Origin: Chloroflexi bacterium GWB2_49_20
Lineage (GTDB): Bacteria; Chloroflexota; Anaerolineae; Anaerolineales; Villigracilaceae
Direction: 5' to 3'
Assembly (NCBI GenBank): GCA_001796335.1
Contig: MGMF01000001.1
Span: 1-64,000, forward strand
Length of the DNA stretch: 64,000 bases
Made by a program: the position numbers and the translations under genes
The notes under the pieces: generated by a model
The model's input: the letters and a program-made list of their open reading frames with translations, nothing else
Database searches by the model: none
Told to the model about the DNA's origin: nothing
Part shown: piece after piece, positions 1 to 64,000 of the stretch
How the letters are laid out: the number at the start of each line of letters is the position of its first letter
Numbering within the stretch: position 1 is the stretch's first letter

Positions 1-78
1 CGTTTTCCCGTGGTCAATGTGTCCCATCGTCCCCACGTTCAAATGCGGTTTGTTCCGTTCATATTTCTGCTTCGCCAT
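1..78 (-). CDS. tuf: Elongation factor Tu, N-terminal 26 codons (cut by window edge)
   Basis: EF-Tu is the GTPase that delivers aminoacyl-tRNA to the ribosome. Only the first 26 residues are in the window. They begin [16 protein letters not shown] and reach the P-loop as GHIDHGKT, which is diagnostic for EF-Tu. The start is fixed by AAGGAG nine bases upstream of ATG. The gene follows three tRNA genes on the same strand, matching the tRNA-tufB operon known from other bacteria. The rest lies left of position 1. Confidence 0.95.
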
Positions 79-134
79 AATTGCTATCTCCTTCTATCTA
101 TCATTCATATAAAATAATCAAATTCGGTAACGAG

Positions 135-207
135 AGCCCTCAATGGGATTCGAACCCATGACCTCGTTCTTACCAAGAACGCGCTCTACCGACTGAGCTA
201 TGAGGGC
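135..207 (-). tRNA. tRNA-Thr (anticodon GGT)
   Basis: 73-nt cloverleaf. The 7-bp acceptor stem GCCCTCA/TGAGGGC, a D-arm with AGCTCAGTCGGTAGAGC, anticodon loop TTGGTAA and T-arm GGTTCGAATCC are all visible. The discriminator is T and CCA is not encoded. It lies 56 bases upstream of tuf and is probably co-transcribed with it. Confidence 0.95.
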
Positions 208-216
208 ATTCGTCAG

Positions 217-258
217 TTTTTTAGTCTGGCAATCAAAGCTCAGCTGCCAGACTAAAAA
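217..258 (-). repeat. Hairpin in the tRNA-Tyr / tRNA-Thr spacer
   Basis: A 9-bp perfect inverted repeat (AGTCTGGCA / TGCCAGACT, loop 13 nt) is flanked on both sides by T or A runs. It is terminator-shaped on either strand but sits inside the tRNA-tuf transcription unit. It could be a processing structure, a partial attenuator, or a scar where a tRNA was lost (glyT lies at this place in the enterobacterial operon). Confidence 0.6.
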
Positions 259-260
259 GG

Positions 261-343
261 TGGGCGGAGAAGGATTCGAACCTCCGAAGGCGTTCGCCAA
301 CTGATTTACAGTCAGTCCCCGTTGTCCACTTGGGTATCCGCCC
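261..343 (-). tRNA. tRNA-Tyr (anticodon GTA)
   Basis: 83-nt class II tRNA with a long variable arm. Acceptor stem is GGGCGGA/TCCGCCC, anticodon stem ACTGA/TCAGT with loop CTGTAAA, and T-arm GGTTCGAATCC. Discriminator A is followed by CC, so the CCA end is not fully encoded. Confidence 0.95.
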
Positions 344-356
344 GCTATTCAATTTT

Positions 357-398
357 ATCAGCCATCCAACCATCGGTCAACAAACAATACTGGCTGAT
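357..398 (-). repeat. Inverted repeat in the tRNA-Thr / tRNA-Tyr spacer
   Basis: ATCAGCCA (357-364) and TGGCTGAT (391-398) form an 8-bp stem with a 26-nt loop in the 66-nt spacer. There is no U-tract, so termination is unlikely; a tRNA precursor processing structure is possible. Confidence 0.4.
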
Positions 399-409
399 GG
401 GCGAACCAG

Positions 410-482
410 AGCCGACGATGGGAATTGAACCCATAACCTACCACTTACAAGGCGGTTGCTCTGCCGTTTGAGCTACGTCGGC
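410..482 (-). tRNA. tRNA-Thr (anticodon TGT)
   Basis: 73-nt cloverleaf with acceptor stem GCCGACG/CGTCGGC, anticodon stem ACCGC/GTGGT (one G-T pair) and loop CTTGTAA, and T-arm GGTTCAATTCC. It is the first gene of the tRNA-tuf operon. TGT reads ACA/ACG codons and complements the downstream GGT isoacceptor. CCA is not encoded. Confidence 0.94.
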
Positions 483-512
483 AAGCTCCGATTCCTTGCC
501 TTAAGCAGAACG

Positions 513-541
513 ATTATACCAAAGCATCCATTCCAGAGCAA
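513..541 (-). promoter_or_regulatory. Probable promoter of the tRNA-tuf operon
   Basis: On the minus strand a perfect -10 box TATAAT (513-518) is preceded by exactly 17 bp and a weak -35 element TTGCTC (536-541). Transcription would start near 506, about 24 bases before the first tRNA. Confidence 0.6.
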
Positions 542-649
542 GGATATTTTAACAATCCGGGAAATCCAAACGGCGGAAAAGTTTATCAGGATTCAGGGGA
601 GACGTCAAGCATTGACAGGCCACGAGGGGCAGGAAAAATAAAGTTCAAA

Positions 650-985
650 TTATTTTCTGGCAGCCCGCCTGGTGTTTTCTTCAATGTCAACAAAAATCTT
701 CAAAACTTCAGAAATCCCCAGCAAAACCACAAAGTAAACCAGGCCGCGGAATGGTCTTTCCAGGGTGATCAATATATTCGTAACATAATCCGTAAAACCC
801 AGACCAAACCAATAACCACGCAGGATTTGCAAAACCATCACCATCAGCGCAACAATGAAATCGATCGAATAAACAGCCAGGACGACCCATCCCAGCACTC
901 TGGCTACACCTGACAGGCGGAAAATGATGGTTGGATCGAAATACGTTCCCATGAAGCGATTCTTGGTTTCCTTCTCTTCTTCCAT
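650..985 (-). CDS. Small membrane protein, DUF4282-like
   Basis: 111 residues with a short charged N-terminus, a hydrophobic segment at about 27-55 and another at about 78-97, then a charged C-terminal helix containing EVLKIFVDIEEN. The layout and this C-terminal pattern resemble DUF4282 family proteins, but that match is by eye. The start ATG is preceded by GGAGG. It is transcribed away from glnS and toward the tRNA operon. Function unknown. Confidence 0.75.
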   Translation of the reverse strand: MEEEKETKNRFMGTYFDPTIIFRLSGVARVLGWVVLAVYSIDFIVALMVMVLQILRGYWFGLGFTDYVTNILITLERPFRGLVYFVVLLGISEVLKIFVDIEENTRRAARK

Positions 986-1080
986 TTATTCCTCCAAAAA
1001 TAATATATAAATAAGCTGAGTGGCAACAAACCCTATTTTATTGACTAAAAAACACCAACTACACCAGTTATCTACAGGTT

Positions 1081-1089
1081 TGTTATAAT
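1081..1089 (+). promoter_or_regulatory. Extended -10 promoter of glnS
   Basis: TGTTATAAT is a perfect extended -10 element (TGnTATAAT). No good -35 box is seen 17 bp upstream. Transcription would start near 1096, giving a leader of about 55 nt before the glnS ATG. Confidence 0.65.
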
Positions 1090-1151
1090 ACTATGATTAT
1101 ACATCTGGAATAACACAAGTTATTGGCATCAATATTTTGAGGTATCCCGCA

Positions 1152-2843
1152 ATGAATGCATCCAACACACCCACCGATTTTATCCGGGCAGCCGTCGAAG
1201 AAGACAACCACACCAACCGTTTTAATGGCAGAGTGCAGACGCGTTTCCCACCGGAACCGAATGGTTACCTGCACATCGGGCATGCCAAGGCCATATCCAT
1301 CGATTTTGGCATCGCGGAAGATTACAATGGCATATGCAGTCTGCGCTTCGACGACACCAATCCGACCAAAGAGGATGTGGAATATGTGGATGCCATCAAA
1401 TTTGACATCCGCTGGCTGGGCTTTGATTGGGACGAGCGTGAATTTTATGCCTCGGATTATTTTGACCAGCTTTACGAATTCGCCCTCATCCTGATCAAAA
1501 AAGAAAAAGCATATGTGGATGATCTCAGCGCGGATGAAATTCGTGAATATCGCGGCACCCTGACAGAACCCGGCCGGGTTAGTCCTTTCCGCAATCGCAG
1601 CATCGCTGAGAACCTGGACTTGTTTGAACGCATGAAACAGGGAGAATTCCCGGATGGGTCACGCGTCCTGCGCGCAAAGATCAACATGGCTTCCGGAAAC
1701 ATCAATATGCGTGACCCGGTCATGTACCGCATCCTGCACACACCCTCCCATCACCGCACCGGCAGCAAGTGGTGCATTTACCCGATGTATGATTATGCCC
1801 ACGGACAGTCGGATTCAATTGAAGGGGTCACTCATTCGCTTTGTTCACTCGAATATGAAGCCCACCGCCCCTTATATGACTGGTTCCTGGATGAGCTGGA
1901 AATCTATCATCCACGCCAGATAGAATTTGCCCGCTTGAATTTGAGCTTTACAGTCATGTCCAAACGGCGGTTGATCCGCCTTGTCCAGGAGGGTTTTGTA
2001 AAAGGGTGGGACGACCCGCGTATGCCTACCATTCACGGCTTACGCCGCAGAGGTTTTACACGCGCCTCCATCCGAAATTTCTTGGACCTGGTCGGGGTCG
2101 CCAAAAATGACAGCATCATTGATATTGCCCTGCTTGAGCATTGCCTGCGCAACGACTTGAATAAAATTGCCACGCGCAAGATGGCTGTATTGCGCCCGAT
2201 CAAGGTGATCATTGATAATTTCCCGGAAGGATTGGTTGAGGAATTAGATGCAATCAACAATCCGGAGGACCCCCAGGCTGGCAGCCGCAAGATCCTGTTC
2301 ACCAAGGAACTCTACATCGAACAGGAAGATTTTTGCGAAGTGCCACCACCCAAATATTACCGCTTATTCCCGGGAAACGAAGTGCGCCTGAGATATGGTT
2401 ACTTCATCACCTGCACAAGCGTGGTCAAAGACCCAAATACCGGTCAGATCCTTGAGATCCACTGCACCTACGATCCAACCACGCGCGGCGGAGATGCACA
2501 GGATGGTCGCAAGGTTAAGTCTACAATTCATTGGGTATCCGCCACTCATTCCTTAGCTGCGGAAGTACGCCTGTATGACCGTCTGTTCCTGACTGAAGAC
2601 CCCTTTGAATTGGAAGAAGGCCAGGATTTTACTGCCAATATTAATACCGATTCATTGGAAGTTCTTCCCGCCTGCCGGATGGAAACCAGCTTGAAGAGTG
2701 CTGCCGCCGGAGACATCTTCCAGTTTGAGCGTCTTGGCTATTTCAATGTCGATCCCGACTCCACAGAGATCAAACTGGTGTTTAACCGCTCCGTATCGTT
2801 AAAAGATTCCTGGAGCCGGTTAGCCTCCGGTGGGAAAAAATAA
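1152..2843 (+). CDS. glnS: Glutaminyl-tRNA synthetase
   Basis: Charges tRNA-Gln with glutamine in the cytoplasm. 563 residues from the chosen ATG, close to the usual ~555. The class I catalytic core starts with [15 protein letters not shown] (HIGH motif) near residue 38 and has a KMSKS-type VMSKRRL loop near residue 260. The C-terminal half fits the two beta-barrel anticodon-binding domains. An in-frame TTG 15 bases upstream extends the ORF, but GAGGT lies 8 bases before the ATG at 1152, so I chose that. It is convergent with gltX. Having both GlnRS and GluRS suggests direct Gln-tRNA charging; whether gatCAB is also present cannot be told here. Confidence 0.96.
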
Positions 2844-2891
2844 TATTAATCATAACCGGGTAACTTCAAAATATGGGGGAAGGTTGAAAAG

Positions 2892-2935
2892 ATCAAAAAC
2901 AGGGTCTGATGAATTCATCAGACCCTGTTTTTGAT
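2892..2935. terminator. Bidirectional terminator between glnS and gltX
   Basis: A 44-bp perfect palindrome centred on GAATTC, with outer arms ATCAAAAACAGGG / CCCTGTTTTTGAT. It gives a GC-rich stem with an A-tract on one side and T-tract on the other, so it can end transcription from both directions. Its right edge touches the gltX stop codon. Confidence 0.9.
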
Positions 2936-4426
2936 TTATTCCGTTCCAGACGCCAGGATCTCGATCGCCTTTTTTAACCTTTCCAAAACTTTAGTTTTGC
3001 CGATGATCTCCATACTCTCAAATAAAGGTGGGCTGATCGCCTGTCCTGTCACTGCCACTCGCAGGATACCAAACACCTGTCCTGCTTTCAAGCCCAGCTC
3101 ATCCACCATGAGGCGCATGGGAGGTTCAGCCAGCTCAGGTGTGATTTCATCCAGAGAGGCCAGAATCTCACCAGACCGCTGCACTATTTTCGCAGACTCT
3201 GCAGCGGTTAAATTCTTCCCGATCAGGTCAGCCAACGCAGGTTCAATGTCATCTTTAAAGAAAAAGCCTGCAAAAAACAGCGCGTCATCCAGGGTGACAA
3301 GCCGCTCACGGAGGATCGGTATGATCTGGATCATTTTTCTATCATCCACCTGGTAACCTGCTTTTTCGAAGTATGGTTTAACACGCGAGGAAACATCCTC
3401 ATTGGTCAGGTTCCGGATATGGGCGCCACTGAAGTAATCCAATTTGGCAAAATCGATGGCGGCAGGAGATGGATTCACCCGATCTATATCAAATTTCTGG
3501 ACCATTTCCGGCAAGGTCATGAATTCACCTTCGGCAATCCCCCAGCCCATCAGCAGGATCCAGTTTAATACTCCCTCTGGGATATAGCCCAATTTTTCCA
3601 GGTCGGTGATGAAAATTGAATAACCACTGTCGAGGGCATCCGCAGCATCACGCTTGCTCATCTTGCCTTTGCCAGAAGGTTTCAGAAACACTGAGAGATG
3701 CACCCATTCAGGCTCTTCCCAACCGAATGCACGCACGATATGTACATGCAATGGAAAAGTTGAAAGCCACTCGGAACCCCGGATGACATGGGTTATCTTC
3801 ATCAGGTGGTCATCCACCATGGCAGCCAGATGGTAAAGTGCCCATCCGTCAGATTTTACCAGCACATAATCGTCAATATTTTTATTCTCAACGATAATTT
3901 CACCCCGCAACGCATCATGAGAGCTGATGCTGCCATCTCTCGGGGTCTTGAAGCGTATGACATAAGGTTCACCATCTGTAATCCTTCTGCCGGCCGTCTC
4001 TTTCGAAAGGTTTCGGCAGGTACCATCGTAATGAAGACTTTCCTTGCGCTTCATCTGTTCCTGGCGGACTCCATCCAGGCGCTCTTTTGAACAGAAACAG
4101 GCATAAGCATGACCGCTGTCCACCAGTTTGCGGGCATATTCAAGATATATTTCTTTACGCTCAGATTGACGATAAGGACCATAAGGACCACCGACATCCA
4201 GACCTTCATCCCACTGCAGGCCAAGCCAGCGCAAACCATGCATCAGCTCTTCTTCTGACCCTTCCACAAAACGGTTGACATCCGTGTCCTCAAGCCTGAG
4301 TATAAATTGGCCTCCAGTGCGTTGGGCAAGAAGATAATTATATAAAGCAGTCCGGGCGCTTCCCAGGTGCATACGACCGGTAGGAGACGGTGCAAAACGA
4401 ACTCTGGCAGGTGTGATGGATTCCAT
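2936..4426 (-). CDS. gltX: Glutamyl-tRNA synthetase
   Basis: Charges tRNA-Glu. 496 residues, a normal length. The N-terminus RVRFAPSPTGRMHLGSART holds the HIGH-type motif, and GKGKMSKRDAAD near residue 250 is the KMSKS loop. The helical anticodon-binding C-terminal region follows. The ATG is preceded by TAGGAGAT. It starts 9 bases after the rodA stop, so it is probably the last gene of the mre/min/rodA transcription unit. The stop codon abuts the bidirectional terminator. Confidence 0.96.
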   Translation of the reverse strand: MESITPARVRFAPSPTGRMHLGSARTALYNYLLAQRTGGQFILRLEDTDVNRFVEGSEEELMHGLRWLGLQWDEGLDVGGPYGPYRQSERKEIYLEYARKLVDSGHAYACFCSKERLDGVRQEQMKRKESLHYDGTCRNLSKETAGRRITDGEPYVIRFKTPRDGSISSHDALRGEIIVENKNIDDYVLVKSDGWALYHLAAMVDDHLMKITHVIRGSEWLSTFPLHVHIVRAFGWEEPEWVHLSVFLKPSGKGKMSKRDAADALDSGYSIFITDLEKLGYIPEGVLNWILLMGWGIAEGEFMTLPEMVQKFDIDRVNPSPAAIDFAKLDYFSGAHIRNLTNEDVSSRVKPYFEKAGYQVDDRKMIQIIPILRERLVTLDDALFFAGFFFKDDIEPALADLIGKNLTAAESAKIVQRSGEILASLDEITPELAEPPMRLMVDELGLKAGQVFGILRVAVTGQAISPPLFESMEIIGKTKVLERLKKAIEILASGTE

Positions 4427-4435
4427 GGTGATCTC

Positions 4436-5545
4436 CTATAATTCCAATGTCTTTTGACGTAATATGATACTTTCAACCAGGCCAATTCCCAACATCAATG
4501 AAAGGAGACCGCTGCCTCCGTAACTGATGAAGGGTAAAGGTAATCCTGTTACCGGTATGAGGTTGAGGTTGACTGCAATGTTCACTGCGCCCTGGAAGAA
4601 TATCAAAAAAGCCACCCCGTAAGCGATCAATGCTCCAAAAGGATCATTCGCTCTCCAGGCTGCATGCAGGCAGCGATATATAATGAATGCTATCAAAATG
4701 AGGACAAAAATGGCACCCACCAAGCCAAATTCCTCAGCGATCACTGAAAAAATAAAATCGGTGTGACGCACTTTGAGAAAGCGCAACTGGGTTTGAGTAC
4801 CATGCCCATAACCTTTTCCCAACAAGCCACCCGAACCAAGCGCGATCAAGGCCTGGTCAACATTGTATTGGGCTCCATAGGTTGTGTTGGCATCAGAAAA
4901 GAAAAAACCAGTAACTCGATCTTGCTGGTAAGATTCTAGAAATTGGAAGCCGATAACAATCACAATAAGGGCGAAAAGTGCAAGCAAACCCAGCTGCTTT
5001 AATTTAAGGCCACTTATCCAGGCTAGGAATCCCCACAAAACCATGATGACTATCACATTGCTCAAGTTAGGTTGTAGGAAAATCCATATCGCCAGGCCTG
5101 CTGCAATTAAAATACTCTTCATGAGCCAGGAAATATTGCGCAGAGATTCCAAATTACGGGAAAAATAGGTTGCCAATGCCAGGATAACCACTATCTTGGC
5201 AAGTTCGGTTGGTTGGATGGATATCAGTCCGGTTTCCAGCCAGCGCGCAGCCCCAAACCTTTCACCTCCAATAATATACAAGATGACCAGGAACACCATA
5301 ATAACAAAATATATCTGGCGGATCAGGGCAGCCCAATAATGGTAATCAATTATTGCCACGATCATGATCACTACAAAACCCAGGCTGGCAAAAATGATCT
5401 GGCGTTGAACAAGGCCTTCCAGAATTTCATTTCCAGCAATGGCAGAACGGATCATGGCGACACCAAATGCGATTGCCAGGATCACCGCCCCAAATAGGCT
5501 GAAATCAAAATGGCGCCAAAATTCTTCACGAAATCCACGAATCAT
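4436..5545 (-). CDS. rodA: RodA, SEDS peptidoglycan glycosyltransferase
   Basis: Polymerises lipid II during lateral wall growth, partnered by PBP2 (mrdA here). About 10 membrane helices. SEDS family landmarks are visible: QPTELAKI, a loop with GSGGLLGKGYGHGTQTQLRFL, the segment DFIFSVIAEEFG, and the C-terminal GLPLPFISYGGSG. 369 residues from ATG at 5545; an in-frame TTG at 5566 would add 7 residues, and neither has a strong ribosome binding site. It lies 60 bases after minE in the same operon. Confidence 0.93.
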   Translation of the reverse strand: MIRGFREEFWRHFDFSLFGAVILAIAFGVAMIRSAIAGNEILEGLVQRQIIFASLGFVVIMIVAIIDYHYWAALIRQIYFVIMVFLVILYIIGGERFGAARWLETGLISIQPTELAKIVVILALATYFSRNLESLRNISWLMKSILIAAGLAIWIFLQPNLSNVIVIMVLWGFLAWISGLKLKQLGLLALFALIVIVIGFQFLESYQQDRVTGFFFSDANTTYGAQYNVDQALIALGSGGLLGKGYGHGTQTQLRFLKVRHTDFIFSVIAEEFGLVGAIFVLILIAFIIYRCLHAAWRANDPFGALIAYGVAFLIFFQGAVNIAVNLNLIPVTGLPLPFISYGGSGLLSLMLGIGLVESIILRQKTLEL

Positions 5546-5605
5546 AATATTAAATCTTAACTTCAATGGAGAGGGTATACCAGGCGTTAACGGAAAGCAA
5601 ACCGG

Positions 5606-5869
5606 TTATTTCAAACGCCGGCGATTGGAAATACGCAATGGGATATCAGCTACCAACCGTTGCGAACGACCTTCCTTGGCAATATTAATGCTTACCGCAG
5701 TCGGATCTATCTCAACGTACCTGGAAATAACTTCTATCAACTCATCTTTCATAGCATTCAGCGCAGACGGTGCCAAGTCTGTCCGGTCATGGATCAGGAC
5801 GAGTTGCAATCGTTCTTTGGCATTTCCAGCACTTTTCTTACGCCCGATCATACGGTTAAAAAATTCCAT
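5606..5869 (-). CDS. minE: MinE, cell division topological specificity factor
   Basis: Stimulates MinD ATPase and drives Min pattern formation. 87 residues, the family's usual length. It starts MEFFNRMIGRKKSAGNAKER, with the amphipathic N-terminal helix typical of MinE, followed by LQLVLIHDR. ATG at 5869 is preceded by GAGGAAG, which lies inside the minD stop region; the start is 1 base after the minD stop, so translation is probably coupled. Confidence 0.92.
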   Translation of the reverse strand: MEFFNRMIGRKKSAGNAKERLQLVLIHDRTDLAPSALNAMKDELIEVISRYVEIDPTAVSINIAKEGRSQRLVADIPLRISNRRRLK

Positions 5870-5870
5870 T

Positions 5871-6659
5871 TTACTTCCTCCCCGAGAAAAGGCGTTGGAG
5901 AAATCCCTGGTTTTCCACATCCACAAAAGGAACATCTTCGCCCATTAATCGACGCGCGATGTTATGAAAGGCCATTCCAGCTTTGCTTTTGTTATCAAAT
6001 GCCAGGGGGGTTCCACGATTTGAAGCAACGATCACATTTTCATCATCCGGAACGATCCCAATTAAATGAATTGCAAGCAGATCAAGTACATCTTCGACTG
6101 AAAGCATATCTCCACGTTTGACCATGGAAGGTTTAATCCGGTTGATGACCAGGTGAACTGGGCCCTTTTCTTCGGCATCCAGTAAACCGATCACACGATC
6201 GGCATCCCGAACGGCAGATACTTCCGGATTGGTCATAACAAGAACCAGGTTTGCTGCAGCAATGGAATTACGAAAACCGCGTTCAATACCCGCCGGGGAA
6301 TCGATCAGGATCCAATCACATTCCTGCCGTAAATCATCACACAGTCGAACCATATCACTAGGAGAAACAGCGCTTTTATCCCGCGTCTGTGATGCCGGGA
6401 TGAGATACAACTCAGGAAGACGTTTATCGCGGATCATTGCTTGGCGTAAACGGCAGCGACCCTCAACCACATCCACCAGATCGTAAACAATCCGATTTTC
6501 CAAGCCCAAAACAACATCCAGGTTTCGCAAACCAATATCACCATCAATACAAACCACTCTTTGCCCAAGAGAAGCTAAACCTACTGCGATATTGGCAACC
6601 GCGGTCGTTTTACCAACCCCACCTTTTCCTGATGTAACTGTCGCAACTTTAGCTGTCAT
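5871..6659 (-). CDS. minD: MinD, septum-site determining ATPase
   Basis: Membrane-associated ATPase that recruits MinC and is released by MinE. 262 residues. The deviant Walker A motif GKGGVGKTT is at residues 10-19, with switch motifs DGDIGLRNLD near 40 and DSPAGIERG near 120. The C-terminal amphipathic tail GFLQRLFSGRK is the membrane-targeting sequence. ATG is preceded by AGGATGC. It is flanked by minC (17 bases upstream) and minE (1 base downstream). Confidence 0.96.
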   Translation of the reverse strand: MTAKVATVTSGKGGVGKTTAVANIAVGLASLGQRVVCIDGDIGLRNLDVVLGLENRIVYDLVDVVEGRCRLRQAMIRDKRLPELYLIPASQTRDKSAVSPSDMVRLCDDLRQECDWILIDSPAGIERGFRNSIAAANLVLVMTNPEVSAVRDADRVIGLLDAEEKGPVHLVINRIKPSMVKRGDMLSVEDVLDLLAIHLIGIVPDDENVIVASNRGTPLAFDNKSKAGMAFHNIARRLMGEDVPFVDVENQGFLQRLFSGRK

Positions 6660-6676
6660 GCATCCATCCTAACCCA

Positions 6677-7354
6677 TTATCCTGATTTCCACGGTTCGGC
6701 GATTAAATTTCCATCTTTCCATTTCGCAATTTCCACATTACCTTTACTGTTTTTTTTGGGAGAAACCGCAATCTTGCCTGCAATTCTTAACTGCATGGGG
6801 GAAAACTCAAGAGCACCAACAACAGCTTCTTCATTCCCTTCAGCACCAGCATGTACAAACCCTCTGAGACGTCCCCATACAAGAACACTCCCACCCGCTA
6901 CAATCTCAGCACCCGGGTTGACATCCCCAAATACAACTACATTCCCCGAAAATTCTATTCGTGTTCCCGAGCGAAGTGTGTGTTGTATCCATAAGGCTTT
7001 ATCATCAGGGATGGCCTCGGCAGCTTCAATAGTCTCAACCGGTTTTGGTTTCGAAATGCGGGTTGCCAGACCCAGGTTCTGAGCAGTTTGCTCAGTGGTT
7101 GAAGAACCACTTAGAACTGCCCACAAAGTAATGCCATGCTCTGAAAGAATATCCCGAAATGATGCCAGTTCTGCAACGTGCAAAGCATGGCTACCCACGT
7201 CCAAAGCCATACGGGCACTCTGATAAAAGGTTGGGCGTTCATCAATCTGATTAATCAGGGCTGAAGTTAATGCCTCCCAATCAGCATCTCCAAAGGATAC
7301 CATCAGGCCTTCACGAATGCCTTTAATTTGAACAATGGATGGTTCTTTTGCCAT
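6677..7354 (-). CDS. minC: MinC, septum-site determining protein
   Basis: Inhibits FtsZ assembly away from midcell. 225 residues. The N-terminal FtsZ-interacting domain spans about 1-100. The C-terminal beta-helix has the family signature RSGTRIEFSGNVVVFGDVNPGAEI and GGSVLVWGRLRGFVHAG at about 127-170. No ribosome binding site precedes the ATG; an extended -10 box ends only 11 bases upstream, so the leader is very short. It follows mrdA by 36 bases. Confidence 0.94.
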   Translation of the reverse strand: MAKEPSIVQIKGIREGLMVSFGDADWEALTSALINQIDERPTFYQSARMALDVGSHALHVAELASFRDILSEHGITLWAVLSGSSTTEQTAQNLGLATRISKPKPVETIEAAEAIPDDKALWIQHTLRSGTRIEFSGNVVVFGDVNPGAEIVAGGSVLVWGRLRGFVHAGAEGNEEAVVGALEFSPMQLRIAGKIAVSPKKNSKGNVEIAKWKDGNLIAEPWKSG

Positions 7355-7365
7355 AATTACGATAA

Positions 7366-7374
7366 ATTATAGCA
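7366..7374 (-). promoter_or_regulatory. Extended -10 promoter of minCDE
   Basis: On the minus strand TGCTATAAT is a perfect TGnTATAAT element. A start about 7 bases downstream would leave a 5' leader of only about 4 nt before the minC ATG, which explains the lack of a ribosome binding site. It suggests minCDE-rodA-gltX can be transcribed apart from mreBCD-mrdA. Confidence 0.65.
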
Positions 7375-7390
7375 CACAGTACTATTCTGT

Positions 7391-9547
7391 TTACGGCGTT
7401 GTACCTTGAGCGGCATCCAATGCTTTTTGCTCAAAATATGCATCCATGACCAGCTTTACCATCGGAGCAGCTACACTCCCCCCTTCGCCTCCATTGTAAG
7501 CAAATGCCAGGATCACAATTTCGGGGTCATCAAACGGAGCGTAAGCAACTGTCCAGGCATGCGTGGGCCAATTTTCAAATTTACACTTTCCCTGACTATT
7601 GGCAACATCATCGCAATATTCAGCCGTCCCTGTTTTTCCAGCCACGGCAATTGGATAATCTTTGAAAGAGTAGGTATTATCAAGGGTTCCCGACAAATCC
7701 GTCACAGCTAGTCGCATTCCTTGCTGAACGCTTTGGATTACCCAAGGCTCAATTACTTTCATATCGCCGGTAGTTGTACAATAAGTATTTTGACATCGGA
7801 AATCTTTTATCACCGGGTCAACAGTGACATCCCATTTTAAATTTGGAGTAAAAGGTGATATTTGATAACTGTATTGTTCCTCAGGCTTATCTGATACTGT
7901 TTGCTCGACAGGGTTCCACCACTTTTCGAGAACATTCCCATTTGAATCCTGGATCGAACGGATAATGGTGGGTTGCATCAATTTACCATCATTGGCAATG
8001 GTTGCAGCGGACATCAGTACCTGTAATGGAGTCGCCAATACATATCCCTGACCCACACTGGCGATATAAGTATCACCGGTGGACCAGTTTTCACCCTGAT
8101 AGATACGCTTCCAGGCCGGATCCGGGATCAAACCAGAGGCCTCACCATATAACTCAATACCAGATGGTTGGCCATACCCGATTGCATCTGCATATTGTTG
8201 CAAACGCAAAATACCAAGCCCTTCAGGTACCTCGTTTTGATATCCACCCCCCAATTTATAGAAACACACATTGCTGGAATACGCAATACAATGAAGAAAA
8301 TCTATCTTACCAAACGATTTTGGGTAGATCCAGTCTCGGTATGAACGCTGAAATCCCTTATCGGTGGGAGAAAAACTCTCAGTGATCACTAACTCTCCAG
8401 GAGCTTCGATAATCTGGTCCAAAGAAACTACACCTTCGTTCAAAGCTCCTGAAGCTGTTGATAATTTAAAAGTTGACCCGGGAGGATATTCTGCTGAAAT
8501 GACAGCATTCAACAGCGGATGAGTCGGGTCTTCGCTCAGTTGTTTATAATAATACTCAGGGATAAACCGGGCCAGGCGGTTGTTTTCATAAGAGGGCCAG
8601 GATACCATGGCAAGAATCTCACCAGTTTTGGGGTTCATGGCGACCACGGCACCGGAAGATATTCTTATATATCCGTAATATCGATTATTCCAATAATCGA
8701 TTTCTTCTTCAATGGCAGCCTCAGCTGCTGCCTGAAAACGGGTATCAATTGTAAGAGTGATATTATCACCAGGAACAGGTGCTATTGGAGGTTCCAGGTT
8801 GCTCAATTCCTGTCCAGCCACATCCACTTCAACCACTCGTTTACCAGGAGACCCGATCAGTACATCATTCAGGGATGCTTCAACCCCTGCGTAACCAACT
8901 TTATCAATTTGTGTCGAGAAGCCCAGGGATTTGAACTCAGCTTCCAACCTGGCAGGAATCGGACCCAAAAAACCTACCACATGCGCAGTTAATGAACCGG
9001 TGGGATAATCCCGAATTGGTTCTACTTCCACGCTCACTCCTGGCCAATCCACCAGGCGTTCACGGGCAATTCGAGCTGAATTTTCACTTACATTACATTG
9101 GATCTTTACCGCTTCATAGGGAGCCAGCGAATTTCCCAGCTCCACCAATTGTGTGATCCCGGGACCAGGAACACAGGCTGATACCAGTTTGGCATCCTCT
9201 ACAGTTCCACTATTAACTGGAACTCCTGTAAGATCGGATATTTCCCGATAGATCTGTTGAATATCAGATGAGTCATCAGGAAGATAGGCAGGGGTAATAG
9301 CAATCGCGTAGGAGGCTACATTTCGAGCCAGGACGAAGCCATTGCGATCATAAATGATACCCCGCTGTGGCGCATCACTGATAATCCTCGTGCGGTTATT
9401 GTCAGCATAGGTTAAATAAGTCTCATAGTCCAAGATTTGTAGTCCAAACAAACGGATCACGAAGATAACAAAAACAAGCCCAAAAACAATATAAATTGAC
9501 CACAAACGCCACGGTTGAAATCGAACCAGCGTTGATGATGTGCTCAT
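7391..9547 (-). CDS. mrdA: Penicillin-binding protein 2 (elongation transpeptidase)
   Basis: Cross-links peptidoglycan in the elongasome with RodA. 718 residues from ATG at 9547, which has GAGGTGA upstream; the longer ORF is not needed. One N-terminal membrane helix (about 14-38) is followed by the PBP dimerisation domain (RGIIYDRNGFVLARN near 62) and the transpeptidase domain. Catalytic motifs: SxxK as STFK with Ser358, SxN as SSN near 425, and KTG as GKTGTAEY near 637. The start overlaps the mreD stop as ATGA. Confidence 0.95.
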   Translation of the reverse strand: MSTSSTLVRFQPWRLWSIYIVFGLVFVIFVIRLFGLQILDYETYLTYADNNRTRIISDAPQRGIIYDRNGFVLARNVASYAIAITPAYLPDDSSDIQQIYREISDLTGVPVNSGTVEDAKLVSACVPGPGITQLVELGNSLAPYEAVKIQCNVSENSARIARERLVDWPGVSVEVEPIRDYPTGSLTAHVVGFLGPIPARLEAEFKSLGFSTQIDKVGYAGVEASLNDVLIGSPGKRVVEVDVAGQELSNLEPPIAPVPGDNITLTIDTRFQAAAEAAIEEEIDYWNNRYYGYIRISSGAVVAMNPKTGEILAMVSWPSYENNRLARFIPEYYYKQLSEDPTHPLLNAVISAEYPPGSTFKLSTASGALNEGVVSLDQIIEAPGELVITESFSPTDKGFQRSYRDWIYPKSFGKIDFLHCIAYSSNVCFYKLGGGYQNEVPEGLGILRLQQYADAIGYGQPSGIELYGEASGLIPDPAWKRIYQGENWSTGDTYIASVGQGYVLATPLQVLMSAATIANDGKLMQPTIIRSIQDSNGNVLEKWWNPVEQTVSDKPEEQYSYQISPFTPNLKWDVTVDPVIKDFRCQNTYCTTTGDMKVIEPWVIQSVQQGMRLAVTDLSGTLDNTYSFKDYPIAVAGKTGTAEYCDDVANSQGKCKFENWPTHAWTVAYAPFDDPEIVILAFAYNGGEGGSVAAPMVKLVMDAYFEQKALDAAQGTTP

Positions 9548-10044
9548 ATATTCACCTCTAATGGGTACACCCAATTCGCCAGATCCTTGATCAGGTAATA
9601 AACAGGTATCACCAACAACCAATTAAGCAAAGTAGAAGGCAATACAATCAAGCTTATAACATCTCCAAATTGGAAAGAACTACCAGTAAGGATCAGGTAT
9701 CCAAAGGTTAATAGGTGCATGCCAAACGTACCAATAAATATAACTACGAAAGTCGCAAGGAGTGGAGCCTGCCAAACCCTACGGTGCATCAAGCGACCTG
9801 CCCCTACTACCAAGAGATAGCCTGCCAATGGAATATACCAGGGTAATCCCGATACATAGCCAACCATTAAACCCGCCGTCACCGCCCAATACCAGGATGT
9901 TTTTACCCGATCCTGAAGAGACCAGGTTACCAGGATCGCCATTATCAAATCCGCACCCCCGGAGAGCAGATTGATCCAGCTTATGATCCCGGTTTGAATC
10001 ATTAGAGCTATTCCCAACACAGGTAAAGCTAAAAAAATTGACAT
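9544..10044 (-). CDS. mreD: MreD, rod shape-determining membrane protein
   Basis: 166 residues, strongly hydrophobic with about five membrane helices, the usual MreD size. Assignment depends on both this profile and its place between mreC and mrdA. I chose ATG at 10044 because the first helix begins there; a GTG at 10107 would add 21 polar residues but would start inside a GC-rich hairpin. The stop overlaps the mrdA start by 4 bases (ATGA). Confidence 0.85.
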   Translation of the reverse strand: MSIFLALPVLGIALMIQTGIISWINLLSGGADLIMAILVTWSLQDRVKTSWYWAVTAGLMVGYVSGLPWYIPLAGYLLVVGAGRLMHRRVWQAPLLATFVVIFIGTFGMHLLTFGYLILTGSSFQFGDVISLIVLPSTLLNWLLVIPVYYLIKDLANWVYPLEVNI

Positions 10045-10075
10045 AATGCGTATTTTCTCATTAAGGAAGGGTAAG

Positions 10076-10116
10076 GCGGGGTGCTTACGGGCAATTTCAC
10101 TGCCCACACGCCCCGC
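10076..10116 (-). repeat. GC-rich nested hairpin between mreC and mreD
   Basis: GCGGGG (10076-10081) pairs with CCCCGC (10111-10116), and inside it GGGCA (10089-10093) pairs with TGCCC (10101-10105). There is no T-run, so it is more likely an mRNA stability or translation control element than a terminator. Confidence 0.5.
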
Positions 10117-10149
10117 TCCCCTGGTTTATTAAGATCATACCATAATACG

Positions 10150-10995
10150 TTAAGGGTTCGGCGTGGGAAGCAGAGGTGTGATATCAACAGGCTGAAAATT
10201 TATAATAATCAGGACAAACTCAACCCGGGAAAAATCCACTATCGGCTGAACAGATGCCGTCTGAAACAACTCATATTCACGGTTGCTTACGCTTACGACC
10301 TGTCCAATCAGGATATTGGGAGGGTAATCGCCTCCCAATCCGGAAGTTAAGATCACATCATTTGGCTCAACTTTTACATCATGCGAGATCATCCCTAACG
10401 AAAGGTCGCCTGTGATCGAACCGTTAAGAATGGCTTCCGTTTTGGAGTTTTTTAGGCGGATATTGACTGCGGAAATTTGATCTGTGATCAGTTGCACCCT
10501 GGCTGCCTCTGAAACAACCGCTTCAACCCGTCCAACCAGTCCCTGTTGAGTAACCACTGGCATACCACGCACGATTCCTTCGTTTGAACCAACATTAATG
10601 ATCACGTATCTAAGGAAAGGGCTTGGGTCACGCCCAATTACAGCGGCTGCTTTATAGGTATTTTCTGGGTTGGTGCGCGCGAAATCCACAAGGGCAGAAA
10701 GAATTTCCGTTTGGGTAACTTGTTGCTGAAGGTCAATGATCTGGGTTTGAAGTCGCGCTACATCCGCTTCCAATTCAATATTTCTCTGCCGAAGTGAAGC
10801 CATGTCACGAGGCGCGGTAAAAAAATCTGATATTGCCAGGAACCGGCTCGATATCCAGGTCTGGGATCCAACTGTTATCTGCCCAAACCAATTGGTGATA
10901 CTTCCAAAGTAACCACCCAGTGCGAGCATTACAAAACCGACCACAACTAAAATGATGAAGGCCGTTTGCAATGACCGGGGAAATGTTGATTTCAT
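10150..10995 (-). CDS. mreC: MreC, rod shape-determining protein
   Basis: Bitopic scaffold linking MreB to PBP2. 281 residues. An N-terminal membrane helix (about 9-31) is followed by a coiled coil (about 60-95, rich in L, E and Q) and the MreC beta-domain with GRDPSPFLRYVIINVGSNEGI and DVILTSGLGGDYPPNILIG. It lies between mreB (61 bases upstream) and mreD. The ribosome binding site is weak. Confidence 0.94.
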   Translation of the reverse strand: MKSTFPRSLQTAFIILVVVGFVMLALGGYFGSITNWFGQITVGSQTWISSRFLAISDFFTAPRDMASLRQRNIELEADVARLQTQIIDLQQQVTQTEILSALVDFARTNPENTYKAAAVIGRDPSPFLRYVIINVGSNEGIVRGMPVVTQQGLVGRVEAVVSEAARVQLITDQISAVNIRLKNSKTEAILNGSITGDLSLGMISHDVKVEPNDVILTSGLGGDYPPNILIGQVVSVSNREYELFQTASVQPIVDFSRVEFVLIIINFQPVDITPLLPTPNP

Positions 10996-11056
10996 ATCAC
11001 AAGGATTTTCGTATTCACTAATTCCAAATCACTAAAGAAAGGTAAATTATCGATTA

Positions 11057-12106
11057 CTACCTTTCAAGACCAACCAGGAACCGGGAGCTATTTTGAAAAT
11101 CATCCAGAATAATTCCAGTACCGCGCACAACGCAGGTAAGAGGGTCTTCTGCCACCCAAACACGCAAGTTAAGCTCTTCTGCCAACCGCTCAGCGAGCCC
11201 TTGCAATAACGCACCCCCACCAGCCAGGCAGATGCCCATTTCCATCAGGTCTGCAATGATTTCAGGGGGTGCTTCGTCCAGGGTATCTTTAACTGTATCA
11301 ACGATCACCTGTATAGAACCTGTCAGGGCTTCGCGCATCTCCACAGAAGAAACAATGACTGATTCTGGCAAACCGGTTACCAGATTGCGTCCACGAACTT
11401 CAGTGGTTTTTTCCACAGGTAACTGAAAAGCAGATCCAATATTCCATTTGATATGTTCTGCGATCCTTTCGCCCACCAAAAGATTATATTTATTGCGAAT
11501 ATATTGCACAATATCCTGATCCATCTCATCTCCGGCTACACGCAATGACCGGGATACAACCACCCTACCCATGGATATCACCGCCACCTCAGTAGTTCCC
11601 CCGCCGATATCAACGACCATCGTGCCGCGCACTTCATTAACCGGTAAACCAGCCCCCAATGCAGCTGCAATAGGTTCTTCAATCAGGTACGTGTCCCGGG
11701 CGCCTGCAGACATGGAAGCATCATATACAGCCCGTTTCTCCACCTGGGTCACTCCCGATGGAATTCCAATCACCACTCGGGGACGAGGCAATGGAACAAT
11801 GGTTTGCTCGTGAACTTTTCCAATAAAATACTCCAGCATGGCTTCGGTAATCTCAAATTCTGAGATAACGCCATCCCGTATCGGTCTGACAACCATGAGA
11901 GAACCAGATGTCCGACCAGCCATTTCTTTAGCTTCAAGGCCAATAGCAAGGGGGGCGCGCGAACGTTTATCAATTGCAACCCAGGAAGGTTCATTGATAA
12001 CAATCCCTTTGCCACGCACATACACCAGGGTATTTGCGGTACCCAAGTCAATACCAATATCCAAAGAGAAAAGGCCAAGAAGCCAGTTAATTGGATTAAA
12101 TGCCAA
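11057..12106 (-). CDS. mreB: MreB, actin-like cell shape protein
   Basis: Forms membrane-bound filaments that direct wall synthesis. 349 residues. Actin-fold phosphate loops are visible: DIGIDLGTANTLVYVRGKG near residue 16 and VVDIGGGTTEVAVIS near 165, with the adenosine motif AGGGALLQGL near 295. The start codon is TTG at 12106, supported by AGGAG six bases upstream; no ATG is nearby. It is the first gene of the shape/division operon. Confidence 0.96.
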   Translation of the reverse strand: MAFNPINWLLGLFSLDIGIDLGTANTLVYVRGKGIVINEPSWVAIDKRSRAPLAIGLEAKEMAGRTSGSLMVVRPIRDGVISEFEITEAMLEYFIGKVHEQTIVPLPRPRVVIGIPSGVTQVEKRAVYDASMSAGARDTYLIEEPIAAALGAGLPVNEVRGTMVVDIGGGTTEVAVISMGRVVVSRSLRVAGDEMDQDIVQYIRNKYNLLVGERIAEHIKWNIGSAFQLPVEKTTEVRGRNLVTGLPESVIVSSVEMREALTGSIQVIVDTVKDTLDEAPPEIIADLMEMGICLAGGGALLQGLAERLAEELNLRVWVAEDPLTCVVRGTGIILDDFQNSSRFLVGLER

Positions 12107-12138
12107 GTATAACTCCTAGAGAGAAATTTAACAGAATC

Positions 12139-12144
12139 ATTATA
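12139..12144 (-). promoter_or_regulatory. Probable -10 box for mreB
   Basis: TATAAT on the minus strand, 33 bases before the mreB TTG and just after the stop of the upstream phosphatase gene. No clear -35 element. It would give a leader of about 26 nt that contains the AGGAG site. Confidence 0.5.
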
Positions 12145-12153
12145 CCATCCTTC

Positions 12154-15100
12154 TTATTGAAGCCTTTGTAACACCAGCATGGTCAGATCGTCGATCGGGA
12201 GATTTGTTCCCATAAAATCGAATACCGATGCCTCGATTGCTTTCACAATATCTTCAGCAGAAGATTGGTGGTGCTCTTTAAATACCCTCTGTAATCTATC
12301 ATCACCGAACAGATCCTCATGCCGTGAAACTGCCTCTGTCAAACCATCCGTATACAATAGAAGACTGTCACCGGCATTGAGGTGAACCAGGCGTTCCTCA
12401 ATACGTGTATTTTCCACAATTCCAAGCGCCATGCCGGTACGATTCAAATTTTCGATCTTCTGGTCCTCATTGCTAATTATGAATGGAGGGTTATGACCTG
12501 CGTTGGCGTAAGTTAATTCGCCGGTCTTTAACGACAAAACCGCATAGACAGTTGTTACAAACATGCCTTGTTGGTTTTCAGGAATGAGCAGGTTATTTAT
12601 TCGTTCCAACACTTCGGCAGGTGATGAAATTTCCAAAATGACTGCCCGCAATAGGGTGCGGGTCACAGCCATGAATAAAGCAGCCGGAATGCCTTTATCC
12701 GAAACATCAGCAATAATCAACCCCAATTTGCCACCAGGCAATAGGAAAACATCATAAAAATCACCCCCCACCTGCCGGGCAGGTCGCCAATAGGCAGCCA
12801 AACCCCAATTCTCAAACTTGGGCAATTGTTCAGGCAAAAATGTCTGCTGTATCTGGCGGGCAAGATGAAATTCATAATCAAGCCTTTCCCGGGCAACCGT
12901 CTCCAATTGGAGCTGTTCATTTAGGATGCTCATTGCCAATTGCTGGGCAATACCACTGATTATTTCGATCCTTTTTTGTCTAAAGCGGCGCGCCTCGGAA
13001 GTTTCTTCAACAACCATGACACCAAAAAATTCAGCTTTGATCATCAATGGAAAACCGATCAATAGCTTCTCACCCATTTCCATTGCATAGAAAGAATCTT
13101 CCTTGGATAAGGCTAGATCCGGGCAAAGCCAAGCTTCAGGATTATTTGATTTCAATGACCCAACTACAAGCCGGTTGCATTCACGCACTGTATCCAAAAG
13201 GGGATATTCGCCGGTAGAGAAACTCTTACCGGTAATGGTTTTGTGTATATCATCTGCCATTCCATAAGCGTGGGAAGGCAGGAATATCCCATCTTGATAT
13301 AAATAAATGGCACAAGATTCCACACCCACCAGGATTGGCGTAACGCGCGCAATGGAAGCCAGCAAATCATCCAGGTTATCAGCATTGGCTACCGTTTGAG
13401 CTACCTGCAGTAAAGCGGCAGATGCATAAGCTTGCTCTTGTGCCGCATCAAATAACCTTGCATTTTCAATTGCAACTGCCGCATAACCGGCAAATGTGGA
13501 TGTTATGGCTTGCGCTTCGTGACCATATCTTCCCGAAGTTGGATGGGCAAGCGTCAATACACCCAACGGTTGGTTCCCTATCTGTAATCGTGCCGCGATG
13601 GATGAATAATCAGCAGAATAACCCTTGGCCGCCCCACTCGGACCGATTGGATCGATGGGCTTTCGAATAATCGGCAAATCGGAATTCAGGGCTTCCGCTA
13701 GAAAATTGGATGATTCTGGCCAATCTTTCCTGGCTAGTTCCACATCAATTGGATCAGCACCTCGAATGTGACCCAGGTATATATCATTGCCGTCCAACAA
13801 AAATATAGCCGAAACCTCACAAGGCAGGTCTTTTTCCAACTCTCCCAGGATGGTATCCAAAACATCATCCACACTGACATTCGCTGAGAGTGATCCGGCC
13901 ACTTCACGCAAGCTGTCTGCAATCTGCCTGCGCCATTTTTCGGATTGATAAAGATCAGCATTGTGGATGGCAGCAGCAATATTGTCTGCCAGGGCTTCAC
14001 ATATGAATCTGTCTCCATCCGTGAAGACATTAGTCTTCTCTGTTTGAATATCCAAAACACCCACCACCTGACCATCATAGATCAGAGGTACCACCAACTC
14101 GGCACGCGTATTCTCAGGTGGCAGTGCAGAGGGCTTGAAACGTGGCTCAATTGAGACATCATTTGCCACAACAGTTTGACCATGTGAAGCAACCCATGGT
14201 ATTAAACCAAAGGGGCTGTCCAAGTCCAGGCTGTAACCCTCAAGGGCGGATGCGCGCCAACCGCTTCCAGCTTCATGGTAAATACGACGCCGATTGGGAT
14301 GAACACTGAAGAGATGAACATGGGGATAACCCAGACGTTCCTGGATCAGGGCAGCTACTTTTCGGAGCAGGTCATCAAGGTCGAGGATGGAGGTAATGTC
14401 CCGGCTGACTTCAGCCACCAGCGCCAGATGTTGAGCACGCTTCTGTAAATCCCCATAAAGATGCGCTCCTTCAACTGCGATGGAAATGTTGGCTGCCAGG
14501 GCTCGCAGAACCAGCAAATCGTTGGGATGAAAAGCTGCTGCCTCATTGCTTTGAATATCCAGAACACCCAATATTTTATCTTCTATTTTGAGAGGCAATA
14601 CAACTTCAGACATGGTCTCTGGTAGACTTGCAACGAATTTAAAACGCGGTTCCTCCTGGATATCGTTGCTGACAATTTCTTCACCGGTTAATGCCACCAA
14701 CCCGATCAAGCCCTGCCCAACCTCCACTTCCAATATCGGGGAGAGTCGGCGCTTTCCTTTAAATCCAACCGGACCAGCAGATGAACGAAATTTAAGGATT
14801 TTCTGTGCCGGTTCGAGAGTAAAGATGGCAACGTAATAATACTGGAAGGTTTTCTGGATCAACTGGGTTAAACGGCGTATCAATTCGTCCAGGTCTAGAA
14901 TATCGACGATTTGGGCACTCACCTTGCGTACCAGGTTCAGTTGTTCAATCCGCCATTGTTCTACCGCAATATGATGCGTATTGGTTATCGCCAGTGCAAT
15001 ATGTGCCGCCATTCCCCGGAATATTTCAATCTCATCTTCATTAAAAGGGGTTTCGCTTGGACGGCTGATTTGCATAACCCCTAAAACTGTATCCTTGCTG

Positions 15101-15399
15101 ATGATTGGTATCGCCAACCGATGTTCCTGGATGGAAGTCTGAACGAGTTCACCAGTGCTTTTTGCCTGGTCCATTTCCGCTGTGGGTATATCCGACGTGT
15201 TTATGGGTTGATATTGGCGTCCAGGAAGTCGTAACAAGTTTTCATTTACCCATACTTCATTTTGGCCCCCGAACAAGCCCTGTAATGCTGAAATGATCAT
15301 GTCACGCTGAGCTGCCAGATTGTTCATTTCCAGTAATTGCGAACCCAGAACAACTACTTGGTTCCAACTGGATTTTTTGGGCAGATTGGATTTTTTCAT
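12154..15399 (-). CDS. Five-GAF-domain PP2C/SpoIIE phosphatase (RsbU-type)
   Basis: Likely dephosphorylates the STAS antagonist encoded upstream in a partner-switching pathway. 1081 residues. Five GAF-like sensor modules can be traced at about 15-150, 160-310, 325-480, 495-650 and 660-815, each ending in a helix such as ANISIAVEGAHLY or AAVAIENARLF. A linker helix leads to the SpoIIE phosphatase domain (about 830-1081) with RPARQVGGDFYDVF, IADVSDKGIPAALFMA and LLLYTDGLTEA, which carry the metal-binding Asp residues. No membrane helix, so it is cytoplasmic. ATG follows the rsbW-like stop by 1 base. Confidence 0.93.
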   Translation of the reverse strand: MKKSNLPKKSSWNQVVVLGSQLLEMNNLAAQRDMIISALQGLFGGQNEVWVNENLLRLPGRQYQPINTSDIPTAEMDQAKSTGELVQTSIQEHRLAIPIISKDTVLGVMQISRPSETPFNEDEIEIFRGMAAHIALAITNTHHIAVEQWRIEQLNLVRKVSAQIVDILDLDELIRRLTQLIQKTFQYYYVAIFTLEPAQKILKFRSSAGPVGFKGKRRLSPILEVEVGQGLIGLVALTGEEIVSNDIQEEPRFKFVASLPETMSEVVLPLKIEDKILGVLDIQSNEAAAFHPNDLLVLRALAANISIAVEGAHLYGDLQKRAQHLALVAEVSRDITSILDLDDLLRKVAALIQERLGYPHVHLFSVHPNRRRIYHEAGSGWRASALEGYSLDLDSPFGLIPWVASHGQTVVANDVSIEPRFKPSALPPENTRAELVVPLIYDGQVVGVLDIQTEKTNVFTDGDRFICEALADNIAAAIHNADLYQSEKWRRQIADSLREVAGSLSANVSVDDVLDTILGELEKDLPCEVSAIFLLDGNDIYLGHIRGADPIDVELARKDWPESSNFLAEALNSDLPIIRKPIDPIGPSGAAKGYSADYSSIAARLQIGNQPLGVLTLAHPTSGRYGHEAQAITSTFAGYAAVAIENARLFDAAQEQAYASAALLQVAQTVANADNLDDLLASIARVTPILVGVESCAIYLYQDGIFLPSHAYGMADDIHKTITGKSFSTGEYPLLDTVRECNRLVVGSLKSNNPEAWLCPDLALSKEDSFYAMEMGEKLLIGFPLMIKAEFFGVMVVEETSEARRFRQKRIEIISGIAQQLAMSILNEQLQLETVARERLDYEFHLARQIQQTFLPEQLPKFENWGLAAYWRPARQVGGDFYDVFLLPGGKLGLIIADVSDKGIPAALFMAVTRTLLRAVILEISSPAEVLERINNLLIPENQQGMFVTTVYAVLSLKTGELTYANAGHNPPFIISNEDQKIENLNRTGMALGIVENTRIEERLVHLNAGDSLLLYTDGLTEAVSRHEDLFGDDRLQRVFKEHHQSSAEDIVKAIEASVFDFMGTNLPIDDLTMLVLQRLQ

Positions 15400-15400
15400 C

Positions 15401-15814
15401 TTACCCCATTAAGTGTTTCTTTAAAGTCAGGACATTACCTGCCTCACCCAGGGATTCATAATGGACTTCGTCCATCAAATGACGAATCAAGTAAATACCA
15501 AGACCTCCAATGTGCCTCTCATTCAGTTCTCCAGTCAAAATAGGTTCGGGAACTGAGGCAGGGTCAAAACAGCAGCCATGATCCCGAAAGATGATTACCA
15601 GGTTTTTTCCATCCTGGCTGCAGGTACATTCTATTTCCCCATCATCAACTGCATTGTAGGCATATTCAATAATATTTGAACAGGCTTCATCTGCAGCAAG
15701 CTGCACGGAATAAATACCTGCTTCATCAAATCCCGCATCTTTTGCCGCCTGGGCAACATATTCACGGATCGCATCCAGGTTTTCATATTTAGCTTGAAAG
15801 ATGGCTGTACGCAT
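15401..15814 (-). CDS. RsbW-like anti-sigma factor kinase (HATPase)
   Basis: Predicted Ser/Thr kinase of the GHKL ATPase fold that phosphorylates the STAS partner and binds a sigma factor or other target. 137 residues. N-box DEACSNIIEYAY is at about 49-60, G1 box FRDHGCCFDP near 83, and G2-like GGLGIYLIRHLMDEVHY near 110. An in-frame ATG at 15835 would add 7 residues; neither start has a clear ribosome binding site. It sits between the STAS gene (73 bases upstream) and the phosphatase (1 base downstream). No sigma factor gene is near. Confidence 0.9.
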   Translation of the reverse strand: MRTAIFQAKYENLDAIREYVAQAAKDAGFDEAGIYSVQLAADEACSNIIEYAYNAVDDGEIECTCSQDGKNLVIIFRDHGCCFDPASVPEPILTGELNERHIGGLGIYLIRHLMDEVHYESLGEAGNVLTLKKHLMG

Positions 15815-15887
15815 GTTTATAAAGGGAAACCGCATCCAACTTGATGGGCAGGGGCGGCTCCATTAGGTCAAGAATCAAATCTGATGG

Positions 15888-16223
15888 CTAAAAATTTCCA
15901 ACTGCGGAAGTAAGATCAGCGAAGCTTTTAAATAGCGGAGTGAATCCGGTAAGGTCAAGGGCTTCCTGGGTTCTTTTTGGAAGGCTTGCCAGTACAATCT
16001 CTCCACGATTATAACGTTTACAATTACGCTGCCCCATCAACATGGTTCGGAAACCTGCACTGGACATAAACTCCAATCCACTCAGATCAAGCACAATCTT
16101 GTATCGACCTGCATTATTTATGGATTCTATTGCTTCTCCCAATCGGGGGGCAGTATAGCTATCAATGCGCCCTTTGACACTGATCAGATCGCAATGTTTG
16201 TACTGCTGGGTTGTTATTTCCAT
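15888..16223 (-). CDS. STAS-domain anti-anti-sigma factor (RsbV-type)
   Basis: Small cytoplasmic switch protein. 111 residues, typical. The STAS fold is visible, with LDLSGLEFMSSAGFRTML near residues 46-63; the Ser pair before AGFR is the phosphorylation site region of this family. ATG is preceded by GGAGG. It is the first gene of the three-gene switch operon (STAS, kinase, phosphatase). Confidence 0.93.
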   Translation of the reverse strand: MEITTQQYKHCDLISVKGRIDSYTAPRLGEAIESINNAGRYKIVLDLSGLEFMSSAGFRTMLMGQRNCKRYNRGEIVLASLPKRTQEALDLTGFTPLFKSFADLTSAVGNF

Positions 16224-16385
16224 ATATGCCTCCGTTACGACATGGATAGATACTTATGTAACAACATCCCTGTTTAGAGTATCCGTGGTTTTTTCATATA
16301 TTTTTCAGATGGATGCAAGTTGGAATTATATCACGACCCATACACAATCATTTTTTCAGTACGCGTGCCCCAATTTTAAGTCGGA

Positions 16386-17336
16386 TCAATAGTCTTGCTC
16401 AAAATCCACAATGTGGTACAAAGGCAGATTTTGGCGAAAGCGATGGTAATTCTCAGAGAATAAAGCTGCCAGATCGCTGGGAATGCTTGGTGCGGCGGTA
16501 TGCGAGGTTATGAGTAAATTGGGGGTATTCCAAAATATATGCTCTTGAGGCAAAGGTTCCTTTTCAAATACGTCCAGAACTGCCCCGGCAATTTGACCTG
16601 TGGTCAAAGCTGCAGCCAGAGCAGGTTCATCCAGCGTACTACCGCGGCCGACATTGATAACAATGGCATGAGGAGGAAGCCAGGCCAACATTTTGGAATC
16701 GACCAAATGCCTGGTTCCGGATGTATTTGGCAAGCTGTTCACCATATAATCCAACCCGCGTGTAAAAGCCTGTAATTCTGCAGCATGGTAATACTGATCT
16801 ACATCCCGGCAGGATTTACTTAAGCGCGTGTAGCCTCGCACTTGCATGCCAAAGTGCTTGGCAGTGTAAGCCAGGTGAGCACCGATGGAACCAACACCAA
16901 GCAAACCGATGGTTTTGCCTCGCAGTGTTCCGGTAATGGATGCGTCCCAGGTATGCTCATGTTGAGATTGGTAACGTTGAATTATGCGCCTTTCGTTTAG
17001 CAGAAGATATGCAAAGACATATTCGGACATCAGTGGGCCAAAAACAACCCGGGCATTGGTGAGCTGGTAATCCCGCCGTAGACCAGGCTTGAGCAAAGGC
17101 TCAACACCCGCCCAGGTGGTCTGAACCCAACGCAGGTCTGGAAGTTGATCCAGGATTGCGCTGATCAGGGTGGTATCTCCAAGAAGAATATCACATGCCG
17201 TTCTTGAATCAATCTGGCTGGGGTGTGTGGCTGCAGCAAGGACGTTAAGATCAGGCAACGTTTCCGCCTCGATCAACCTTTGGTATTCTTTAGCATTTTT
17301 GGAGAGAATAATCAGGTTGTGCAAAATTGGAACCAC
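16386..17336 (-). CDS. D-2-hydroxyacid dehydrogenase
   Basis: NAD-dependent reduction or oxidation of a 2-keto/2-hydroxy acid; substrate unknown. 316 residues. The Rossmann motif GLLGVGSIGAHLA is near residue 145, and the catalytic Arg (NVGRGSTLDE), Glu (DVFEKEPLP) and His (ITSHTAAPS) follow in order. The GTG at 17336 is the longest start; a TTG at 17324 has AGGTGG at better spacing and may be the true one. It lies downstream of the aminotransferase, separated by 157 bases that hold paired palindromes. Confidence 0.9.
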   Translation of the reverse strand: MVPILHNLIILSKNAKEYQRLIEAETLPDLNVLAAATHPSQIDSRTACDILLGDTTLISAILDQLPDLRWVQTTWAGVEPLLKPGLRRDYQLTNARVVFGPLMSEYVFAYLLLNERRIIQRYQSQHEHTWDASITGTLRGKTIGLLGVGSIGAHLAYTAKHFGMQVRGYTRLSKSCRDVDQYYHAAELQAFTRGLDYMVNSLPNTSGTRHLVDSKMLAWLPPHAIVINVGRGSTLDEPALAAALTTGQIAGAVLDVFEKEPLPQEHIFWNTPNLLITSHTAAPSIPSDLAALFSENYHRFRQNLPLYHIVDFEQDY

Positions 17337-17399
17337 CTTTTAAGGAGAAGAATTTCAGCCACCCAATAATTTGACAGGCATGGAAGGAATAGTACACGG

Positions 17400-17487
17400 A
17401 CCAGTCGGATTCTCGCTGATTTTGAAGTGCAACGCACTTTTTTCTCCACACTCACCCGCAGGCAGCGCTAAAGAAGTGCGTCGCACT
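17400..17487. repeat. Pair of palindromes in inverted orientation
   Basis: AAGTGCAACGCACTT (followed by TTTT) and AAGTGCGTCGCACT, the second near 17475-17487, are each self-complementary and are also inverted copies of one another, about 45 bases apart. Either could act as a terminator; the first has a T-run on the plus strand, where no gene is upstream. Confidence 0.5.
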
Positions 17488-17493
17488 CGACTA

Positions 17494-18936
17494 TTAACAA
17501 CTGGCCAGAACGGTCTCAAAACGAGTCAGCGCATCTTCAATGACATCATCTGTGTCGGCCATGCTGGTGTACATGCGGCTGCCCGCCAGCGTGATCAAAC
17601 CCTGGGACATGAAGGCAGCTCCCATTTCTTCCATCATGTGCTTGCGAGGTTTGAGTTCACGTGCAATCTTGAGTGGATTTTTGAAATCCAACAACATGGT
17701 AGCGGCGGTTTCAAGGTGAACGATCGAGCCATGATTATAGGCTGTGAATGGCAAACCAAGCCGGGTGATGATCTCCTGCAAGCCTTTTGTGAGCTGATCC
17801 CCAGCGCGACCGGCCAGAACGGGAGCCTGGGTGCGTTCCATCTCCAGCAGGGCATGGTATCCAGCCACACACGACAGTGGATTGGCTGATAGTGTGCCAC
17901 CCACATAGGCGCGTTCACCTGTGCCGCCAATACCTGCCGAAAGATGCAGCATGATTTCACGTCTGCCTCCCAACCCGCCGGCCATGGGATAACCCCCGGT
18001 GATGCACTTGCCAAAGATCGTCAAGTCGGGTTTTATATTTAAATAGCCTTGGGCTCCGCCCATTCCCAGCCGAAAACCTGTAACCACTTCGTCAAAAATT
18101 AGCAATGTCCCAAACTCGTCGCACAGTTCACGCACTTTCTGGTTGAACTCTCTGGATACAGGACGGGTACCACTTTCGGGTCCCAGCGGCTCCAGGATGA
18201 CCGCGGCCGTTCCGCCACGCAATTGATTCAGGATCAATATACGGCGTAAAGCAGCCAGATTGTTGGGGTAAAACTCCTGGGTATGCCTGCTGGCACTGCG
18301 CGGGATCCCGGCTGCTTCAAAGCGTCCGGTTCCGGGAATGTGAATACCAAAAACCATCTGGTCACTCCAGCCATGATAAGCGCCTCCTACCTTGATGATC
18401 TTCTTTTTGTGGGTGTGGGCGCGCGCCACCCGGATGGCTGCCATGACACTCTCAGTACCCGAGCCAAGCATGCGAAACATTTCAACTGCCGGCATGTACT
18501 GGTTCACCAACCTGGCCAGTTTTAATTCATACTCATGAAACAGTCCTGTCACCGGGCTTGAGTTATTGATGATCTCCTGCACTTTTTCTCGAACCGGTCC
18601 ATAATTACTCCCCAATACCGTTGGTCCACCGGCTTGTAAAAAGTCAATATAACGATTGCCATCCACATCCCACATATATGCCCCATCTGCTTTTTCTATG
18701 GCTATTGGGAAAGGATAATTGAACGCAAGGTTATGCTGAACCCCGCCCGGGATGTATATTTTGGCTTCTTCAGTTAAAACCCTGGATTTCTTACACTTTT
18801 CCTCGAAATAAGCCAGGTACTCCTGCATTTTGTCTCGCCGGATCGGACGAGGGGGCTGACCGATGAGACCTGCCAGACGCTGATAGATTTCCAAGGTATC
18901 TGGCCACTCAGAGATTGCATATCGATCTTCAATCAT
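17494..18936 (-). CDS. HemL-like class III aminotransferase
   Basis: PLP-dependent enzyme of the glutamate-1-semialdehyde aminomutase branch. 480 residues from ATG at 18936 (GGAG five bases upstream; an ATG at 18951 adds 5). A ~60-residue N-terminal extension precedes the fold. Motifs: GSGTESVMAAIRVARAHT, GAYHGW, FDEVVTGFR and the PLP lysine in FGKCITGGYPMAG. True HemL is about 430 residues and normally sits with haem genes. Here the neighbours are an aldolase and a hydroxyacid dehydrogenase, so a catabolic aminotransferase or isomerase is more likely than haem synthesis. Confidence 0.88.
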   Translation of the reverse strand: MIEDRYAISEWPDTLEIYQRLAGLIGQPPRPIRRDKMQEYLAYFEEKCKKSRVLTEEAKIYIPGGVQHNLAFNYPFPIAIEKADGAYMWDVDGNRYIDFLQAGGPTVLGSNYGPVREKVQEIINNSSPVTGLFHEYELKLARLVNQYMPAVEMFRMLGSGTESVMAAIRVARAHTHKKKIIKVGGAYHGWSDQMVFGIHIPGTGRFEAAGIPRSASRHTQEFYPNNLAALRRILILNQLRGGTAAVILEPLGPESGTRPVSREFNQKVRELCDEFGTLLIFDEVVTGFRLGMGGAQGYLNIKPDLTIFGKCITGGYPMAGGLGGRREIMLHLSAGIGGTGERAYVGGTLSANPLSCVAGYHALLEMERTQAPVLAGRAGDQLTKGLQEIITRLGLPFTAYNHGSIVHLETAATMLLDFKNPLKIARELKPRKHMMEEMGAAFMSQGLITLAGSRMYTSMADTDDVIEDALTRFETVLASC

Positions 18937-18978
18937 TATTTCTCCAGCCATGAAAGATCTTCTTTCAATTTAGTGAGT

Positions 18979-19665
18979 CTACTCACCACCCGTGGAGGTT
19001 TCTCCCTTTTCAATTTTCTTCTGGTCTTTACGTAGTTTGGCAAAGGCAATCTCCCGGATTGGCATGGGAATCTTGCTGACCTCGCGTTCAGCACACAGAG
19101 TCAATAGATACGCCAAAGAACATTTTTCCAATATTTCCACATTATAGATTGCCCGCAACATGCTTTCCCCAAAACACAGAGCGCCATGGTTTTGCATAAT
19201 AAATGCATTATTATGATTCTTGATATGTTTGACAATGGTTTTTTTCAGAAAATCTGTGCCTGAAGGAGAATATGGAATGATCTCCACCGACCGACCAAGA
19301 TACCGTACCTGTTCATCAAAAAGAGCTGGAATGGGGGTTTTCATCAAGGCCAGGGCACTTGTATAAACTTGATGCGTGTGAATGATCGCATTGACATCCC
19401 TGCGTGCCTGGTAAATTCCTGCATGAAACGCGCTCTCTACGGATGGTTCCAACTCCCCCTCCAGGAGGTTTAATTTAAAATCCAAAACGCAGATATCATT
19501 TGCAGTCATTTTCATGTAATCGTAATTTGAAGGTGTGATGGCCAGGGCTGATTCGCTTGGAATTCGCATTGATAGATTTCCTCCAGTAGCCATCAGATAT
19601 CCTTTTTTTACCAGGATCTGAGCCGTTTCGACAATTTGCACTTTACAATATTCATACTGGAACAT
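18979..19665 (-). CDS. Class II aldolase/adducin family protein
   Basis: Zinc-dependent aldolase related to fuculose-1-phosphate aldolase. 228 residues. GGNLSMRI near 28 binds phosphate in the family, the Glu in PSVESAFH near 75 is the catalytic position, and IHTHQ (about 94-98) plus NHG (about 160) supply zinc-binding His. GAGGTG precedes the ATG. It is the first gene of the cluster and is separated from the aminotransferase by about 40 bases. Confidence 0.88.
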   Translation of the reverse strand: MFQYEYCKVQIVETAQILVKKGYLMATGGNLSMRIPSESALAITPSNYDYMKMTANDICVLDFKLNLLEGELEPSVESAFHAGIYQARRDVNAIIHTHQVYTSALALMKTPIPALFDEQVRYLGRSVEIIPYSPSGTDFLKKTIVKHIKNHNNAFIMQNHGALCFGESMLRAIYNVEILEKCSLAYLLTLCAEREVSKIPMPIREIAFAKLRKDQKKIEKGETSTGGE

Positions 19666-19718
19666 GGAACACCTCGTTATTTTTCAATTTGGTTGGATGG
19701 GTCAATATTCTTTAGAGA

Positions 19719-19749
19719 ATTGTACCCGTTTTTCCTTATTTACTGTCAT
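19719..19749 (-). promoter_or_regulatory. Weak candidate promoter for the aldolase operon
   Basis: Minus-strand ATGACA (-35, 19744-19749) and TACAAT (-10, 19719-19724) are separated by 19 bp, longer than ideal. The rest of the 537-base region 19666-20202 shows a small GGGTTTC/GAAACATCCC hairpin near 19805 but no gene I can support. Confidence 0.35.
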
Positions 19750-20190
19750 GGCTTATTTATTTTTAGAAGTCACGCAGTGGAAAAGATTCGGGGGTGTGAT
19801 GGGCGGGTTTCACGGGCCCGAAACATCCCCAATTTCACAGAAGTCCATAAGTTATATTATTTTAACACTTCATGTGAACTTAAGTATTTTTTAATCAAAA
19901 CATGGTCACTTCAATGAATGGTTTGGGTGCAGCATTGAATAACAAAAATGGTAATGGCTTAATCAAGTATCTGAAATCTGAACATCAAGGCTCGTCAAAC
20001 CTTGGGCAGGAGATCAACCCAAAATTGCAATAAGAAAAGCGGTACAGTGAGTATGAAATCGCGTTTTGTACATCTTTTCCAGCAGGCTTGGGTGAAAGTG
20101 GAGAATGGTTTATGAAGTAAAACACTGGTTTTGTGGCATCAGTAAATACCTGCAAATTGTCATCCCTTCCAGCTTATATACATCGGACAG

Positions 20191-20196
20191 TATAAT
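20191..20196 (+). promoter_or_regulatory. -10 box of the MFS gene (leaderless)
   Basis: Perfect TATAAT followed by exactly 6 bases and then the ATG at 20203. Transcription would start at the A of the start codon. No ribosome binding site is present. Confidence 0.6.
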
Positions 20197-20202
20197 TATT
20201 GA

Positions 20203-21483
20203 ATGCTCATTTGGAAACGTATAAGCAGATCATCAGAAATTCCACCAGAATTCAGGCAGAACTTCAAGCATCTATACCTGGATATGGGCTGGTTTGGCAT
20301 CCTGAGCGGAAGTTCCCTGGCTTTCCTGGCAGTATATGCTGCCCGCCTGGGCGCCAACTCATTTCAGATCGGGCTGCTGGGAGCCATGCCCGCGGTGGTC
20401 AACCTGCTTTTTGCCATCCCGGCCAGTCAATGGTTGCAAAAACGAGCCATCGGTAAAGCAGTATTCTGGACTTCTGTGTTTTACCGGTTTGGATACCTGC
20501 TCTTGATCCCCCTGCCCTGGTTCTTTCCAAACCAACAACAAATCTGGGTGCTTATCCTGCTTGCTTTGCTCATGGGCATTCCTGGAACTGCCCTTGCAGT
20601 TGGATTCAATGCGATGTTTGCTGAGGCTGTGCCTGCATCCTGGCGGGCACACGTTGCAGGTACACGGAATGTGGTTCTATCCATTGTTTATGTGATCACA
20701 TCTATCGTATGCGGAGTAATTCTTAATAATGTTCCTTTTCCAGGTGGATACCAGATCGTGTTTGGGATAGGGTTTCTTGGCGCAGTTATGAGCAGTTATC
20801 ATCTTTTCTTTGTGCGTCCACTGGATCAATTAAATCCGGCAAGACCAGATGATATAAATATATGGCCTCATACCGCTGGCTGGAATCAAGGATTGCGTTA
20901 TTGGTTAAGGGAGGTTCGTCAAAAATTAATACGGGTTGACATCTGGAGAACACCTTTTCGGAGGACTCTTTCGGTACTCCTTTTTTTTCACTTGGCCCAA
21001 TTCCTTACAATACCCTTATTTCCTATTTATTTTGTTAATGTACTGCATTTAAACGATCAACAGATCGGCATCGGGACTGCTGCATTTTATCTGACGGTTC
21101 TGATCGGCTCCATGCAATTGGCACGCATAAGTAATCGTTGGGGCCACCGCACTGCAACGGGAATAGGTGTCGCCCTGATGAGTTTGTATCCCATCCTTTT
21201 AGCCTTTTCAAGTGGATTCGTTCATTACCTGGGAATTTCCCTGATCGGTGGCTTAGCATGGGCGTTGGTGGGTGGTGCTCTGGCAAATTACCTGCTCGAA
21301 AAAACGCCCGACAATGACCGACCGGCATATCTGGCCTGGTACAACATTGTTCTGAATGCGGCCATCCTGGCAGGTTCCCTCCTTGGCCCGGCAGTTGCTG
21401 AGAAAATAGGGTTGGGGAGTGCCTTGTTAATATTTGGGATATTACGTCTGATTTCTGGCGCAGCCATCCTCAAATGGGGATAA
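20203..21483 (+). CDS. MFS transporter
   Basis: 426 residues with about 12 membrane helices in two halves; a cytoplasmic loop with many charged residues lies near 205-255. N-terminal features include the repeated small-residue helix GILSGSSLAFLAVYAARLGANSFQ and the loop motif after helix 2. Substrate cannot be told. The ATG is chosen because it lies 6 bases after a perfect -10 box, implying a leaderless mRNA. smpB follows after 30 bases but has its own promoter. Confidence 0.88.
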   Translation: MLIWKRISRSSEIPPEFRQNFKHLYLDMGWFGILSGSSLAFLAVYAARLGANSFQIGLLGAMPAVVNLLFAIPASQWLQKRAIGKAVFWTSVFYRFGYLLLIPLPWFFPNQQQIWVLILLALLMGIPGTALAVGFNAMFAEAVPASWRAHVAGTRNVVLSIVYVITSIVCGVILNNVPFPGGYQIVFGIGFLGAVMSSYHLFFVRPLDQLNPARPDDINIWPHTAGWNQGLRYWLREVRQKLIRVDIWRTPFRRTLSVLLFFHLAQFLTIPLFPIYFVNVLHLNDQQIGIGTAAFYLTVLIGSMQLARISNRWGHRTATGIGVALMSLYPILLAFSSGFVHYLGISLIGGLAWALVGGALANYLLEKTPDNDRPAYLAWYNIVLNAAILAGSLLGPAVAEKIGLGSALLIFGILRLISGAAILKWG

Positions 21484-21498
21484 TCCCCACCTGGCTTG

Positions 21499-21507
21499 TG
21501 TTAAAAT
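21499..21507 (+). promoter_or_regulatory. Extended -10 promoter of smpB (leaderless)
   Basis: TGTTAAAAT matches TGnTAnAAT-type extended -10. Six bases separate it from the smpB ATG at 21514, so the mRNA should begin at or beside the start codon. Confidence 0.6.
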
Positions 21508-21513
21508 CAACCC

Positions 21514-21966
21514 ATGAACATCAAAGTTGTTGCAACCAACCGCAAAGCCAAATTCGAGTACTTCCTGCTTGAGGAATTTGAAGCAGGTTTATCTCTGCAG
21601 GGAAGTGAGATCAAATCAATTCGTGCCGGACAAGTAAGCCTGGCTGAAGCCTATGTAAGAATAGATGGTAAGAATGCCTGGTTGGTGGAAGCTCATATCG
21701 CCCCGTATGAACAAGCGAATCGCTATAACCATGACCCTAAAAGACCGCGCCGTCTTCTTCTGCATAAGAAAGAAATCAAAAAATTATGGGACGCCATTCG
21801 CCAAAAAGGTGTCACAATCATCCCAACGCGCATTTACCTGAAAGGTGGGCGTGCCAAGTTGGAAATTGCCATTGCACGCGGTAAAAAATTATTTGACAAA
21901 CGCGCTGCCATTGCCAAGCGCGAAACAGACCGGGACATCGAGCGTCAGATAAGCCATCGGGAGTAG
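21514..21966 (+). CDS. smpB: SsrA-binding protein SmpB
   Basis: Partner of tmRNA in rescue of stalled ribosomes. 150 residues, standard. It begins NIKVVATNRKAKFEYFLLE, has GLSLQGSEIKSIRAGQVSL near 25-45 and ends in the basic C-terminal tail GKKLFDKRAAIAKRETDRD that inserts in the mRNA channel. No ssrA gene is seen in the window. No ribosome binding site; a leaderless promoter is predicted. Confidence 0.97.
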   Translation: MNIKVVATNRKAKFEYFLLEEFEAGLSLQGSEIKSIRAGQVSLAEAYVRIDGKNAWLVEAHIAPYEQANRYNHDPKRPRRLLLHKKEIKKLWDAIRQKGVTIIPTRIYLKGGRAKLEIAIARGKKLFDKRAAIAKRETDRDIERQISHRE

Positions 21967-21972
21967 ACAATA

Positions 21973-22758
21973 ATGACTGCTTCAACCATTGGTACTGTAA
22001 ATCTTCTCAAAGAAACAGAAAAAATTGAGATTTATGCCCGTTTGATCCCACAGGAATTGCTGGATCGATTTCAGATCCCAGCCTCCTTCAAAGACAAGAA
22101 TGGGAATTCATTATTACACCTCACATGTTCACCTGGGAAAACAGATGTAGAAATGAAGTTGTATCATGAGGTTGATTTTCCTGATCCCATCCTTTATGGG
22201 CACCTAACCGACACCATTTCCGGGCAAATCCATGTCTTACTTTATATACTGAATGACCCCTCAGCCAAAAGATTTGATGTCGATTACATGCCCGACGGTC
22301 AACCCACGCGGTTTGGAACTTTCCAAAGGAACATCCAAGCAGAGTTGGCAGCCATGCAAGCAGGTCTGGCCCCCGGGCAAGTGCGCACAGGGTTGAGGTT
22401 GTTACCCGCTGCAATCTTAAAGTTTGAAGAATTTGTGCATAGCCTGGGGCACCAGGTGTATTTTGTCGAGCCTTTGTACTATCACAATGCAGTTCTCTTC
22501 GAGCGTTATGGGTTTTCGTATCAAATTGGGAAAAGATTGATGGAACGAATTGAAACCGGTTTTTCTGAAGCTGGTGATTTGCACACTTCGCTTAATGGGT
22601 CATCGCCTTTTAGAACCCATCCCGCTGAACACAGCATCCGCCTGCGCTCATGGGCAATCCATGATGGATTATTGGGCGAGCCTTTTACAAATGTAACCAT
22701 GTTTAAACATGTGGGAAAATCCACTGGGATAAACACATGCCCAAGCTGCGGATGGTGA
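21973..22758 (+). CDS. Conserved-looking protein of unknown function
   Basis: 261 residues, soluble, no signal peptide. Starts 6 bases after the smpB stop with GGGAG as ribosome binding site, so it is co-transcribed with smpB. The middle has LYYHNAVLFERYGFSYQIG near 172-190, which recalls the C-terminal strand of GNAT folds but without a clear acetyl-CoA loop. It ends with CPSCGW, a single CxxC pair. I do not recognise the family. Confidence 0.75.
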   Translation: MTASTIGTVNLLKETEKIEIYARLIPQELLDRFQIPASFKDKNGNSLLHLTCSPGKTDVEMKLYHEVDFPDPILYGHLTDTISGQIHVLLYILNDPSAKRFDVDYMPDGQPTRFGTFQRNIQAELAAMQAGLAPGQVRTGLRLLPAAILKFEEFVHSLGHQVYFVEPLYYHNAVLFERYGFSYQIGKRLMERIETGFSEAGDLHTSLNGSSPFRTHPAEHSIRLRSWAIHDGLLGEPFTNVTMFKHVGKSTGINTCPSCGW

Positions 22759-22791
22759 AACCACTGAAAATAAAATCAAAATTATTTTTCA

Positions 22792-22828
22792 GGCTGGCAG
22801 CAGCTTCAGACATCACTTTCTGCCAGCC
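22792..22828. terminator. Hairpin between converging genes
   Basis: GGCTGGCAG (22792-22800) pairs with CTGCCAGCC (22820-22828), loop 19 nt. It spans the hypF stop codon. On the minus strand an A/T-rich stretch with a short T-run follows. Probably ends transcription of both hypF and the gene at 21973. Confidence 0.6.
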
Positions 22829-25109
22829 GGGTTGCTGCCACTACTGCCTGCCCGAGAGCAAGGCCACCATCATTGGGAGGCACCAATTTGTGTATATACA
22901 CCTGAAAACCATTACCTCGCAAACTTTCCAGGGTTGCTTTTAATAAAGTTAAATTTTGCCAGACACCACCACTCAAAACTACATCCGGGATACCATCCTG
23001 CCTGCGAATGGTTTGGCAAACTTGCAAAGTCATTTCAGCAACCCCATTGTGAAATCGGGCAGCAATTTTGGCTTTTGAACAATTGCTTCTTAAATCCTGT
23101 ACAATGGATCGGACTAACGGAGTCGGATTGATATTTCCTGCATTAATCTCAAATTCGTACCCTGCCTTTTCGAGGGGGTCTACCAGGGTTTCAAACTCAA
23201 TAGCAGCCTGGGCTTCATAGTTTACATACAACCGCACACCTGCCAAGGCAGACACAGCGTCAAATAAACGCCCCATGCTTGAAGTCCTCGGTGAATTTAA
23301 CCCCGTTTTCAACTGTTGTTGAAAAATCCCTACGATAGTGGGCTGCTCGATCAGTGGTCGAACAGGCGGGAGATCTTCATCCCAGTTTATTCCTGCCTGT
23401 TCAAGCCAGGCCAAGGCTAATCGCCAGGGTTCCCTAACAGCCAGATCACCACCGGGTAATGGAATGGATTTGAGGTGGGAGACTCGCGTGAACCTGTGAA
23501 AATCCGAGACCAGGAATTCTCCTCCCCAGATGGTGCCATCTTCTCCGTATCCAGTGCCATCGAAGGCCACTCCAATCACCGGTCTCTCGCCAGGAAGCTT
23601 ATTCTCAACCATGCAGGCAACAATGTGTGCATGGTGATGTTGGACCGCCACTGTAGTCAGATTCTCCAAGACCGCCCGTTTCAAAGCATAACGTGTTGCC
23701 AGGTAATCGGGATGCAGATCGTGAGCCAGGGCTTTTATTTCCACACGGAATAACTGTTCGAAGTGCGTGATACCACTTTCAAATGACTCAAGCGTTTCAT
23801 AATTTTCAAGGTCCCCTATATGATGGCTGAGAAATGCGTAGTTGCTGCGGGTTATGCAAAAGGTATTTTTTAGTTCGCCACCACATGCCAGCAAGACAGG
23901 AGGTTCAAAACTTAAGTGAACCGGGTAGGGGGCGTAACCGCGCGAACGCCGGAGCGGCAGGATCTCATCTTCGAATACCCTTACCACCGAATCATCGCAG
24001 CGAATGTGAATGTCACGGTCATGCAACAAGAAGGCATCTGCCAGGGATTTCAAACGGGTTCGAGCATCTTCATTATTCGTTACGATCGGCTCTTCGCTTA
24101 AATTTCCACTGGTCATCACCAGCGCTTCAAATTGATCAGTGTCAAAGAGCAGGTAATGCAATGGCGTATAGGGTAGCATGACACCCAGCGTATTCTGCCC
24201 GGGTGCTGTTTCCAATGCGATACTTGCCTCGGGTTTTCGCTCCAACAGCACGATCGGTCTGGAGCGAGATTCCAGTAACTCCCTGGCTTTATCATTGATG
24301 AAACAATTTTTTTGGATGGCTTCAATATCTGGGAACATCAACGCAAAGGGTTTATCCACCCGTAATTTGCGGCGGCGTAATTCAGATACAGCCCGTGCAT
24401 TGTTGGCATCACAAGCCAGGTGAAAGCCACCCAACCCTTTTATTGCTACAATTTTTCCCTGCCCAAGTAGATTTTGAGCCTCCAGTAATGCATTCTCACC
24501 CTCAACATTTGTTTTTAATTCACCATTTTTATATTCCAACCAGATTTTTGGCCCGCAATTGGGACAGGCCACAGGCTGGGCATGGAAACGCCTGTCCAGG
24601 GGATCTGCATACTCAGCCGCACAGGATTCACACATCTCGAAGGAAACCATGGTGGTTTTAGGTCTATCATACGGAATATCCTTGATGATGGTAAAACGCG
24701 GGCCACAATTTGTGCAGTTGATGAAAGGATAGCGAAAGTGCCGGTCGGAAGGGTCAAAAAGCTCCTGCAGGCAATCTGGACAGGTACAAACATCGGGTGA
24801 GATCGGCTGAAAAGCATCCGGGACAGCCTCGGAATGTACGATTTCGAATTTGTTATAGCCATTCGAAGCCTGCCAGGTTACCAGGATATCGTCTATTTTT
24901 GCCAATGGAGGAGCTTCAGACGTTAATAACTGGATGAATTCTTCCAGAATCTCCAAAGTTCCATCCAGATCAATATCCACACCTGCCGAAGTATTCCGCA
25001 CCCAGCCCACCAGGTTCAATTTCCTGGCCAGGCCATAAACAAATGGACGAAAGCCCACACCCTGCACCACTCCGTTTACATGAATATTAACGCCCTGTAT
25101 CTCTTCCAA
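22806..25109 (-). CDS. hypF: Carbamoyltransferase HypF (hydrogenase maturation)
   Basis: Makes the carbamoyl precursor of the cyanide ligands of [NiFe]-hydrogenase. 767 residues from TTG at 25109, which has GAGG seven bases upstream; an in-frame TTG at 25115 is too close to that site. Domain order: acylphosphatase (HVNGVVQGVGFRPFVYG near 10), two zinc fingers (CPDC, CTNCGPRF, CESC, CPNCGP, about 110-180), YrdC-like domain, and Kae1-like domain with HHHAHIVACM near 470. No other hyp or hydrogenase gene is in the window. Confidence 0.96.
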   Translation of the reverse strand: MEEIQGVNIHVNGVVQGVGFRPFVYGLARKLNLVGWVRNTSAGVDIDLDGTLEILEEFIQLLTSEAPPLAKIDDILVTWQASNGYNKFEIVHSEAVPDAFQPISPDVCTCPDCLQELFDPSDRHFRYPFINCTNCGPRFTIIKDIPYDRPKTTMVSFEMCESCAAEYADPLDRRFHAQPVACPNCGPKIWLEYKNGELKTNVEGENALLEAQNLLGQGKIVAIKGLGGFHLACDANNARAVSELRRRKLRVDKPFALMFPDIEAIQKNCFINDKARELLESRSRPIVLLERKPEASIALETAPGQNTLGVMLPYTPLHYLLFDTDQFEALVMTSGNLSEEPIVTNNEDARTRLKSLADAFLLHDRDIHIRCDDSVVRVFEDEILPLRRSRGYAPYPVHLSFEPPVLLACGGELKNTFCITRSNYAFLSHHIGDLENYETLESFESGITHFEQLFRVEIKALAHDLHPDYLATRYALKRAVLENLTTVAVQHHHAHIVACMVENKLPGERPVIGVAFDGTGYGEDGTIWGGEFLVSDFHRFTRVSHLKSIPLPGGDLAVREPWRLALAWLEQAGINWDEDLPPVRPLIEQPTIVGIFQQQLKTGLNSPRTSSMGRLFDAVSALAGVRLYVNYEAQAAIEFETLVDPLEKAGYEFEINAGNINPTPLVRSIVQDLRSNCSKAKIAARFHNGVAEMTLQVCQTIRRQDGIPDVVLSGGVWQNLTLLKATLESLRGNGFQVYIHKLVPPNDGGLALGQAVVAATRLAESDV

Positions 25110-25164
25110 AATCAATCCTCATGTGCCACCAGGTTTTAACCCATCAAAACCTGTCGTTGTTAAA

Positions 25165-25254
25165 GTATCTTTTCAATAATACGGGGAAAGGGAGGATGTG
25201 ATTGCGCGTTTTGCTCTCTATCACACCCTCCCACCCCACTTTTATGAGATGTTC
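25165..25254 (-). repeat. Interspersed 90-bp hairpin element, copy D
   Basis: Fourth member of the family also found at 38612, 44917 and 54025. Read on the minus strand it has CATCTCATAAAAGTGGGG at the left, a stem GGGAGGGTGTGAT / ATCACATCCTCCC, then TTTCCCC and an AAAAGATAC end. The flanks match the other copies; the stem sequence differs but stays paired. It lies upstream of hypF. The remainder of 25255-25448 has only the promoter region and ribosome binding site of the next gene. Confidence 0.65.
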
Positions 25255-25448
25255 CTTATTAAATAATTCTTGAAATAGTATTATACTTGCGCAAATAAAA
25301 AATGATTGTAGTAACCTTACAGAGTACTGTGTAAATATCTAAACCATATTCCTGTCATTTGTGAGAAATTCGATAAATACAAGTTCAGAAAGAAATGCAA
25401 GAAGCAGCATGAATCTGTTTGTATATCAACTTTCAGGAGGTATGCAAT

Positions 25449-26078
25449 ATGGCACTTATTCAATTTACACGCAATTATAACGACCTCAGCACTGATCAAG
25501 GCTTCCAGTTTGAATTTTTTTGTGACCGGTGCGGGAACGGTTACCAGACTGAATTTCAATCTTCAATGACAGGAAACATTGCCAATGCACTGGATGCGGC
25601 TGGTAGCTTGTTGGGTGGCTTTTTCAACAGCGCTTCCAACCTGGCCAACAAAGCCAAGTCCGCCAGTTGGGAAAAAGCACACGATACCGCTTTTGCTGCC
25701 GCTGTGGAGGAAGCCCGCCCAAATTTTAAAAAGTGCAAAAGATGCGGCAAGTGGGTGGACAGTGACTGCTGGAATGACAGCCGGACACTATGTAAAGGTT
25801 GTGCACCAGACATGGAAGAAGAATTATCCGTCGCCCAAATGGAAGCGACCGTCCAAAAAGCACGCGAAACAGCTTTTGCAAATGTCGAGGTCAGTGCGGA
25901 AAAATTCAAACAAACCATCGTAGCGGCATGCCCGAATTGTGGTGCCAAATTAACTGGCGGAAAATTTTGCCCGGAGTGTGGTAAACCGGTGACTGCCAAA
26001 AAGTTTTGCGCCGAATGTGGAAAGGAAATCCCATCTGGTGTTAAATTCTGCCCCGAATGTGGAGCGGGTCAGTCCTGA
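25449..26078 (+). CDS. Multi-zinc-ribbon protein
   Basis: 209 residues, soluble. Cysteine pairs: FCDRCG near 20; CKRCGKW and CKGC near 88-112; then CPNCGA / CPECGK and CAECGK / CPECGA at about 158-206, a double zinc ribbon at the C-terminus. The middle is Ala-rich and helical. AGGAGG precedes ATG at 25449. It is the first gene of a tight three-gene unit with two membrane proteins (20-base gap, then a 4-base overlap). Function unknown; adaptor or nucleic-acid binding roles are possible. Confidence 0.85.
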   Translation: MALIQFTRNYNDLSTDQGFQFEFFCDRCGNGYQTEFQSSMTGNIANALDAAGSLLGGFFNSASNLANKAKSASWEKAHDTAFAAAVEEARPNFKKCKRCGKWVDSDCWNDSRTLCKGCAPDMEEELSVAQMEATVQKARETAFANVEVSAEKFKQTIVAACPNCGAKLTGGKFCPECGKPVTAKKFCAECGKEIPSGVKFCPECGAGQS

Positions 26079-26098
26079 TATATCTTCATGAGGAAAAT

Positions 26099-26776
26099 AT
26101 GGAAAAAAAAAGTTGGTTCGATTCTGGCAGGCTGGAAGTAATAGTTGCCATACTGATCGCGTTGGTCTCCCTGACAACCGCCCTGGTTGTATGGCGAATT
26201 AATGTCGTGGGTTCAAATTCAGATGATATTGTACACACAGGTCTGATCGATGCCATCAAGAAACAAACTTACGCAAATGAAGATTGGCGGAAATTGTACG
26301 AAGAAGCCACTTACGCCCGGGATTACTCCATTTATCTGGCTGGTGTCCGGGCTATGGAGAACAGCGAAAATACCGCTCAATCTGCCCAGGCAGCAAATTT
26401 ACGCCAATATTTGCTGCCCAGTCTTCAATTACTCTCATCACCCCTGGGCACAGAATCCAAATACTTGAAAGCCGATGGCAGTTATGACCTGGATAAACGA
26501 TATGCAGACTTGGAAGGGGATACTACAGAATTTTCAACGCTTGACCCACAGGGTAAATTTGACCTGGCAAAGAGTTATTTCTCGCAAAAGCGTTGGGAAT
26601 CGATCGGTTTGATCCTGCTGGCAGTCAGCCTCTTATGGTTGACCTTGTCAGAGATTACCAGTAAATGGATGACATCAGTGACTCTCCTGCTGGGTTTGGG
26701 AATTTACATGGCGGGACTGATCTGGTTTATTGCCGTTGAGGGTTTATTCTTCTTATCACGGGGAGGTGCATTATGA
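26099..26776 (+). CDS. Membrane protein of unknown function (unit gene 2)
   Basis: 225 residues from ATG at 26099 (GAGGA upstream). One N-terminal helix (about 12-33), an outside region of about 125 residues, then three C-terminal helices (about 162-223). The region between is helical, with no Cys. Topology is shared with the next gene, suggesting an old tandem duplication or a heteromeric complex. Stop overlaps the next start as ATGA. Not recognised. Confidence 0.82.
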   Translation: MEKKSWFDSGRLEVIVAILIALVSLTTALVVWRINVVGSNSDDIVHTGLIDAIKKQTYANEDWRKLYEEATYARDYSIYLAGVRAMENSENTAQSAQAANLRQYLLPSLQLLSSPLGTESKYLKADGSYDLDKRYADLEGDTTEFSTLDPQGKFDLAKSYFSQKRWESIGLILLAVSLLWLTLSEITSKWMTSVTLLLGLGIYMAGLIWFIAVEGLFFLSRGGAL

Positions 26777-27459
26777 ACAGTCAACCACTGTCCGTAAACC
26801 ATCCTGAGCGTTGGAAAAAACTGATCCTGGTTCTAATCGTTTTGAATACTTTGCTTGGAGCTATTGTTGCCTACCTGCAGACCGATGCGAGTATCCGTTC
26901 CAGCCAGGCTAATATCGATTCCCAGTACTATTCCATTCTTGCCTCCGGAGAGTTGATCCGGCAAAGTATCCAGGGTACATACGATATTGCATCTTATGGA
27001 GAAGTACTTAAGAATACACAAGAATCAATGGTATTTCTGTATACCGCTCTGGATGAAGAGAGCAAAGGAAATTCAGCAGGGGCAGAACTGGCTTCCCTGC
27101 AGTCAGCCATCCAACAGGCCCGTGCTGATCAGGCTAAAGTACTTTCATTATTTTATTCCGATCCACGCTACGCTCCCAAATCTGAGGATCAAGTTCCTGA
27201 TATCCAGGCTTACTTCGATAACCAGACTGCAATTGTAAATTCACTGGTGAGTAAACAGAATGTTGCCTCAGACGATTACCATCTCTGGAGCAAGAAATCA
27301 GATGCTTATGTGGCAATATTGACTATTCTTGCAGTTGCCTTCTTCCTGCTGGGATTGGGTCAATCTCTGACTACAAAAGTTCGCCTGCTATTTGCAGTCT
27401 TCGGGCTGATTACCATGGCGATTGGTGGCTTCTGGTGCTTCCTGACTTTTATAAGTTAG
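26773..27459 (+). CDS. Membrane protein of unknown function (unit gene 3)
   Basis: 228 residues. N-terminal helix (about 16-36), an outside helical domain of about 130 residues rich in Ala, Gln and Ser, then two C-terminal helices (about 176-225). The start overlaps the stop of the previous gene, so the two are translationally coupled. The profile mirrors its neighbour. No enzymatic motif is visible. It converges on the ggt gene with a 40-base gap. Confidence 0.82.
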   Translation: MNSQPLSVNHPERWKKLILVLIVLNTLLGAIVAYLQTDASIRSSQANIDSQYYSILASGELIRQSIQGTYDIASYGEVLKNTQESMVFLYTALDEESKGNSAGAELASLQSAIQQARADQAKVLSLFYSDPRYAPKSEDQVPDIQAYFDNQTAIVNSLVSKQNVASDDYHLWSKKSDAYVAILTILAVAFFLLGLGQSLTTKVRLLFAVFGLITMAIGGFWCFLTFIS

Positions 27460-27499
27460 AAGAAAAACCTGGAGATTCGATTCTTGAGCAATTGAGTTG

Positions 27500-29131
27500 T
27501 TACACCAGGGTCATCGCGCATCCGTCCGCACGCGCATCACTGCCAGCACACAAAACTCCGCTAAGATTATCCCGCTGAATGATCTGACCTCTGCCAAACA
27601 AGGCTCGTTCATTACCACTAACCACTCGAATGGTATGCCCACGCGCTCTCAGATTGGCCACTACTCGTGGAGGAATCCCCTTCTCCAGGGCGACACCTCC
27701 CCCGGCCGTACCATCCTCAATGCAAAATCTGGGCAAATCCAGGCAGGCCTGCGGATCCAAATGGTCACTAGCCAGTGCAAGGAAGATCTGCAAATGCCCC
27801 TGTGGCTGCATGAAACCACCCATAACACCCAGGGCAGCATACAGGCTATGATCACTTTCCCGCGTCACCATGGCCGGGATGATGGTGTGATAAGGTCGTT
27901 TACCTGGGGCCAACACATTTGGATGGCCTTTCTCAAGGTTGAAATTATGGCCTCGATTATGCAACGTGAATCCCCATCCCGAGGGAACGATCCCGGTTCC
28001 AAAACCCATATAATTGCTGTTGATAAACGAGCACGCGTTTCCAAACTTATCCACCACACAGAAATAGACTGTATCCGTTGAAGCAACGGGTACACCATAT
28101 TGCTGGTCTATTTTGGCATGATTTGGATCGATCAATTTTCTGCGATCATTTGCATAGTCTTTGGAGAGTAATTCGTGGACCGGAACCTCCGAAAAAACCG
28201 GGTCAGCCAGGTACCAGCGTGTATCTGCAAATGCCAGGCGCATGGCTTCAATCTCCAAATGCAACCGCACAGGAGAGATTGGATCAAACCCTTCAAGATC
28301 AAAACCTTCAATGATGTTTAACGCCAGAAGGGCTGCCAGGCCCTGCCCGTTTGGAGGGCACTCCCATAAGCGCAAACCTCGAAAACTGGTACTAATGGGG
28401 TCTTCCCAGGTACTGAGGTGATTGGCCAAGTCTGCCATGCTCATACAACCACCTGCCTGATGGATCGTATTCACAATCGCTTCACCAATTTCCTCTTTAT
28501 AGAAAACTGCTTTACCTTTTTCTGCAATCAACTTGAAAGTTCGTGCCAGGCCCGGATTTTTAAATACTTCTCCCGGGTTGGGTCCACGACCCTCAATAGT
28601 CATTTGGTTGCCGTTCAATGCCGAAGCCAATTGTCGTTGAGCGCCTCGCTGCCAGAAATATGAGGTCAGCGGAGCCACCGGGAATCCACCCTCAGCCAAT
28701 CTAATTGCCGGATTTAATATTTCGGCCATTGGCAGAGAACCGAAACTCTCCAGCAAGTCAAACCACCCGGCGCACGCACCGGGTACTGTAATTGTATATG
28801 GATGAAAAGGAGGTAGTTCCGTACCCAGACCTTCTTTTCCCAATCGTTCAAGAGAGAGCTCGGCTGGAGCTCGTCCAGATCCATTTAACGCACTAATCTG
28901 ACCAGTATTTGCCTCGTAGTAGAGCGCAAAACAATCGCCTCCAATGCCAGTGGAGGTTGGCTCGGTAACATTAAGTGCAGCAGCAGTTGCCACGGCTGCA
29001 TCCGCAGCAGTTCCTCCCAGTTTTAAAATCTCCAGACCGGCAGCAGCAGCCAGTGGTTGCGAAGCTGCCACCATGCCCCCGCTTCCCATAACAGGTGAGC
29101 GGCGTGAGGAAAATTTCAGAATGTCATTCAT
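27500..29131 (-). CDS. ggt: Gamma-glutamyltransferase family Ntn-hydrolase
   Basis: Hydrolyses or transfers gamma-glutamyl groups, for example from glutathione-like compounds. 543 residues, self-processing into two subunits. The likely nucleophile is the Thr in ASTDTVYFCVVDKFGNACS near 358, followed by the substrate loop NSNYMGFGTG. The oxyanion Gly-Gly appears in ALGVMGGFMQPQGHLQI. No signal peptide, unlike secreted E. coli Ggt, so it is probably cytoplasmic. AGGAAAAC precedes ATG. It follows the CNNM-type gene by 15 bases. Confidence 0.92.
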   Translation of the reverse strand: MNDILKFSSRRSPVMGSGGMVAASQPLAAAAGLEILKLGGTAADAAVATAAALNVTEPTSTGIGGDCFALYYEANTGQISALNGSGRAPAELSLERLGKEGLGTELPPFHPYTITVPGACAGWFDLLESFGSLPMAEILNPAIRLAEGGFPVAPLTSYFWQRGAQRQLASALNGNQMTIEGRGPNPGEVFKNPGLARTFKLIAEKGKAVFYKEEIGEAIVNTIHQAGGCMSMADLANHLSTWEDPISTSFRGLRLWECPPNGQGLAALLALNIIEGFDLEGFDPISPVRLHLEIEAMRLAFADTRWYLADPVFSEVPVHELLSKDYANDRRKLIDPNHAKIDQQYGVPVASTDTVYFCVVDKFGNACSFINSNYMGFGTGIVPSGWGFTLHNRGHNFNLEKGHPNVLAPGKRPYHTIIPAMVTRESDHSLYAALGVMGGFMQPQGHLQIFLALASDHLDPQACLDLPRFCIEDGTAGGGVALEKGIPPRVVANLRARGHTIRVVSGNERALFGRGQIIQRDNLSGVLCAGSDARADGCAMTLV

Positions 29132-29146
29132 TGTTTTCCTGGTCCC

Positions 29147-30457
29147 TCATTTGGATTGTTCACTATTGGTAGTAATTACGGGCAAAGTAGTCACCAATAT
29201 TTTGTCAATGCGTTTGCCATCCATATCCATGATCTCAAAACGCAATCCATTCCACTCACATTGGTCAGCAGGTTTCGGGATTCGACCCATCAAGATCAAG
29301 ACCAATCCAGCCAAAGTCTCATACTCATCTTCATCAGGGAGATTTCGCAGGCTGAAGATCTCATTAAAATCTTCCACAGAGAGCATCCCATCCAAAAGCC
29401 AGGAACCATCCTGACGTTGGGTGGCTTGAGGGCCATCATTGGCAATTTCACCGATAATTTCGGAGACAATATCAACAATTGTGACCAACCCTTGTACTAC
29501 ACCAAACTCATCGATAATAAATAATACTTCTGTCTCACCTTCCCTGAACATCGCCAGGGCATGAGATCCGAAAGCAGTTTCAGGTATAAATAATGCAGGC
29601 TGAAGAATATCTTTGAGTTGACTCTTCTCTGGTTTATATTCCGCCAGCAGTACATCCTTGGCCTTGACCACTCCGAGCAGATGATCAAGATTACCCGAAC
29701 ATACAGGCAAGCGCGAATAAGGGCTTTCGGATATTTTTCTGCGAATTTCGTCTGGCGGGTCTTTTACATCCAGCCAGATTATTTCACTACGAGGCGTCAT
29801 CAATGAGGACAGGCGCCTGTCGTTGAGAGAAAAAACCCCTTCAACCATATCTTGTTCTGAGGCTTCAAAAACACCGGCTTGCGTACCCTGATCCAATAAA
29901 ACCTGGATCTCGGCTTCAGTTATTGGTGGATTATTTGATCCCTGGAACCCCAACAAGCGTAAAATTAATTCGGTGGTGGCGCTTAACATCCGCACAATCG
30001 GAGACATTATCTTTGAAGCTATTTCCATGGGTCTTGCAATTAAAGAAGCAACTCTTTCAGGTTGTTGGATGGCCAACCTTTTAGGAACCAATTCCCCCAG
30101 GATGATCGAGAGGAATGTGATCGTACCAACGACGATGACCAAACCGAGTGAATGGCTGTAAGGCTCCAATTTCGGGATTTTCGCAAACCATTCCGAAACG
30201 ATGACTGCCAGTGTCGCACCACCAATTGCTCCGGTCATCACATCGATCAGGGTGATCCCCACTTGAATGGTGGATAGAAACTGATTGGGGTTTTCAGACA
30301 GCTTCAAAACAGATCTTGCCCGTTTGTCACCTTCATTTGCAAGGTGATGCAATCTCGCCAGGCGAACCGATAACAAGGCAGCCTCTGACATGGCAAGTAT
30401 TCCATTCAAAATTAATAGGCCAATAATGATCAGGATATCACGTGTGAATTCAGACAT
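29147..30457 (-). CDS. CNNM/CBS-domain membrane protein (hemolysin C / CorC family)
   Basis: 436 residues. An N-terminal CNNM (DUF21) domain with four membrane helices (about 5-190, including NGILAMSEAALLSVRLARL) is followed by a CBS pair (about 210-335; LMTPRSEIIWLD, GVVKAKDVL) and a CorC_HlyC domain at the C-terminus (DGSWLLDGMLSVEDFNE). Proteins of this type are linked to Mg/Co efflux. ATG at 30457 chosen over the adjacent TTG. Likely in one operon with selD (37 bases upstream) and ggt. Confidence 0.92.
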   Translation of the reverse strand: MSEFTRDILIIIGLLILNGILAMSEAALLSVRLARLHHLANEGDKRARSVLKLSENPNQFLSTIQVGITLIDVMTGAIGGATLAVIVSEWFAKIPKLEPYSHSLGLVIVVGTITFLSIILGELVPKRLAIQQPERVASLIARPMEIASKIMSPIVRMLSATTELILRLLGFQGSNNPPITEAEIQVLLDQGTQAGVFEASEQDMVEGVFSLNDRRLSSLMTPRSEIIWLDVKDPPDEIRRKISESPYSRLPVCSGNLDHLLGVVKAKDVLLAEYKPEKSQLKDILQPALFIPETAFGSHALAMFREGETEVLFIIDEFGVVQGLVTIVDIVSEIIGEIANDGPQATQRQDGSWLLDGMLSVEDFNEIFSLRNLPDEDEYETLAGLVLILMGRIPKPADQCEWNGLRFEIMDMDGKRIDKILVTTLPVITTNSEQSK

Positions 30458-30494
30458 CAAACCATCACTTTCTTGTTTCTATTCACATCACCAC

Positions 30495-31556
30495 CTATAT
30501 GACTTCAATGCCTTCACCTTCCTTTACATGGCCAACCTCCCAAACCGGAAGGTTGTTCTCTTCAGCCTTTTTCATGAAATTTTTAAGTCTTGTGTTAGGA
30601 ACACCTAATAATAACCCACCGCTGGTTTGTGGGTCAAATAAAAGCATTTGGTTTTCTTTACTGATCCCGGGATCAAAAACCACTTGTGGTCCAAAATACA
30701 TGCGGTTATCCAATGCACCCCCCGGGAAAGTCCCCATTTGAGCATATTTCTCTGCGCAAGACACAAGTGGAATATTCTTGATTGAAAAAATTAGCCGAAC
30801 CTTCGAAGCTTGCGCCATTTCCAGTGCATGACCCAACAGGCTAAAACCGGTCACGTCGGTTCCAGCCCGAAGGTCAAATTCTTGAGCCAACAACGCCGCC
30901 TCTTTATTTAAGCGCTTCATCCAGGTCACAACTTCAGCCACATCCTCAGGATCAGCTTTTTCCTGTTTTAGCGCAGTTGTAGTTACGCCAAAACCAATTG
31001 GTTTGGTAAGCACCAGGCTATCGCCGGGGCGCAATCCCGCTTTGGTCAACTTTTTATCCGGGTGAACGAATCCAACCACAACCAGGCCAAACTTGGGTTC
31101 CTGGTCACGGATGGTATGTCCACCTGCCACCACTACGCCAGCTTCACGGGCTTTTTCTGCACCACCTCGAACGATCTCGCTCAACATCTCCGGGGGAAGG
31201 TTGGATGGGAAAGCCGCAATATTTAAAGCCAGAAAAGGCTGACCACCCATGGCATAGATATCCGATAGGGCATTCGCTGCTGCAATTTGACCATAATCAT
31301 AAGGGTCATCCACCACAGGGGTGAAAAAATCTGTCGTAACCACCAGTGCTCGCTCAGAATCCAAACGCCAGACAGCAGCATCGTCCGGATCATCCAAGCC
31401 TACCAGCAAATCCGGGAAATCCGAACCCTGGAACATGTTTTGAACAGGACGCAGAACCTGCGCCAGCGCTTCTGCGCTTAGTTTGGATGCTCAACCCGCA
31501 CAATTGGAGAGACTGGTTAGGCGGATCTTCTTTCCTGATGGTTTCTCTTCATTCAT
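30495..31556 (-). CDS. selD: Selenide, water dikinase SelD, selenocysteine-containing
   Basis: Makes selenophosphate from selenide and ATP for selenocysteine and selenouridine synthesis. 353 residues if the in-frame TGA at 31491-31493 is read as Sec22. The N-terminal part reads MNEEKPSGKKIRLTSLSNCA then G-Sec-A-S-K. In E. coli SelD the matching segment is GAGCGCK, with the catalytic Cys at the Sec position and the essential Lys three residues later, both conserved here. ORF finders start at Met41 (31436) and lose the active site. AIR-synthase-type motifs follow: DFFTPVVDDPYDYGQIAAAN, GGHTIRDQEP, FDPQTSGGLLLG. The organism must therefore have selA/selB/selC elsewhere. Confidence 0.93.
31450..31476 (-). 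promoter_or_regulatory. Candidate bacterial SECIS hairpin in selD
   Basis: Downstream of the UGA codon, CGCAGAA (31476-31470) pairs with TTCTGCG (31456-31450), giving a 7-bp stem with a 13-nt loop that starts with G. The loop begins 21 nt after UGA, within the spacing accepted for bacterial SECIS elements. An alternative shorter stem AGCGC/GCGCT overlaps it. Confidence 0.6.
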
Positions 31557-31621
31557 ATATTTTTCTCACGTTTATGCCAGGTACTTAATTTTGCCTGGCT
31601 TTAAGATAAAACTTGATCAAA

Positions 31622-32638
31622 TTATGGAGTGGTCAACTCCGGCAGAGGAAACACAAATGGTGAATTATTCGGCAAAAGCATGACCTTGATTTCCGGAGCC
31701 AGTTTGGTAATGTATTGGTATGTCAGTAGATCGGGGTTATTTTGAAGAATATTGGATATTAATTCAAGTGCTTTGGTCTCAGCTTCTGCCTGGATCAAGC
31801 GGGCTTCGGCTGCACCTTTGGATTGAATAACAACTGAATCCGCCTGTCCCTGTGCAACCTGGCGGGCTTGTTCTGCTTCCTGCTTCTTCTGTTGAACCAC
31901 AAATTGTGCCTGCAATGCGGTTTGTTCGGCAATTTGTTTTTGCTCCACTGCCGCAGCATATTCTTCGCTAAAATGGATATCTCGTAAAACAAAGTCCACC
32001 ATAATCAAGTCGTTTTCAGAAAATTTCAGTTCCAACTCATGCGTGATATTTTCTTCAAGTTCTATACGCTTGGTACTTACGATTTCCTCCACTCCGTATT
32101 GGGAGGCCATATCACGCATAATACCTCGCGCTAAAGGACGAACCACCTCATCCTGGAAACGGTCCTGCCAGTTGATGTGCAATAACACAACTTTCGTTGG
32201 ATCAATGGCATAGATGACAGATGCATCAATAAATACTTCCTGCCCATCCTTGGTGCGTGCCCGGATGGAATCATCCCCGACAATATCCCCTTCGGTGGAT
32301 GCTACAGACATTGTATATGTCTGCCGGGAGATGCTATAAAGTTGTACGGTCTCAGCAAAAGGGATCACCCAGCGCAAACCTGGCTGCAATGCCTGGTCAC
32401 GATACCCTTTTTCCTGCACGGCTGAAATGACCACACCGCGTTCATCCGGCTGGATAAAGACCAGTCCAGCGCTAACAGTTGAAAGCACCAAGGCCAGGAT
32501 GATGATCACGATAACGATCGAACTGGCACCTTTCAATGGTCTTCCGCGTGTCGCACGCATGACTGCAAGAACGATCACTCCCGCGACCAGTAACCAGGAA
32601 AAAGTCGCAAGTCCCTGTAAAGCAATGGCAATATTCAT
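31622..32638 (-). CDS. Prohibitin-like SPFH (band 7) membrane protein
   Basis: 338 residues from the second of two adjacent ATGs (GGAGGAA upstream). N-terminal helices at about 10-30 and 44-68 anchor it; the SPFH domain (about 70-240) contains DERGVVISAVQEKGYRD and GLRWVIPFAETVQ. A long coiled coil with EQKQIAEQTALQAQFV and repeated Q/A/E follows. SPFH proteins scaffold membrane microdomains. A second SPFH gene lies at 36021. It follows the 3' side of selD's start region, on the same strand, with 65 bases between. Confidence 0.9.
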   Translation of the reverse strand: MNIAIALQGLATFSWLLVAGVIVLAVMRATRGRPLKGASSIVIVIIILALVLSTVSAGLVFIQPDERGVVISAVQEKGYRDQALQPGLRWVIPFAETVQLYSISRQTYTMSVASTEGDIVGDDSIRARTKDGQEVFIDASVIYAIDPTKVVLLHINWQDRFQDEVVRPLARGIMRDMASQYGVEEIVSTKRIELEENITHELELKFSENDLIMVDFVLRDIHFSEEYAAAVEQKQIAEQTALQAQFVVQQKKQEAEQARQVAQGQADSVVIQSKGAAEARLIQAEAETKALELISNILQNNPDLLTYQYITKLAPEIKVMLLPNNSPFVFPLPELTTP

Positions 32639-32694
32639 CATTTCCTCCAAAACATATTAAGAAACTGTCCTAAAAATCGGGATGGTGTGGACGT

Positions 32695-32719
32695 GTTGGT
32701 GTCGCTCTGCGACGCCAAC
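32695..32719 (-). terminator. Hairpin downstream of wecB
   Basis: GTTGGTGTCGC (32695-32705) pairs with GCGACGCCAAC (32709-32719) with one G-T pair and a 3-nt loop. An outer GGGATG/CATCCC pair adjoins. No strong T-run on the minus strand. It probably ends the wecC-wecB transcript; its flanks vaguely resemble the 90-bp element family but not convincingly. Confidence 0.5.
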
Positions 32720-32795
32720 ATCCCTACTCACTTTCACCCTGTACTTTTCGGATAGATATTAATTCAAAAATATTATAACCGCATAATATTCTGCT

Positions 32796-33917
32796 TTAAT
32801 AACTCGGGAAATCAAGCAAAGCCTGAACGATACGTTTAGCAGCATGACCATCTCCAAAAGGATTGGTTGCTTTGGCCATGGCATTATATGCAGCTGGGTC
32901 ATCCAACAGCGAGGTTGCTTCAGCCATGATCTTTTCAGTATCAGTACCAACCAGTTTCAAGGTACCAGCTTCCACACCTTCGGGTCGTTCCGTAACCTCT
33001 CTCAAGACAAGGGTCGGGATACCAAACGCCGGGGCTTCTTCTTGAATTCCGCCCGAATCGGTCAACACTATGACAGCCCGTTTCATGAGATGAACCATCG
33101 GTAGATAATCCAAGGGTGGCAATAAGGTGATATGGGGAATATTCTGCAGCATCCGCCTGGCGGGTTCCTGTACGTTGGGATTCAGATGAACCGGATAGAC
33201 AATCTCAAGGTCTCCCCGAGCAGCAAGGTTTTTTAATGCAGTAAAAATATTTTCCAATGGAGCACCAAAGTTTTCCCGCCGGTGGGCAGTTACCAGAACC
33301 AATCGTTTTCCATGTTTCAATCCAAGCTGATCCACCAACCCTTTTACAACCTTTGGCTCGCTCTGTTTGGAAACCACTATTAATGCATCAATCACCGGGT
33401 TTCCGGTCACTCGAATGGCAGCTTCAGGGATCCCTTCATGCAGCAGATTCCTTTTTGTCCATTCGGTAGGGGCAAAATGTAGATCGGCTGTTATCCCGGC
33501 GACTCGTCGATTAATTTCTTCCGGAAATGGCTGCCATTTATCAAATGTACGCAAACCCGCTTCAACATGCCCAACCCTGATGCGGTGGTAATAAGAAAGC
33601 AGGGATGTGATGGCAACAGTGGTTGTATCTCCCTGTACCAATACCCAATCCGGTTTTATAGATTCCAACACTGGATCGAGATTTGTAAAAATTGCAGCGC
33701 TTAAACCCGCCAGGGATTGATCCGGGCGCATCAAATCTAGATCCACATTCGGTGTGATGTCAAAAAGATCCAGCACCTGGTCCAACATCTCGCGATGCTG
33801 TGCAGTTACGCATACAAATGATTCAAACCCTGGCGTCTTTGCCAGAGCCTGGACTACCGGGGACATTTTAACAGCCTCGGGTCTTGTTCCAAAAACAGAT
33901 AATATGCGTATCGGCAT
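32796..33917 (-). CDS. wecB: UDP-N-acetylglucosamine 2-epimerase
   Basis: Interconverts UDP-GlcNAc and UDP-ManNAc for surface polysaccharide synthesis. 373 residues, standard. GTRPEAVKMSPVV at the N-terminus, VQGDTTT near 95, HVEAGLRTFDKWQPFPEEINR near 115, and the C-terminal nucleotide site LTDSGGIQEEAP plus REVTERPEG are all family hallmarks. It follows wecC by 14 bases; together they make UDP-ManNAcA. Confidence 0.96.
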   Translation of the reverse strand: MPIRILSVFGTRPEAVKMSPVVQALAKTPGFESFVCVTAQHREMLDQVLDLFDITPNVDLDLMRPDQSLAGLSAAIFTNLDPVLESIKPDWVLVQGDTTTVAITSLLSYYHRIRVGHVEAGLRTFDKWQPFPEEINRRVAGITADLHFAPTEWTKRNLLHEGIPEAAIRVTGNPVIDALIVVSKQSEPKVVKGLVDQLGLKHGKRLVLVTAHRRENFGAPLENIFTALKNLAARGDLEIVYPVHLNPNVQEPARRMLQNIPHITLLPPLDYLPMVHLMKRAVIVLTDSGGIQEEAPAFGIPTLVLREVTERPEGVEAGTLKLVGTDTEKIMAEATSLLDDPAAYNAMAKATNPFGDGHAAKRIVQALLDFPSY

Positions 33918-33931
33918 GAAATTCCTGATGT

Positions 33932-35236
33932 TTATTTATTTGCTCCGAGTTTATAAAAAGAAAAACCTGCTGCTTCCCAATCCTTACCACTCCATCCATT
34001 GACCGTGTCGATCAAAATTCTGGTCGAAGTCATGGATGCCAATTCTTGCGGGGATAGAGCGCACAAGTTCTTATGATTGACAAGCAAAATAATGCCATCC
34101 ACATCTGAAAGGGCATTCTTGAGGTCTGGTTCGATACTAATGCCTGGCAGATTGGCATTCGATTTAAATGGCTCATAAGCCTTCACAAACGCACCTGCAT
34201 TCTGGAGCAGGTGCACAATCTCAACAGCAGGGCTTTCACGCAAGTCATCCACATCTGGTTTATAAGCCAAACCCAGTACTGCAATTTTCTTGCCTTTCAG
34301 ATCACCGAGTGCTTTTGCAACCAACTCCAGGACAAATTTGGGCTGGGCATCATTTACCTGCCTGGCTGTGTAAATTAGTCGGGCAATCTCAGGAGCGCTT
34401 TCAACAAAAAACCATGGATCCACACTAATGCAATGACCGCCCACCCCCGGACCTGGATTCAGGATTTTAACTCGTGGATGACGGTTCGCTATGGAAATGG
34501 CTTCCCAAACATCCACGCCGAATTGATCCGACAAGCGTGAAAATTCATTGGCTATGGCGATGTTGATATCACGATAGGTATTTTCCATCAGCTTCACCAT
34601 TTCAGCAGTGGTCGCATCTGTTAAAATGATCTCACCTTTGACAAAAGTGGCATACAGGTCCCGTCCAGCCTGGGCAGCCTGAAGCGTGATACCGCCTATC
34701 ACCCGGGCATTCTCAATCAACTCGCGTAAAATCTGCCCGGGAAGTACCCGTTCCGGTGAATAAGCAAGGTGAAAATCAATTCCTGCCTTGAGTCCGGATT
34801 CTTCAAGGATTGGCGCCACCAGGCTGTTGGTAGTGCGGGGAGGCGAAGTGGATTCGAGCACCACCAGGTTACCCTTACGAAGTACAGGCGCAATCGCCTG
34901 GGCGGCAGATGTGACTGCGCGCATATCTGCCAACTTGTATTGCTTCCCGTTAAATTCCCCGTATTTATCTGAGTAAAATGGTGTAGGCACAGCGATAATA
35001 AACGCATCTGCCTCTTCAGGTTTATCAGAAACGCTCAAGTTACCAGATCGGATGGCAGCTTCAACCACGGTTCGCAAACCTGGTTCGTGTATATGCAAAC
35101 CACCATTGCGCAGAGTTTCCAAGATTTGTAGATTTACATCTACGCCGACTACGCGCAAGCCGTGTGTTGCAAATGTACTGGCAGTTGGTAAGCCGATATA
35201 TCCAAGGCCAAGCACACAAATTTTTTCGAAGTTCAA
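33932..35236 (-). CDS. wecC: UDP-N-acetyl-D-mannosamine dehydrogenase
   Basis: Oxidises UDP-ManNAc to UDP-ManNAcA with two NAD. 434 residues. N-terminal Rossmann motif GLGYIGLPTASTFA; the VPTPF segment near 88; a catalytic loop with GVGGHCISVDPWF in which Cys is the nucleophile (near residue 262); and the C-terminal UDP-binding domain with GLAYKPDVDDLRESP. The start is TTG at 35236, supported by GGAGG five bases upstream. Pairs with wecB. Confidence 0.95.
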   Translation of the reverse strand: MNFEKICVLGLGYIGLPTASTFATHGLRVVGVDVNLQILETLRNGGLHIHEPGLRTVVEAAIRSGNLSVSDKPEEADAFIIAVPTPFYSDKYGEFNGKQYKLADMRAVTSAAQAIAPVLRKGNLVVLESTSPPRTTNSLVAPILEESGLKAGIDFHLAYSPERVLPGQILRELIENARVIGGITLQAAQAGRDLYATFVKGEIILTDATTAEMVKLMENTYRDINIAIANEFSRLSDQFGVDVWEAISIANRHPRVKILNPGPGVGGHCISVDPWFFVESAPEIARLIYTARQVNDAQPKFVLELVAKALGDLKGKKIAVLGLAYKPDVDDLRESPAVEIVHLLQNAGAFVKAYEPFKSNANLPGISIEPDLKNALSDVDGIILLVNHKNLCALSPQELASMTSTRILIDTVNGWSGKDWEAAGFSFYKLGANK

Positions 35237-35355
35237 TTTACCCTCCGGAAGGAAATTTGAGATGGTAGAGTTGTATTCTAACCTAAATCAGAGGAAGCGT
35301 AAAACCAGACTCATCATTTATCGTATATTAAGAGGAAATAAAGACAAGGATGTTG

Positions 35356-35361
35356 TATAAT
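35356..35361 (+). promoter_or_regulatory. -10 box of the nfeD-slipin operon
   Basis: Perfect TATAAT; a start near 35368 would give a 22-nt leader with AAAGGAG before the ATG at 35390. No clear -35. Confidence 0.55.
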
Positions 35362-35389
35362 AAAAAAGGCTTTCTTGAAAGGAGCCAAA

Positions 35390-35995
35390 ATGGAATTCTT
35401 TACTGATCCAAATATTGCTTATGTACTGCTCGTTCTCGGGTCGATCCTGACCCTGCTGGCAATCATTACCCCAGGCACTGGTGCCCTCGAGATAGGCGCC
35501 TTATTCTCTCTGGCGTTGTCTGGTTTTGCCGCCTTTCAATTAGGTTTCAACCTATGGGCGCTTGTAGTGTTGGTATTGATGCTTGTTCCTTTTGTTTATG
35601 CCACTCGCAAACCAAAAAGGGGAATCTACCTGGCTGTGAGCATTTTCATGCTGATCATTGGGTCTATTTACCTTTACCCAGCACAAGGTTTTCGACCGTC
35701 TGTCAACCCTTACCTGGCTGCCATCGTGTCCCTCTTCACCGGTGTGTTTGTCTGGTTGATTGTTCTAAAAACAATGGCTGCAATGCATTCCCGCCCAAAC
35801 CATGACCTGGGAAGTCTGCTTGGGCAGATAGGAGAAACAAAAACAATTGTTCAAAGTGAAGGTTCGGTGCAGATGGATGGTGAATTGTGGTCTGCCCGGA
35901 GCGAGAAACGTATCCCCGTCGGAAAACAAGTACGGGTCGTCGGTCGGGATGGCTTTACCCTGATTGTCGAGAGCGACGATCAGAGTGTCAATTAA
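35390..35995 (+). CDS. NfeD-family membrane protein
   Basis: 201 residues from ATG at 35390 (AAAGGAG upstream). Three to four membrane helices (about 8-28, 35-65, 75-95 and 107-125) precede the cytoplasmic OB-fold NfeD domain (about 140-195), with GQIGETKTIVQSEGSVQMDGELW and VGKQVRVVGRDGFTLIVE. NfeD proteins pair with slipins, and the next gene is one. This is the short, protease-less NfeD type. Confidence 0.9.
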   Translation: MEFFTDPNIAYVLLVLGSILTLLAIITPGTGALEIGALFSLALSGFAAFQLGFNLWALVVLVLMLVPFVYATRKPKRGIYLAVSIFMLIIGSIYLYPAQGFRPSVNPYLAAIVSLFTGVFVWLIVLKTMAAMHSRPNHDLGSLLGQIGETKTIVQSEGSVQMDGELWSARSEKRIPVGKQVRVVGRDGFTLIVESDDQSVN

Positions 35996-36020
35996 TCAAT
36001 AGAATATTTAAGGAGGTACC

Positions 36021-36920
36021 ATGTCGTCAGCTGTAACTCAATCCGTGTTTTGTGTTGTTGCGTTTGTCGTAGTTGTGATTATTGCTTTTTTGGCAAATGC
36101 AATTCGGATCGTCCCAGAGTACCAACGCCTGGTCGTCTTTCGTTTGGGTCGCTGCGTTGGAGAAAAAGGACCCGGTCTGGTCCTGCTCATTCCTTTTATT
36201 GATCGCTCTGTCAAGGTGGACTTGCGTGAAGCAGTTCGCGAAATCCCCCATCAGACATCCATTACCAAGGATAATGCTCCCATCTCCATTGACTTCTTGT
36301 GGTATTACAAGGTCCTCAGCCCAACTGATTCTGTATTGCAGGTAGGCAATTTTGAGCTGGCAGCCCAGGGTATGGCAACCACCACCCTGCGTTCTGTCAT
36401 TGGTGGTATCCCACTTGATGATGTCCTCTCCGAACGTGAGCATATCAACACCATGCTACGCACCCGCCTGGACGAAGTCACCGAGCGCTGGGGTGTCAAA
36501 GTCACAAACGTAGAAATCCGCGAGATCATTCCTCCACGCGAAGTACAGGATGCAATGAACCGCCAGATGTCAGCCGAGCGCATCCGCCGGGCAGTCGTAA
36601 CTGAATCAACGGGTACACGCGAGGCAGCCATCAATGTGGCTGAGGGTGAGAAACAATCCGCCATTCTACGGGCGGAAGGTCAAAAACAAGGCGCCATTCT
36701 TGAAGCCGAAGGTTTGCGCCAATCGCAGGAATTAAAGGCACAGGGTTTTGCCAAAGCACTGGATAAGATCTTTGAATCAGCCCAGGTGATTGATCAGAAA
36801 ACCATGACCCTGCAATACTTTGAAACGCTTAAAGCAATGGGTGCTTCTCCGTCTACAAAGTACATCTTCCCCATGGAATTCACCAGCATGATCGAGGAAT
36901 TTGTTAAAGGGAAAAAATAA
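36021..36920 (+). CDS. Slipin / stomatin-like SPFH protein
   Basis: 299 residues. One N-terminal helix (about 8-28), the SPFH domain (IRIVPEYQRLVVFRLGRCVG, GPGLVLLIPFIDRSVKVDLRE) to about 190, then a helical coiled coil ending in a conserved YFETLKAMGASPSTKYIFP segment. AAGGAGGT precedes ATG. Follows nfeD by 25 bases; NfeD and slipin form a known membrane-microdomain pair. Confidence 0.93.
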   Translation: MSSAVTQSVFCVVAFVVVVIIAFLANAIRIVPEYQRLVVFRLGRCVGEKGPGLVLLIPFIDRSVKVDLREAVREIPHQTSITKDNAPISIDFLWYYKVLSPTDSVLQVGNFELAAQGMATTTLRSVIGGIPLDDVLSEREHINTMLRTRLDEVTERWGVKVTNVEIREIIPPREVQDAMNRQMSAERIRRAVVTESTGTREAAINVAEGEKQSAILRAEGQKQGAILEAEGLRQSQELKAQGFAKALDKIFESAQVIDQKTMTLQYFETLKAMGASPSTKYIFPMEFTSMIEEFVKGKK

Positions 36921-36950
36921 TTTCCTGAAACAACTTCGTTAAGAGAGAAA

Positions 36951-36981
36951 TAACCTCCCGCTGTTAAACCGCGGGAGGTTA
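36951..36981 (+). terminator. Terminator after slipin
   Basis: TAACCTCCCGC (36951-36961) pairs perfectly with GCGGGAGGTTA (36971-36981), loop 9 nt. The T-run is missing on the plus strand (AT-rich sequence follows). It may also place GGAGG near the next start codon. Confidence 0.65.
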
Positions 36982-36991
36982 ATCATAATAT

Positions 36992-37432
36992 ATGACCTAT
37001 CAGATTCGAACAGCCTCCATTATTGACTTGAGCAGCCTCCAAAAATTGGAGCGCGCTTGTTTTCAACTGGACGCCTGGTCCTTGTTTGACCTGGTGGCTG
37101 TACTTACCTTTCCCGACGTCATCCGCTTGAAAGCGGTTGTTGGAAACCATATGGTCGGGTTTATCGCCGGGGATCCGCGTCCATCGGAAAAAATGGCATG
37201 GGTTGCCACCCTGGGTGTTCTCCCAGATCACCAAAACCAGGGAATCGGTAAAGCCTTATTGGAAACCTGCGAACAACGAATTAACCACCCACGTATACGT
37301 CTGTGTGTACGCCCTACCAACCTGGCAGCACTTGGATTATACACACACGCTGGTTATCAAACGATTGACAGGTGGGAAGATTATTACAATGACAAGGGGG
37401 ATGCATTGGTGATGGAAAAAATAATCTTCTAA
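36992..37432 (+). CDS. GNAT acetyltransferase (RimI-like)
   Basis: 146 residues. The acetyl-CoA loop is visible as VATLGVLPDHQNQGIGKALLE (Q/R-x-x-G-x-G/A pattern) near 70-90, followed by LCVRPTNLAALGLYTHAGYQTI typical of RimI. RimI acetylates ribosomal protein S18 N-terminus, but paralogues differ, so the exact substrate is uncertain. The start is 11 bases after a hairpin. Confidence 0.85.
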   Translation: MTYQIRTASIIDLSSLQKLERACFQLDAWSLFDLVAVLTFPDVIRLKAVVGNHMVGFIAGDPRPSEKMAWVATLGVLPDHQNQGIGKALLETCEQRINHPRIRLCVRPTNLAALGLYTHAGYQTIDRWEDYYNDKGDALVMEKIIF

Positions 37433-37441
37433 AATTTGGGC

Positions 37442-37447
37442 TATAAT
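37442..37447 (+). promoter_or_regulatory. -10 box of rnd (leaderless)
   Basis: Perfect TATAAT, then 6 bases, then ATG at 37454. It overlaps the end of the GNAT gene region by a few bases only and implies an mRNA that begins at the start codon. Confidence 0.6.
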
Positions 37448-37453
37448 GAAGAG

Positions 37454-38581
37454 ATGACTTCGCATAACTTATCATCACCGGTTTGGATCGCATCAGCAAG
37501 TAATCTGCAATCCATGGCAAATCACCTCTCCCAACAGCCACGCTTGGCGATTGATACCGAATCAAACAGCCTGCACGCTTTCCGTGAACAAGTTTGCTTG
37601 ATCCAGTTTTCAATTCCTGAAACCGATTACTTGTTGGACCCCCTGGCTGTAAAGGATCTTTCACCATTAACAGAGTTGTTTTCCAATCCTAAAATTGAAA
37701 AAACATTCCATGCCGCTGAATACGACCTGCTCTGCTTGAAGCGGGATTTCAATTTCTGTGTGGTTAATTTGTTTGACACCATGCAAGCCGCGCGCATCCT
37801 GGGATACCCGGCTGTAGGACTTAACCACCTTTTGTACGAAAAGTTTGAAGTCAGCCTGGATAAACGCTTTCAGAAAGCTGACTGGGCAAAACGTCCCCTG
37901 CCAATTGATCAATTGAATTACGCACGGTTTGATACATATTACCTCCTTGCCTTGCGGGATCTGCTGCATGAAGAACTAGTAGCAAAAAATCTTTGGGCTT
38001 TGGCGAACGAAGAATTCCAACGCATCAGCTATTGCAATGGACAATCTGGGCAGGAATCTTTTCCTTGGCAACGTGTAAATGGTGCAAATCAATTATCACC
38101 ACAACAATTGCCGATACTTAAGGAATTGATTGAATGGAGACTTACCCAGGCTGAACGCATGAATCGCCCGGTGTTTAAAGTCATAAATAATAATCTGTTA
38201 ATTGCAATTGCCGAATCAAAACCCAATCGTGTGGAAGATCTTCAAACCATTGGTCTGACTGTTCGCCAGGCATATCTATTCGGAAGTGAAATAATTGCAG
38301 CAGTAAAAAAAGGCATGAAAGCAGAACCCATTAAGCGATCGTACACGCCCCACCCGGATCAAGCTTTCATGAACCGGTTGGAAGCTTTGCGCAACTGGCG
38401 AAGACAAACCGCACAGCAATTGGGGGTCGAATCTGACGTGGTCTTGCCGCGCACCTTCATGCAGTCAATTGCAGAAAATAACCCTCAAAACATCCAATCC
38501 CTGGCTGAATCGATGCCCCATTCACCCTGGCGATTGGAACAATATGGTCAAGATATTTTAAACAGATTGAAAGGGAGATAA
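37454..38581 (+). CDS. rnd: Ribonuclease D (DEDD exonuclease with HRDC domain)
   Basis: 3'-5' exoribonuclease for tRNA maturation. 375 residues. Exo I: LAIDTESNSLHAFREQVCLI near 28; Exo II: FHAAEYDLLCLKRDF near 84; Exo III: LNYARFDTYYLL near 150 (DEDDy type). HRDC domain (about 205-290) with WRLTQAERMNRPVFKVINN. An in-frame TTG 18 bases upstream exists, but it lies ahead of the -10 box, so ATG at 37454 is preferred. Confidence 0.93.
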   Translation: MTSHNLSSPVWIASASNLQSMANHLSQQPRLAIDTESNSLHAFREQVCLIQFSIPETDYLLDPLAVKDLSPLTELFSNPKIEKTFHAAEYDLLCLKRDFNFCVVNLFDTMQAARILGYPAVGLNHLLYEKFEVSLDKRFQKADWAKRPLPIDQLNYARFDTYYLLALRDLLHEELVAKNLWALANEEFQRISYCNGQSGQESFPWQRVNGANQLSPQQLPILKELIEWRLTQAERMNRPVFKVINNNLLIAIAESKPNRVEDLQTIGLTVRQAYLFGSEIIAAVKKGMKAEPIKRSYTPHPDQAFMNRLEALRNWRRQTAQQLGVESDVVLPRTFMQSIAENNPQNIQSLAESMPHSPWRLEQYGQDILNRLKGR

Positions 38582-38611
38582 GCAAGTCTTTCATCCATAT
38601 TTGTGATAATT

Positions 38612-38700
38612 GTATCTTCTTGAAAATCTGGGGGTGGGGTGTTTTTGGCTGGCTCCGTCAGCCAAAAACACCCCACTTCCCCTCTTAATAAAGAGGATAC
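38612..38700 (+). repeat. Interspersed 89-bp hairpin element, copy A
   Basis: Begins GTATCTTCTT and ends AAGAGGATAC, near-perfect terminal inverted repeats. Inside are AAAATCTGGGGGTGGGG, a long stem GTTTTTGGCTG / CAGCCAAAAAC, and a second small stem CCTCTT/AAGAGG. Three other copies are at 44917 (inverted), 54025 and 25165 (inverted). It lies between rnd and the beta-CASP gene and may also terminate rnd. Confidence 0.75.
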
Positions 38701-38726
38701 TGATTATTCGTGGTAAGGAGAAGATT

Positions 38727-40121
38727 TTGAAAATACACTTCCACGGTGCAGCAAGAACTGTCACAGGTTCGCAACACCTTCTTGAAATAAACGGTTCCAA
38801 CCTTCTTCTGGAATGTGGACTCTTTCAAGGAAGAAGGGCTGACACATACGAAAAAAACCGGGGATTTAGATTCAAACCATCTGAACTTGATGCAGTTATT
38901 CTCTCGCATGCCCATATAGATCACAGCGGGAATCTACCCAACCTGGTGAAAGCTGGATACACGGGACCGATCTACGCCACCCCTCCCACCATGGAATTGG
39001 CAAAAACCATGCTGTTGGATTCAGGCCACATTCAGGAAGCTGATATCCTGTTTGTTAATAAGCATCGCTCCCGTCGTGGAGAACCACCCCTGGAACCTCT
39101 TTATACAATTCAAGATGCGGAAGCAGTAGGGGATTTTTTTCAACCTGAAGCTTATGAGCACGAATTTACACCCGTTCCAGGTGTTTCTGCAAAGTTGGTG
39201 GATGCTGGTCACATCCTGGGATCGGCAGCAGTGGTATTGGATATCCAGGAAAAGGATCGAAAATTCAGACTTTGGTTTTCGGGAGACATAGGCAGGTGGA
39301 AGCTTCCGCTTTTACGAGATCCGGTTATGCCATACAACGCAGATTACCTGATTATGGAATGTACTTATGGCGACAAACCACACCTTGACCCGCAGCGGGC
39401 ATACGATGAACTGCTGAATACGATCAACAGGACCGTTCGTAGAGGCGGAAAGGTGATCATTCCCGCTTTTTCAGTCGGTAGAACGCAGGAATTGGTCTTC
39501 CTGTTGAACGAGATGATCCAATCGAGGCAGGTTCCTCCATTGCCAGTCTATGTTGACAGCCCTCTGGCTGTGAACGCATCCGATATTTTTAGAAAATTTC
39601 CTGAATACTTTGATAGCGAAACCGAGGATTTCGTCCAAAATTATCACCACCCTGCACTCGATTTTGACATGTTGACTTATACCCGATCAGTCGCGGAATC
39701 AAAAGCCATCAATGATCGCAAAGGATCAGCCATCATCATCTCTGCTTCGGGTATGGCTGAAACAGGCCGAATTCTGCACCACCTGCGAAATAATATTGAA
39801 AACCCCGCCAATACCATCTTGATCGTCTCGTGGCAGGCACCGTATACCCTGGGGCGCCGTCTGGCAGATCGAGAGAAGGAAGTGAAGATATTTGGGATGA
39901 GCTATGACGTCCGAGCAGAAATTGTTACCATTGGTGGTCTTTCAGCCCATGCTGGACAAAATATGCTAATCGAGTACGCCACCCATGTGAAAAATGATGC
40001 CAAACAAATATTTCTGGTACATGGCGAACAGGATGCATCCGAAGCTTTGCAGGGCAAATTGCGTGAAGTTGGCATTACCCAACTGGTATATCCAGAAATG
40101 CACCAATGCATAGAAATTTAA
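38727..40121 (+). CDS. Beta-CASP metallo-beta-lactamase RNA nuclease
   Basis: 464 residues from TTG at 38727, which has AAGGAG six bases upstream; the longer ORF would run through the repeat element. Zinc motif SHAHIDHSGNLP near 58, other ligands in DAGHILGSA and GDIGRW. The beta-CASP/specificity region follows (ECTYGDKPH, IPAFSVGRTQELVF, SASGMAETGRILHHL), with the C-terminal His in GGLSAHAGQ and HGEQDA. Family members are RNA endo/exonucleases related to CPSF-73; the exact substrate is unknown. Confidence 0.92.
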   Translation: MKIHFHGAARTVTGSQHLLEINGSNLLLECGLFQGRRADTYEKNRGFRFKPSELDAVILSHAHIDHSGNLPNLVKAGYTGPIYATPPTMELAKTMLLDSGHIQEADILFVNKHRSRRGEPPLEPLYTIQDAEAVGDFFQPEAYEHEFTPVPGVSAKLVDAGHILGSAAVVLDIQEKDRKFRLWFSGDIGRWKLPLLRDPVMPYNADYLIMECTYGDKPHLDPQRAYDELLNTINRTVRRGGKVIIPAFSVGRTQELVFLLNEMIQSRQVPPLPVYVDSPLAVNASDIFRKFPEYFDSETEDFVQNYHHPALDFDMLTYTRSVAESKAINDRKGSAIIISASGMAETGRILHHLRNNIENPANTILIVSWQAPYTLGRRLADREKEVKIFGMSYDVRAEIVTIGGLSAHAGQNMLIEYATHVKNDAKQIFLVHGEQDASEALQGKLREVGITQLVYPEMHQCIEI

Positions 40122-40130
40122 GCCTCAATC

Positions 40131-40139
40131 TGCTATAAT
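40131..40139 (+). promoter_or_regulatory. Extended -10 promoter of tRNA-Ser
   Basis: TGCTATAAT, a perfect TGnTATAAT element, 14 bases before the mature tRNA 5' end. Confidence 0.7.
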
Positions 40140-40153
40140 ACCCCGCGCCACTT

Positions 40154-40241
40154 GGAGAGGTGCCGGAGTGGTCGAACGGGGCGGTCTCGAAAACCGCTGT
40201 AGTCCTTGTGGCTACCGTGGGTTCGAATCCCACCCTCTCCG
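40154..40241 (+). tRNA. tRNA-Ser (anticodon CGA)
   Basis: 88-nt class II tRNA with acceptor stem GGAGAGG/CCTCTCC, anticodon stem GCGGT/ACCGC with loop CTCGAAA, a long variable arm, and T-arm GGTTCGAATCC. Discriminator G; CCA is not encoded. It reads TCG codons. Downstream, 40242-40425 contains a GATCGC/GCGATC hairpin (about 40288-40315) and AT-rich promoter-like sequence. Confidence 0.96.
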
Positions 40242-40425
40242 CTGTATAGAATTTGTTTTGACTACAAAAGCTGTCCAACTATATCTAAGATCGCTCGGTG
40301 ACTTCTGGGCGATCTCACATTTAACATAGTTAAATTGCACCTCTTTTGTTTTCAAAACATTGTTGTTCTAATTTCCAAAATACAGTATTATATACTTATT
40401 ATCTACCTGCCAAAGAAGGCTCAAC

Positions 40426-41376
40426 ATGAAAAGTGGATCACCTATTAAGATGATGTTATCTGTCCTGCTGCTGGCTTCGCTGGCTTGCGGTTTGTCAGAT
40501 CTCACCGGAGAAACAACCGCACCACAACAATCAACAGAGGAGCTGCAAGCCGCCGTCGTCAGAAGCTTGGCTGAGACCGCACAGGTGCAGACAGCTATTG
40601 CGCAGGGAGTCGCTGGGACGCTGAGCCCAACCCAGCAGGGTTTGCCCGAACTCCCAAGCCTGACACCCACCAACACCTTTTCCCCCATGCCTGAACTCCC
40701 GAGTTTGACTCCCACCATCACCTTTTCTCCCACACCAGAAAAAGTGATATTGACAGTCTCGCAATTAACCAACTGCCGCACCGGGCCTGGTTCGGTTTAT
40801 GACTGGGTGGGTGCCCTGAATGTCGGAGAACAAGCTGAAGTCATTGCCCGGGATCCGGCCAATTCATCCTGGTACATCCGAAATCCCAATAACTCGTCCG
40901 GCTTTTGCTGGATCTATGGAACTTATGCCTCTGTAACAGGCAACTCAGGCGCTTTGCCTGTTTTTACTCCCATGCCCACACCCACACCCGCCAAAACCGC
41001 CACCCCGACAATACCGCCGATGGATTTCTCTGTTGTCTCTAATTGGATAATGGATTGTTCAGGTATAGGGGAGTACTGGATCAATATCGAAGTCGTTAAT
41101 ACAGGGGATGTCACCTGGCAATCCTGGAAAACCATCATGACTGACACTGTAACTGCTCAAACCAAAATCACTTATGGAGATATTTTTCATTTTATAGTAG
41201 GTTGTGCATCTTCAACCCTTCAACATGACTTGACCAAGGGGGAACCCGGTGGAGTCTATTCCGGTGATTTCGTTGATGACCCAACAGGTCATCTAATGAC
41301 AGCAACAATTACATTATGTACCCTGGATGATTTAGGCGGAACCTGTAAAAGCAAAGAAGTATCTTTTACACCCTGA
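40426..41376 (+). CDS. Secreted lipoprotein with SH3-like domain
   Basis: 316 residues. Lipobox LASLAC at the N-terminus (Cys21). A Thr/Pro-rich linker with a near-repeat (LPSLTPTNTFSPMPE and LPSLTPTITFSPTPE) leads to a bacterial SH3 domain (about 105-170; CRTGPGSVYDWVGALNVGEQ). A second T/P linker precedes a C-terminal beta-rich domain (about 205-316) with the WINIEVVNTGDVTWQSWK pattern of Ig-like or NBR1-like folds. Probably binds cell wall or extracellular polymers. Followed by a strong terminator. Confidence 0.83.
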   Translation: MKSGSPIKMMLSVLLLASLACGLSDLTGETTAPQQSTEELQAAVVRSLAETAQVQTAIAQGVAGTLSPTQQGLPELPSLTPTNTFSPMPELPSLTPTITFSPTPEKVILTVSQLTNCRTGPGSVYDWVGALNVGEQAEVIARDPANSSWYIRNPNNSSGFCWIYGTYASVTGNSGALPVFTPMPTPTPAKTATPTIPPMDFSVVSNWIMDCSGIGEYWINIEVVNTGDVTWQSWKTIMTDTVTAQTKITYGDIFHFIVGCASSTLQHDLTKGEPGGVYSGDFVDDPTGHLMTATITLCTLDDLGGTCKSKEVSFTP

Positions 41377-41383
41377 TCATTCT

Positions 41384-41417
41384 AAACACGGGCAGGCAAA
41401 TTGCCTGCCCGTGTTTT
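41384..41417 (+). terminator. Rho-independent terminator after the lipoprotein gene
   Basis: AACACGGGCAGGCAA pairs with TTGCCTGCCCGTGTT and a T-run follows (GTTTTTTCC). A textbook intrinsic terminator. Confidence 0.92.
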
Positions 41418-41554
41418 TTCCTTGACGCTTTGCTCCTTTCACTTTAAGATAAGCCTGCCCAAATAGAACATAATTGCGAACCATTTCCATCTGCGGGTTT
41501 GATAGGTGTCGATTCGTAATATATCCAACCCCTTTGCAGTAACAGGAGTGAACC

Positions 41555-44164
<2,610 letters not shown>

Positions 44165-44312
44165 ATTCCCATGACAAAAAAAGTCAACTACTTAACTATT
44201 CTTTTTTGATCTGATTTTTTTCGTCCTGGCAGGTTGTTTTAACTTTTAAAGCCCGAAACCCATAAACTTGGTGGTCACTGATTTTATTTCAACAACAAAG
44301 ATGAATGCACTC

Positions 44313-44894
44313 TTAAATATTCACGCTGGGATGTGTGTCCCCTGCCAGACCCAATTGCGGTGCAATCCTGCGCATGGCCACGATCACATTTCCAACGTGC
44401 TCCCATAAATCCACCCCAAACTCCCGGGCGCTCTGTTCAATCTCATCCCGGTTGGCACCTGCCGCAAAAGCGTGATCCTTCCACTTTTTCTTGACCGATT
44501 TAACCTCCAGGTCCATTAAGGAGCGCGATGGACGTACAAGCGCAACTGCAGTCACCAAGCCAGTGATCTCATCACATGCAAACAATGCCTTTTCCATAAG
44601 ACTCTGGCGTGGAATGCGGGTTTCCTCGCCATGGCTTAATACGGCTCTGATCACTTCTTCCGCCACACCCAGTTCACGCAAAATAGGGGCTCCAGCCTGC
44701 GGATGTTCTGCCAAAGTAGGATGGATCTCCCAATCAAAGTCATGCAGTAAACCCACTACTTCCCATTTATCAGCATTCTCACCAAATTTTTCAGCGTAAA
44801 AACGCATGGCAGCCGCCACCGATAGCATATGGTTAACCAAATTTTCATTTTTAACATAGGTGCGAACAATGTTAAGTGCTTCAGATGGTTTCAT
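44313..44894 (-). CDS. HD-domain phosphohydrolase
   Basis: 193 residues. His at NHMLSVAAAMRFY near 20, HD pair in GLLHDFDWE near 49, and further His in EHPQAG and SHGEETR match the HD/HDIG metal-binding set. AAGG lies upstream of the ATG. Substrate unknown. The 148-base gap between the gyrA stop and this gene's stop has no strong hairpin that I can see. Confidence 0.87.
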   Translation of the reverse strand: MKPSEALNIVRTYVKNENLVNHMLSVAAAMRFYAEKFGENADKWEVVGLLHDFDWEIHPTLAEHPQAGAPILRELGVAEEVIRAVLSHGEETRIPRQSLMEKALFACDEITGLVTAVALVRPSRSLMDLEVKSVKKKWKDHAFAAGANRDEIEQSAREFGVDLWEHVGNVIVAMRRIAPQLGLAGDTHPSVNI

Positions 44895-44916
44895 TTCGCC
44901 TTCCCAGTTTTAATAT

Positions 44917-45006
44917 GTATATCTCAATGAAGAGGGGGGAAGATGGGTGTTTTTGTCTGGCTCAACCAGATAAAAACACCCTACACCCCAGATTTTTGAG
45001 AAGGTA
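44917..45006 (-). repeat. Interspersed 90-bp hairpin element, copy B
   Basis: Read on the minus strand: TACCTTCTCAAAAATCTGGG, stem GGGTGTTTTTATCTGG paired with CCAGACAAAAACACCC, then CTTCCCCCC and an ATTGAGATATAC end. Same architecture as copies A, C and D. It lies between the SanA-like and HD genes. Confidence 0.75.
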
Positions 45007-45014
45007 ATTTAATA

Positions 45015-45665
45015 TCATGGAAATATCGGTTCATAATCACCCAATACCGGAATTGGATGTCCGATATGCACATCCCATAATGCAGTAATAGTAGCCACAA
45101 ACTCGCGCATGTTCCAGTACATCAGTGAGCGCTTGCGGTAAACCTGTAAATCAGCACTCACACCTACCGCATCCAATCCCAGTTGATTACAGGTATATAA
45201 CGCCCGCGGCAGGTGGAAAGATTGTGTGACAAGGATGGCTTCAGTTAAACCAAAAATTGCTTTTGCCCGGTAACAGGTATCGTAAGTACGCCTTCCGGCA
45301 TAATCCAAAACGATGGCTTCCTCAGGCACCCCCATTAACAGAGCAAAATCACGCATGGCAAGTGGTTCGTTATATTCAACCACACTATTATCCCCACTCA
45401 TCAATATTTTTTCTACTTTGCCATTAAAGTATAACCCCGCAGCCGCTTTCACCCGGTCTTGCAGGATGGGTGTGGGTGAGCCATCACGCCACAACCCGGC
45501 TCCAAAAACAATGGCTGCCCTTTTCGCAGGGACGTTCACACCAGCGTAGATCCGCATCCTGGAATAGATGCCTGTTACCAGCCTCGGAAGAGTCAGGGTC
45601 AGAAAGCCCAGCATGAACAAGATCAACAATAGTTTAAACGTCATCTTAAGCAGTCGTTTCCACAC
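45015..45665 (-). CDS. SanA/YdcF-family (DUF218) membrane protein
   Basis: 216 residues from GTG at 45665. One N-terminal helix (about 8-28), then the DUF218 domain: RAAIVFGAGLWRDGSPTPILQDRV, KILMSGDNSVVEYNE, GRRTYDTCYRAKAIF and VTQSFHLPRALY. E. coli SanA affects envelope barrier function; the biochemical activity is unknown. A longer frame to 45725 runs through the terminator of the transport operon. The GTG lies 7 bases after an extended -10 box, so I prefer it. Confidence 0.83.
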   Translation of the reverse strand: MWKRLLKMTFKLLLILFMLGFLTLTLPRLVTGIYSRMRIYAGVNVPAKRAAIVFGAGLWRDGSPTPILQDRVKAAAGLYFNGKVEKILMSGDNSVVEYNEPLAMRDFALLMGVPEEAIVLDYAGRRTYDTCYRAKAIFGLTEAILVTQSFHLPRALYTCNQLGLDAVGVSADLQVYRKRSLMYWNMREFVATITALWDVHIGHPIPVLGDYEPIFP

Positions 45666-45672
45666 AGATGCG

Positions 45673-45681
45673 ATTTTACCA
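45673..45681 (-). promoter_or_regulatory. Extended -10 promoter of the SanA-like gene (leaderless)
   Basis: Minus-strand TGGTAAAAT (TGn plus TAAAAT), with 7 bases to the GTG start at 45665. It sits directly behind the upstream terminator. Confidence 0.5.
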
Positions 45682-45690
45682 CTGCAAGTA

Positions 45691-45742
45691 AAAACCCGTT
45701 CTCCCTCCCGCTCAAACAACTGCACCAGGGAAAACGGGTTTT
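45691..45742 (-). terminator. Terminator of the phnDCE-type operon
   Basis: Arms AGGGAAAACGGGTTTT (45727-45742) and AAAACCCGTTCTCCCT (45691-45706) pair with one mismatch, and a T-rich stretch follows on the minus strand (GGGTTTTTACTT). It lies 22 bases after the permease stop. Confidence 0.85.
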
Positions 45743-45763
45743 AAATTCATCTTCAATTGGAGC

Positions 45764-47608
45764 TTAGATCGTCTTTTCGCGCAATACCGATGAAATATAA
45801 TCCATGCTCGCAACTACAACTGCAATCGCCAACATTTGAGCGCTTGCACCCCGGTAGTTCAAAAGGTTGATATTTTGCTGTAACAGGAATCCGATACCAC
45901 CACCACCTACGAAACCAATGATGGTGGACATGCGCACGTTGATATCCCAGCGATACATGGTATATGAAATATACGGAGGTACGATTTGCGGAACCACTCC
46001 ATAAATAATGGTCTGCAACCGGTTGGCGCCTGTGGCCTGAATGGCCTCCAAAGGACCAGTCATTATGCTCTCCACCTGCTCTGAATACAGCTTCGCCAGA
46101 CTGACGATGGTATGCAAACCCAGCGCCATGACGCCTGCAAATGGGCCAATACCAACAGCAATCACAAAAACGATGGCCATCACCAATGCTTCCACCGAGC
46201 GTAAACCATTCAGCACAGAACGCGTGATATAGTAAATGACCATGCCAGTTGGTAGTGCGTCCTTGGCTTTACAGAAAATTGCCAGGGCAAGTCCAAGCAC
46301 AACCCCTGTGATCATCGGACCCCATAAGGTATAGAACGGTTTGCCAATTTGATAAAGCCACTCAATTAATTGCCCCAACAAAACCAGAATTGTAGCTACA
46401 GCAATGGGAGTCAGAATCAAATTTATAATTTTGACTCCGCCAGCAGGTAATTTTTCAGTGGCTTGCAGACCCATACGGCTCAAAAAGCTGCTGACAGCGC
46501 CTCCGGCTACCAGGGCACCCAGACTGGAGGTGATCACCAGGATAATATCACCCGACTGGAAAAAGAAATTGCCTAGAAAACCAAAGGGGCCAAGGGTTAA
46601 GGTTAACGACTTTCCCACACTCATTACCAAACTGGCAAATTGAAACAATCCGAAGAATCCCACTACAACACAAAGCAGAATCACTCCCAGACGCAAAAAG
46701 CGAATCAACCTTCCCGGGGAATTGACTTCAGCTTGTGGAAGCGCCCAGCGGATCCCCATCCAGACCAAAACTAGAGCTAAAATGGCCACCGCCAGAGCCA
46801 ACCAGGCATTTGTATGAAGTGCTGTACTCATACTTCCCACCCAGTTCACAATAATGAATCCTACATAAATACCCAGTGGCCAACCTATCATAGAAAGCGC
46901 AATGCTGGTCAAAGGACTTTTGACCGGCTTCATCAGGTTGCGGGCAGCGAGAAAACTTAGCGGGATTGCCAGAATTGTCCCGAATGTGGTCGCCAGCAAT
47001 GCCAGAAACACGGTTTCAATGATTTTTTCCCACGTATCTTTGGCGGTCTGTGTGAAATGAGGAGAGCCAACATTCTTACGCAAAGAGGCACGGATATATT
47101 GAACATCCTCACTGGGTCGTTCAGGGAGTTTAAAGGAAAGTATGAAATGACCAGTGTTGTCAGTTTCAGCCACATCCCGTCCCAGGGTGACGATATTGGT
47201 TACATCGCTTCCGGGCACAAACCTGACCGGGCCGGTTACATTTGGAGCAAAATCAAAACCTTCCACCTGGACGGTCTCACCCGGGGAGGCGCAGCCAGGA
47301 GTAATGATCAGAAATGGATCAGAGGCGGCATGCCCGGGGGCAACTGGCAATGTGCCATCTGCCTGACAGGGAATATATATCGGAAAATTGATGATCTGCT
47401 CAGTCTGGTCATATTCAATGATATCCGGCTTTGCCAGGGCACGCGTTACCCTTTTCAGACTGGTTTGCCGTTTTTCACTACGCAGTTCTTCAAGGTTTAC
47501 CTCGGTGATCTGGAAACCATACGCATAGATCACCATCACCAACAGGGCTAATAAACCAATTTTTATGGATTTCCAGGGTGAGGCTTTCTTGTCATTGGAT
47601 TTCTTCAT
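45764..47608 (-). CDS. phnE: PhnE-type ABC permease with extra N-terminal domain and insertion
   Basis: 614 residues, over twice the usual ~270. N-terminal helix (about 16-34), then an outside domain to about 190 with a TIG/IPT-like stretch (IITPGCASPGETVQVEGFDF). The permease begins with ETVFLALLATTFGTILAIPL and AARNLM near 200-228, is interrupted by about 200 residues with several added helices, and resumes with ITRSVLNGLRSVEALVMAIV near 440. EAA-type coupling loop: GPLEAIQATGANRLQ; end: STIIGFVGGGGIGFLLQQ. Gap to phnC is 7 bases. It imports a phosphonate, phosphite or similar anion. Confidence 0.9.
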   Translation of the reverse strand: MKKSNDKKASPWKSIKIGLLALLVMVIYAYGFQITEVNLEELRSEKRQTSLKRVTRALAKPDIIEYDQTEQIINFPIYIPCQADGTLPVAPGHAASDPFLIITPGCASPGETVQVEGFDFAPNVTGPVRFVPGSDVTNIVTLGRDVAETDNTGHFILSFKLPERPSEDVQYIRASLRKNVGSPHFTQTAKDTWEKIIETVFLALLATTFGTILAIPLSFLAARNLMKPVKSPLTSIALSMIGWPLGIYVGFIIVNWVGSMSTALHTNAWLALAVAILALVLVWMGIRWALPQAEVNSPGRLIRFLRLGVILLCVVVGFFGLFQFASLVMSVGKSLTLTLGPFGFLGNFFFQSGDIILVITSSLGALVAGGAVSSFLSRMGLQATEKLPAGGVKIINLILTPIAVATILVLLGQLIEWLYQIGKPFYTLWGPMITGVVLGLALAIFCKAKDALPTGMVIYYITRSVLNGLRSVEALVMAIVFVIAVGIGPFAGVMALGLHTIVSLAKLYSEQVESIMTGPLEAIQATGANRLQTIIYGVVPQIVPPYISYTMYRWDINVRMSTIIGFVGGGGIGFLLQQNINLLNYRGASAQMLAIAVVVASMDYISSVLREKTI

Positions 47609-47615
47609 GATTACG

Positions 47616-48368
47616 TCACCCTACCCGTTCAGCATCCCGGCCATAAATATCCTTGAATTTTTGGTCGTCGATGTCTTTAGGAGGTCCCTCGTACACCAAT
47701 TTGCCTTCGTTAAGTGCAATTACATAATCGGCGTAACGGTGGACAATGTCCAGGAAGTGCAGGCTGCAAAGAACACTGACTCCATCCTGCTTATTAATAT
47801 CTTCGAGATGTTTCATGATACTATGTGCCAGAACCGGATCCAGGCTGGCAACAGGCTCATCTGCCAGGATAAGCTCGGGGTCCTGCATAAGAGCACGCGC
47901 TATACCCACCCGCTGTTGTTGTCCTCCGCTCAACTCATCTGCCCGCTGGTAAGCTTTGTCAGCGATGCCTACCCGCTCCATCTGTTTGAATGCCTTGGCA
48001 AGATCTTCTTTTGGAAAGCGATTCATCAAGCTCCAGGCCGGGTTAACATAACCCAGACGTCCCGCCAGTACATTGGTTATGACTTTTGATCGGTGCACCA
48101 GGTTGAAATGTTGAAAAACCATGCCAATTTTTCGACGGATACGGCGCATCTCCTCCTGGGAGGCAGCCGTGATATCCTCCCCATTCCAAAGGATCTGACC
48201 TTCGGTCGGTTCGATCAGGCGGTTGATGCAGCGCAACAAAGTAGATTTACCCGACCCGCTCAAGCCAATGACAGCCAGGAACTGCCCATCCGGCACATCA
48301 AAGCTGACATCATCAAGCGCTTTCACACCCCCTTCATAAATTTTTGTTAGATTTCTGATTTGTAGCAT
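47616..48368 (-). CDS. phnC: PhnC-type ABC transporter ATP-binding protein
   Basis: 250 residues. Walker A GLSGSGKST near 36, Q-loop VFQHFNLVHRS, signature LSGGQQQRVGIARAL near 150, Walker B LILADEP, H-loop CSLHFLD. The stretch GMVFQHFNLVHRSKVITNVLAGRLGY is characteristic of PhnC. AGGA precedes ATG. Partner of the permease downstream and the binding protein upstream. Confidence 0.93.
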   Translation of the reverse strand: MLQIRNLTKIYEGGVKALDDVSFDVPDGQFLAVIGLSGSGKSTLLRCINRLIEPTEGQILWNGEDITAASQEEMRRIRRKIGMVFQHFNLVHRSKVITNVLAGRLGYVNPAWSLMNRFPKEDLAKAFKQMERVGIADKAYQRADELSGGQQQRVGIARALMQDPELILADEPVASLDPVLAHSIMKHLEDINKQDGVSVLCSLHFLDIVHRYADYVIALNEGKLVYEGPPKDIDDQKFKDIYGRDAERVG

Positions 48369-48485
48369 AATGGTTTTCCTGAGGTTACCTGATCACACCA
48401 TTAATAACACCAGAGAGTAAGATATGTGGCTTAAAATAAACCAGCCCACCCCCTCACTCCAAATAATAATTATAAAATAAAAAAT

Positions 48486-48520
48486 ACTATAAGGGGCAGG
48501 GATAACATACCCCTTATAGT
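48486..48520 (-). terminator. Hairpin between phnD and phnC
   Basis: ACTATAAGGGG (48486-48496) pairs perfectly with CCCCTTATAGT (48510-48520); on the minus strand an ATTTTTTATTT tract follows. It looks like a partial terminator that would make binding protein mRNA more abundant than phnCE mRNA. The 169-base gap holds nothing else. Confidence 0.8.
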
Positions 48521-48537
48521 TCATACAAATAAGAGAT

Positions 48538-49674
48538 TTAAGGTAGTTTGTAACCGGTCAATTCGACCATGGCGCGCACGACATCATACTCAGCATCTGT
48601 GGCGGGTAAAATACCTGACCATGCGTAGACATCCGGGCTGCCGACGGAGGTGGCCCAGGCCTCGGTCTGCGAAAAAGCTACCAGGGCGGTTTCGATCTGA
48701 GAACGAACATCTGCCGGGAAATCAGAACCAAACGACATGGTGTCATTCGGGACAGGCTGTGAGATTGCCAGGATGCGTACTTTCTCAATCACATCCGGGG
48801 CTTCCACACGAATGTTGGCACGGGCATCCATAATACGGTATCCGTCGCACAGAAGTTTCTTGCCATCCTCGCTGACAGCGCAGTTTGGAATGCTCGCAGC
48901 AGGAATTTCATATTGATCCAGGCTGGTGATCTTTCCTGCCAGGTAATCATCATATGAAAAAATAGATTTTCCATCCGGATCAAGTGGAACACTGTAGAAA
49001 ACAGTTCCAAAATCCACTTCACCGTTATAGACGGCTGAAACTGTCTGGTTGTGACCACCGGTTACCAGTTGTTCACCAGTGGTAACACCGGCAGCCGCGA
49101 GTTCAACAAAGGGAACCATGTAACCTGAGGTTGATGCTGTATCACCATAACCCCATTTGGTGCCTTGCAGGTCAGCTAGGGTTTGGTAGGTGCTGTCGCG
49201 TGCGACAATATACTCAGCCCAGTAAACTGGGTAGCCATAGCGAACAGCTTTGAAAGCCACATCCACATCACATTGTGCGCTGGCAATGGCATATGGCAAA
49301 GCAGGGATGAAAGCCATCGTATCATCTGAGGATGCACATATTTCTTCGATAGTAGCTGCATAGCTAGTCGGGACAGAGACTGTGAATCTCAATCCTGTGG
49401 CTGCATTCAAAGCATCCGCCAACACCCGACCACCGGACACTGTAGCTTTTACATCAACGGATGGGACAAATAAGACTTTGATGGGATTTTGAGGGCTGCC
49501 GAGGGCAAACATTACTTCAGTGGGTGCTTCAATAGGAGCTGCAGTTGGTGCTGCGGTTGGAGCTGTGGTTGGAGCTGTGGTAACAACTGGTGGTTGGGTT
49601 GCTTTCGGCGCACATGCCGATAAAAGCATGGAAGCAATTACCAACAAAGAGACGAGCAATAGCATTTTCTTCAT
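48538..49674 (-). CDS. phnD: PhnD-type substrate-binding lipoprotein
   Basis: 378 residues from ATG at 49674 (AAGGAG upstream); the longer frame lacks a start signal. Signal peptide with lipobox MLLSAC, then a short Thr/Pro/Ala repeat linker (TTAPTTAPTAAPTAAP). The periplasmic-binding fold has the PhnD pattern SVDVKATVSGGRVLADALN, FIPALPYAIA, and GTKWGYGDTASTSGYMVPF. Ligand is unknown; no C-P lyase or phosphite dehydrogenase gene is near. First gene of the operon. Confidence 0.92.
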   Translation of the reverse strand: MKKMLLLVSLLVIASMLLSACAPKATQPPVVTTAPTTAPTAAPTAAPIEAPTEVMFALGSPQNPIKVLFVPSVDVKATVSGGRVLADALNAATGLRFTVSVPTSYAATIEEICASSDDTMAFIPALPYAIASAQCDVDVAFKAVRYGYPVYWAEYIVARDSTYQTLADLQGTKWGYGDTASTSGYMVPFVELAAAGVTTGEQLVTGGHNQTVSAVYNGEVDFGTVFYSVPLDPDGKSIFSYDDYLAGKITSLDQYEIPAASIPNCAVSEDGKKLLCDGYRIMDARANIRVEAPDVIEKVRILAISQPVPNDTMSFGSDFPADVRSQIETALVAFSQTEAWATSVGSPDVYAWSGILPATDAEYDVVRAMVELTGYKLP

Positions 49675-49693
49675 TATTCTTCTCCTTTGAAAA

Positions 49694-49720
49694 ATAAAAT
49701 AGTTAGGGGTATCTCCCCAA
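49694..49720 (-). other. Small hairpin in the phnD leader
   Basis: Minus-strand GGGG AGATA CCCC forms a short stem about 20 bases before the phnD ribosome binding site. It is too small to call a riboswitch; it may affect translation. Confidence 0.25.
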
Positions 49721-49830
49721 TAGGTTATAAATAATAACTCGAAACTCCCGAGATGACAAGTGAAAAGTCTCATGACTCCTGCACACATTATCCAGCTAAA
49801 AGTACTAACCTGCAAAAGTGGATGCGGATA

Positions 49831-50646
49831 TTACACCCGCCCGGTCCATTCCGGTTGAGAGTATTTCGTTTTCACAAGTTCATATGCACATTTTTTTTCT
49901 TCTGCTGATAATTCTCCCTCCTCAAAGCGCAAATCCAATTCGGTTTCAAACGCTTCCACGAACGCCTTGGCAACAAATTCCCAATCCAACCTTCTGCCTG
50001 ACACACTTTCAACATTGGTGGCACGTCTCAGCAAGCGCTCAAGCGCCTCCTGGCGTTCTGCTTCTTCACTAAAAGCCAGTACTTGTGTGATGCGTCCCAG
50101 ATCTCCATACAACGGTAATGAACCATGTTGCAGGACTCCCTGTTTGCGGCGGGCCTGTGCGGAACCAATCAATTTCTTTCCTTGGGTGGTAATTTCGTAA
50201 GCCGAGGGTACTTCAAAGCAAACCGGGCCGGCAGCATTTGAATTCATTCCCGGGGTGTGCTCGTTGATCTCCACCGCAAGGCCCAGGTTATGCAATGCTT
50301 TCAGAAGTCCTCGGGCAATATGGTTATAGCTTTCAAGCAGACTGCCGGAAACCAGGTCATCATGGTTTGGAACGATCACTGAATACGTCAATTCGTCCGC
50401 ATGTAAAATAGCCCTGCCACCGGTCATTCGGCGAACAAGCCCCCATCCACGTGTCTGCAAACGGGTCATATCTACATCCTGGATGTTTTGAGAATACCCA
50501 AGGGATAAGCAGGCAGGCTGCCAGGCATACAATCTCAAGGTAGACAAAGCATCACCGCTACCAACAGCCACAAGGATGGCCTCATCTATTGCCATATTCC
50601 AGGCTCCATCTGCCGGAGCGTTTAAAATTAAACGGTATAAATTCAT
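49831..50646 (-). CDS. lipM: Octanoyltransferase LipM (lipoate ligase fold)
   Basis: Moves octanoyl from acyl carrier protein to GcvH or E2 domains for lipoate synthesis. 271 residues. The motif RRMTGGRAILHADELTYSV near 71-89 is shared with LplA and LipM. The Cys in GPVCFEVPSAYEITTQGKKL, followed by GSAQARRKQGVLQHGSLPL, matches the catalytic Cys loop of LipM and argues against a plain ligase. Its ATG overlaps the upstream DegV stop (ATGA). Confidence 0.87.
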   Translation of the reverse strand: MNLYRLILNAPADGAWNMAIDEAILVAVGSGDALSTLRLYAWQPACLSLGYSQNIQDVDMTRLQTRGWGLVRRMTGGRAILHADELTYSVIVPNHDDLVSGSLLESYNHIARGLLKALHNLGLAVEINEHTPGMNSNAAGPVCFEVPSAYEITTQGKKLIGSAQARRKQGVLQHGSLPLYGDLGRITQVLAFSEEAERQEALERLLRRATNVESVSGRRLDWEFVAKAFVEAFETELDLRFEEGELSAEEKKCAYELVKTKYSQPEWTGRV

Positions 50647-51476
50647 AAAATGGGAATTGCTGCAAAACCCAACCCGTTAGGTCCGACATGGGTGCCTATC
50701 ACGGTGGTTACATTTACCACCAGGGCAGGAACAGTCAGGTTGGGGTTAAGATCATCCAGAAATTGTCTGGCAGCAACCTCAGCATTTGTATGCAGAATTG
50801 CCAATCTCTCGAGCGGTTGCCAGCTTTGAATGCTCTCAAACAGGCGTTGTATTCCTTGTGCCCGGGTGCGCACCTGGCCGACCCGCTCCACCATGCCAAA
50901 GCGAAGTTCAATCATTGGCTTTAAATTCAACAGGCCACCCACCATGGCTTTCGCCCATGAAACCCGTCCACTCCTGCGCAAATATTCCATTGTATCCAGA
51001 AGTGCCATCACGCGTACCCGCCGCCTGATGCTGGCCACCATTTCAAGGATTTCGCTGATGACAGCCTCCCGGGCAATGGCCTCAGCAGCTGCCAAAACCT
51101 GATAACCAAGTCCAAGTGAGAGTTGTCCGCTGTCCAGGACATGAACTCTATCCGCAAAGGAATCAGCAGCGAGGCGTGCCGCGTTAAATATTCCGCTCAG
51201 GTTATCGGGTGGATGAATGGATAAGATCATTTCAGCCCCCTCCGCCAATAATTTTTCATAACGAACTTGAAAACTACCCACCGAGGGAGCAGAGGTTGTG
51301 GGAGAGATTGTCAAACCAGGCAGACGGTCATAAAACGCCTCTCTGGTCATGCCTTCACCGTCTTCATAACTGGTTTTGCCCAAGTTCAGTATGGCTGGCA
51401 CAACTTCAATTGCATGCCGGTCAACCAGATCCCGGGGTAAATCCGAAGTACTGTCAGTGACTAACCCTATTTTCAT
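50643..51476 (-). CDS. DegV family (FakB-type) fatty-acid-binding protein
   Basis: 277 residues from ATG at 51476 (AGAGGC upstream). N-terminal TDSTSDLPRDLV and the SPTTSAPSVGSF, IHPPDNLSGIFNAAR and VLDSGQLSLGLG loops match FakB, which holds a fatty acid for phosphorylation by FakA. The C-terminal GTHVGPNGLG loop contacts the ligand carboxylate in the family. fakA is two genes upstream. The start overlaps the previous gene by 23 bases. Confidence 0.9.
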   Translation of the reverse strand: MKIGLVTDSTSDLPRDLVDRHAIEVVPAILNLGKTSYEDGEGMTREAFYDRLPGLTISPTTSAPSVGSFQVRYEKLLAEGAEMILSIHPPDNLSGIFNAARLAADSFADRVHVLDSGQLSLGLGYQVLAAAEAIAREAVISEILEMVASIRRRVRVMALLDTMEYLRRSGRVSWAKAMVGGLLNLKPMIELRFGMVERVGQVRTRAQGIQRLFESIQSWQPLERLAILHTNAEVAARQFLDDLNPNLTVPALVVNVTTVIGTHVGPNGLGFAAIPIL

Positions 51477-52302
51477 TTGTGCCTCTGAGATTGTTTTCGA
51501 TAACAATCAAACCAATACTCCGCGGTCCAAGCAGTTCAAACAATGGCGTGCCCAGTATGTGTTCACCAAAGGAGGTTCTGGGAAAATTGGTGATGAGGTA
51601 ATCACGGAATGTAGTCGTCCTTAAATGATTTGCATTATTGATGATTGCAACATAGAATGGATCGATGAATTCGTCCACAAACTCCTGGAATGTTTCCAGT
51701 AGGTGGCGATGGGTGCGCACTTTTTGTATACATGTAAGGCACCCATTTTCCAGCGAAAAAATGGGGAGTACATCCAGCATCTCGCCGACCACAGCCTGAG
51801 CGGGAGAAAGAAAATTGGCAGATGCCAGGTATGACAGGTCAGGCAAACATAGCAATGAATAGATATGTGGAATGGAGATGCGTAACTGTTGCTCAATCTC
51901 CTGGGAGGTTGTGCCAAGAGAGGCTAATTCTGCCGCCATCTGCACCAGCATTCCCAGGCCAATAGAGGTTGTATGCGAATCGATCGTTTGAATACTCCCC
52001 AGGTCTCCGTATTGTCCGATTGCTTTTTCAACAACAGAAGACAGGCTGCTTAAAGCAGATGAAAGCGTGATCACCAGGATCTCGCTATGGTCCTGGTGTA
52101 ATTTACGAAAGAGTTTGAGAATTTCATTAATAGGAGGAGGTTCCAGTCCGAATTGTTCCTCATTCCCCGACTCCCTGGCTTTCACATGCTGTGGTAATTC
52201 GGATTGGACTGAAAACGGGAATGTGAAGACCAATTCGTTGCCAGCATATCCTTGACGGGTAAATTCCACACTGTTATCCGTCAAAATGCATACTCTTCGC
52301 AT
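51454..52302 (-). CDS. Divergent DegV-like protein
   Basis: 282 residues. The overall DegV layout is kept (N-terminal VCILTDNSVEFTRQGY, ITLSSALSSLSSVVEKA, IDSHTTSIGLGM), but TDSTxDLP is replaced and the C-terminal GxHxGPGxxG loop appears as LLGPRSIGLI. Ligand specificity has probably changed or the protein may be regulatory. It starts 6 bases after the fakA stop and overlaps the next degV by 23 bases. Confidence 0.82.
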   Translation of the reverse strand: MRRVCILTDNSVEFTRQGYAGNELVFTFPFSVQSELPQHVKARESGNEEQFGLEPPPINEILKLFRKLHQDHSEILVITLSSALSSLSSVVEKAIGQYGDLGSIQTIDSHTTSIGLGMLVQMAAELASLGTTSQEIEQQLRISIPHIYSLLCLPDLSYLASANFLSPAQAVVGEMLDVLPIFSLENGCLTCIQKVRTHRHLLETFQEFVDEFIDPFYVAIINNANHLRTTTFRDYLITNFPRTSFGEHILGTPLFELLGPRSIGLIVIENNLRGTNENRVSH

Positions 52303-52308
52303 AACCTT

Positions 52309-53982
52309 TTATTCCACGGAGATGATAAATTGATAATGCGGTTGACCGCCATCCTGGAGTTCAATTTCAAGGGATGGATACGCTGCGCGCACAAGGTCCG
52401 CAATTCGATTGGCTTCCGAGGCTGGCAGGTCTTGTCCAAAGAAAAGAGTGATTAGCTCATAGTCGGTGGCTGAGGCTTTTTCAAGCATTCCCAGGACTGC
52501 AGCTTCTATCTTGTTGGTCGAGAATACCAGCTTGCCGTTCAGCAGAGCAATCACCTGGTCTTTTTCAACCGACACGCCATCGATCTCTACCGTGCGTGTG
52601 GCAACCGTGATCTCGCCCGTGATAACTTCTTCCAAGGCTCGATTCATTTTATTTGCGATTTGGGCAATATCCCCATCCAGGTTCAAATGCATCATGGCTG
52701 CCAGTCCCTGTGGAATAGTCCGGCTTGGAACAATATGCACATTCTTTACGGTCACTTCTTTGGCTGCCTGGGCAGCAAGAATGATATTTTTATTATTGGG
52801 CAGGATAATCACTTGATCGGTCGGGAGATTTTCAAATGCTTTCAAGATCTCCTGCGTGCTGGGATTCATGGTTTGGCCACCCTCTACCAGGGCAGCCACA
52901 CCCAGGCTGGCAAAAACGCGTGAAATTCCTGGTCCGGGTGAAACAGCCACTACCGCAACTTGACCTGGCTCAATGGGGGTCAATTCAATGCGTTCTCGCC
53001 TGGATGCCCGATTGATTTCGTCCATCTGCGCCAGGAGGTTTTCCATGGCGACCTTGGTGATTGTCCCCATGGACATGACATAATCGATGGGAAGATAGCG
53101 GTTCTCGGTTGAAACATGGATATGCATGCGGTACAAGCCATCCCCCTCCCCAACTTGAATGGATGTGCCCATTTCTTCAAGCCCGGAATAAAATTTTTGC
53201 AGATCCAGCACCTGGGCAGGTTTAAAATCAACCACTATTTCATAGTCCTGCCCGGGTTCTATGGCGCTCAGGCTATTTTCCAGGTTCATTAAAGCCATGG
53301 GTTGAACAGTCGCCGGAGCTGTGTCCAATGATTCGCCATGAACATAGCGCAGCATACCTTCCAGGATAAAAAACAACCCTTTTCCACCTGAGTCCACCAC
53401 CCCGGCCTGCTTTAACACTGGCAATAGTTCGGGCGTGTGTTGGACAGAAATATCTGCGGCTGGAACGATCCGTTCCAGGATTTCATAAGGGTCGCGCGTC
53501 GCTTCCAGCGCAGTTTTGGCTGCCGTGGCAACATCCTTGATCACTGTTAGAATCGTACCTTCCACCGGGCGAACAACTCCTTTATAGGCAGTATCACGTG
53601 CTTCTGCAAAGGCTTTCGCCATACCGGGACCATCCAGAACCACTGCATCATGTAAAGCGCGTGCAAAACCACGCCAGATTTGCGATAATATTACCCCCGA
53701 GTTACCCCGTGCCCCCATTAATGCACCCTGTGAAACCGCATGCGCCATTTGCCCAATATGACGTGACCCCATTTCAATAATTTCTGAGTAGGCTGCCTGC
53801 ATGGTCAATACCATATTTGTGCCGGTATCTCCATCAGGAACGGGAAAAACATTAAGTGCATTCACGGTTGCCTGGTTCGCTTTTAACCAGACCAATCCGG
53901 CTTCGACAAGTTTTTTGAGTGCTTGTCCGTCTATTGGCTTGGATTTAAGAAATTCCAAACGCGTTTGATACTCTGGATTCAT
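52309..53982 (-). CDS. fakA: FakA-type fatty acid kinase (DAK2 domain)
   Basis: Phosphorylates FakB-bound fatty acids for phospholipid synthesis. 557 residues. N-terminal DhaK-L-type kinase domain with NVFPVPDGDTGTNMVLTM (ADP-Mg binding Asp residues, near 45-60), GARGNSGVILSQIWRG and DSGGKGLFFILEG. The middle and C-terminal domains follow, with VAVSPGPGISRVFASLG, LPNNKNIILAAQ and FFGQDL. It is preceded by asp23 and followed by two degV genes, the classical asp23-fakA-fakB grouping. Confidence 0.93.
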   Translation of the reverse strand: MNPEYQTRLEFLKSKPIDGQALKKLVEAGLVWLKANQATVNALNVFPVPDGDTGTNMVLTMQAAYSEIIEMGSRHIGQMAHAVSQGALMGARGNSGVILSQIWRGFARALHDAVVLDGPGMAKAFAEARDTAYKGVVRPVEGTILTVIKDVATAAKTALEATRDPYEILERIVPAADISVQHTPELLPVLKQAGVVDSGGKGLFFILEGMLRYVHGESLDTAPATVQPMALMNLENSLSAIEPGQDYEIVVDFKPAQVLDLQKFYSGLEEMGTSIQVGEGDGLYRMHIHVSTENRYLPIDYVMSMGTITKVAMENLLAQMDEINRASRRERIELTPIEPGQVAVVAVSPGPGISRVFASLGVAALVEGGQTMNPSTQEILKAFENLPTDQVIILPNNKNIILAAQAAKEVTVKNVHIVPSRTIPQGLAAMMHLNLDGDIAQIANKMNRALEEVITGEITVATRTVEIDGVSVEKDQVIALLNGKLVFSTNKIEAAVLGMLEKASATDYELITLFFGQDLPASEANRIADLVRAAYPSLEIELQDGGQPHYQFIISVE

Positions 53983-54024
53983 GAAATAATCGTTCTCCTG
54001 AGGCGTGAATTATTTACTCATCAC

Positions 54025-54113
54025 GTATCTTTTCAAAAATCTGGGGGTGGGTGTTTTGGGCTGGGTTAGCCAGCCCAAAACACTCCGCTTTCCCATCTTT
54101 ATTGAGATGCTTC
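54025..54113 (+). repeat. Interspersed 89-bp hairpin element, copy C
   Basis: Starts GTATCTTTTCAAAAATCTGG, has central stem TGTTTTGGGCTGG / CCAGCCCAAAACA and a second stem CATCT/AGATG. Same architecture as copy A. Its right end overlaps the asp23 stop codon, so the element lies between asp23 and fakA inside their operon. Confidence 0.75.
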
Positions 54114-54467
54114 ATCGTCCCTACTGACGCGTAAACCCTGGATGTGTACATTGACATCATGCACCGGCATGCCAAGTGCTTTCTCAACTTGAAATCGGAT
54201 AGCATTGGCAACACTGTCTGCCACTGAAGCAATTCGAGTGCCATATTCCACTATGATGTGGATATCAATATCAATATCCTCACCGGAAAAATGGACGGAA
54301 ACCCCACGCGAGGGTTCCTTGGTAATGGTTTGTGCCAGCCCCTCTGCAAAGTTTTTTGGAGCCAATCCAACCACACCGTATGATTGCAGTATAGCCTGGT
54401 AAGCAATCGTCGCCACAGCGGTTGGCGAGATATTAATGCTTCCTAATGTAGTTTTTTCTTCACCCAT
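54099..54467 (-). CDS. Asp23/Gls24 family envelope stress protein
   Basis: 122 residues. GSINISPTAVATIAYQAIL near 8-26 and a VDIHIIVEYGTRIASVADSVANAIRFQVEKALG type segment (about 68-100) are the family pattern, ending in VNVHIQGLRV. Small soluble protein linked to envelope or alkaline stress. AAGGAA precedes ATG. Divergent from rpmB, upstream of fakA. Confidence 0.9.
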   Translation of the reverse strand: MGEEKTTLGSINISPTAVATIAYQAILQSYGVVGLAPKNFAEGLAQTITKEPSRGVSVHFSGEDIDIDIHIIVEYGTRIASVADSVANAIRFQVEKALGMPVHDVNVHIQGLRVSRDDEASQ

Positions 54468-54521
54468 GGTTAATTCCTTTGTATTATATTAACAACCTGC
54501 CTTGTATAAGGATGCGTTTTA

Positions 54522-54530
54522 TGGTAAAAT
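54522..54530 (+). promoter_or_regulatory. Extended -10 promoter of rpmB
   Basis: TGGTAAAAT (TGn plus TAAAAT). A start near 54537 gives a 145-nt leader. Confidence 0.55.
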
Positions 54531-54536
54531 CAGCCG

Positions 54537-54681
54537 CTTCCAATTAGGAAGGTGATCCTGAACATCGAGCAATATTATCTCACGAAAGGGTGAGAGTTGG
54601 GTAGTCTTTGTGGGAAAATCTCCTTTCAAAATACTCAAGAACTCACTTAATCTGCATTTATAGTAAGAAAGGAAGTTCAAG
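54537..54681 (+). other. Long structured 5' leader of rpmB
   Basis: 145 nt, unusual beside the leaderless genes of this window. CTTCC/GGAAG (near 54538-54552) and TCTCAC/GTGAGA (near 54579-54596) can form hairpins. It could mediate autogenous control by L28 or another translational control. Confidence 0.35.
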
Positions 54682-54864
54682 ATGGCAAAATGCGCTCACT
54701 GTGGTAAAACCACTACCTTTGGTCACAATCGATCTTTCTCAATGCGGGCTACCAATCGAACATTCAAGCCCAATTTGCAGAAAGTAACGATGCTCGAAAA
54801 CGGTCAGAAGGTTCAGAAAACGCTATGCGCCAGGTGCATCCGCACCATGGTAAAAACAGCATAA
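54682..54864 (+). CDS. rpmB: 50S ribosomal protein L28
   Basis: 60 residues. Starts AKCAHCGKTTTFGHNRSFSM and has NRTFKPNLQKV, with CARC near the end. The two CxxC pairs make this the zinc-containing form. AAGGAAG precedes ATG. Monocistronic; the 147 bases after the stop before the next gene include GGCGCATGCC-type inverted sequence near 54897-54915 that may terminate it. Confidence 0.96.
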   Translation: MAKCAHCGKTTTFGHNRSFSMRATNRTFKPNLQKVTMLENGQKVQKTLCARCIRTMVKTA

Positions 54865-55011
54865 GAAATCCTTAAACCTATTTTCCGATCCAGGATCACG
54901 GCGCATGCCGTGATTTTTGGTTAATCTAACTCCCTTCGTAAGGTTTGTTCGCCTCAAGATTACCACAAAAACTGCGGGACTGGATGGTCCCATGATTAAA
55001 TGTCTGCCCGC

Positions 55012-56043
55012 CTAGCGCATGGGCGGGTTATACACGAAATATACCCACACCCAGAATGGGACCAATCCGCCAACCATCAGCAATGCCAGGAGCCCCAACC
55101 CAACTGAGATCCAATCGATATCCAGACTGGCATCATCAGCTACAGATTCCACGGGTTGCACATAATATTCATCTGTCTGCATCTCCGGGGTTAGGGATAA
55201 TGCAGGCATGCTGTTAACCCTTTTGGAGCCAAATTTTTGAAGCACACGCCCCAACTGGTCAGCCGTCCGGTAGCGCATGGAAGGTTCCTTTGATAACACC
55301 TTGTCCATGATCTGCTCAAGCGCTGGTGAGACATTCGGCAACATTGAACTCAACAGCGGCGGGTTCGCTTCCAAATGAAGCTGCGACAAACCTGTAGCAG
55401 AATTTGCGATAAATGGAAGCGATCCGGTCAGCATTTCATACAGGACAACCCCCAGGGAATACACATCCGAGGCCGGGGAGGGTGCCATGCCGGCAGCCTG
55501 TTCGGGTGAAAAATATTGGGGAGAACCCCAAACTACTTCGGCCTGTTCTTCAGGGTGGATGGTTGCCAGTGCCCGCGCAATTCCAAAATCTGTCACTTTC
55601 AAGCGTTGATCCGGCATTACCAGCATATTCTGCGGTTTTACATCACAATGCACCAAACCAGCCCGGTGAGCGTATCCAATTCCTGCACAAGCCTGGATAA
55701 TAAGCGGCAGGGCTTCATCCGGCGTAAATCGACCACGCTGCTGGATAAGGGTTTTCAAATCCACCCCTGGCATATATTCCATTACGATGAATAGCTTGCC
55801 CTGGTCCAACCCAAAATCATGCACCGTGACGATATTCGGATGCGAGAGGTTGGCAGCTGCACGCGCCTCCTGACGAAAGCGTTCCTGGAAGATCGGATCA
55901 TTCGAATAATCTTCGCGTAATACTTTGATGGCCACATCTCGCTCAAGCATCAGGTCTCGGGCATGGTAAACAAAAGCCATCCCGCCTTTGCCACGCTCTT
56001 CAAGCAACTGGTAACGATTGTTTAATAAGGGTATTTCATTCAT
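55012..56043 (-). CDS. Membrane-anchored Ser/Thr protein kinase
   Basis: 343 residues from ATG at 56043; a TTG at 56127 would add 28 residues and has GAGG very close. Hanks-type kinase domain at about 10-270: RGKGGMAFVYHA (P-loop), VAIKVLRE (Lys), HCDVKPQNML (catalytic loop, HCD in place of HRD), TDFGIARA (DFG) and SDVYSLGVVLYEML. One C-terminal helix (about 312-335) leaves only a few outside residues, so there is no PASTA or other sensor domain. Divergent from the lipid kinase gene. Confidence 0.92.
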   Translation of the reverse strand: MNEIPLLNNRYQLLEERGKGGMAFVYHARDLMLERDVAIKVLREDYSNDPIFQERFRQEARAAANLSHPNIVTVHDFGLDQGKLFIVMEYMPGVDLKTLIQQRGRFTPDEALPLIIQACAGIGYAHRAGLVHCDVKPQNMLVMPDQRLKVTDFGIARALATIHPEEQAEVVWGSPQYFSPEQAAGMAPSPASDVYSLGVVLYEMLTGSLPFIANSATGLSQLHLEANPPLLSSMLPNVSPALEQIMDKVLSKEPSMRYRTADQLGRVLQKFGSKRVNSMPALSLTPEMQTDEYYVQPVESVADDASLDIDWISVGLGLLALLMVGGLVPFWVWVYFVYNPPMR

Positions 56044-56154
56044 TATGGGGGTTTCTCTGCCTTGCGGCTTTGGCAACATCGGGTTTTTTGAGTTTGGTGG
56101 GCAGCCAGGCTGCAACCCAAACCCCAATTTCCTCTTTTTCTCAGCCTTGCGAGC

Positions 56155-56163
56155 ATTATAACA
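56155..56163 (-). promoter_or_regulatory. Extended -10 promoter of the protein kinase gene
   Basis: Minus-strand TGTTATAAT, perfect TGnTATAAT. A start near 56148 gives a leader of about 105 nt containing a GTTTGG/CCAAAC-type hairpin (about 56090-56130). It lies back to back with the -10 box of the lipid kinase gene, so the two promoters overlap. Confidence 0.6.
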
Positions 56164-56179
56164 TACGGGACTTCAGGCT

Positions 56180-56185
56180 TATAAT
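56180..56185 (+). promoter_or_regulatory. -10 box of the lipid kinase gene (leaderless)
   Basis: Perfect TATAAT, then 6 bases, then ATG at 56192. No ribosome binding site. Confidence 0.6.
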
Positions 56186-56191
56186 ATCCAT

Positions 56192-57145
56192 ATGGAAGAT
56201 GTTCTCCTTATTTTTAACCCTGCTGCCGGGCGAATCTCTGTGAAGCCATTCATTCCTGGTATTGTGCGCATCCTGTCTTCCAATGGCTGGCGCGTTCAGG
56301 TGGCTGAAACCCTGAACGGCAGACATACTGCCCAGCTTGCCCACCAGGCAGCCATTGAGAATTTTCATGCCGCTTTCGCCATCGGTGGCGATGGAACGGT
56401 TGGTCAGGTTGCCAGCGGCCTGGTTGGTTCCCAAACTGCCTTGGGTGTTCTCCCGGCAGGGACTGCCAATGTATGGGCGCGCGAATTGGGTCTGCCAGCT
56501 TTCACCTGGATGCGCTGGAACAGCCTGCGAGAAAATGCCCGCTTTCTGGCAAAATCCCCCGTCTGTGAAATTGATGTGGGATTTTGTAACCAACAACCAT
56601 TCCTGATGTGGACAGGCATCGGACTGGATGCCATGACGGTCCATAAACTGGAGCCGCGCAAACGTTTCTACAAATATCTATCCGTACCGCATTACATGGC
56701 CGCCACCATCTATAACGCCAGTTTCTGGCACGGGATGAACCTGGACATTTGGGCGGATGACCAAAAAGTGGAGGGGCATTATCTCCTGGCAGTTGCCAGT
56801 AACATCCGTCATTACATGGGTGGAATGGCAGAGATTTCACCCCGGGCTTTTATTGACGATGGCAGCATGGAGCTGTGGCTTTTTTCCGGCAGCAACCTGG
56901 CGGATGCATTCCGGCATTTCTTTGAAATGACCGCCGGGCGGCATCTCACATCCGAATATGCGCGCTGCATCCATTATCAAAAACTACGCATCGAATCTGA
57001 AACCCCTTTTTCCATTCAAATGGATGGTGAACCCATGCTGGCAGGCAACCAGGTGGAAATCAGCATCCTGCCGCGCGGTCTGCGCGTGCTCCTGCCACCC
57101 CAGGCACACCGGTATTTGTGCTCACCGGATTTACCCAACCCGTAA
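56192..57145 (+). CDS. Diacylglycerol/sphingosine kinase family lipid kinase
   Basis: 317 residues. FNPAAGR at the N-terminus, the ATP motif AIGGDGTVGQVASGL near 66-82, LPAGTANVWARELG near 93, and the C-terminal domain with IDDGSMELWLF and MDGEP match the DAGK catalytic family (DgkB/YegS). The lipid substrate is not known. ATG chosen by its place 6 bases after a -10 box. Confidence 0.9.
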   Translation: MEDVLLIFNPAAGRISVKPFIPGIVRILSSNGWRVQVAETLNGRHTAQLAHQAAIENFHAAFAIGGDGTVGQVASGLVGSQTALGVLPAGTANVWARELGLPAFTWMRWNSLRENARFLAKSPVCEIDVGFCNQQPFLMWTGIGLDAMTVHKLEPRKRFYKYLSVPHYMAATIYNASFWHGMNLDIWADDQKVEGHYLLAVASNIRHYMGGMAEISPRAFIDDGSMELWLFSGSNLADAFRHFFEMTAGRHLTSEYARCIHYQKLRIESETPFSIQMDGEPMLAGNQVEISILPRGLRVLLPPQAHRYLCSPDLPNP

Positions 57146-57254
57146 CCCTATCCATAAACACCCTCTAGAATTGCCATCCGGCAAACACCCTCTTACAAAT
57201 TCACTCATTCGTGATATATTGTCCTGTAATCATTTCAATAGAGATGTCACCAAA

Positions 57255-57743
57255 ATGGGAAAAAATGTTAGCCCCAATTACAAAGTGATCCTGGGTAGTT
57301 TGTTCCTGGCCGGGTTTTTGCTGTGCACCACTTTCATCTATATTCTTTGGATCAGCCCGAATCTATCCATGCCTCAGCCTGCCCAACCCGCCTCGGCACT
57401 TACCGTCATCCCGGCACCCACCTCCACGCCTCGATTTGTGACACCCAGTCCGGTGCCCATATCCCCTACGCCTCCTCCCACCAACACTCCCCTGCCTGGC
57501 ACGATCGCCCTTAACACTTATGTCCAGATTACGGGAACTGGCGGAGACGGGCTGCGACTGCGAGTTTCACCAGCCCTTTCCAGCGATCCCCTCTTCCTAG
57601 GGTATGACTCAGAAGTATTCCTGGTTACCGGGGGTCCCAGCCAGGAGGATGGTTACACCTGGTGGTTTCTCACCGCCCCCTATGACCAGACCCGTTCAGG
57701 CTGGGCGGTAGTCAATTACCTGACCTATGTGCCTTCACCGTAG
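57255..57743 (+). CDS. Membrane-anchored SH3-domain protein
   Basis: 162 residues from ATG at 57255. N-terminal helix (about 12-33), a Thr/Pro-rich linker (about 45-85), then a bacterial SH3-like domain to the end (LRLRVSPALSSDPLFLGYDSEVFLVTGG). No lipobox Cys at the usual place. Probably faces outward and binds wall material. Start is uncertain because no ribosome binding site is clear. Confidence 0.72.
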   Translation: MGKNVSPNYKVILGSLFLAGFLLCTTFIYILWISPNLSMPQPAQPASALTVIPAPTSTPRFVTPSPVPISPTPPPTNTPLPGTIALNTYVQITGTGGDGLRLRVSPALSSDPLFLGYDSEVFLVTGGPSQEDGYTWWFLTAPYDQTRSGWAVVNYLTYVPSP

Positions 57744-57795
57744 TATTATATGTATTATTCCATAGAGTCCATTGTAAAAAGCCCCTTTCACTACC

Positions 57796-57837
57796 AAGTC
57801 ACAAAGAATCTTTAATAATAATGAAGCTTTGTGACTT
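57796..57837 (+). terminator. Hairpin after the SH3 protein gene
   Basis: AAGTCACAAAG (57796-57806) pairs perfectly with CTTTGTGACTT (57827-57837), loop 20 nt. A weak T-containing stretch follows. Probable terminator. Confidence 0.55.
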
Positions 57838-57907
57838 CTTGACAAAGTCTTATTGAAGTAAAGTCTCTATTAAATGAGAGCCATTTAAATACTTTCTGGA
57901 AAATAAA

Positions 57908-58246
57908 ATGAATCCAAAACCCACCTCCATCACAGCCAACCGCCAGTCCAACCAATTGACCATTGTTTGGGATGATGATCATACCAGCGTGTACTCATTT
58001 GAATTATTACGCCAGGGTTGTCCCTGTGCCGAATGCCGCGGCGGGCATGACAAAATGGGGGGCGAACCTGATCCTGCTGTTTTTAGTGGGCATCTGGAAG
58101 ATGGTCCAGCCATACATCTGAAGAACATAGTCGGTGTTGGCTCATATGCTCTCACTCCAGTTTGGGAAGACAGCCATGACTACGGCATCTACAATTGGCA
58201 CTATTTGCGAGCTTTGTGCCCGTGCCTGGTCTGTCATCCCGGTTAA
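57908..58246 (+). CDS. DUF971 family protein
   Basis: 112 residues. The pattern LTIVWDDDHTSVYSFELLRQGCPCAEC and VWEDSHDYGIYNWHYLRALCPC matches the DUF971 / gamma-butyrobetaine-hydroxylase-like N-terminal domain, with Cys pairs CPCAEC and CPCLVC that may hold zinc or an iron-sulfur cluster. Related proteins take part in Fe-S cluster handling, but no partner is nearby. Confidence 0.87.
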   Translation: MNPKPTSITANRQSNQLTIVWDDDHTSVYSFELLRQGCPCAECRGGHDKMGGEPDPAVFSGHLEDGPAIHLKNIVGVGSYALTPVWEDSHDYGIYNWHYLRALCPCLVCHPG

Positions 58247-58273
58247 TTGATAAATGACTCTCCATCCATAAAT

Positions 58274-58327
58274 CGTCCCGCCGGTTTCTGAAATTCAAGC
58301 ACGATTTCAGGGTGAACCTGTGGGACG
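58274..58327. terminator. Nested hairpin between DUF971 and the TPR gene
   Basis: Three stacked stems: CGTCCC/GGGACG outermost, GGTT/AACC, and CTGAAAT/ATTTCAG innermost. It lies between converging genes and probably serves both, although a strong T-run is lacking. Confidence 0.55.
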
Positions 58328-58407
58328 GTGCGTTAAATCTTATACAGCCAAACCATCTGCCTGGTCAGCATCAAGTAGTAGTTTTTCCTCAGGATGCCCC
58401 AATAGAG

Positions 58408-60192
58408 TTATGGCGTTTTGGTAGAGATAGTGTTTTTTGTAGGTGTGGACGTAAGTGTTGGTGTAACTGTCAACACTGAAGTAGGTGTTCCGGTAACACG
58501 CGCCGCAATAAATTCCTGGGCCTGGGTGCGCCACTCTGCAGGCATCACCTCTTCCGGCAGATCCAGCAAATTCTGCCAGAAGGTAACAGCGAACGCATTC
58601 TCCAGGGCTTCCAGCGCAGTGGCTTCCCAGTAATACACTTGAGCCTTTTGCCCATCGGATTGAGCCAGCTTGGCAGCGTGATCCTTGATCTGCAAATAGG
58701 CGTCCCCTGGGAACCCCAGCTTGAGATACGCCTTCGCCAACCCGATATATGCATCAAAATCATTGGGATCATAACCAACCGCTGATTTGAAATCAGTAGA
58801 GGCTTTTTTGAATTCTTCCAAACCCAGGTATGCCAAACCGCGCTGGTAATAAGCCTCCACCCGTTTTTTGTCTTTGCTTATCACCTCGTCCAACAGATCA
58901 ATGGCTTCCTGGTAGTCTCCGGCCGCGTTATAACCGGTAGCCAGGATAAGCATGGCGCTGATATCATCAGGATGATAAAGGTTATAGATAACCAGCGCCT
59001 GGACAGCTTCTTCAAATTGCCCGTTCTGTTGGTAAGCCTGTCCAAGCACCAGGTAGACCGGCAGGCTGGTTACATCCAGTTCATTGGCTTTTTGTGCTGC
59101 AGTCAATGCTTTAGCCTTATTTCCCAACAGCAATTCGATTTGCGCCAGGACATAATACGCTCCGGATGAACCCGCATCCAATTCGAGTGCCTTATCAACA
59201 TCGGAACGGGCAGCTTCTGTTTCGTTGTTAACAATAAAATAAGCAGCCCGTTCCACATATGCAGGTGAATGTGTGGGATCAAACTTAATGGCTTTATCCA
59301 GGTCAGGTTCCACAATTGCGCTCGGATCCATTGCCAGGGAAACGATCGCTCTGCCCAGATAGGCGACTCCGAAATTTGGATCAATATCAATAGCCTGGTC
59401 AAAAGCCTTTTTAGACTCGACGTTATTCCCGCTCAAGCGATAAGCCTCACCGATATAGTACCAGGCATCTGCCGCGGATCCTGCTTCGAGCGTGGCTACC
59501 TGTTTCATCAAGGTTATGGCATCCTGCCAATTACCCTGTTTAAAATAACGGATACCGGCATTATAGGCATCTGAACTGGTGACTGGATGTTGGGTGATCA
59601 CATACAAGAGTGTTGGGGTATAGGTTGCCTGCAGCAGCAACCAGAGCGGGGTGGGTCCTCTGTAAGCGGGGGTAACCAAAACCTGGGGACTGGCGTTCAT
59701 GGCAGTCGGTGTTTGCGAAAAAGTGGGTGATGGCCCCGGAGTGCGTGTTGGTCGTCTGTATACAGCTTTCGGCGCATTAAACCCGGCCCATACCACTACC
59801 GCCATCAGCATCAACGTACCCAGGATCATCCCCAGGCGAATGACTGGGTTGCCCCAGGCTGCTTTTAAGTTGTCTGCTTCGTTTTTCTTCAGGTTCTCTT
59901 CCCATGGGCGCATGTGGTTCATCGGGAAGGGTTTGATATCTTCATCTGGTTTCAAAACCCCAAACAATACCAGTCCACGTTTAGCTGCCGCGTTATTCGG
60001 ATCCAGTTTGAGAGCTGTTTGCAGGCAATAGATGCGCTCTTTTTGAGTTTCAACCGCGGCACTTAACCAAACCCAATAAGTGGCATTGCTTTGATCTACT
60101 TTGAGCAATCGGGTTAACAAATCTTTGGCGCGTACATGGTCCCTCTTGCGCAGGGCTTCGATCGCTTCGATCAGCATAGTATCTTCAGCCAT
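58408..60192 (-). CDS. Membrane-anchored TPR protein
   Basis: 594 residues. A cytoplasmic N-terminal TPR-like part (about 1-70), one membrane helix (about 118-138), a Thr/Pro-rich linker, then about nine TPR repeats (about 205-500; for example AYNAGIRYFKQGNWQDAI, AYYQRGLAYLGLEEFKKA). A T/P-rich tail ends the protein. Likely a scaffold for complexes outside the membrane. Start ATG lies 6 bases after a TGn-extended -10 box, so a leaderless mRNA is predicted. Confidence 0.88.
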   Translation of the reverse strand: MAEDTMLIEAIEALRKRDHVRAKDLLTRLLKVDQSNATYWVWLSAAVETQKERIYCLQTALKLDPNNAAAKRGLVLFGVLKPDEDIKPFPMNHMRPWEENLKKNEADNLKAAWGNPVIRLGMILGTLMLMAVVVWAGFNAPKAVYRRPTRTPGPSPTFSQTPTAMNASPQVLVTPAYRGPTPLWLLLQATYTPTLLYVITQHPVTSSDAYNAGIRYFKQGNWQDAITLMKQVATLEAGSAADAWYYIGEAYRLSGNNVESKKAFDQAIDIDPNFGVAYLGRAIVSLAMDPSAIVEPDLDKAIKFDPTHSPAYVERAAYFIVNNETEAARSDVDKALELDAGSSGAYYVLAQIELLLGNKAKALTAAQKANELDVTSLPVYLVLGQAYQQNGQFEEAVQALVIYNLYHPDDISAMLILATGYNAAGDYQEAIDLLDEVISKDKKRVEAYYQRGLAYLGLEEFKKASTDFKSAVGYDPNDFDAYIGLAKAYLKLGFPGDAYLQIKDHAAKLAQSDGQKAQVYYWEATALEALENAFAVTFWQNLLDLPEEVMPAEWRTQAQEFIAARVTGTPTSVLTVTPTLTSTPTKNTISTKTP

Positions 60193-60198
60193 AAAGCC

Positions 60199-60207
60199 AG
60201 TTTAGCA
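60199..60207 (-). promoter_or_regulatory. Extended -10 promoter of the TPR gene (leaderless)
   Basis: Minus-strand TGCTAAACT (TGn plus TAAACT), 6 bases before the ATG at 60192. It is back to back with the promoter of the LysM gene. Confidence 0.5.
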
Positions 60208-60237
60208 CAGCCCACCGTAAGCGGCAAGTGGTGCGTG

Positions 60238-60243
60238 TATAAT
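60238..60243 (+). promoter_or_regulatory. -10 box of the LysM lipoprotein gene (leaderless)
   Basis: Perfect TATAAT, then 6 bases, then ATG at 60250. No ribosome binding site. Confidence 0.6.
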
Positions 60244-60249
60244 TCTGGT

Positions 60250-61215
60250 ATGCAGAGATTATTAATCCTTGCCCTGGTTCTGGTATTGCTGGTTGGATGT
60301 ACAGGTGAACAATCTTCCACATCCCCAACTGCGAGTTCCCAGGTGAGCACAGATACAAGTCCCGTCCAATTATTGGATCCCACCTCCACCCTCAGACCAT
60401 ATGCTACCACCAGCCCAATTCCCCCTTTGGCAACCGTGATCCTGCCCACTGCCACACCCATTCTTTATACGGTCGTACTGAAAGATACACTGACGGGTAT
60501 CGCCCGCAAGTTCAATATCACGCTTGAAGACCTGCTGGCTGCCAACCCATCCGTTGGTTCCCGGGCTCTGACAGTCGGCCAGGTGCTGACAATCCCACCA
60601 GCGCAGGAGACTTCGTCAGTACCCACTGCGATTCCATTGCCCGTTACCATCCAGCAGACGCAGTGTTACCCAAGCCAGGATGGCAGCCTGTGGTGCCTGG
60701 TATTGCTTAAAAATGAGTACGCTGAAACGATCCAAAACCTGTCTGTGGTGATCAACCTGCAGGACTCCTCTGGAAAGATCATCAGCAGTCAACCAGCATA
60801 TGCGCCACTGGACCTGTTACCTTCTGGAAAGTCCGTTGCCATCGGTGCGCTCTTCCCGGCACCTAACCCGGATGGGTACCGCTCTCAAGCTCAATTACTC
60901 AGCGCCTCACGCCTGGCATCCACTGATACCCGTTACCCGCCCATCCATCTTCAAAGCAGCCTGGTACAGGTGGATTGGAGGGGATTAAGCGCCCGGGTCA
61001 GCGGGCAGGCTAAGCTAAATCCACAATCCGGGGATGCCAGCAGAGTGTGGATATTGGGTGTAGCATATGACAAATCCGGGAACGTGATCGGCTTCCGGCG
61101 TTGGGAATCCAACAAACCACTCTCCCCCATAGATGTCCTGTCATTCGATTTCCTGATCGCCTCCCTGGGACCTGAGATCGATCATGTTGAATTGTTGGTC
61201 GAGGCAGCCAAATAG
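60250..61215 (+). CDS. LysM-domain lipoprotein
   Basis: 321 residues from ATG at 60250, where a lipoprotein signal MQRLLILALVLVLLVGC starts; the longer ORF has no signal. After a Ser/Thr/Pro linker a LysM domain (about 76-121; LTGIARKFNITLEDLLAANP) binds peptidoglycan. The C-terminal half (about 135-321) is a beta-rich FxLYD-like domain (LKNEYAETIQNLSVVINLQDSSGKI). Surface anchored. Divergent from the TPR gene. Confidence 0.87.
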   Translation: MQRLLILALVLVLLVGCTGEQSSTSPTASSQVSTDTSPVQLLDPTSTLRPYATTSPIPPLATVILPTATPILYTVVLKDTLTGIARKFNITLEDLLAANPSVGSRALTVGQVLTIPPAQETSSVPTAIPLPVTIQQTQCYPSQDGSLWCLVLLKNEYAETIQNLSVVINLQDSSGKIISSQPAYAPLDLLPSGKSVAIGALFPAPNPDGYRSQAQLLSASRLASTDTRYPPIHLQSSLVQVDWRGLSARVSGQAKLNPQSGDASRVWILGVAYDKSGNVIGFRRWESNKPLSPIDVLSFDFLIASLGPEIDHVELLVEAAK

Positions 61216-61218
61216 CTT

Positions 61219-61758
61219 TTAATTGGCCGTATCAACTTCTCCACTGCTGCCTTCCTGGGTCTCCAGCTTCAGGATAAATTCTTCAATCTCGTAGCCACGC
61301 GCGTTGGCATACCCCATTTCTTTTCCCATGACCTTGAAGCCACATTTTTCCAATACACGCAGAGAGCCAAAATTGTCACTGGCAGCCCGGGCATAAAGGG
61401 GTCTTTTATCCTGTATTATTATGAGTGCCATTAAAGCTGATGTTGCAATGCCCCTGCCCCAAAAATCTCGTCCCAGCCAATAACTCACCGAAAGCTCCCC
61501 AAACAAGTCAAAACTCAACACTGACCCGGCCACCCGGTCTTCTACAAGGATGGTTCGGATAAGGATGCCTTCATCAGCACGGATGCGGCTCCAACGTTCT
61601 TCGAATACCTGTCTGTTGCCAGGATCCTTCCAGGTAAAGGCAGCCATCCAATTGGCCTGTTCATCCAATTGATGCTCAAAAAAGATCGGCAGGTCTTCAT
61701 CCACAACCTGCCGCAGGATAACCTCAGCGGAGTTCGTTCCTGGTTGCTTTGCATGCAT
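61219..61758 (-). CDS. GNAT acetyltransferase (RimJ-like)
   Basis: 179 residues. LGRDFWGRGIATSALMALI near 90-110 is the acetyl-CoA loop and ASDNFGSLRVLEKCGFKVMGKE the following segment, typical of the RimJ/RimL branch. Substrate unknown. It follows the HD gene by 8 bases, so the two form a small operon. Confidence 0.87.
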   Translation of the reverse strand: MHAKQPGTNSAEVILRQVVDEDLPIFFEHQLDEQANWMAAFTWKDPGNRQVFEERWSRIRADEGILIRTILVEDRVAGSVLSFDLFGELSVSYWLGRDFWGRGIATSALMALIIIQDKRPLYARAASDNFGSLRVLEKCGFKVMGKEMGYANARGYEIEEFILKLETQEGSSGEVDTAN

Positions 61759-61766
61759 AAGACCTA

Positions 61767-62399
61767 CTATTTCAAATCCGGATCACTCAAACCCAGCTCA
61801 TAAGCCAGGTTTTCAAGAAGCAATCCCCAGATTTTAAGACGTTCCTGATATAACTTCATGCCTGTTTCAGTCTTCAGTTGGGATATCTTCTTGGCCGCAC
61901 TTGAATAATACTTTTTATCTTTCTCAAACACCTTTACGTAACCCGGGTTGGCGTCACCAGCGGTTGCCAGGGCATCCCATACCAACGCGGTAACCCCCAG
62001 TTCATCCAGCAGATCGGCATCCATCACTATTCTATTTTCAAGCGACAAATCTTCTTTGGGAATTCCCCGCAGGTTATGGGTCTTCACGGCTGACACAATT
62101 CGATCCACGACTTGCGGTTCGACGTGCATCCCATTCAGAAATTTTTCCGCCAGGTCTGCGCTTACCACGGCGTGATTGGTGGTGTCACTCCAGCCCGCAT
62201 CATGGAACATGACTGCCAGGCTGACAACAGCTATTTCACCGCCATCAACCTTCTGGATTCGTTCCGCCCAGTTCAACACACGCAGGGTATGCTCATACCG
62301 GTCACGGTACAGCTGGGACCGGCGATCCTGCTTGCGGATCAAGGACTGCACTACAGGTTTGCACTGTTCAATAAGACTATGGAGATCATGACTACACAT
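61767..62399 (-). CDS. HD-domain hydrolase
   Basis: 210 residues. His in YEHTLRVLNWAERI near 36, HD in MFHDAGWSD near 65, His in TNHAVVSADLAEKF and the Asp in MDADLLDELG near 128 make a YedJ-type HD set. Likely acts on a nucleotide or phosphorylated small molecule. Confidence 0.86.
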   Translation of the reverse strand: MCSHDLHSLIEQCKPVVQSLIRKQDRRSQLYRDRYEHTLRVLNWAERIQKVDGGEIAVVSLAVMFHDAGWSDTTNHAVVSADLAEKFLNGMHVEPQVVDRIVSAVKTHNLRGIPKEDLSLENRIVMDADLLDELGVTALVWDALATAGDANPGYVKVFEKDKKYYSSAAKKISQLKTETGMKLYQERLKIWGLLLENLAYELGLSDPDLK

Positions 62400-62507
62400 T
62401 TAATATCCTTGATAATAAAAGTGACAATATCAAAACAAATAAAATGGTTTTTGTTCAAATACCTAGGAGGTTTTTTTATGAACTGAGGCTTTATCTTTAT
62501 GATTGTC

Positions 62508-62858
62508 TCAATTATCTCCATCCCCCAGGCTCCGGTAGATACGCACCTGGACTTTTTCCAAAGTCGCCATCCCGGCATGGATCTCATTGTCAATGCTGGC
62601 TAGAAATTTTTCCAACTTATCGTGAGTATCCACAATTTCGATGACAACAGGCAAATCTTCCGAGAGACGTACGATTTTGAATGTTTGTATCACCTTGCTG
62701 TTTGCACCGTACCCCATCACGCCGCGTAAAACGGTTGCCCCCGCCAATTCCTGCTGGTGAGCCTGCACAACGATCCATTCATACAATGGCTTGCCAGCAT
62801 GCTTATCACTTTCACCTATGAAGATACGCAGTAAATAGCCTTCTTCAGGTAGATTCAT
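62508..62858 (-). CDS. DUF190 family protein
   Basis: 116 residues. GYLLRIFIGESDKHAGKPLYEWIVVQA and GATVLRGVMGYG are the family pattern, related in fold to PII-like signalling proteins. DUF190 genes are often found beside crcB, and here crcB is 4-5 bases upstream, so a role with fluoride export is likely. Confidence 0.9.
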   Translation of the reverse strand: MNLPEEGYLLRIFIGESDKHAGKPLYEWIVVQAHQQELAGATVLRGVMGYGANSKVIQTFKIVRLSEDLPVVIEIVDTHDKLEKFLASIDNEIHAGMATLEKVQVRIYRSLGDGDN

Positions 62859-62862
62859 GACA

Positions 62863-63258
62863 TCATCTCCAGATCACATAAGCTAATACACGCCCCAACC
62901 AGATGGCTCCAAGCCCGAACGCAATATGCGCACCCAAAGAGAGCAGGGCAGCAATGCTTTCACCTGACCTCAGTAAATTGACGCTTTCATTGCTGAAGGT
63001 GGAAAAAGTGGTAAATCCACCCAATATTCCAATGAAAATAAAAGCCCGTGTCTCGCTGGTAAAAATGCCGCGTGATTCCGCAAGCTGTATCAAAAACCCG
63101 AAGACAAAACAACCGAGCAGGTTAACAGCCAGTGTGCCGTAGGGGAATGCAACAGAATTGGAAAGCTTCTGAACATATCCGCCAAACAGGTAACGGAACA
63201 CTGAACCAATAAAGCCTCCAAAACCGATGATCAGCAATTTAACCAGGTAGGAACCCAT
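62863..63258 (-). CDS. crcB: Fluoride channel CrcB/Fluc
   Basis: Exports fluoride. 131 residues from ATG at 63258 (a TTG at 63270 would add 4). Four membrane helices; FGGFIGSVFRYLFG near 14, NLLGCFVFGFL near 47 and GGFTTFSTFSNE near 80 with the pore Phe and Ser/Thr residues. A single CrcB gene here fits a homodimer. No fluoride riboswitch is seen between it and the upstream usp gene. Confidence 0.94.
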   Translation of the reverse strand: MGSYLVKLLIIGFGGFIGSVFRYLFGGYVQKLSNSVAFPYGTLAVNLLGCFVFGFLIQLAESRGIFTSETRAFIFIGILGGFTTFSTFSNESVNLLRSGESIAALLSLGAHIAFGLGAIWLGRVLAYVIWR

Positions 63259-63292
63259 AATAATCAACAATCAATGATGATCGACTCCTATG

Positions 63293-64000
63293 CTAGTCCG
63301 TCAATGGGATGAGCAGGAGAGGGATTTGAGTCTTATGCGCCACGCTGGCTGTCACAGATCGATTCCAAAAGGCTTCCAGGCCGGCCCGCCCGTGGGTACC
63401 AAACAGGATAATATCAGACCCCAATCGTTCAGCTGTTTTGGCAATCACGGATGCCGGGTCTCCCCTGGCTATTTCCGCACTGGCAGGGATGCCTGTTTCC
63501 TCAAATTCATCAAGGTGTTCCTGGAAGTGCTCTTCTGCCATTTCTTCAGCGATATCAAGATAGGCAACCGCAGTGGCAGGCAGCAAATTCCCGGCTGCAG
63601 CATGGGCTCCCGAATCGGTCGCCAGGGTTGGGATCACGCATAACAGATCAAGTTGGGCATTGTAGGCTTTCGATAGAAATTCTGCATACGGCAGCGCCAG
63701 GTCATGGATTGATTCCGTATCCAATGGGACCAGGATGCTCTTCACCTTGAAAGGAGTCTGTACCTTTTCGGGCTTGATGAGCAGCACGGGGGTGCCTCCC
63801 GCCGCAGCCACTTGTTGGGCGATGCTGCCAAAGAATATTTCCCGCATTCCACTTTTCCCGTGGGAACACAGCAGGATCAGGCCAGGTTGGAATTCCTGGG
63901 TGGCATGTTCAATGATGCTTGCCGCAACATCTGCGACCGGGGCAGTGTGGATATGGGTTTCCACTTTTACCGTTCCGGGAAAAACGGACCTGGCAATCTC
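63293..64000 (-). CDS. Tandem universal stress protein (cut by window edge)
   Basis: 236 residues are in the window and the frame is open to the edge. The first part is the C-terminal half of one Usp domain (ending near GGTPVLLIKP). The second Usp domain follows (SILVPLDTESIHDLALPYAEFL), ending with GTHGRAGLEAFWNRSVTASVAHKTQIPLLLIP, which includes the ATP-binding G-x-x-G-x9-G-S/T pattern. A GTG at 63964 is internal to the first domain, so it is not the start. It lies upstream of crcB-DUF190. Confidence 0.88.
   Translation of the reverse strand, partial: EIARSVFPGTVKVETHIHTAPVADVAASIIEHATQEFQPGLILLCSHGKSGMREIFFGSIAQQVAAAGGTPVLLIKPEKVQTPFKVKSILVPLDTESIHDLALPYAEFLSKAYNAQLDLLCVIPTLATDSGAHAAAGNLLPATAVAYLDIAEEMAEEHFQEHLDEFEETGIPASAEIARGDPASVIAKTAERLGSDIILFGTHGRAGLEAFWNRSVTASVAHKTQIPLLLIPLTD

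Follow-up and report, generated by a model that had tools for sequence, protein, structure and literature searches.

A family of short hairpin repeats in an Anaerolineae genome very probably consists of MITEs with IS66-type ends

What kind of element is the 89-bp hairpin at positions 38612..38700 (+) of the window, the 64-kb stretch of DNA analysed here, and why do its stems covary with those of its relatives? The element is located between two plus-strand genes, was matched by a covariance model at E=1.6e-19, and contains a perfect central hairpin of 18 bp with its 5' arm at 38634..38651 and its 3' arm at 38659..38676 (both +). It is bordered by tgataatt on the left (38604..38611) and tgattatt on the right (38701..38708), which agree at 7/8 positions as left and right target duplications. 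A sequence-only reading had listed four such copies, suggested a MITE- or REP-like mobile family, and taken the compensatory changes in the stems for selection on structure. Our main reading, to which we give a probability of roughly 0.9, is that these are non-autonomous MITEs with IS66-type (ISBst12-group-like) ends, presumably moved in trans by an IS66-type transposase.

The four listed copies were all confirmed in place and align over about 90 bp, with two ends refined. In addition to the copy described above, they comprise 54025..54113 (+, 89 bp; E=3.8e-16), 44917..45007 (-, 91 bp; E=1.8e-16) and 25165..25255 (-, 91 bp; E=7.4e-6), the last of another hairpin type and with divergent ORFs on either side. 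The list was incomplete, since a fifth copy of 91 bp at 10050..10140 (-; E=6.3e-7) had been overlooked. The flanking 8-mers match at 8/8 positions around the 44917 copy (atattaaa), at 7/8 around the 38612, 25165 and 10050 copies (cataatgc/cataatac at the last), and at only 5/8 around the 54025 copy. A weak, possibly degenerate copy at 32662..32758 (+), which we regard as uncertain, reached E=0.009 in a 129-kb search and was absent from the genome-wide model list, for which 150 of 682 candidates were scored. A weak look-alike near 19792-19836 scored 60% to the reference.

In the 3.37-Mb genome, a blastn search with one copy matched 12 distinct places, one of them the query itself; the lowest-ranking of these (E=0.17) is probably a chance match. 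The covariance model, built from eight similar copies, gave 89 matches at E<=1, equal to 60 distinct places with both strands counted once, and 48 distinct places at E<=0.01, all counts resting on the 150 scored candidates. Further copies therefore exist, as a whole-genome model search had been proposed to show, and the outcome named in advance as pointing to ordinary terminators, no more copies and no covariation, did not occur. Four of the 48 hairpin places (C3:291, C13:13275, C25:41657 and C22:3988) carry other ends and are probably not the same transposon. A GGGGTGT..ACACCCC core with quite different ends, TTGGGAATCTCCGTG-like or ATTCGGGGGTG-like, was seen at C3:291-375, C13:13275-13365, C25:41657-41743, C22:3988-4076 and about 19770-19850 of the window, as if one hairpin module were common to several transposon families.

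Terminal inverted repeats are imperfect and read GTATC(A/T)TCTCAAtAA..GGGG; with at most one mismatch, the end motif GTATCWTCTCAA occurs 129 times in the genome of the window, compared with 18 occurrences of the reversed control, and the longer motif GTATCWTCTCAATAA occurs 58 times, compared with none for its control. When element ends were set by the model and the flanks were not looked at, 27 of the 48 model hits had flanking 8-mers that agreed at 6/8 or more positions (11 of them at 8/8), versus 17 of 2256 cross-pairings, and no clear duplication was present in 21 hits. Pairing of end motifs gave matches of at least 6/8 for 30 of 66 pairs against about 1% of cross-pairings, a count that is weaker because the duplication itself helped to select between overlapping candidates. 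Target-site duplications, suggested earlier as a check, were thus found and are 8 bp long; they imply insertion, which argues against reading the hairpins as terminators or RNA structures. Elements with clear duplications range from 41 to 113 bp, mostly near 50 or 90 bp; among the 30 end pairs with duplications of at least 6/8, ten measure 41-52 bp and 14 measure 87-92 bp. The 41-52-bp elements are without the hairpin and look like hairpin-deleted derivatives. Such forms lie at C1:133265, C5:157869, C14:15344, C16:30542, C17:49339 and elsewhere, several with duplications of 7/8 or 8/8.

The same ends were found on larger elements in related genomes. The contigs of two relatives break at MITE-type ends, beside sequence that reads as the ends of transposase genes. 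Searches with these pieces led to a complete insertion sequence, L226/L238, which is 1730 bp long with ends GTATCTTATCAAAAA/GTATCATCTCAAAAA, an 8/8 target duplication GTTTATTC and one gene, which encodes a transposase of 548 aa from its ATG; L226 lies in a genome of the window's family, and L238, with the same element and duplication, in a record titled Anaerolineae. A transposase scan of named genomes yielded 25 loci, and inspection of 19 for ends identified seven complete copies with duplications (six 8/8, one 7/8). The six besides L226/L238, from other hosts, measure 1753-2005 bp, and a single ORF fills most of each complete element of 1730-2005 bp. According to their record titles, the hosts of the seven are Anaerolineae, Phycisphaerales, Anaerolineaceae, Nostoc, Patescibacteria, Methanophagales and Calothrix. 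L239 carries GTATCATCTCAATAA at both ends. Convincing ends with duplications were not found in 12 of the 19 relatives, in some of them because the contig stops early, but four Calothrix copies on long records also belong to this group. At L225 both ends are present and the duplication is absent (1/8). Five IS66-type copies occur in Calothrix parasitica NIES-267 (L250, L252, L253, L254 and L262, one of them on a plasmid), with clear GTATC ends and an 8/8 duplication in one of the five. In genomes G003, G058 and G049, contigs break at insertion-sequence ends with a fixed overlap; these genomes therefore probably contain several copies of the autonomous element that the bins lack.

When six insertion-sequence ends were compared with five hand-picked MITE ends, 15-20 of 22 positions agreed. 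Most MITE copies contain a central G/C-rich palindrome, which is unlike the insertion sequence beyond its ends. All four transposases tested matched PF03050 (DDE_Tnp_IS66) above the cut-off, a 122-aa transposase fragment fell below the Pfam cut-off, and three of three fell below that of the NCBIfam IS66 equivalog model NF033517 (97-129 versus 180 bits). Residues D228, D355/D356 and E469 of P0001 are invariant in a four-sequence alignment, in columns compatible with a DDE triad, and from the alignment are putatively catalytic. The closest described system is the ISBst12 group of IS66, for which the available part of the source gives GTAACTnCTCA-kind ends, an 8-letter direct repeat and a single transposase ORF, as in the autonomous relatives; its member ISDge4 from Deinococcus geothermalis, likewise with a direct repeat of 8 letters and one ORF, has terminal inverted repeats GTGACTACTCAGCA/GTAACTGCTCAGCA (PMC12898284). 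The PF03050 domain of that group is also present in the autonomous relatives, whereas the MITEs themselves are gene-less. The relatives differ in their scores below the NCBIfam IS66 cut-off, in a transposase of about 550 aa compared with the 449 aa given for ISDge4 in the accessible text (PMC12898284), and in a stretch inside the catalytic region that is present in three of the four transposases and missing from the fourth.

The repeats are short, gene-less and present in several copies, with a fixed 8-bp duplication and terminal inverted repeats common with an autonomous element. The MITE part of the earlier suggestion was therefore right, supported as it is by the terminal repeats, by the target duplications and by an autonomous element with matching ends in relatives. 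Mechanistically, an IS66-type transposase would bind the MITE ends in trans and move the element. A comparable case is MITEPsy1 of Pseudomonas syringae, described in the part of the source available as a 100-bp element that has the terminal repeats of an insertion sequence and a target duplication and whose movement is believed to occur in trans; it is tied to ISPsy2, makes 4-bp duplications and has six copies with identical ends (PMC3189936). Unlike in MITEPsy1, the copies studied here have their ends in common and differ in the central palindrome. No report on this MITE family was found among open papers, nor, within the parts of such papers that were available, any paper that ties a MITE to IS66; as far as searches of open papers go, the IS66-type MITE family is new.

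A transposase with matching ends had also been named as a check, and the search succeeded in relatives but not in the window's own genome. Full-length P0001 had no match there, in a search run without a positive control, and a C-terminal transposase query found none at E<=1e-10 in this genome, while it was detected in 9 of 152 family genomes. The sole PF03050 gene of the genome, on C28, was rejected as a partner: no end within 3 mismatches appeared in the 2.7 kb examined, although the contig starts 360 bp away. A second candidate, C13:1085-1963, has two ends 879 bp apart and was rejected as an autonomous element on reading its translations, as its ORFs are not transposase-like. The missing partner would fit elements that are moved by another transposase and share their end sequence with IS66-type elements by chance. 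We consider this very improbable, since the repeats match IS66-type elements from the same bacterial class in end sequence, in the T/A asymmetry of the ends and in duplicating 8 bp.

The end is widespread in that class. With at most one mismatch allowed, 34 of 61 genomes of the family contain the motif, against a total of 6 matches for the control, and the exact end was found in 69 of 396 genomes of class Anaerolineae, with 1 control match among the matches listed; the exact two-ended pattern had matches in only 4 of 10 genomes rich in single ends. In the 4.1-Mb genome G279 the 15-base end motif is present without mismatch at 427 places, and an exact two-ended element of about 50-110 bp was not found there. 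In genome G189, five 101-bp elements (L272, L275, L277, L279 and L281) agree in their ends and, apparently, throughout their interiors. One of their ends reads GGGGTAAA, as in the insertion sequence L239, and the elements are possibly recent internal-deletion MITEs.

The other half of the earlier suggestion, REP-like elements moved by a RAYT, accounts for short, palindromic, mostly intergenic repeats in many copies, and GTAG repeats of this kind have been reported from Chloroflexi (PMC3733652, in the part available). As characterised in that part of the source, however, GTAG REPs are 20-40 bp long with a GTAG tag at one end, and their enzyme is a tyrosine transposase (PMC3733652). The elements here have another size, a GTATC consensus on both sides (one copy begins GTAGC) and 8-bp duplications, and the same ends are carried by an IS66-type DDE transposase element. 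The REP alternative does not fit these features and is scarcely credible.

The hairpin itself poses a separate problem. In an alignment of eight copies, 9 of 36 pairs had changed on both sides, seven of the nine in the main stem, and in 500 shuffles the observed covariation was reached by none on four of five measures and by five on the fifth, with slid controls lower as well. The claim that the main stem covaries was thereby upheld. The second small stem (CCTCTT/AAGAGG versus CATCT/AGATG) did not prove general: judged by eye, it is missing from most rows of a 24-copy alignment, from which RNAalifold returned no consensus pair, the register being lost. Strong stems with such double-sided changes are what would be expected if the hairpins acted at gene ends as intrinsic terminators, or were RNA structures under selection, and the covariation reflected selection on the transcript; in many copies, read in one orientation, the stem is also followed by a run of T. 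The genomic setting, derived from crude ORF calls for 59 elements, speaks against terminators. There were 34 elements in tandem intervals, 12 in divergent and 3 in convergent ones, 5 inside an ORF call and 5 without assignment, so that the description 'intergenic near gene ends' holds in part. Of the tandem-interval elements with known orientation, 13 run with the genes and 16 against; with no orientation bias in these calls, the terminator reading was rejected. Furthermore, four tRNAs account for all Rfam matches in the window.

Stem decay was measured on 22 elements picked by their ends and a duplication of at least 5/8, not by pairing. Mismatches affected 30 of 264 stem pairs and 27 of 176 duplication positions (p=0.14), a comparison in which the cut-off lowers the duplication rate somewhat; the near equality of mean decay argues against RNA selection. 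On the other hand, 11 of the 22 stems are perfect, compared with 5.2 expected (p=0.006), which the RNA or terminator reading would accommodate, and stems are perfect despite eroded duplications in 8 of 15 elements, compared with 2.0 expected (p=0.0003). Mean decay like that of the duplications, yet with an excess of perfect stems, indicates that some stems are reset or protected and others are not. One-sided mismatches on the reference strand comprised 5 G.T and 8 A.C in 36 of 46 elements, the 10 weak-stem elements being left out; the G.T excess expected from RNA selection is lacking, with too few cases to be decisive. Type-B stems showed 22 double-sided changes versus 1 one-sided, a count that we do not lean on: it drew on 36 elements kept for good pairing (10 of 46 dropped), and six of the 22 came from one probably misregistered element. 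Two end-chosen elements outside the type-B set, C14:69578 and C1:25165, have many one-sided changes. A comparison of stems with the mismatch rate of the terminal inverted repeats suffers from the same bias and is set aside. Selection on a transcript is improbable. The conclusion that compensatory change signals selection for structure lacks support, as stems decay about like the duplications, lack a G.T excess and show loop inversions, and covariation does not discriminate a selected RNA from arm copying at the DNA level.

Loops were found in both inverted forms in the same orientation, GAA/TTC and TTT/AAA in this genome and GCA/TGC and GTA/TAC in G517, with coincidence odds of about 0.0008 and 0.011 for random triplets, composition and shared descent ignored. 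These inversions point to copying between arms. DNA synthesis through the hairpin would use one arm as the template for the other (template switching), so that the arms change together. Alternatively, well-formed palindromes may be the source copies, kept perfect while mobile, with many copies decaying after insertion; this would explain much of the same data. Most likely the arms change together by one of these two routes, and template switching, or perfection while mobile, fits better than RNA selection. The specific proposal that palindromes are rewritten arm-to-arm by template switching also after insertion, so that double-sided changes, transversions among them, and loop inversions accumulate without any RNA function, is tentative and stands at somewhat less than even odds. 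According to the available parts of the literature, template switching between inverted repeats is recognised by homogenised arms and inverted spacers (PMC8604942), and the process is able to preserve hairpins and to produce compensatory changes that span several bases (PMC8794818). The perfect stems and multibase compensatory changes of such hairpins resemble the MITE palindromes (PMC8794818), with the difference that the cases in the accessible text are from RNA genes and yeast coding DNA (PMC8794818, PMC8604942), and those here from a transposon family.

The hairpin, as distinct from the ends, might instead be selected at the DNA level, as a binding site, a cruciform or an intrastrand triplex (GGGG-linker-GGGG..CCCC) that helps transposition. 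By eye, several hairpin types and distant genomes share a GGGGAAG..CACCCC frame, and the hairpin core is also present with other ends. GNA loops have extra stability. The form GNA or TNC is taken by 15 of 17 apex triloops in G517 and by 8 of 17 here, compared with 12.5% if random, although loops in the window's own genome are not generally of this kind. The stems that stayed perfect beside eroded duplications would also agree with a DNA-level role. The ten hairpin-less elements of 41-52 bp with duplications, by contrast, imply that the hairpin is dispensable or was lost later, and we hold such a role to be doubtful. The arrangement of G run, linker and G/C hairpin is shared with the TM-ECO intrastrand triplex motifs, of which the pattern published in the portion available, CCCTCNCCC..GGGNGAGGG..GGGNGAGGG, is another sequence (PMC4666352).

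Reading the repeats as MITEs moved by an IS66-type transposase identifies the mobile element that underlies a repeat found across many genomes of the Anaerolineae, and links this element to a class of transposases whose movement has been little studied. If arm copying is true, DNA palindromes by themselves can generate covariation, which is often regarded as the strongest sign of a functional RNA. The family would then offer a natural, class-wide data set of strong covariation without RNA selection. Its insertions, which are independent and number in the hundreds, can each be dated by the 8-bp duplication at the site, and from them the speed of arm copying could be measured.
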